Shown piece by piece: positions 1 through 22,195 of a DNA stretch of 22,195 bases. Both the position numbers and the translations under genes were made by a program. This DNA is from a virus, in the IMG/VR virus record IMGVR_UViG_3300034117_000075, positions 1 to 22,195 of that record. One strand, given 5' to 3'. The notes beneath the pieces are model-generated. The model searched no databases and was not told the DNA's origin. It saw only the letters and a list, made by a program, of their open reading frames with translations. Numbering within the stretch: the stretch's first letter is position 1; every line of letters starts with the position of its first letter.

Positions 1-297
1 CATTGTTGTTTATATAACATACAAGTGAGTGAAGCTGATCTAAATTGTCTTACTCTCTTAGCTTTAGAAGGAGATCAAGAACTTACAAGTTTTTGTAATA
101 AAGCACATGATAAACAAATCTTTTCTAGTACACAATCTGTACGCAACTGTTTAACTAAGTCTGAAAAGAAAGGCTTGATTAAAAAAGAAGGAAAGAACAA
201 GAAAAAGATATTTATTAACCCAGAGCTAAAAGTACACTCTAGAGGTAATATTTTGTTGGACTTTAAATTCTTAAGCATTGCATCCACGGAAAGCTAA
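1..297 (+). CDS. Winged-helix DNA-binding-like protein, 5' end outside window
   Basis: The frame is open from base 1. A GTG at 25 could start it, but the residues before it (HCCLYNIQ) read naturally into the rest, so I treat the gene as cut by the window edge. About 60 residues look like a small winged helix: an N-terminal helix (LNCLTLLALEG), a helix-turn-helix-like stretch (SSTQSVRNCLTKSEKKGL), then a basic beta-wing (LIKKEGKNKKKIFINP). This resembles small phage or MarR-like regulators; the target and any regulatory role are unknown. The 3' end overlaps the next gene by 20 bases, which suggests co-translation. The family call is from pattern only. Confidence 0.6.
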   Translation, partial: HCCLYNIQVSEADLNCLTLLALEGDQELTSFCNKAHDKQIFSSTQSVRNCLTKSEKKGLIKKEGKNKKKIFINPELKVHSRGNILLDFKFLSIASTES

Positions 298-676
298 AGA
301 TCTTATCCCACAGGTGGCAAAAGAAACCAACCTCTCAGAAGAAACTATAAATAATATTATAGGCTTCTATTGGAGAGAGGTGAGGAAAAGTCTATCTTCA
401 TTAAAGCATTCCAGAGTGCATATTACAAATCTTGGAGATTTTGTAACAAAGCATTGGAAGATAGATGATAAGATAGAGATGCTTGAAAAGTTTGAAGAGA
501 ACAACAGACAAAAGGGTCTACAGCAAATGACTGCTAGATTTAAAACAGCAGAAACATTGTTTGACCTTAAAGCTTTAAAAGCTATAATGACTGAAGAGAA
601 ACAAAGAGCTGACTTTATTAAACTACACAAAACACATGAGTCTAAGAGAAAACATAATAAAGGTATGGAAGAGTAA
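278..676 (+). CDS. HU/IHF-like DNA-binding protein
   Basis: The 132-residue product starts at a TTG. An in-frame stop at 272 leaves only two codons upstream, and the next candidate (GTG 314) would remove the HU-like first helix (PRKAKDLIPQVA). The N-terminal 70 residues follow the HU/IHF pattern: two helices (KDLIPQVAKETNLSEETI, then a helix ending REVRKSLSS), then the strand and turn VHITNLGDFVTKHW, matching the usual I-x-N-x-G-x-F segment. The C-terminal half is helical and charged, and replaces the usual DNA-wrapping arms. Known members bend DNA; a role in genome compaction, replication or packaging is inferred. It overlaps the next gene by 41 bases. Confidence 0.72.
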   Translation: MHPRKAKDLIPQVAKETNLSEETINNIIGFYWREVRKSLSSLKHSRVHITNLGDFVTKHWKIDDKIEMLEKFEENNRQKGLQQMTARFKTAETLFDLKALKAIMTEEKQRADFIKLHKTHESKRKHNKGMEE

Positions 677-965
677 GGGTCAGATTATAGAAGGTATAAC
701 CAACTCCATATTTAAAAAAGAAGACGTAGAAGAAATTGCACAACAGAGAATGCAGATTTGTTACAAGTGTGCACTTCTAGATGTGCAAGGAGATGGATGT
801 ATGGTGGCAGGAACAGCTCCTTGTTGTAATGAAAAACTAGGAGGGTGCGGATGCAGTCTTGGATTTAAGACTAGAAGTTTAAGTTCAGAATGTCCTAAAG
901 GGCATTGGAAAGCAGAGTTGACACAAGAGGAAGAAGATAAGTTAAACGAAAAATTAGGACTATGA
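636..965 (+). CDS. Small cysteine-rich, probably zinc-binding protein
   Basis: This 109-residue protein has nine cysteines in its central 50 residues: CYKC, later a CC pair, then GGCGCSLGFKTR and a final C before PKGHW. The spacing suggests two metal-binding knuckles, most likely zinc, between a helical N-terminus (ENIIKVWKSKG) and an acidic C-terminus (TQEEEDKLNEKLGL). Similar small Cys-rich proteins are frequent in Bacteroidota phage genomes, but I know of no assigned function. The ATG at 636 lies inside the upstream gene; its stop overlaps the following start as ATGA. Confidence 0.6.
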   Translation: MSLRENIIKVWKSKGQIIEGITNSIFKKEDVEEIAQQRMQICYKCALLDVQGDGCMVAGTAPCCNEKLGGCGCSLGFKTRSLSSECPKGHWKAELTQEEEDKLNEKLGL

Positions 966-1795
966 TAGTTTTCACACCACAGAATCACAAGTATAGAAGT
1001 GTAGATGCAACAGACCTTACAGATTGGATATCTGTAACAAGTTTTATTTCTAACTTCAAGAAACCATTTGAATCAGATGTTATTGCTGCTAAGTCTTCTA
1101 AATCAAAGAAGTCTAAATGGTATGGTATGACACCTGAAGAAATTAAAGATGCATGGGCAGCAGAAGCTAAACGTGCAACAGATCTTGGAACATGGTATCA
1201 CAACTGCAGAGAAAAAGATATATGCGAGCTTACAACAATGGAACGTCATGGTCATGTCGTACCAGTGTTTAAGCCTGTAGAAACAGACGGTATTAAACAA
1301 GCTCCTTTACAAAAGCTTACTAACGGTGTCTATCCAGAGCACATGGTATATTTAAAATCTGCTGGCTTATGTGGTCAGTCAGATCTTGTAGAAGTGATTA
1401 ACGGAGAAGTGCATATTACAGACTACAAGACTAATAAAGAAATTAAGTCTGAGGGTTATACCAACTGGGAAGGAAAGGTAGATAGAATGGCTGCTCCTGT
1501 AGCTCATTTGGATGATTGTAATTTAAACCACTATACATTACAACTTAGTATGTACATGTATATTATTTTAAAGCACAACCCAAGACTTAAACCAGGTACA
1601 TTAGTGCTTCATCATATTCTATTTGAAACCGTAGGTACAGATAAGTTTGGTAATCCTATTACAGCTTTAGATACTAGTGGCAATCCTATAGTGAAAGACA
1701 TTGTTCAATACAGTATTCCATATATGAAGTCTGAGGTGATTAGTTTATTACATTGGTTAGAAGATAACAGAGATAAATTAAAAGCTAAGCATTAA
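962..1795 (+). CDS. PD-(D/E)XK superfamily nuclease (RecB/Cas4-like)
   Basis: The 277-residue protein carries the core of the RecB/Cas4-type nuclease fold. An acidic residue lies in YPEHMVY (E126), followed by GQSDLV (D141), then ITDYKTNK (D154, K156), and a C-terminal LQLSMYMYIL-type helix with Q194, as in RecB-family motif QxxxY. The N-terminal part (SVTSFISNFKKPF; RATDLGTWYH) resembles the helical region preceding the core in phage exonucleases of this type. Predicted role: metal-dependent DNA end processing, recombination or repair during replication. It starts by ATGA overlap with the zinc-type gene and ends by TAATG overlap with the next, so it sits inside a translationally coupled operon. 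Confidence 0.8.
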   Translation: MIVFTPQNHKYRSVDATDLTDWISVTSFISNFKKPFESDVIAAKSSKSKKSKWYGMTPEEIKDAWAAEAKRATDLGTWYHNCREKDICELTTMERHGHVVPVFKPVETDGIKQAPLQKLTNGVYPEHMVYLKSAGLCGQSDLVEVINGEVHITDYKTNKEIKSEGYTNWEGKVDRMAAPVAHLDDCNLNHYTLQLSMYMYIILKHNPRLKPGTLVLHHILFETVGTDKFGNPITALDTSGNPIVKDIVQYSIPYMKSEVISLLHWLEDNRDKLKAKH

Positions 1796-2469
1796 TGAAA
1801 GTAGTGTTTGATCACATTAATGGTTTTGGTAAAGTGAGTGATCAAGACTTTATTTACTCAGAGCCGCATGGTATTTTAGAAGAGGGTGAGAGTGCATCAG
1901 AAGCTTTTGAAAAAGGGTGGATACCCTGGGACGGAGCTTGGTATAATTTAAGATCTGTACGCATAGATCTTTCAAAATACAAACCTCACGAGACTACTAA
2001 AAGATTGTCTAGGCATGTTGATTTTATGTATGAGAAGTTTGAAGATAAACCTATATACAGAGAACTCTATGAAGCATATTGTAAACACCACGGTTTTGAA
2101 CGCACGATTACATGGGAACAGTTGTTTACCGGCAATATTATTTCTTATAGTCAGTTTGGAAAAGTAATTGGTTACTCAGCTGTAGAAAAGTATGATGACG
2201 CCTTCTGTGCAACACAATTTGTATGGAACTATGAGACGCCAAAACTTTCCTTAGGAAAAGTGGCACAGATGTATGAATGTGAGGTGGCAAAAATGTTAGA
2301 CTGTACACATGTTTATATATTAGGAGGTTATGAGAAATGCTGTATGTACAAATCAGACTTCTATGGTTTTGAATGGTGGACAGGATCAGAATGGAGTGAA
2401 GATAAACAATTGTATAAAAGTCTTTGTGAAAGAGACGATAAAGCTCTTGTAAGTTATGATAATGTATGA
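1795..2469 (+). CDS. Arginyl/leucyl-tRNA-protein transferase-like (ATE/Bpt-type, GNAT-fold) protein
   Basis: The 224-residue product follows the bacterial ATE/Bpt layout. An N-terminal segment (EKGWIPWDGAWYNLRSVRID, then LSKYKPHETTKRLSR) corresponds to the family's G-[FW]-R ... Y ... R-V ... F-x-P-S-x-S-x-R-R region. A helix with YRELYEAYCKHHG corresponds to the Y..Y...RH helix. The C-terminal acyltransferase core has KLSLGKVAQMYECEVAK, then THVYILGGYEKCCMYK and an aromatic EWWTG tail. Known relatives transfer an amino acid from aminoacyl-tRNA to a protein N-terminus, marking it for ClpS/ClpAP-type degradation. The N-terminal Cys cluster of classical members is missing, so substrate and activity may differ. 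A generic GNAT acyltransferase is the alternative. Coupled by TAATG overlap to the nuclease gene. Confidence 0.58.
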   Translation: MKVVFDHINGFGKVSDQDFIYSEPHGILEEGESASEAFEKGWIPWDGAWYNLRSVRIDLSKYKPHETTKRLSRHVDFMYEKFEDKPIYRELYEAYCKHHGFERTITWEQLFTGNIISYSQFGKVIGYSAVEKYDDAFCATQFVWNYETPKLSLGKVAQMYECEVAKMLDCTHVYILGGYEKCCMYKSDFYGFEWWTGSEWSEDKQLYKSLCERDDKALVSYDNV

Positions 2470-2650
2470 ACCAACTAATAGAGTGGAAGTTACCACTCCT
2501 AAAGGTAATGGAGTGATTTGGTTGGTTACAGACTATGGTCATGAAACAGACACTGTGTACACTGTAATAATAGATGAGACATCAGAGCTTTGGCAGTTTA
2601 CACACAAAGATATTAAGGTTAGAAAAAATATAACATTTGGAAGAGTATGA
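2456..2650 (+). CDS. Small beta-rich (SH3-like) conserved phage protein
   Basis: This 64-residue product is mostly short alternating strands: VEVTTPKGNGVIWLVTDYG, VYTVIIDETSELWQF, DIKVRKNITFG. Its size and pattern resemble a five-stranded SH3-like barrel, as in KOW or carbon-storage-type small proteins, but I cannot name a family. ATG 2456 and ATG 2462 are both possible starts; both lie inside the end of the upstream gene and differ by two residues. The stop overlaps the next start as ATGA, so translation is probably coupled. Confidence 0.55.
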   Translation: MIMYEPTNRVEVTTPKGNGVIWLVTDYGHETDTVYTVIIDETSELWQFTHKDIKVRKNITFGRV

Positions 2651-3159
2651 TAAGATTATTTGATATACAGAATGGACAAGTAGTTCCTAGTGAACATTGT
2701 TACACCCTAAATTCTTTAAAAAGAATTATGGATGAGTATGGTGAAGAAGCTGTAAAGGTGTATGCATATCTGTTTTATATGACATGTCCTAACCCAGATC
2801 TTAATCCGTTTTTTGATGTACCAGAGCAAGATAAGGAAGAACTTATTCTAGCAGAGGTGGATGGTGATTTCTCAGGAGAGGATGAATCTATAAGAGGTGC
2901 ACTTAAAGTGTGCCAGAAAATGTATGAGACTCCTACGTATAGAGCATATCAGGGTATCAAGATTGCATTAGATAACATGGCAACGTTTATGGCTACAGAA
3001 AAACCTACGTCAGGACGTGACGGTTCTGCTACAGCACTATTACGTATTGCTGAAAGATTTGATTCTGTAAGACAAAGTTTTAAAGGTGTGTATAGAGACT
3101 TACAAGAAGAGCAACAGTCTTCTGTAAGAGGTGGCCAGAGATTGGCATATGATCAGTAG
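2647..3159 (+). CDS. Conserved phage protein of unknown function, last gene of the first cluster
   Basis: The 170-residue protein is predicted to be mainly helical. The first 45 residues include a helix SLKRIMDEYGEEAVKVYAYL, followed by an acidic centre (EVDGDFSGEDESI) and a long C-terminal helical part (AYQGIKIALDNMATF, ALLRIAERFDSVRQSF). It ends in a TAG stop seven bases before the tRNA-like element. Its place ahead of the terminase and its helical, oligomer-like look would fit a small terminase subunit, which is otherwise not recognised here. There is no clear helix-turn-helix, so this is only a guess and the product stays hypothetical. Confidence 0.55.
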   Translation: MIRLFDIQNGQVVPSEHCYTLNSLKRIMDEYGEEAVKVYAYLFYMTCPNPDLNPFFDVPEQDKEELILAEVDGDFSGEDESIRGALKVCQKMYETPTYRAYQGIKIALDNMATFMATEKPTSGRDGSATALLRIAERFDSVRQSFKGVYRDLQEEQQSSVRGGQRLAYDQ

Positions 3160-3165
3160 TAAAAT

Positions 3166-3335
3166 TGTAGAGTGACGAAATTGGGTTGTCTCTGTTATGA
3201 CCCTGGCAAACGTACCCACCTGTCTCGTGGGCGGTGATGCAGAAATAGATTGATAATATGGGGTAGACCACCAGCTTGCAAGCGTTGTGTTATCAATTGA
3301 ATCTCACCTTGGTGGTTCGAGTCCACCCTCTACAG
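3166..3335 (+). ncRNA. tRNA-like structured RNA (possibly an interrupted tRNA)
   Basis: This lies in the 196-base gap between genes. The 3' end is tRNA-like: GGTGG-TTCGAGT-CCACC (3311-3327) is a perfect 5-bp T-arm with a 7-base loop, immediately followed by CTCTACA (3328-3334). CTCTACA is the exact complement of TGTAGAG at 3166-3172, giving a 7-bp acceptor-like stem. Directly after the 5' strand, TGACGAAATTGG resembles the D-arm of leucine tRNAs, with GG in the loop and ACG/TGT stem pairing (3175-3177/3187-3189). About 120 bases separate the arms and hold other hairpins: CCCAC/GTGGG (3215-3231) and ATTGATAA/TTATCAAT (3249-3256/3290-3297). I could not draw a normal anticodon arm, so it may be an intron-bearing tRNA, a decayed tRNA or a tRNA mimic. 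Confidence 0.55.
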
Positions 3336-3342
3336 CTAATTT

Positions 3343-3355
3343 AAAACCAAACAAA
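3343..3355 (+). promoter_or_regulatory. A-rich translation leader (AAAACCAAACA)
   Basis: AAAACCAAACA lies two bases before ATG 3356. The same motif precedes the genes at 9839 and 12960, and a close variant precedes 17201. No Shine-Dalgarno sequence is present, so this A-rich leader probably marks the ribosome-loading site, as is usual in Bacteroidota. It also fixes the start of the downstream gene: the longer frame from 3287 would translate the tRNA-like T-arm. Confidence 0.6.
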
Positions 3356-4063
3356 ATGATAAAAAAACTATTAAGTATTTTTAAAAAGAAAGACAAGTTT
3401 GAAGCTATAAGAGTATCTGATGGATTAGATGATAACTTTTTATTTGATTTTAAAAACTATGCTTCTGCTTATAGAGGAGGTAACACCGGCAACACTTATA
3501 TAACAATGAGTTCAGTAGCAGAAGGTGCTACTTTACCTGAAAGTAATAAAATTGCTATTAAACCTATTGATGTATTAGATCAGTTAGAAACTGTCCCTAC
3601 ACCATGGACTCTTGCTAATATAGATGATAAAATTGCTGTGTTAAAAATTAAAGAAGAATTAATTACACAGTATTATTCTAAAAGAGAAGTAAGTGCTCTT
3701 ATAGAAAGACTAGAAAATAGAAAAAAGTGGGGAAGCTGTCAAAACTTTTTTAACGGATTTCAGAATACTACAGATGAGAAGATTGGTATATTGTTAGAGA
3801 AGTATGATTTACAAATGAATACTTCTGATTTATTTGTACCAGAGTTTCCAGATGATGCTATAGCAGTAATGCAAAAGTATACAGAACAGATGATGAAACT
3901 GTGTAAGAAAAAACCTGTATTCTATGTGATTGCTGAACCTGATAAATTCCGTAAAGCATATGAGAAAAGAGATCCTATTTTATTAGTACAAAGTCCATTT
4001 GGATTTTACTGGCAGATTTTAGGAGCATGGGATAAAGAAATGCTATTATTATCTGAACTATAA
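3356..4063 (+). CDS. Conserved phage protein of unknown function, upstream of terminase
   Basis: I start this gene at ATG 3356 (235 residues), because the motif AAAACCAAACA sits just before it and upstream bases belong to the RNA element. The N-terminus is basic (MIKKLLSIFKKKDKFEA). A short flexible Gly/Asn stretch (RGGNTGNTY) follows, then a helical middle (IDDKIAVLKIKEELITQYY, EVSALIERLENRKKW), and an alpha/beta C-terminus (KKPVFYVIAEPDKFRK, DPILLVQSPFGFYWQILG). I recognise it as a type often found just upstream of terminase in Bacteroidota phages, without known function. Arginine is mostly AGA here, unlike the capsid gene, which suggests modest expression. Confidence 0.65.
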   Translation: MIKKLLSIFKKKDKFEAIRVSDGLDDNFLFDFKNYASAYRGGNTGNTYITMSSVAEGATLPESNKIAIKPIDVLDQLETVPTPWTLANIDDKIAVLKIKEELITQYYSKREVSALIERLENRKKWGSCQNFFNGFQNTTDEKIGILLEKYDLQMNTSDLFVPEFPDDAIAVMQKYTEQMMKLCKKKPVFYVIAEPDKFRKAYEKRDPILLVQSPFGFYWQILGAWDKEMLLLSEL

Positions 4064-4200
4064 ACTTATTAGGTTGATTGGAATAGCGTACTTTTAACTG
4101 TAGAAAGGGCAGTACGTGATCGGTTAGAAATGCCAGTCGTAAAAGCAGATGTCCACGCACCCATCTTCTGCTTTCCTAAAAAATATTAAAACATAAAACT
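4064..4200 (+). other. Structured non-coding spacer
   Basis: No convincing gene is present in these 137 bases. Two local folds are visible. GATTGG (4076-4081) pairs with CCAGTC (4133-4138, one G-U) around an inner stem CGTACT/AGTACG (4087-4092/4111-4116). A second hairpin, AAAGCAGA/TCTGCTTT (4142-4149/4167-4174), has a 17-base loop. It is followed by CCTAAAAAA rather than a T run, so it is not a standard terminator on this strand. It may be an RNA processing or stability element between co-transcribed genes. Confidence 0.4.
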
Positions 4201-4479
4201 ATGAAACAAGAAGTTTACACAGATTATGAAAACATTAAAGAGTTTGCACCTGTAACTCAATCATCAGATGGAGAATATTACATGCACGACTGGGTATTTC
4301 ATTTTAATCCGTACACTAGTTTATGGTGTGCTGTACCACGAGAATTGTATAATAAGTATTGGGATGATTCTCAACTAGAAGGTGTATTGCGTAGTAAAGA
4401 CATTACTACGTTATTGTACTTATTGCATAGATCAAAGGGTGATATTAACGAGATTCATAAAATAACCTCAACTAAATAA
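4201..4479 (+). CDS. Small conserved phage protein adjacent to terminase
   Basis: This 92-residue protein has an aromatic centre (YYMHDWVFHFNPYTSLWCAV, then PRELYNKYWDD), followed by a helical end (GVLRSKDITTLLYLLHRSKG). I recognise the pattern as a small companion gene upstream of TerL in Bacteroidota phages; its role is unknown. The start ATG follows an A-rich leader (TTAAAACATAAAACT). Its TAA stop is immediately followed, in the same frame, by the TTG that opens the terminase, an unusual zero-spacing arrangement. Confidence 0.6.
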   Translation: MKQEVYTDYENIKEFAPVTQSSDGEYYMHDWVFHFNPYTSLWCAVPRELYNKYWDDSQLEGVLRSKDITTLLYLLHRSKGDINEIHKITSTK

Positions 4480-6687
4480 TTGGAAGCTAACATATTTATA
4501 GAAGTACCTACTTACGATGTTGATCATTGGACCGTCTCCACTTTTTATAGTAGAGAAGAGTTTAGAGATTTTTTACTATCTATATTCAAAGAACCAGGTG
4601 AGTATAACTTTGATGAGACTAGTTTAATCTTTAATGCAGAAGCTCGTAAGTTTCAAAAGCAAGGGTATTACTGTGCTGCTCCAGTAAAAAGTAAAGACTT
4701 TATAACATATTGGGACGACCAAAAGAACAAGTGTCGTAAAGGAGTTATTATAAAAAGTGAAAACGGTACATGGTATATAAGCAGAGACTACTACATGTGG
4801 TTAAACTTTTTACCTATTTACGATAAAGAAGAAAAGAGGTTTGACTTTGCTAAGGTGAGAGATGCACAATATCACATGGCTTTATATGAGCATCTTGCTG
4901 AACTGCATTGGCGGCACGCTATCATTCTAAAGAAACGTCAGATAGCATCTTCTTATTTTCACATGGCTAAGTTAATTAACCAATGGGTATTTGAAGAAGG
5001 ATCTATTCTTAAAATTGGAGCTAGTCTTAAAGACTACATTAATGAGAAAGGATCATGGAAGTTTCTTAATGAATATCGTAACTTCTTAAATGAACACACT
5101 GCATGGTATAGACCGGCAGAACCTGATAAGGTGGGGGCGTGGAACCAGCAGATTAAAGTGAGAGTAAATAATCGTGATACATATAGAGGATTAAAAAGTA
5201 CAATTAACTTATACTCTTTTGAGAAAGATCCTACACATGGTGTCGGTGGACCTGTAACATACTTCTTTCACGAGGAAGCAGGTATCGCACCTAAGATGAA
5301 TGACACTTATGGATTCATGAAACCAGCCCTTAAGTCTGGTCATATTATTACAGGTCAGTTTATTGCAGCAGGATCAGTGGGTGATCTCGATCAGTGTGAA
5401 CCCATGAAAGAGTATGTATACCATCCAGAAGAAAACGGGTTCTATGGAATAGAATCTAATCTTGTAGATAAAGATGGTACAACAGGTATTACAGGGTTGT
5501 TTATACCTGAACAATGGTCAATGCCTCCTTATATTGATCAGTATGGTAACTCTTTAGTAAAAGAAGCCTTAGAAGCCCTAGATAAAGAGTTTGAGAAGAT
5601 GAAGAAGGATCTTGATCCAGGAGCTTACCAGCTTACGATTTCACAGCATCCTAGGACCCTAGAAGAGGCTTTTGCTACACGTAAGGTGAGTGTGTTCCCT
5701 CCGCATCTTGTGGCTAAACAAATGCAGCGTATTCAAGATAAAGAATATCCTGTAGAATACTTAGAACTTTCTAGAAACGCAGAAGGTAAAATCATAGACA
5801 AACCGTCTAGGAAGATTCCTATTATGGAGTTTCCTATATCTAAAAAGACAGAAGATAAAGAAGGTGTCATCTGTATTTACGAAAGACCTTGTAAAGATCC
5901 TCAGTTTGGCACATACTATGCTTCTGTGGATCCAGTAGGTGAAGGTAAAACTACTACATCGGAATCCCTATGTTCTATATACATATACAAGAATCCTGTA
6001 GAAGTAATAAAAGACTCTGGTGGAGGAGTGGTAGAAAGTAGTATTGAACGGGATGGTATAGTGGCATCTTGGTGTGGTCGTTTTGACGATCTTACTAAAA
6101 CCCATGAGCGTTTAGAAATACTTATAGAGTGGTACAACGCCTGGACAATAGTGGAGAATAACGTAGCTTTGTTTATACAATACATGATTTCTAAACGTAA
6201 GCAACGTTACTTAGTACCTAAAGACATGATCTTATTCTTAAAAGACATTGGTGCCAACCGTAACGTATTCCAAGAATATGGCTGGAAGAACGTAGGTACG
6301 CTTTTTAAGGGTAACATCCTATCTTACGGTATTGAGTATACAAAAGAAGAGCTAGATCATGAGACAAAAGAAAACGGGGATATTGTAAAAACCATATACG
6401 GTATTGAAAGAATCCCTGACATTATGCTTTTACGAGAGATGCAAGCTTACAGAGATGGACTAAACGTGGATAGATTGGTAGCCTTTTGTGCTCTTATAGC
6501 CTTTGCAAAGGTGCAACAATCTAACCGTGGCTTCTCTAAACGTGTAGAAGTTACAAAAGAAAACTTGGATAACTCCCAGAAATTTAGTAAATTAAATTGG
6601 AGCCCCTTTAGACATCTGGGTAATTCTAGGGGTAGTGACGGTACAAATATGAGACCGCCACGTAGTCCTTTTAAAAATATGAGATAA
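4480..6687 (+). CDS. terL: Terminase large subunit (packaging ATPase/nuclease)
   Basis: At 735 residues this is a full two-domain terminase. The ATPase domain has a deviant Walker A, LKKRQIASS (about 150-158, the RQ-x-x-x-S form common in phage terminases), and a Walker B with catalytic acid, YFFHEEA (261-267). A coupling-type segment GQFIAAGS follows at 292-299. The RNase H-like nuclease domain has SVDPVGEG (D484), WTIVENN (E559) and NVDRLVAF (D664), fitting the usual three acidic residues. The protein cuts concatemeric DNA and drives it through the portal into the prohead. The start is a TTG directly after the upstream stop; no in-frame ATG occurs for about 100 residues, and the sequence is well formed from the TTG onward. 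Confidence 0.92.
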   Translation: MEANIFIEVPTYDVDHWTVSTFYSREEFRDFLLSIFKEPGEYNFDETSLIFNAEARKFQKQGYYCAAPVKSKDFITYWDDQKNKCRKGVIIKSENGTWYISRDYYMWLNFLPIYDKEEKRFDFAKVRDAQYHMALYEHLAELHWRHAIILKKRQIASSYFHMAKLINQWVFEEGSILKIGASLKDYINEKGSWKFLNEYRNFLNEHTAWYRPAEPDKVGAWNQQIKVRVNNRDTYRGLKSTINLYSFEKDPTHGVGGPVTYFFHEEAGIAPKMNDTYGFMKPALKSGHIITGQFIAAGSVGDLDQCEPMKEYVYHPEENGFYGIESNLVDKDGTTGITGLFIPEQWSMPPYIDQYGNSLVKEALEALDKEFEKMKKDLDPGAYQLTISQHPRTLEEAFATRKVSVFPPHLVAKQMQRIQDKEYPVEYLELSRNAEGKIIDKPSRKIPIMEFPISKKTEDKEGVICIYERPCKDPQFGTYYASVDPVGEGKTTTSESLCSIYIYKNPVEVIKDSGGGVVESSIERDGIVASWCGRFDDLTKTHERLEILIEWYNAWTIVENNVALFIQYMISKRKQRYLVPKDMILFLKDIGANRNVFQEYGWKNVGTLFKGNILSYGIEYTKEELDHETKENGDIVKTIYGIERIPDIMLLREMQAYRDGLNVDRLVAFCALIAFAKVQQSNRGFSKRVEVTKENLDNSQKFSKLNWSPFRHLGNSRGSDGTNMRPPRSPFKNMR

Positions 6688-6690
6688 AAT

Positions 6691-6969
6691 ATGGAAACTC
6701 TAGACTTACATGCCCAAAAAGTAACAGTTCTTTCTAGGTTGATTAAAGAAAGCTCCCTCACCCTAGAGGAAGCTTTGCTGCTTTTAAAGGAAGAAGAAAA
6801 ACCCACATTAACTTTTGGAACTACCAATGGAAGTAGTAGTTTTCCTGTTTATCCGTCATCGGGTATATGGAGTACTTCCACTGCACCATATATGCCATCA
6901 TTTATATCAACTACTGGTGGAACTATTACTAATACAATTGCTGATGATTCAGCAAACCTAAATAACTAA
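6691..6969 (+). CDS. Small protein between terminase and portal
   Basis: The 92-residue product has a helical, leucine-rich N-terminus (residues 1-36: LHAQKVTVLSRLIKESSLTL, then EEALLLLKEEEK). The C-terminus is low-complexity and rich in Ser, Thr and Asn (TTGGTITNTIADDSANLNN). It begins three bases after the terminase stop and ends five bases before the portal start. I do not recognise a family. A minor virion or assembly protein is possible from position alone. Confidence 0.55.
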   Translation: METLDLHAQKVTVLSRLIKESSLTLEEALLLLKEEEKPTLTFGTTNGSSSFPVYPSSGIWSTSTAPYMPSFISTTGGTITNTIADDSANLNN

Positions 6970-6974
6970 ATATC

Positions 6975-9728
6975 ATGCAGATATATTCAGCAATGGATCT
7001 GAAGGCCGGGAAAAAGGCGGAGTATAACAAGATGGGTACTCTTACCCAGCCTATTCAATTTTTACCCGAGAAAGAGAAAGATGATGAGTGGAGAGCCTGG
7101 AATCTAGACTGGCTTGAGTGGCAAGGTATGAAGCAGCTTAGACGCAATGCTCGTAGGCTTATGAAGAACTACAAGCTTGCTAAGGGTATTATTGACAAAA
7201 CAGATTATATCGTTGAAGAAGATAACGAAATGGCTGATCTTATTGATCAGTTAACTAAAGAAGATCAATCTGCATTAGAGCTTAAGTTCTATCCTATTAT
7301 CCCTAACGTTGTAAACGTATTATGTAATGAGTTTTCTAAAAGAAGCTCACGTATTATGTTTAAGGCTGTAGATGATATTTCTTACAATGAGCTTTTAGAA
7401 GAGAAGCGTAAAATGCTTGAGGATGTCCTTTTACAGGATGCTCAGCAAAAGATGATGATGGAGATTATGAATCAGGGCTTAGATCTTGAAGATGAAGAAG
7501 TTCAGAAACAAGTTCAAGAGCAGACTTCTCCAGATAACTTAAAGAAACTTCCTGAGATTGAAAGCTTTTTCCGTAAAGATTACAGATCTATGATTGAAGA
7601 GTGGGCTACCCACCAGATGTCAGTAGATGAAGAAAGGTTTAAACTTCAAGAGTTAGAAGAACGTGCATTTCGCGATATGTTAATTACAGATCGTGAGTTC
7701 TGGCATTTTAACATGATGGAAGATGACTATGAGTTAGAGTTGTGGAATCCACTTCTTACATTCTACCATAAATCTCCAGATGTACGTTATATCTCTCAGG
7801 GTAACTGGGTAGGTAAAATGGATATGATGTCTGTATCAGACGTTATTGATAAGTTTGGTTGGATGATGAACCAGGAACAAATGGAAGCTTTAGAAGCTAT
7901 CTATCCTGTAAGATCTGCCGGCTATGCTGTACAAGGATACCAAAATGACGGTACATACTATGATCCTACAAGAAGTCATGAGTGGAATACTCAGATGCCA
8001 TCTCTTGCATACAGACAATTTACATCTGTATACGATACAAAGTTTGGTACAGGTGACATTGTAGAATGGATCTTATCAGATTCAGAAGATACTATTGACT
8101 TTGGTAAGAGTCACTTACTACGTGTATCTCAGATTTATTGGAAGTCTCAACGTAAAGTGGGGCACTTAACTAAGATTACAGAAGAAGGAGAAATCTTACA
8201 AGACATTGTAACTGAATCATTTAAAGTGTCTGATAAGCCTCAGTATAACACTGCATTGTATAAACAAAAGACTAAAGATAACTTAATCTTTGGTGAACAT
8301 ATAGATTGGATTTGGATTAACGAGACTTGGGGTGGTATTAAGATTGGACCTAACCGTCCGGCATTCTGGGGACATAATAACCCAGGTGGCATTAACCCAA
8401 TCTACTTAGGACTTAATGGTGGTAAACCAGGACGTCTTCCTTTCCAATTCAAAGGGGATGCTACACTTTATGGGTGTAAACTTCCAGTGGAAGGTTGTGT
8501 ATTTGGAGATAGAAATACTAGGAGTACTTCATTGGTTGATCTAATGAAGCCCTACCAAATAGGCTATAATATTGTGAATAACCAGATCGCAGACATTTTA
8601 GTAGATGAGCTCGGCACGGTGATCATGCTAGACCAGAACTCTTTGCCACGTCACTCTATGGGAGAAGACTGGGGTAAAAATAATCTGGCTAAAGCCTATG
8701 TGGCTATGAAGAACTTCCAGATGTTACCGCTTGATACAAGCATAACTAACACTGAGAATGCTCTTAACTTCCAACATTATCAGGTGTTAAACCTAGAACA
8801 AACTAACCGTTTGTTATCTCGTATTCAATTAGCAGGTCACTTTAAGAACCAAGCTTTTGAAACTATTGGTCTTAACCCACAACGTATGGGTCAGGCTATT
8901 GCTCAACAACAAACTGCCACTGGTGTAGAACAAGCTATGAACGCTTCTTATGCACAGACAGAGCAGTATTTTATTCAGCACTCAGATAACTTAATGCCTC
9001 GCGTACATCAGCTTAGAACAGATCTTGCTCAGTATTATCATTCTAAAAAGCCTAGTGTACGTCTTCAATATATTACATCTAAGGATGAAAAAGTTCATTT
9101 TGAAATGAACGGTACAGAGCTTCTTATGAGAGATTTAAATATCTTCTGTACAACAAAGACTAATGCTCGTTCTGTAATGGAGCAACTTAAACAATTGGCT
9201 ATCAATAACAATACTACTGGTGCATCTATCTACGATCTTGGTAATGTTATCAAGTCTGAGTCTATTGCTGAACTTACAGGTGTTCTTAAGAATGCTGAAG
9301 AAAAAGTACAAGCTCAGAAAGAAGCTGAAATGCAACAACAGCAGCAGATGCAACAAGAAATGCTTGAGTCTCAAGAACGTCAGAAACAAATGGATCTACA
9401 GTTTAGAACCGAACAAGCTGATCTGGATAGACAAACTCAGCTTACTGTAGCTGAGATTAGAGCAGCTGGATATGGTGCAGGTGTAGATATTAACCAGAAC
9501 GAACAGTCTGATTATCAAGATGCTTTAGAAAAGATTCGTGGTGAGCAACGCTATCAAGATCAGATGAATCTTAAGCGTGAGTCTGAGATGAATAAAAAAC
9601 TACAGACAGATCAGAAGCTTAGCATAGATCGTGAAAAGTTACAAACACAGAAACAAATAGCTGATAAACAACTTCAGATTGCTAAAGAAAATAAGAATAA
9701 GTACGATTCTGGGAAGAAAGCTAAATAA
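6975..9728 (+). CDS. Portal protein
   Basis: This 917-residue protein follows terminase and precedes a scaffold candidate and the capsid gene, the canonical portal position. The N-terminal 400 residues are alpha/beta. Residues around 480-560 (GGINPIYLGLNGGKPGRLPF; LVDLMKPYQIGYNIVNNQIA) and the segment GQAIAQQQTATGVEQAMNAS resemble the stem and clip region of large portals in Bacteroidota and crAss-like phages. The last 160 residues are a Gln/Glu/Lys-rich coiled coil (EMQQQQQMQQEMLESQ; KQIADKQLQIAKENKNK), probably forming the long barrel or an internal extension. It would form the dodecameric ring at one vertex, docking terminase and later the tail. The family call is from pattern and context, not a search. 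Confidence 0.82.
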   Translation: MQIYSAMDLKAGKKAEYNKMGTLTQPIQFLPEKEKDDEWRAWNLDWLEWQGMKQLRRNARRLMKNYKLAKGIIDKTDYIVEEDNEMADLIDQLTKEDQSALELKFYPIIPNVVNVLCNEFSKRSSRIMFKAVDDISYNELLEEKRKMLEDVLLQDAQQKMMMEIMNQGLDLEDEEVQKQVQEQTSPDNLKKLPEIESFFRKDYRSMIEEWATHQMSVDEERFKLQELEERAFRDMLITDREFWHFNMMEDDYELELWNPLLTFYHKSPDVRYISQGNWVGKMDMMSVSDVIDKFGWMMNQEQMEALEAIYPVRSAGYAVQGYQNDGTYYDPTRSHEWNTQMPSLAYRQFTSVYDTKFGTGDIVEWILSDSEDTIDFGKSHLLRVSQIYWKSQRKVGHLTKITEEGEILQDIVTESFKVSDKPQYNTALYKQKTKDNLIFGEHIDWIWINETWGGIKIGPNRPAFWGHNNPGGINPIYLGLNGGKPGRLPFQFKGDATLYGCKLPVEGCVFGDRNTRSTSLVDLMKPYQIGYNIVNNQIADILVDELGTVIMLDQNSLPRHSMGEDWGKNNLAKAYVAMKNFQMLPLDTSITNTENALNFQHYQVLNLEQTNRLLSRIQLAGHFKNQAFETIGLNPQRMGQAIAQQQTATGVEQAMNASYAQTEQYFIQHSDNLMPRVHQLRTDLAQYYHSKKPSVRLQYITSKDEKVHFEMNGTELLMRDLNIFCTTKTNARSVMEQLKQLAINNNTTGASIYDLGNVIKSESIAELTGVLKNAEEKVQAQKEAEMQQQQQMQQEMLESQERQKQMDLQFRTEQADLDRQTQLTVAEIRAAGYGAGVDINQNEQSDYQDALEKIRGEQRYQDQMNLKRESEMNKKLQTDQKLSIDREKLQTQKQIADKQLQIAKENKNKYDSGKKAK

Positions 9729-9745
9729 TTATAGCTCTATTATCC

Positions 9746-9767
9746 ATACCTTAGGTATATTTTTTTT
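9746..9767 (+). terminator. Rho-independent terminator after portal
   Basis: The stem ATACC-TTA-GGTAT (9746-9758) is followed at once by a run of eight T (9760-9767). The stem is short, so termination may be partial, separating the packaging genes from the more strongly expressed capsid genes. Confidence 0.65.
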
Positions 9768-9824
9768 AGGTAAAGTAAATTTTTAAAATTTAAAGTTGTA
9801 TATTATTTATGTAGAGATACACAA

Positions 9825-9838
9825 AAAACCAAACATTT
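9825..9838 (+). promoter_or_regulatory. A-rich translation leader (AAAACCAAACA)
   Basis: A second exact copy of AAAACCAAACA lies three bases before ATG 9839. The AT-rich stretch 9770-9824 between the terminator and this leader probably holds a promoter; I see TATTTATG at 9804-9811, one mismatch from the Bacteroidota -7 box TAnnTTTG, but no well-placed -33 TTG. Confidence 0.45.
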
Positions 9839-11110
9839 ATGACTGATAATCAAACCAATGTACAAACTAGTGTACAGCAAGTTGATCTTGACATTGACAG
9901 TTGGTTAGGAGCTCCCGGTGCAGATAGCATTGTTACTCCTAGCACAGAAGACAAGAAGGATGTTAAACCTAACATTTTTAGTCAAAAAGCTCAAGATTTT
10001 AGTTTCTTAGATGACGATGATAATTCGTCTGATGATGAAACAGATGATAAAGATGGTGATGTTCCACGTGGAACAAAACCTGTAACAAAAGAAGAAACTG
10101 ATGATCTTCTTAAAGATTTAGATGATGATGACACATCTGATTCTAAAGCAAAAGGAGGACGTCCTAAAACAGAAAAGTCTGGATTAGTAGAGTTTCTTAA
10201 AAAACGCATTGAGTCAAAGGAAATGTTTGCCTTTGATGACTATGATGAAACAAAACAATCTCTTGATGATTACTTAGGTACATTAGGAGAGAAAGATGTT
10301 GAAGAGTTGTGGCAAGCTAACTTGGATAACTTAAAACAAGAAGTAGCAGCTAAGACTCCTCAAGAGTTCTTTGAGTCTTTACCAGACGAGTTGCAATATG
10401 CAGCTAAGTATGTAGCAGATGGCGGACAAGATCTTAAAGGTCTTTTCCAAGCTTTGGCTCAGGTAGAACAAGTTCGTGAAATGGACCCTACTGATGAAAA
10501 TGACCAAGAAGGTATTGTAAGATCTTATTTACAAGCCACTGGTTTTGGTACAGCAGATGAAATTGAAGAAGAAGTTTCTACTTGGAGAGAAATTGGAGCT
10601 TTAGAAAAGAAAGCTAAACAGTTTAAACCAAAGTTAGACCAAATGCAAGAAGAGTTTGTTCAAGCTACAATTGCAGAACAAGAAGCTAGAAAGGAACAGC
10701 AAGAACAAGCTGCCCAAGCTTACATGCAAAATGTATTTGAAGCTCTTCGTCCAGCTGAGATTAATGGTCTTAAGCTAGATAAAAAGACTCAAGCTCAGTT
10801 ATATAGTGGGTTGGTTCAGCCTCAATACCCATCTATCAGTGGACGTCCAACAAACTTGTTGGGTCATCTTTTAGAGAAGTATCAGTTTGTAGAACCTAAC
10901 TACCCATTGATTGCTGAAGCTCTTTGGTTACTTTCTAACCCTGATGAGTATCGCTCAAGCCTTACTAAGCAAGGAAAGAACCAAGCAGTAGAACAAACAG
11001 TACGACAACTTAAGACTGAACAGTCTCGTAAGAACGTTAGTACATTCCAAGAAGAAGAAGAGACTAGATCTAGAAAAATATCTAGACCTCAAAATATTTT
11101 TAAACGTTAA
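9839..11110 (+). CDS. Probable capsid scaffolding protein
   Basis: The 423-residue product sits between portal and capsid genes, where scaffolds normally lie. It has the expected composition: a disordered, very acidic N-terminus (FSFLDDDDNSSDDETDDKDG around residue 60, DLDDDDTSDSK near 100). The helical middle includes a Glu/Gln-rich coiled coil (about 240-290, EEFVQATIAEQEARKEQQEQ). A basic C-terminal tail (SRKISRPQNIFKR) would suit binding to the capsid inner face. It would direct shell assembly and leave or be degraded on packaging. I see no protease motif in it or nearby. The alternative is another internal head protein. Confidence 0.65.
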   Translation: MTDNQTNVQTSVQQVDLDIDSWLGAPGADSIVTPSTEDKKDVKPNIFSQKAQDFSFLDDDDNSSDDETDDKDGDVPRGTKPVTKEETDDLLKDLDDDDTSDSKAKGGRPKTEKSGLVEFLKKRIESKEMFAFDDYDETKQSLDDYLGTLGEKDVEELWQANLDNLKQEVAAKTPQEFFESLPDELQYAAKYVADGGQDLKGLFQALAQVEQVREMDPTDENDQEGIVRSYLQATGFGTADEIEEEVSTWREIGALEKKAKQFKPKLDQMQEEFVQATIAEQEARKEQQEQAAQAYMQNVFEALRPAEINGLKLDKKTQAQLYSGLVQPQYPSISGRPTNLLGHLLEKYQFVEPNYPLIAEALWLLSNPDEYRSSLTKQGKNQAVEQTVRQLKTEQSRKNVSTFQEEEETRSRKISRPQNIFKR

Positions 11111-11120
11111 ATAATTTATT

Positions 11121-11142
11121 AACCCTTAAATTTTAAAGCCTT
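11121..11142 (+). promoter_or_regulatory. Leader of capsid gene, shared with the major tail protein gene
   Basis: The 22 bases before the capsid ATG (AACCCTTAAATTTTAAAGCC plus TT) nearly match the leader at 15120-15140 before the gene at 15141. Both have AACCC, an AT-rich imperfect palindrome and AAAGCC just before ATG. No other gene in the window has this leader, and there is no Shine-Dalgarno motif. It is likely a high-output translation or late-expression signal. Confidence 0.6.
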
Positions 11143-12762
11143 ATGGCAACTCCAGTTTTGAACAATGGTATATTTCTACGAGATACCAGCTATGCAACTA
11201 GCTCACACGTAGACTCCTACCACCTTTCAAACCTTCTTAAGAGTGCAGAACCTACTGATTTAGGTCCTGTAGATTTATGGGCAATGGCTCAAAAGGTAGA
11301 AATGCCTTTGTACCAGATGTCTAGCTTTGGAGGAAAGAACGTTATCTCTGTAGATAACGCACGTGGTGAGTACAAATGGCAGATCCCAGTAACTCAGGAT
11401 CTACCTTACATTACAGAAGATGTAGAATCCGCTAATGCTACAAAAGGCATTGACGGACAGAGTTTCAAAATTAAAGTAAACAAGCGTTCTTTCGGACATG
11501 GTGATATCATCACTTATGACAAATACAACGGTGTTGAAATGTACATCACTGCTGACGATATCATCCCAGCTGGTGACGGTTTCATTTACACAGTTCAGCT
11601 TGTAAACAATGACAACGCTAAGTTCTTGGATAACAAGTACTTAAAAGTTGGTACTAAGGTGTTCCGTAAAGGTTCTGCTCGTGGTGAATACGGTGAGCGT
11701 TTCTCTGATATCGGTAACATCAGTGCAGGTTTCCGTGAATTCTACAACTATGTAGGTGGTGCTGAAGCTCACGTTCACTATTCTGTTAGCTCTCGTGCTG
11801 ACTTAATGATGAAAGGTGGTTTAAAAGCTGATGGTACAGTTCCTGTAGTTGAGCTTTGGAGAAACTTTGACAAGAGCGTAGATCCTTCTATTTCTAACTT
11901 AGAAGACATGGCTTCTAAAATGGGTAAAGATTATGTAAAGAAAGCTTACCAATCTGGTCAGTTAACTCGTACATTCTTAACTACTATGGAAGCAGCTCAT
12001 TTGAGTAAGATTGCTAACGACATCGAAACTTACCTTATGTGGGGTCAAGGTGGTAAAGTTAAGCAAGATGGTCCAGATGATATTCGTCTATCAGTTGGTC
12101 TTTGGAAGCAGTTAGATAACTCTTACAAGCGTATTTACAACAAAGGTAGTTTCAACTTGGATCTATTCAAGTCTGAGATCTTCAACTTCTTCAATGGTAA
12201 AGTTGAGTTCCAAGGACCAGATCCTAAGCGTAGCTTAGTTGTACAAACAGGTCTTGGTGGTATGAAACTTGTTAATGAAGCTATTAAGCGTGAGGCTATT
12301 AACTCTGGCTTAGTAATCAATGCTTCTGAAGTTGGTGCTATCACTGGCAAAGGTATGGATCTAAACTTTGGTTTTGCTTACACTCAATACGTTATTCCGT
12401 TCTTGGCTAACGTTAAGTTTGTATTGAACCCAGCGTTTGATAACATCCACACTAATGACATTGAGAACCCAATCATTGATGGTTTCCCATTAAGTTCTTA
12501 TAATTTCATCATCTTTGATATCACTGAGAACACTAACGACAACATCTTCTTGTTGAAGTTATCTTGGGATAATCAATTGAAGTGGTTCTATCAAAACGGT
12601 ACTATGGATTACATGGGTCGTACTCAAGGCTTCCAGTCTTCTGGAAACTTCAACGGCTACCGTGTGTTCATGACTCAAACAATGCCTGCTATCTGGGTTA
12701 AAGATCCTACGAAAGTATTGAAGATTGTTATGAGAAACCCTGTAACTGGTGGATCATTCTAA
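11143..12762 (+). CDS. Major capsid protein
   Basis: The 539-residue protein follows portal and scaffold and has the features of a large HK97-fold capsid protein. An N-terminal arm is followed by a beta-rich region (DIITYDKYNGVEMYITADDI), a long helix region near 250-300 (SISNLEDMASKMGKDYVKKA), and a conserved-looking C-terminal half (FGFAYTQYVIPFLANVKFVL, NPAFDNIHTND). The family is inferred from context and texture, not an alignment. Arginine is almost always CGT, and Asn AAC is frequent, unlike flanking genes, a sign of strong translational selection for an abundant protein. It carries the special leader shared with the gene at 15141, and its transcript ends in a structured spacer. Confidence 0.85.
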   Translation: MATPVLNNGIFLRDTSYATSSHVDSYHLSNLLKSAEPTDLGPVDLWAMAQKVEMPLYQMSSFGGKNVISVDNARGEYKWQIPVTQDLPYITEDVESANATKGIDGQSFKIKVNKRSFGHGDIITYDKYNGVEMYITADDIIPAGDGFIYTVQLVNNDNAKFLDNKYLKVGTKVFRKGSARGEYGERFSDIGNISAGFREFYNYVGGAEAHVHYSVSSRADLMMKGGLKADGTVPVVELWRNFDKSVDPSISNLEDMASKMGKDYVKKAYQSGQLTRTFLTTMEAAHLSKIANDIETYLMWGQGGKVKQDGPDDIRLSVGLWKQLDNSYKRIYNKGSFNLDLFKSEIFNFFNGKVEFQGPDPKRSLVVQTGLGGMKLVNEAIKREAINSGLVINASEVGAITGKGMDLNFGFAYTQYVIPFLANVKFVLNPAFDNIHTNDIENPIIDGFPLSSYNFIIFDITENTNDNIFLLKLSWDNQLKWFYQNGTMDYMGRTQGFQSSGNFNGYRVFMTQTMPAIWVKDPTKVLKIVMRNPVTGGSF

Positions 12763-12768
12763 AAAATA

Positions 12769-12809
12769 GTATCTGAGGCAGGGGGTTAAAATCCCCTGCC
12801 AAATGATAC
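12769..12809 (+). other. Long GC-rich hairpin just after the capsid gene
   Basis: GGCAGGGG (12777-12784) and CCCCTGCC (12793-12800) form a perfect 8-bp stem with an 8-base loop. An outer stem GTATC/GATAC (12769-12773/12805-12809) extends it. It begins seven bases after the capsid stop. There is no T run, so it is more likely a 3' stability or processing hairpin than an intrinsic terminator. Confidence 0.6.
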
Positions 12810-12820
12810 ACTCACACCAC

Positions 12821-12900
12821 CCTGCGGATAGTATCCTCAGGCCACCTATTGTATGCGTACCATGAATGATCACATGGGGAGCTCGCAACTCCTAATAGGT
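12821..12900 (+). ncRNA. Structured RNA with a three-way junction in the capsid 3' spacer
   Basis: Two folds follow each other. The first is CCTG/CAGG (12821-12824/12838-12841) stacked on GGAT-AGT-ATCC. The second is a perfect 7-bp stem ACCTATT/AATAGGT (12844-12850/12894-12900) enclosing two adjacent hairpins: CCATG/CATGG (12860-12864/12873-12877) and GGAG/CTCC with a 7-base loop CTCGCAA (12878-12892). No coding frame of note overlaps it. It may be a small RNA, a 3' UTR stabiliser or a processing site; I cannot match it to a known family. Confidence 0.5.
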
Positions 12901-12913
12901 TCTAAATATAAAA

Positions 12914-12929
12914 GGTTACATTTGTAACC
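12914..12929 (+). promoter_or_regulatory. Palindrome GGTTAC-ATTT-GTAACC with an embedded -7-like box
   Basis: A perfect 6-bp inverted repeat lies 30 bases before ATG 12960. It contains TACATTTG (12917-12924), an exact match to the Bacteroidota -7 consensus TAnnTTTG, but no TTG is at the expected -33 position. It could be a promoter, an operator or an RNA hairpin. Confidence 0.35.
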
Positions 12930-12939
12930 AGTTATAATA

Positions 12940-12959
12940 AAAACCAAACAAACCAAAAC
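12940..12959 (+). promoter_or_regulatory. A-rich translation leader (AAAACCAAACA, then AACCAAAAC)
   Basis: A third exact AAAACCAAACA copy (12940-12950) is followed by a second similar unit AACCAAAAC, directly before ATG 12960. This marks the start of the connector gene block. Confidence 0.5.
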
Positions 12960-13976
12960 ATGAGTAGTGTAACTATTGTGGAGAAGTATCCACAGAACAA
13001 ACGTTCAAGCATTGCAATCCGTCCATTCTTTGATCCTTTAGTGGATAACATGGGATTACAGAAATACGGATTAAGTCTTTTTGATGGAGCGTTCCACGAG
13101 GAACCAATTGCTTGTTTAGAAATCAACGGTATCAAAAGATACTTAACTGGTCTAAATGAGTTTTCTCCAGACATTAAAGATCTTCCTTTAGAAGAGCAAG
13201 AAGCTAAGATTAAACAAATCCGTGCTGTAGTAGCTCAACTAGAAAAAGAATTAGCTTCCAATGTGATTGATCCAACAGATGATCAGTTTTGGAATAAGGT
13301 TAAACTTCTTAAACCAGATAATAACGACTTCTGGGATAAGATTAAGATTAGATGCGGTAATGAACCTTTGTACTTAGAACCTGATAAAGATCCATATGAT
13401 TTAATCAGATTATACGCTATAGATGCAGGTGGTTTTAGTATTGTTGCAAAGAGTCTTGATGACGCTCGTAGAATGCCAGTACCTCCTAAGTTTTATTTAG
13501 ATAAGCTAGAAGAAACTGCTTCTATACAAACTGAAGTTAAGAAGCTTCGTAACAAAGCTCTTGCAGAACTTCAGAAACTATTTGATAAAAACCAAAACAA
13601 GCTCTTATATGTAGCTAAAGTTTTAGATGCAAATAGTGCTCAATATAAAAAGTCTACACCTAATGACGTTATCTATGACAACATGGATAAATACATTAAC
13701 GGAGACTTGGTAGAAAAAGATAAGCGTAAAACCGCTCAGAGATTTTTAGATGCAGCTAATCTAGATATGGAAACATTAAAGATTAGATCTATTGTAAAAG
13801 ATAGTAACTACTTTAAGTTCATTGCTCCAAAATCAGACGGCTTTATCTATCATATGCAAACAACTACTATGTTAGGTAGAACTCCTTCAGATGTAGTAGA
13901 ATATTTAAAAAATCCTTTGAACGAGGAGATTTTAATAGACTTAACTAAAAAAGTTGAAAAGTACTGGATGCAGTAA
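12960..13976 (+). CDS. Structural protein of the head or neck, function unassigned
   Basis: The 338-residue protein is the first gene after the capsid gene and its structured spacer. The N-terminus (1-70) is alpha/beta (SIAIRPFFDPLVDNMGLQKY). A helical stretch with charged repeats follows (DLPLEEQEAKIKQIRAVVAQ). Two similar short units, DQFWNKVKLLKPDN and NDFWDKIKIRCGN (108-134), stand in tandem. The C-terminal half is helical and lysine-rich, ending KKVEKYWMQ. The type looks familiar from Bacteroidota phage head modules, but I cannot name a function; a capsid accessory, head-completion or internal virion protein would fit. It ends eight bases before the next gene. Confidence 0.58.
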   Translation: MSSVTIVEKYPQNKRSSIAIRPFFDPLVDNMGLQKYGLSLFDGAFHEEPIACLEINGIKRYLTGLNEFSPDIKDLPLEEQEAKIKQIRAVVAQLEKELASNVIDPTDDQFWNKVKLLKPDNNDFWDKIKIRCGNEPLYLEPDKDPYDLIRLYAIDAGGFSIVAKSLDDARRMPVPPKFYLDKLEETASIQTEVKKLRNKALAELQKLFDKNQNKLLYVAKVLDANSAQYKKSTPNDVIYDNMDKYINGDLVEKDKRKTAQRFLDAANLDMETLKIRSIVKDSNYFKFIAPKSDGFIYHMQTTTMLGRTPSDVVEYLKNPLNEEILIDLTKKVEKYWMQ

Positions 13977-13984
13977 AATAGTAT

Positions 13985-14686
13985 ATGAATAACAATCTCT
14001 TACAAATTAAGATAAAACAAAGGCTTAATAAACTAGCTAGCTTTGATTATGACAACATTGAATGTTGGATGATCCAAGAAGCTTTTAATAAAGCTCAGTT
14101 AGAATGGGTACGTAGACGTCTCCATGCTCTTAATCCGTCAAAAGAGGCTGCAGAACAGAGTGTTACAATTGTTGATGATGTACAAGTTCTTTTAACAGAA
14201 GTTCCTTTAGCGGGGACAGTAAAAGATAAGTATATTGAGTCAGCTAACATTCCTGCAAACTTTTTACACTTTGTAAGAGTTAGTGCTAACGCAAAAACTG
14301 ATTGTTGTCCTAAAAGAGCTCTTTCTATATATCAAGCTGAAGAAGCTAACGTTGACATCCTTTTGGCTGACAACTTTAAGTCTCCAAGCTTTGACTGGTC
14401 AGAAACCTTTTGTACAATAGCTGCAGATAAACTAAAGCTGTATACAAACAATCAGTTTGATATTCAAGATATTAAGCTTACATATTATAGACTTCCAAGA
14501 GATGTTCAGTTTATAGGTTGTACAAATATATCTACAGGAGCTACATTTAGAGCAGATCAAACATGTGAACTTAAAGAAGACATATGTGAGATTTTAGCAG
14601 ATGAAGCTGCAGCTATTTTAGCCGGTGATATAGAGTCTATGAATCAGTATCAAAGAGAAGTACAAAACGCTCAAAGAAATAGTTAA
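13985..14686 (+). CDS. Putative head-tail connector (adaptor) protein
   Basis: The 233-residue protein starts with helices (QIKIKQRLNKLASFDYDN, CWMIQEAFNKAQLEWVRRRL), then a beta-rich middle (NFLHFVRVSANAK, DIKLTYYRLPRDVQFIG). It ends with an acidic helix in which DEAAAILAGDIESMNQYQR is prominent. This helix-beta-helix order and the closing helix resemble connector or ring proteins that bind below the portal in podoviruses and crAss-like phages. The assignment rests on shape and position, not a search. It overlaps the next start as TAATG. Confidence 0.5.
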   Translation: MNNNLLQIKIKQRLNKLASFDYDNIECWMIQEAFNKAQLEWVRRRLHALNPSKEAAEQSVTIVDDVQVLLTEVPLAGTVKDKYIESANIPANFLHFVRVSANAKTDCCPKRALSIYQAEEANVDILLADNFKSPSFDWSETFCTIAADKLKLYTNNQFDIQDIKLTYYRLPRDVQFIGCTNISTGATFRADQTCELKEDICEILADEAAAILAGDIESMNQYQREVQNAQRNS

Positions 14687-15099
14687 TGATACAGAAATTA
14701 CAAAGACCTGGACCGATGGGACCTTGTACAGAGACAGCAGCAATGTTGGCTCACGCTCAAGCTCTTACAACAAGTATGCACCAGTTGCATCTTAAAATAA
14801 CTGGACCTGGTTCTTACTCAGCACACAAAGCTCTTAATGAGTTTTATGAGGCAATGCCTGATTTAGTAGATGCTGTAGCTGAACAGTATCAAGGAGCTCG
14901 TGAGAAGCTTCTAGATTTTCCAGTAGTGCCTGCATATAAATGCGGGTCTGTACAGGAAGCAATATCTCACATGAAAGACTTATATAACGAAGTGGTGCAG
15001 TTACAAAAGATTATGACCTTTTCAGAAGTAACAAACCAACTAGATGAGGTGAAGAGTTTGATTTCTGCAACCAAGTATAAGTTAATGTTCTTAAGTTAA
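14686..15099 (+). CDS. Dps/ferritin-like small protein with ferroxidase-centre ligand pattern
   Basis: This 137-residue protein looks like a short four-helix bundle. Residues H35, H47, D62 and E66 have spacings of 12, 15 and 4, exactly those of the Dps ferroxidase ligands (H51, H63, D78, E82 in E. coli Dps). The intervening segment aligns without gaps: G40 and F53 also match, in HLKITGPGSYSAH and FYEAMPDLVDAVAE. Known Dps proteins oxidise and store iron and can coat DNA. The usual Trp after the first His is Leu here, and the protein is slightly shorter than most Dps. It sits by TAATG overlap behind the connector gene, so it may be a virion or assembly protein with a ferritin-like fold; activity is unproven. 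Confidence 0.62.
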   Translation: MIQKLQRPGPMGPCTETAAMLAHAQALTTSMHQLHLKITGPGSYSAHKALNEFYEAMPDLVDAVAEQYQGAREKLLDFPVVPAYKCGSVQEAISHMKDLYNEVVQLQKIMTFSEVTNQLDEVKSLISATKYKLMFLS

Positions 15100-15119
15100 A
15101 TTTTTATTTATTTATTTAT

Positions 15120-15140
15120 AACCCTTTAAATTAAAGCCCT
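15120..15140 (+). promoter_or_regulatory. Leader of the major tail protein gene, matching the capsid leader
   Basis: AACCCTTTAAATTAAAGCCC plus T directly precedes ATG 15141. It matches the capsid leader at 11121-11142 apart from a two-base gap shift and single substitutions, and contains CTTTAA-A-TTAAAG as a perfect inverted repeat. It lies in a 41-base spacer after the preceding stop. Confidence 0.6.
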
Positions 15141-16487
15141 ATGTATTTTCCTAATGCATTCCGCAAGTCATTCTTGCCTGCTAGCACTACGCTTGCTAGC
15201 TCTGGTGGTACTGATGCTTTAACTGCTGGTCAAATTGGTTTCTTTGATGCCAAGACTTTCCAAGTAGTTTCTGCTCAAGCCGCTCCATTTATTATGGCTC
15301 AAGGTAGTTACTTTGCTACTGACAAAATTGGCCCTGTTCACGGTGGTTACAAAGAGTCTGTTAAGTCTAAAGTAATTAACCCTAAGTACATCAGCCGTGT
15401 TATTAAAGTAACTTCTGATGCTGCTAAGAATCAAATCGTTAAAGTAGAAGCTAATGCTTGTGCAGGTCTTGCTTGTGACAGCACTATCCGTCTACGTCTT
15501 GACGTTAAAGGTTCTCCTGCTCTCCGTTTCTTGAACCACCAATTGTACAAAACATTGGATGCTTACACAGGATGCTGTGATGCAAACAAAGCTGCAATTG
15601 ACCACACTGTGGCTCTTTTGAAATGGGCTGATCAGATCAACGAAGCTCCTTTGTTAAAAGATTTCGTACAAGCTAAAGTATGGTTAGAAACTACAGCTTC
15701 TGTAGCTATTGACCCTACTGTAGGTTTAGCAACTATTGCTGTAGCAAATGCTGATGCAGCGTTGTTCCAAGTAGGTGAAAAAGTAGTTCATGCTTCTTTA
15801 GCTCCTAACAGCTTAGTTTTATTAGTTGGTGCTGCTGATTCAGCTAGCTCTGGTAATACAACAATTACCCTTACTCAAAATGCAGTAAGCTCAACTAATG
15901 GTAACGCAGCTATCTTTAGTGCACAAACTACTGCTGGTTACACTCCTGCTACTTCTAGCTTAGGATCTGTAAACTCTCATTTAGACATCGTTGCTGCTTA
16001 TGTAGACACTAAGTTTGGTAACTGTACTTTCACTCCTACTGACAAGTATGATTTAGAGCCTTTGTTTATCTACGCTTCTGTAGTAGACGAGTCTGGTGAG
16101 CCTTGTAAAGTAGAGTGTATTTCTGTATCAGAAACACAAGCTCCTAAGCAAGCTTCAGGTTCAGGTGAAACTGTACTTCGTGAGTTGATCTTAGATGGTC
16201 GTTACTTACAAAACGCATATCCTGATAGTTCTCGTGTAGAGCATTTACGTATGCGTGAGATCGAAGCTGATCCAGCTTTGGCAACTGTTAACCGTAACGG
16301 TTTGTATGATCAAGTATTGATCTTACACAACGTTCCACGTTTTAACAACCCTACTAGTACTTTTGATAATGATCAGTATTTGATCGTAGTTCACGTACCT
16401 GCTGGTACTGCAACAACTACAATCACTAACTTCATTACAGCTAGTGCAAGTGCGGCTGGTAATGCAGTATCTCTAGAGACTGTATAA
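15141..16487 (+). CDS. Abundant structural protein, probably the major tail protein
   Basis: The 448-residue protein has a beta-rich N-terminal domain (MYFPNAFRKSFLPASTTLAS; GQIGFFDAKTFQVVSAQAAP). An Ala/Ser/Thr-rich middle (about 190-275) looks like an exposed insertion, and another structured part follows (ETVLRELILDGRYLQ, VRHFNNPTSTFDND-like). The tail end is Ala/Thr-rich. Its arginines are essentially all CGT or CGC and its leader copies the capsid leader, so it should be among the most abundant virion proteins. After the connectors and before fibre genes, a tail tube or similar major tail protein is the natural reading. No sheath gene is visible here. A second major head protein is the main alternative. 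Confidence 0.55.
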   Translation: MYFPNAFRKSFLPASTTLASSGGTDALTAGQIGFFDAKTFQVVSAQAAPFIMAQGSYFATDKIGPVHGGYKESVKSKVINPKYISRVIKVTSDAAKNQIVKVEANACAGLACDSTIRLRLDVKGSPALRFLNHQLYKTLDAYTGCCDANKAAIDHTVALLKWADQINEAPLLKDFVQAKVWLETTASVAIDPTVGLATIAVANADAALFQVGEKVVHASLAPNSLVLLVGAADSASSGNTTITLTQNAVSSTNGNAAIFSAQTTAGYTPATSSLGSVNSHLDIVAAYVDTKFGNCTFTPTDKYDLEPLFIYASVVDESGEPCKVECISVSETQAPKQASGSGETVLRELILDGRYLQNAYPDSSRVEHLRMREIEADPALATVNRNGLYDQVLILHNVPRFNNPTSTFDNDQYLIVVHVPAGTATTTITNFITASASAAGNAVSLETV

Positions 16488-16511
16488 GGATATTAAGAAT
16501 ATCTAAACATT

Positions 16512-16541
16512 AAGGGAGAGGACACATGTCCCTCCCTTTTT
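16512..16541 (+). terminator. Strong rho-independent terminator
   Basis: AAGGGAG-a-GGAC (16512-16523), loop ACAT, then GTCC-CTCCCTT (16528-16538) form an 11-bp stem with one bulge, followed by a T run to 16541. It lies 24 bases after the major tail protein stop and should end the late structural transcript. Confidence 0.85.
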
Positions 16542-16542
16542 G

Positions 16543-16565
16543 TTTTTTGGACATGTCCCAAAAAA
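16543..16565 (+). other. Second hairpin sharing the ACATGTCC core
   Basis: TTTTTTGG/CCAAAAAA (16543-16550/16558-16565) is an 8-bp stem with loop ACATGTC, one base after the terminator. It repeats the GGAC..ATGTCC core of the preceding hairpin. On either strand it has T-rich flanks, so it may act as a backup or bidirectional terminator. Confidence 0.5.
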
Positions 16566-16628
16566 TTAGTATATTATTATTGAGAACTTGTATTCTCCAA
16601 TCTATATAAATATTTAAAGTTTATCATA

Positions 16629-17177
16629 ATGGCAAGCAAACATCAGCTAAGTTTAGAGCTGCCTGATACCAATAATATCAAGGTATTACGTCTATTTGAT
16701 ACTAGTGCATATGCAGAAAATCTTACAATTGATTGCAGTACACTACGTATTACTGCTCCTGGTTTTAATTTACCGGTAGCTATTGACGTGCTCCCACACT
16801 TTAATATTGTTCTAAACGCATGTAGTTTAGGACTTCAAAGAACCTCTTGTGCAGAGGCTTCTCAACCTATTCCAGATGGTATTTATGTAATTAACTATTC
16901 AGTATCCCCAAATACAAACGTATTTGTTGAATATAATCATTTACGGACAACACAAACAACTAATAAATATTTTAACTTGCTTTCTGATTTAGAGATGTCA
17001 GCCTGTGAACCAGCTGCTGATATAAAAGAAAAGTTAGAAGAACTTAGATTAATTAAAAGTTTTATAGATGCTGCTAAAGCTAAAGTGGAGTATGGACATG
17101 AGCCTGAGGCAGGTATGAACCTTTTGATGTATGCTCAGAAAAAGCTTAATAAGTACGCTACTGAGTGTGCTTGTTAA
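16629..17177 (+). CDS. Tail-associated structural protein of unknown exact role
   Basis: The 182-residue protein has a beta-sandwich-like N-terminal 115 residues (IKVLRLFDTSAYAENLTIDC, LRITAPGFNLPVAIDV, DGIYVINYSVSPNTNVFVEY). A helical C-terminus follows (DIKEKLEELRLIKSFIDAAK, MNLLMYAQKKLNKYATECAC). I recognise this as a recurrent gene at the neck-to-fibre junction of Bacteroidota phages, without a proven function. It follows the strong terminator and a 90-base AT-rich spacer with a GAGAA/TTCTC hairpin (16580-16595), which presumably carries its promoter. The 56-residue Cys-rich gene follows 23 bases downstream. Confidence 0.55.
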   Translation: MASKHQLSLELPDTNNIKVLRLFDTSAYAENLTIDCSTLRITAPGFNLPVAIDVLPHFNIVLNACSLGLQRTSCAEASQPIPDGIYVINYSVSPNTNVFVEYNHLRTTQTTNKYFNLLSDLEMSACEPAADIKEKLEELRLIKSFIDAAKAKVEYGHEPEAGMNLLMYAQKKLNKYATECAC

Positions 17178-17187
17178 TATATACATA

Positions 17188-17200
17188 AAAACCAACATAT
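17188..17200 (+). promoter_or_regulatory. A-rich leader, variant AAAACCAACA
   Basis: AAAACCAACA (17188-17197) precedes ATG 17201 by three bases and differs from the AAAACCAAACA leaders by one missing A. Its presence supports this short frame as a real gene start. Confidence 0.45.
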
Positions 17201-17371
17201 ATGAGAACTTGTACAAATTGTGGCAACACCATAACTTGTGGTTGCCAAGACAGAATTGCCTCAGATGGTAAAAAAGTTTGTAGTAACTGTCTTGCTATCT
17301 ATGAACAACAAATTAAAGATGAAGCTTTAAGAGCTTCTAAATCTGATTCAAATGAGAACCCTGCTTCCTAA
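17201..17371 (+). CDS. Small Cys-rich, probably zinc-binding protein (56 residues)
   Basis: This short frame starts MRTCTNCGNTITCGC and continues DRIASDGKKVCSNCLAIYEQ. Its C-x2-C, C-x-C and C-x2-C groups are typical of a zinc ribbon. The C-terminal third is charged and probably disordered. The start follows an A-rich leader like those of longer genes, and its end overlaps the next start by 20 bases, which supports translation of both. Function is unknown; the place among tail genes suggests a tail assembly or minor virion role. Confidence 0.7.
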   Translation: MRTCTNCGNTITCGCQDRIASDGKKVCSNCLAIYEQQIKDEALRASKSDSNENPAS

Positions 17372-17969
17372 AAAAGAGAAATACCTTAAAGAATTTGCTG
17401 AATCTTATAACAAGATTTACAGACAGATGCGTTATGGTATTGCTAGTTGTAAATCTGGTGTAGATGAAGATCTTGCTTGGATAAGAAAACAGATTGTTGA
17501 TTGGCAGTCTACAGCTGATGAAGATGCTTTATGTAAAGCTAATGTTAATTATACAACATGGATGCCTCTAAGTTATAGAAATGACACATCTGTTCAATAT
17601 GATCAAAGTGTAGATTTATGGGGAGCTGGTTATCTTAGAAGTAATATTCCTTCTGGTCCTTCACAATTTGGTGTAGGTTATAACTATGGAGATGGTACAA
17701 ACAATATTATTGAAGTGAACACTGGAGGTTGTATAACAAGAATTAACTTGAACCCGGCTATTAACTTTAATCAGAATAGTTCATTTGAGTTTACGCAGCA
17801 AACACCTGCCACTGTATGGAACATTGTACACCGTATGGGATTAAAACCAAATGTTACTACTGAAGATTTATTAGGTGTTGACATACAAGGTGTTATTGAG
17901 TATGTAGATAACAACACTGTTAAAATTACATTTAACCAAGCCGTAGCAGGTAAAGCATACTTATCATAA
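17352..17969 (+). CDS. Tail protein with C-terminal fibre-type module
   Basis: The 205-residue product has a helical N-terminus (MRTLLPKKEKYLKEFAESYN) that could anchor it to the tail. A Tyr/Gly/Asn-rich middle follows (SQFGVGYNYGDGTNN). The last 64 residues are a beta module (VWNIVHRMGLKPNV, then GVIEYVDNNTVKITFNQAVA, GKAYLS), which recurs at the ends of the next two genes. It starts within the end of the 56-residue gene and its TAA overlaps the next ATG, so the block is translationally coupled. I infer a baseplate or fibre-attachment protein. Confidence 0.58.
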   Translation: MRTLLPKKEKYLKEFAESYNKIYRQMRYGIASCKSGVDEDLAWIRKQIVDWQSTADEDALCKANVNYTTWMPLSYRNDTSVQYDQSVDLWGAGYLRSNIPSGPSQFGVGYNYGDGTNNIIEVNTGGCITRINLNPAINFNQNSSFEFTQQTPATVWNIVHRMGLKPNVTTEDLLGVDIQGVIEYVDNNTVKITFNQAVAGKAYLS

Positions 17970-18496
17970 TGGCAGTACAGAAGATATACGTAGATTATGA
18001 TTTTAACAAAAATCAGATTCTTAATACTAAGTTACAACCTGTAACTACTGTAGAAAGAACTGCTTTAGCTTCTGGATATAACTCTAGTGATGCTGGTATT
18101 ATTGTATATGATACAACATTACATTTACTATACGCTTGGGATGGTAATCAGTGGGATCAGATGGCTATTTCTCAAGAACAGATTACTGAGATTGAGGAGG
18201 CTTTTAATAAAACAGTAGTAGCAATTGATGTTACTTCTGATACACAAAATAGAACTATAACTCTTACATATAGAGATAACCTTTCTATACAAGATACTTA
18301 TAAGTTTTCTCATATTCATAACCAAACCGTGTCAAGTTCCACGTGGAGCATTACACACAACTTAAATAAATATCCATCTGTTTCTGTAGTAGATTCTAGT
18401 AACGAAGAAGTAATTGGAGAAGTAGAGTATATTAATTCTAATTCATTAACAGTAAAGTTTTCTGCACCATTTAGTGGGAAAGCATTTTTGAACTAA
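17969..18496 (+). CDS. Short tail fibre-like protein
   Basis: The 175-residue product has two recognisable parts. The N-terminal 60 residues (DFNKNQILNTKLQPV; GIIVYDTTLHLLYAWDGNQW) share the pattern D-x3-NQILN ... G-I-x-[YF]-DTT ... WDG-x-QW with the next gene, a common phage fibre N-terminal module. The C-terminal 59 residues (STWSITHNLNKYPSVSVVDS; EVEYINSNSLTVKFSAPFSG, KAFLN) match the ends of the flanking genes. A short helix (EQITEIEEAFNKTVVAI) links them. Probable role: a trimeric fibre or adaptor at the tail tip. Confidence 0.62.
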   Translation: MAVQKIYVDYDFNKNQILNTKLQPVTTVERTALASGYNSSDAGIIVYDTTLHLLYAWDGNQWDQMAISQEQITEIEEAFNKTVVAIDVTSDTQNRTITLTYRDNLSIQDTYKFSHIHNQTVSSSTWSITHNLNKYPSVSVVDSSNEEVIGEVEYINSNSLTVKFSAPFSGKAFLN

Positions 18497-18514
18497 TTGT
18501 AAAATATATATACC

Positions 18515-19726
18515 ATGTCTAAAAAGTTTTTAACCAATCTGGACCTCACACAAAACCAGATTTTAAACGTAGCGGTTCACAACAAAGTTGGTCCACCGGC
18601 TAATCCAGTAGTTGGTCAAATCTATTTTGACACTACTCCTTCAGTATTAAGAATGTTCTTCTGGGACGGAACCCAATGGGTTGACATGTCTGGAGACATC
18701 CAAGATGTTCTTGGTGGTAGCGGTTTAACAGCCTCTACATCAGCTAATGGTGATGTAATCACGTTAGATGTAAATGTAGATAATGCTACAATTGAAATTA
18801 ATGCAGATAGTCTAAGAGTAAAAGACTTAGGTATCGTTACAGGTAAACTTGCTAACTCTGCAGTTACCACTGTAAAGATTAACGCTAATGCAGTAACTTT
18901 TGATAAGTTACAACAGATTGCTAATCTAACAGTAATTGGTAACGTATCTGGAGCTACAGCTAATCCTGCAGAAGTTACCATTATCACAGATATGGCTAAC
19001 TCTAGTTCTTCTACATTAGCTACATCTACAGCAATCAAAACATACATTGATGCTAACGTAGGTAGTCTAGGTAATTTAGAAGGAGCATGGGATGCATCTA
19101 GTGGTTCTTTCCCTGTAGGATCTAGTCCAGTTGCTGGCACTAAAGCTGGTGATTACTGGTATGTATCTGTAGCAGGAACAACAGGTGGTGTAGCATTTAA
19201 TGTTGGTGACGTAGTTGTTGCTAAAGTTAATAATGCATCTACTTCTTCAGCAGCTGACTGGATTCAATTAGAAGTTAACCGTGATCAAGCTACAACAACT
19301 GTACTAGGTTTAGTATTTCTTGCTACAAACGCAGAAACTCAAACAGGTACAGATTCTAATAAAGCAGTAACTCCTGCTAGTTTATCTGCTCGTACAGCTA
19401 CAGAAACTCGTACAGGTATTGCAGAGATTGCAACTGATGCTGAGTTAACAACAGGTACAGACGATACACGTATTGTTACTCCTCTTAAATTAAAGACCTA
19501 TTTAGATAACAGAACTGGTGGTTATGCCGCAAACATTGGTGGAGCTGGCACTTCTTATGCCGTTACACATGGACTAAACACTATTGATGTAATCGTGATG
19601 ATTAAAGATAATACAACCTTAGAAGAAGTAATCACTGATGTGGTTATTACAGATGCTAACACAGTAACTGTAAGTTTTGCCGTAGCTCCTTCAGCTAATG
19701 CATATCGTGTAATCATCAAGAAATAA
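18515..19726 (+). CDS. Tail fibre protein
   Basis: The 403-residue protein begins with the fibre module seen in the previous gene (DLTQNQILNVAVHNKVGPPA; GQIYFDTTP; FFWDGTQW). It has a beta domain with EGAWDASSGSFP and KAGDYWYVSVAGTTGG, then two units of the widespread phage fibre repeat (TVLGLVFLATNAETQTGTDS and TRTGIAEIATDAELTTGTDD, each closing with a V-T-P-x-x-L segment). It ends in the shared C-terminal module (SYAVTHGLNTIDVIVMIKD; DANTVTVSFAVAPSANAYRV). These repeats normally build trimeric shafts that display a receptor-binding tip. Confidence 0.78.
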   Translation: MSKKFLTNLDLTQNQILNVAVHNKVGPPANPVVGQIYFDTTPSVLRMFFWDGTQWVDMSGDIQDVLGGSGLTASTSANGDVITLDVNVDNATIEINADSLRVKDLGIVTGKLANSAVTTVKINANAVTFDKLQQIANLTVIGNVSGATANPAEVTIITDMANSSSSTLATSTAIKTYIDANVGSLGNLEGAWDASSGSFPVGSSPVAGTKAGDYWYVSVAGTTGGVAFNVGDVVVAKVNNASTSSAADWIQLEVNRDQATTTVLGLVFLATNAETQTGTDSNKAVTPASLSARTATETRTGIAEIATDAELTTGTDDTRIVTPLKLKTYLDNRTGGYAANIGGAGTSYAVTHGLNTIDVIVMIKDNTTLEEVITDVVITDANTVTVSFAVAPSANAYRVIIKK

Positions 19727-19738
19727 TAACATATCTGA

Positions 19739-22195
19739 ATGAAATTTCTATCTGACATACTAGCTAAAGCTGGTCTGACAGTAGATGGTGTAGTTACACT
19801 TAACAATACTGCTACTGGTCAGACCCCCGATGCTAATGATAATTCTACAAAATTAGCTACCACAGCGTGGGTTAGAACTTTCGTTCAACCCTATAGTTTA
19901 CCTATAGCATCAGCTAGTGTACTAGGTGGTATAAAAGTAGGTAGTGGTTTATCTATTAACTCTGGTACAGGAGTATTGTCAGTAACTGGGGCAAGTGCTG
20001 CATCTATTAAGTCTACTCAAACTTTTGTTGTAACAGAAGGACAAACAGTATTTACTGTAACAGGTGGTTATACACCTGGACTTATGGATATATTTGTAAA
20101 CGGTGTTTACTTATCTCCTAATCAGACTACAGCTACTAATGGTACAACATTTACAATCAATGATCCGGCTGCTACTGGAGACATTGTAGATATTATTGTA
20201 TCTAGTGCTATTTTTGAAGGATCAGCAACTACAACAGATCAGCTACCAGAAGGTGTAGTAAATCTTTACTATACAAATGCTCGTGCAAGAGCAGCTATCA
20301 CTTTAACCACAACTGGTGTATCAGGAGCTGCTACATATAACAGCAGCACTGGAGTATTTAATATTCCTAACTATCAGGGATTAGTTCCTGCTGGTGGAGT
20401 GGCAGGTGATATCTTAGCTAAAGTTTCAGGAACAAACTATGATGTAACTTGGATTCCTAACTATACATCACAAGTACAACATATTGTAAAAGCAGGTGTA
20501 GCTGTAACAAAAGGTCAAGCAGTTTACGTATCATCAGCGGATGGTACTAATATGATTGTATCTAAAGCATCTAATGCTTCTGAACAAACTTCTAGTAAAA
20601 CATTAGGACTTGTTGCTCAAGACTTAGCTATAAATGGTCAAGGCTTTGTTGTAACAGAAGGATTACTAGCAGGATTAAATACTAGTACGGCTAACGCAGG
20701 TGATCCTGTATGGTTAGGTACAGATGGTAATTTAATCTTTGGTTTACTTAATAAACCAACTGCTCCAGCTCACTTAGTATTTATTGGTGTTGTAACAAGA
20801 GTACAACAAAATAACGGTGAGATTTTTGTAAAAGTACAGAACGGTTTTGAGCTAGATGAATTGCATGATTTATCTGTAAAGAATGCATCTGATGGCGACA
20901 TGATTAAGTATGTAGCATCAACTGGTCTATGGACTAAGATTGCTGCTACAACAACTAACATTGCAGAAGGGACAAACTTATATTACACTAATACAAGAAG
21001 TAGAACAGCTATTAGTTTAACTACTAGCGGAACTTCTGGAGCTGCCACATATGATAACGCTACAGGTGTTATTAATATTCCTCAATATCAAGGAGGAGTA
21101 ACTAGTTTTAATACTAGAACAGGTGCTATTACATTAAGTTCTTCTGATGTAACAACTGCATTAACATACACTCCAGTTACTAATGCTAGAACCTTAACCA
21201 TTAATGGTACAACTTATGATTTAACCGCAGATAGAAGCTGGTCTATAGCTGCTGGCGTTACTTCTTTTAATACAAGAACTGGAGCAATCAGTCTTACATC
21301 ATTAGATGTAACTGATGCCTTAACTTACACTCCTGTAACAAATGCTCGTACTCTTACAATTAACGGTACTAGTTACGATTTATCTGCTAACAGATCTTGG
21401 ACAATAGCTCCAGATACATCTGTTAGAAATATATACGGATTTACAGCTACGGCTAATCAAACTACATTCACTGTATCTGGTGGTTACACTGTAGGATTAG
21501 TAGATGTGTTTATCAATGGTGTTAAGTTAGCAGCCGCTGACTTTACAGCAACTAACGGTACAACAGTAGTGTTAGGAACAGGGACAGGTGTAGGAAACAT
21601 TGTAGAGATAATTAAATATGTATCTGCATTTACAACAGCTGTAGAAAATAGTAGAACTTTAACTATTAACGGTACTACTTACGATCTATCAGAGAATAGA
21701 ACATGGAGTATAACTAATGCAAGTTTAGGAGCTCAACCACAATTAAACGGTACAGGTTTAGTAAGAATGTCAGGAACTACAGTTAGTTATGACAATGCTA
21801 CTTATGCCACTCAATCTTATGTTACAACAGCTGTAGCTAATTTAGTAGATGCAGCTCCTTCAACATTAGACACATTAAACGAGTTGGCAGCTGCCCTCGG
21901 AGACGATCCTAACTTTGCCACTACAATAGCTACAAGTATAGGTACTAAGCAACCTCAGTTAAATGGTACTGGGTTTGTTAAAATTAGTGGTACTACAATT
22001 AGTTATGATAACAGCACCTATTTAACTACTGCTTCTGCTTCTTCTACATACCAAACTATACTAACTAACCCTGTAACAGGAACAGGTAATATTAATTATA
22101 TTGTAAAGTTTACTACAAATGGAAGTACAATAGGTAATAGCATTATTAGTGATGATGCTACAAGTGTTGGTATAAATAATACAGCTCCAAGTAAT
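19739..22195 (+). CDS. Long repetitive tail fibre, 3' end outside window
   Basis: From ATG 19739 the frame stays open for 819 codons to the window edge, so the gene is truncated at its 3' end. It begins MKFLSDILAKAGLTVDGVV. It contains duplicated modules: NLYYTNAR...IPNYQG (175-214 and 413-452), QTVFTVTGGYT...NGVYL (near 100 and 570), VTSFNTRTGAI (454 and 507, period 53), and QPQLNGTGLVRMSGTTVSYD (near 665 and 740). The segment DAAPSTLDTLNELAAALGDD is a widespread phage fibre signature. The last residues (YIVKFTTNGSTIGNSII, VGINNTAPSN) often precede an S74-type chaperone domain, so one may lie downstream. It presumably determines host recognition. Confidence 0.85.
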   Translation, partial: MKFLSDILAKAGLTVDGVVTLNNTATGQTPDANDNSTKLATTAWVRTFVQPYSLPIASASVLGGIKVGSGLSINSGTGVLSVTGASAASIKSTQTFVVTEGQTVFTVTGGYTPGLMDIFVNGVYLSPNQTTATNGTTFTINDPAATGDIVDIIVSSAIFEGSATTTDQLPEGVVNLYYTNARARAAITLTTTGVSGAATYNSSTGVFNIPNYQGLVPAGGVAGDILAKVSGTNYDVTWIPNYTSQVQHIVKAGVAVTKGQAVYVSSADGTNMIVSKASNASEQTSSKTLGLVAQDLAINGQGFVVTEGLLAGLNTSTANAGDPVWLGTDGNLIFGLLNKPTAPAHLVFIGVVTRVQQNNGEIFVKVQNGFELDELHDLSVKNASDGDMIKYVASTGLWTKIAATTTNIAEGTNLYYTNTRSRTAISLTTSGTSGAATYDNATGVINIPQYQGGVTSFNTRTGAITLSSSDVTTALTYTPVTNARTLTINGTTYDLTADRSWSIAAGVTSFNTRTGAISLTSLDVTDALTYTPVTNARTLTINGTSYDLSANRSWTIAPDTSVRNIYGFTATANQTTFTVSGGYTVGLVDVFINGVKLAAADFTATNGTTVVLGTGTGVGNIVEIIKYVSAFTTAVENSRTLTINGTTYDLSENRTWSITNASLGAQPQLNGTGLVRMSGTTVSYDNATYATQSYVTTAVANLVDAAPSTLDTLNELAAALGDDPNFATTIATSIGTKQPQLNGTGFVKISGTTISYDNSTYLTTASASSTYQTILTNPVTGTGNINYIVKFTTNGSTIGNSIISDDATSVGINNTAPSN
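20261..21094 (+). repeat. Two 40-residue fibre repeats, 20261-20380 and 20975-21094
   Basis: Both copies encode N-L-Y-Y-T-N-x-R ... S-G-A-A-T-Y ... I-P-x-Y-Q-G at the same length (120 bases). The DNA has diverged mainly at synonymous positions, so protein sequence is being kept. A separate module lies between them. Confidence 0.7.
21098..21415 (+). repeat. Tandem 53-residue fibre repeat, two units
   Basis: Two 159-base units directly abut (21098-21256 and 21257-21415). Each encodes VTSFNTRTGAI ... YTPVTNARTLTINGT ... SW-[ST]-I-A. A partial third unit (RTLTINGTTYDLSENRTW) lies near 21650-21718. Protein identity is high while codons differ. Confidence 0.75.

Follow-up and report, generated by a model that had tools for sequence, protein, structure and literature searches.

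A ferritin-like virion protein of the DUF5856/PHROG 858 family is already in print for the Ackermannviridae, in tabulated mass spectrometry (MS) data. ORF78 of the Dickeya phage LIMEstone1 is tabled as an MS-confirmed structural protein (3 peptides, 28.21% coverage) in a study whose MS analysis also detected intracellular enzymes at low coverage (PMC3296691), and its gene lies among other MS-confirmed unknown structural genes. Gp217 of the Salmonella phage Sajous1 gave 10 spectra in CsCl-purified virions, as against 924 for the capsid protein; the authors matched it to ferritin using Phyre2 and proposed ferritin-mediated entry ("ferrojan horse"), with the warning that proteins seen in few spectra could be contaminants, and five Vi01-like phages infected independently of TonB and FeoB (PMC10892097). 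The genes of both proteins are located near a primase gene. Dps genes of Gratiaviridae, Flandersviridae, and Lactobacillus phage, which are also phage-encoded members of the ferritin superfamily, are described in print as oxidative-stress helpers, the Lactobacillus gene lying near replication genes (PMC8008677, PMC6669764). In the virion operon of the phage crAss001, the major capsid protein (MCP) gene gp32 is followed by gp33, the ring genes gp34 and gp35, and gp36, which is the capsid auxiliary protein in the crAss001 atlas and has a domain ending at residue 333 (PMC10172136). Ferritin and Dps are not mentioned in the main text of that atlas.

Here we describe a Dps-like gene in the capsid operon of a crAss-like phage. 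The window (the whole stretch of DNA that was analysed, an IMG/VR record of 22,195 bases) shares ten compared genes at 100% identity with the 129,765-base IMG/VR record L002. Its terminase, portal, and MCP matched PHROG terminase, portal, and head families in a PHROG profile search, and the portal matched those of crAss-like phages, the top-ranked cultured one being Leptolyngbya phage Lbo-JY46 (34%). The gene order (MCP, a 338-aa gene, ring gene, Dps-like gene, and gp36-like gene; Table 1) matches that of crAss001 around the slot between the ring and gp36-like genes, except that crAss001 has a second ring gene (gp35) and no ferritin-like gene annotated at this place. In phi17:2, csAssE-Sib, and Lbo-JY46, too, nothing is annotated between the ring gene and the gene that follows it (the Lbo-JY46 ring gene being assigned by position). 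The ring product matched the csAssE-Sib "ring protein" (30%) and phi17:2 gp064 (27%) in tblastn and crAss001 gp34 in hhalign (P=1.2e-4, probability 54.6), with a weaker match to gp35. Since the 338-aa product matched gp33 only weakly in hhalign (P=0.011, probability 3.9) and not significantly in BLASTP (E 0.11), its name, gp33-like, refers to position only.

The original prediction had placed the Dps-like gene in a virion morphogenesis operon, overlapping the connector gene and preceding the major tail protein gene. The overlap was confirmed as a single base, the ATG of the Dps-like ORF taking the last base of the ring gene stop (TAATG), and the location between the ring gene and a capsid-auxiliary-like gene agrees with membership in the morphogenesis operon. 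The name "major tail protein" was rejected for the downstream gene, whose 448-aa product has the predicted fold of the capsid auxiliary protein: its AlphaFold2 (AF2) model (pLDDT 79) matched 7qof_a, a crAss001 capsid chain of 333 residues, in Foldseek (E=2.4e-9) and in VIA-align (Z 15.6, 298 residues aligned). We infer that this chain is gp36 from its length of 333 residues and the gene order. Sequence comparison alone gave no match for the 448-aa protein (best PHROG E 0.49). By its crAss terminase, portal, and MCP, by the MCP–gp33–ring–auxiliary gene order, and by the auxiliary fold, the window phage is crAss-like. When distinct ring-gene sequences with a slot gene behind them were compared (80 in all), the two genes overlapped by one base in 41 and lay within 10 bases of each other in 79. 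Counts of promoter-like sites (7, shuffle mean 12.3) and terminator-like sites (6, all on the minus strand, shuffle mean 2.2) at positions 12700–16700 were uninformative as to an operon. Elsewhere in the window, positions 278–676 encode a product that by eye resembles an HU/IHF-like DNA-bending protein (crAss001 has one too, Gp42, near its ring genes), and positions 636–965 encode a cysteine-rich 109-aa product with CxxC and CC motifs, directly before a 277-aa gene starting at 962.

Table 1. Positions of the genes, predicted metal ligands, and N-terminal tag in the window
Feature	Position	Strand	Basis or conservation
Terminase large subunit	4480..6687	+	PHROG 6681, 6.7e-66
Portal protein	6975..9728	+	PHROG 6547, 2.1e-89
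Major capsid protein (MCP)	11143..12762	+	PHROG 11589, 5.7e-30
crAss001 gp33-like gene, 338 aa	12960..13976	+	position between MCP and ring, as gp33
Tail-ring (adaptor/connector) protein, crAss001 gp34-like	13985..14686	+	tblastn, hhalign
Dps-like mini-ferritin gene, 137 aa	14686..15099	+	Pfam DUF5856, PHROG 858
Tag MIQKLQRPG, residues 1–9	14686..14712	+	mean pLDDT 50 (residues 1–10); common to some slot ferritins
Codon of H35, predicted metal ligand	14788..14790	+	62/62 distinct clade sequences, 19/19 across families
Codon of H47, predicted metal ligand	14824..14826	+	62/62 clade, 19/19 across families
Codon of D62, predicted metal ligand	14869..14871	+	61/61 clade sequences long enough, 19/19 across families
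Codon of E66, predicted metal ligand	14881..14883	+	61/61 clade sequences long enough, 19/19 across families
Capsid auxiliary protein-like (crAss001 gp36 fold), 448 aa	15141..16487	+	AF2 model, Foldseek, VIA

Predicted fold and metal site of the Dps-like protein

The AF2 model of the Dps-like protein, a monomer model made with 36 relatives, had a pLDDT of 90.5 and a pTM of 0.84. It comprised helices at residues 14–37, 43–72, 89–109, and 113–135 preceded by a low-confidence N terminus, consistent with the four-helix bundle expected of a Dps fold. In a Foldseek search against PDB structures, 49 of the 50 rows listed were Dps-family entries by title, the best E value being 2.6e-3 and none falling below 0.001. 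VIA-align gave Z scores of 16.7 to M. smegmatis Dps2 (126 residues) and about 15 to E. coli Dps, on a scale on which helical bundles can score 13 from their common arrangement alone; because a mini-bacterioferritin scored 15.6, beside Dps at 15–16.7, VIA does not single out Dps. Dps proteins have a short BC helix between helices B and C, whereas the predicted structure has a loop at residues 73–88 with no helix of four or more residues.

The original prediction had recognized a Dps-type ligand set in H35, H47, D62, and E66. Their spacing (12, 15, and 4) is indeed that of H51, H63, D78, and E82 in E. coli K-12 Dps, which we take to be its iron ligands. This part of the claim stands, but it does not extend to the fifth Dps ligand, presumably D67 (or E), which corresponds to position 51 and is N in the window protein; among the 62 distinct clade sequences, the position is N in 40, G in 20, and D in 2, and it is D or E in 6 of 10 relatives outside the crAss-like clade. 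Similarly, an ungapped alignment to E. coli Dps was obtained for the helix A–B segment (12 identities in 54 columns), whereas the longer BLASTP alignment required gaps. A chance match of the four residues was rejected, as the pattern occurred in 33 of 100,000 shuffles of the window protein and in 0 of 1712 other ORFs of at least 100 aa in the fetched loci. The suggested profile searches gave matches to Pfam DUF5856 (PF19174; 1e-17, 65.4 bits against a curated cut-off of 34.6) and PHROG 858 (8.7e-22, 79 bits), and phmmer matched the protein to H. pylori NapA (E=2.7e-6).

Conservation of the ligands was first counted on 46 distinct crAss-like sequences, the window included, from 66 fetched loci (H35 and H47 in 46/46; D62 and E66 in 45/45). 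The count was then widened to 62 sequences, one of which (L058) is cut off before D62 and was excluded from the D62 and E66 counts. In this conservation check, which the original prediction had proposed, all four residues were conserved throughout the clade and in a 19-sequence family set comprising nine crAss-like members and ten from T4-like phages, Kuttervirus (heyday), the jumbo phage Munch, P19250A, and a spring-water phage. This set has no more than six invariant columns, among them H35, H47, D62, and E66. H32 was present in 62/62 clade sequences and in 18/19 across families. Two clade members, L209 (8198–8647) and L215 (minus strand, from 1398), have an H47–D62 gap two residues shorter than in the others. 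The dN/dS ratio was 0.07–0.23 in all but one of 12 pairs, the exception being L043, for which no dS was obtained; dS exceeded 1 in two pairs. As judged from these sequence comparisons, the gene is evolving under purifying selection, and it is kept in relatives whose protein identity to the window is as low as 42%.

Compared with bacterial Dps proteins (E. coli Dps, H. pylori NapA, and M. smegmatis Dps2), the window protein has the common fold (VIA Z up to 16.7) and ligand spacing, but is shorter, has no BC helix in the model, lacks the fifth ligand, and is only 3–19% identical in the VIA rows listed. Together, these computational results make the fold and the metal site nearly certain and provide good support for its assignment as a ferritin-superfamily, Dps-like mini-ferritin with a predicted metal site. 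We file it as DUF5856/PHROG 858 and describe it as "Dps-like" rather than as "a Dps."

The same four ligands are found in T4 rI.-1 and nine other non-crAss relatives of the DUF5856/PHROG 858 family. In T4 and four annotated relatives, however, the DUF5856 gene is not in the capsid operon, where the window gene lies; T4 rI.-1 (L072:820–1206), which has D at the fifth position in addition to the four ligands, overlaps the lysis-inhibition gene rI, and its homologues in the four T4-like phages overlap rI or a putative lysis-inhibition gene. The top-ranked known-phage homologue, from Methylophilaceae phage P19250A (L071:7911–8315), shows a one-base overlap with a holin gene, a second link of the family to lysis genes. 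In many phage records, PHROG 858 carries the label "starvation-inducible transcriptional regulator," a name that apparently misreads Dps; the aligned members look like mini-ferritins. Among the matches listed in literature searches on DUF5856 or rI.-1, the word DUF5856 was absent. LIMEstone1 ORF78 and Sajous1 gp217, which belong to a different phage family, are about 36% identical to residues 32–137 of the window protein in two-sequence comparisons (E ~1e-12). Since their shorter N termini carry no tag of the kind described below, these homologues are a precedent for the family and not for docking.

Slot content and N-terminal tag in crAss-like relatives

We compared the slot between the ring and gp36-like genes across 76 distinct relatives drawn from all scans, after removal of short loci, of loci missing the ring, 338-aa, or 448-aa gene, and of those that duplicated both proteins. 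The slot held a Dps-like gene in 61, a true ferritin gene in 13, both in one, and neither in one; these rows were used instead of the raw locus counts, which include repeated contigs (145 Dps-like, 18 ferritin, 2 both, and 1 none). Since many loci had been fetched through Dps-like or ferritin genes themselves, this pool is biased. In a scan keyed on the neighboring 338-aa gene, there were 252 relatives; 80 loci were retained with repeats unmerged, and 73 of these reach the slot (the other 7 end before it or have no ring match). The 73 slots contained 71 Dps-like genes, one ferritin alone (L151), and one empty slot (L129). L151 encodes a 199-aa ferritin (PF00210, 2.8e-19; PDB ferritin, 1.3e-18), L161, one of the 71, has a Dps-like gene and a ferritin gene in tandem, and L129 has no Dps-like or ferritin copy elsewhere on its 17.6-kb contig. 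A further scan with the L151 ferritin yielded 29 loci, 25 of which have the ferritin gene directly after the ring gene. The slot ferritins retain the residues that we take to be ferritin ligands: E54 in 23/23, E87 in 22/22, H90 in 21/21, and E131, Q164, and E167 in 20/20. Known phages searched with a slot ferritin gave three weak matches, all in unannotated gut records.

A quick tree of the two neighboring proteins from the 76 relatives implied at least 8 changes of slot state, with 6 for the 13 ferritin-only rows (at least 4 forced by strongly supported branches) and 7 for the 61 Dps-like rows (3 forced), the exact numbers being unsure because several branches are long. Among 16 records of 100–131 kb chosen for size, DUF5856 was present in 14, a ferritin above the cut-off in 2, and both in none; since 12 of the 16 had been fetched via such a gene, the new point is that no second one occurs. 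Below the cut-off, three weak ferritin matches in these records coincide with DUF5856 genes. What selection maintains at this place seems to be an iron cage as such and no single gene.

Several loci showed further features around these genes. In L181, a ferritin gene (3088–3612) lies between the portal and capsid genes, and the product of the gene before the ring gene (6442–7239) has a tag-like N terminus, KRIPRPGYF. In L186 (5007–10521), the crAss muzzle gene (PF25731) has a ferritin gene directly downstream, and MK[TK]LK opens the ferritin as well as both proteins encoded after it, which hints at another common N terminus. Runs of small, often lysine-rich genes occur between the 338-aa gene and the ring gene in L154 (7173–9913), L160 (7034–9212), and L161 (7366–10179); they include a conserved 80–84 aa protein, and its L145 copy had matches to PHROG 4689 and to the end regions of larger PHROGs.

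The low-confidence N terminus of the Dps-like protein contains a short tag (Table 1). R-P occurs near the N terminus in 56 of 61 distinct clade Dps-like proteins, mostly inside K-[IL]-x-R-P, with a linker of variable length behind it, and a stretch of this type also opens ferritins, including those of L163 (MQKIARPTIFS), L167, and L151. N termini were scored with a five-position matrix derived from 45 Dps-like N termini against a background of 382, which came from forward-strand ORFs of at least 120 aa only, perhaps not all of them genes. By a motif and rule set after the likeness had been noticed, and from predicted start codons, 10 of 21 ferritin N termini scored above the entire background, seven by a clear margin (7.6 to 17.9) and three only just (6.0 versus 5.9), and the other 11 did not carry the tag. 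Seventeen of the 21 were from the slot, and four (L181, L186, L189, and L191) from elsewhere. When IMG/VR was scanned for DNA encoding MQKIx[RS]Px[IV]F, 10 stretches were obtained: 3 opened ORFs of at most 42 codons, and 7 opened ferritin or Dps-like genes, six of them on already-known contigs and one, L215, new (a Dps-like gene between ring and gp36-like genes).

The Arg and Pro codons of the tag vary, with AGA and CCT dominating, which points to selection on the protein. Alternatively, the shared 5' end of the Dps-like and ferritin genes could stem from recombination; the two tags of L161 have 6 of 16 codons and 8 of 16 residues in common. By eye, the K-[IL]-x-R-P tag was absent from the ten relatives outside the crAss-like clade. 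N-terminal docking of extra head proteins has a precedent in crAss001, since the head-fibre proteins gp21 (residues 1–38) and gp29 (residues 1–58) occupy a hexon pocket to which the capsid protein and gp36 both contribute (PMC10172136).

Possible roles of the slot proteins

Our preferred reading, which we place marginally on the probable side, is that the window encodes, together with its capsid, a mini-ferritin with a ferroxidase site that would be tethered to the virion by its tag. The subunits would assemble into a cage with ferroxidase sites at the subunit interfaces, as in Dps, and the cage would oxidize Fe(II) with peroxide or oxygen and store Fe(III). Ferroxidase activity is likely in view of the four ligands, which rank with the best-conserved features, and of the replacement of the gene by true ferritins. 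The synthesis of the protein would coincide with that of the virion proteins, and the particle would carry the cage docked on one of its components, possibly the capsid, through the flexible N-terminal stretch made up of K-[IL]-x-R-P and the linker. We favor the capsid as a guess because the crAss001 gp21 and gp29 N termini sit in the capsid protein/gp36 pocket and the Dps-like gene adjoins the gp36-like gene. The benefit might be that iron and peroxide are kept off packaged or incoming DNA, or that activity or stored iron is delivered to the next host. In a more specific form, which we put forward tentatively as something short of probable, a transferable N-terminal peptide would fit a capsid pocket beside the gp36-like protein and so dock 12-mer mini-ferritins or 24-mer ferritins on the capsid or within it. 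One virion slot would then take either of the two iron-cage families as cargo, and the particle would bring a ferroxidase and an iron store to the next host. The strongest evidence overall, which the original prediction had no means of seeing, is the interchangeability of the slot ferritins, their partly common tag, and the MS detection of homologues in the virions of other phages.

The main rival to virion carriage is a late cytoplasmic iron-detoxifying protein. In this case, a working mini-ferritin would act in the infected cell and not in the particle, clearing iron and peroxide as the host fails and protecting replicating DNA and assembling virions, and its N terminus would be a DNA-binding tail or have no role. 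E. coli Dps has an N-terminal DNA-binding tail, and the tag contains K and R, as such a tail would. The conservation of the ligand residues in every aligned sequence fits this explanation, published phage Dps genes have been explained in this way (PMC8008677, PMC6669764), and the host dps gene is reported as induced during YerA41 infection (PMC7354516). We nevertheless regard it as a possibility on the doubtful side, as it leaves unexplained the fixed place between the ring and capsid-auxiliary-like genes, the like tag on slot ferritins in part of the clade, and the virion MS of the homologues. Carriage on the virion via the tag would best join the position, the exchange, the tag, and the Ackermannviridae data.

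Two other explanations take the gene further from iron or from the virion. The fold might be reused without iron chemistry in a small structural or regulatory protein, either a capsid–ring adaptor, given that the gene adjoins the ring gene, or a factor in lysis timing as suggested for T4 rI.-1, whose over-expression slightly delays the collapse of lysis inhibition according to a review (PMC6832632). Loss of the fifth ligand in 60 of 62 clade sequences is in line with this idea; however, the four other ligands stayed invariant while most columns of the 19-sequence set vary, and a role without metal is unlikely since exchange at the slot brings in ferritins that keep their own full ligand set, so we consider it improbable. 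The gene might instead be passing cargo (a moron) that arrived in the operon by chance and has no specific virion link. The absence of an annotated gene at this place in Lbo-JY46, phi17:2, and csAssE-Sib, the empty slot of L129, and the ferritin genes located elsewhere, after the portal gene in L181 and beside the muzzle gene in L186, could be read in this manner, although the latter two places are also within virion-gene blocks. Retention of the Dps-like gene under purifying selection in distant relatives, and replacement by ferritin far more often than absence (13 versus 1 of 76, in a pool biased towards both genes), make a chance passenger very improbable.

Among the papers listed in searches on ferritin in crAss-like phages, ferritin and capsids, viral ferritin, and the ferrojan horse, we found no description of the slot in crAss-like phages, of the two gene types that alternate in it, or of their common tag. 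The results further suggest that the PHROG 858 family, with T4 rI.-1 among its members, is mini-ferritin-like and has a conserved metal site. The "ferrojan horse" idea asks whether iron is carried by phage particles and for what purpose. The swap of cage families with the tag often kept offers a direct and cheap test, namely binding of the tag to the capsid or gp36-like protein and iron in the particle. If the preferred reading is true, this would be a natural peptide-based system for loading ferritin onto a virus, and the particle of a crAss-like phage may itself carry an iron cage.
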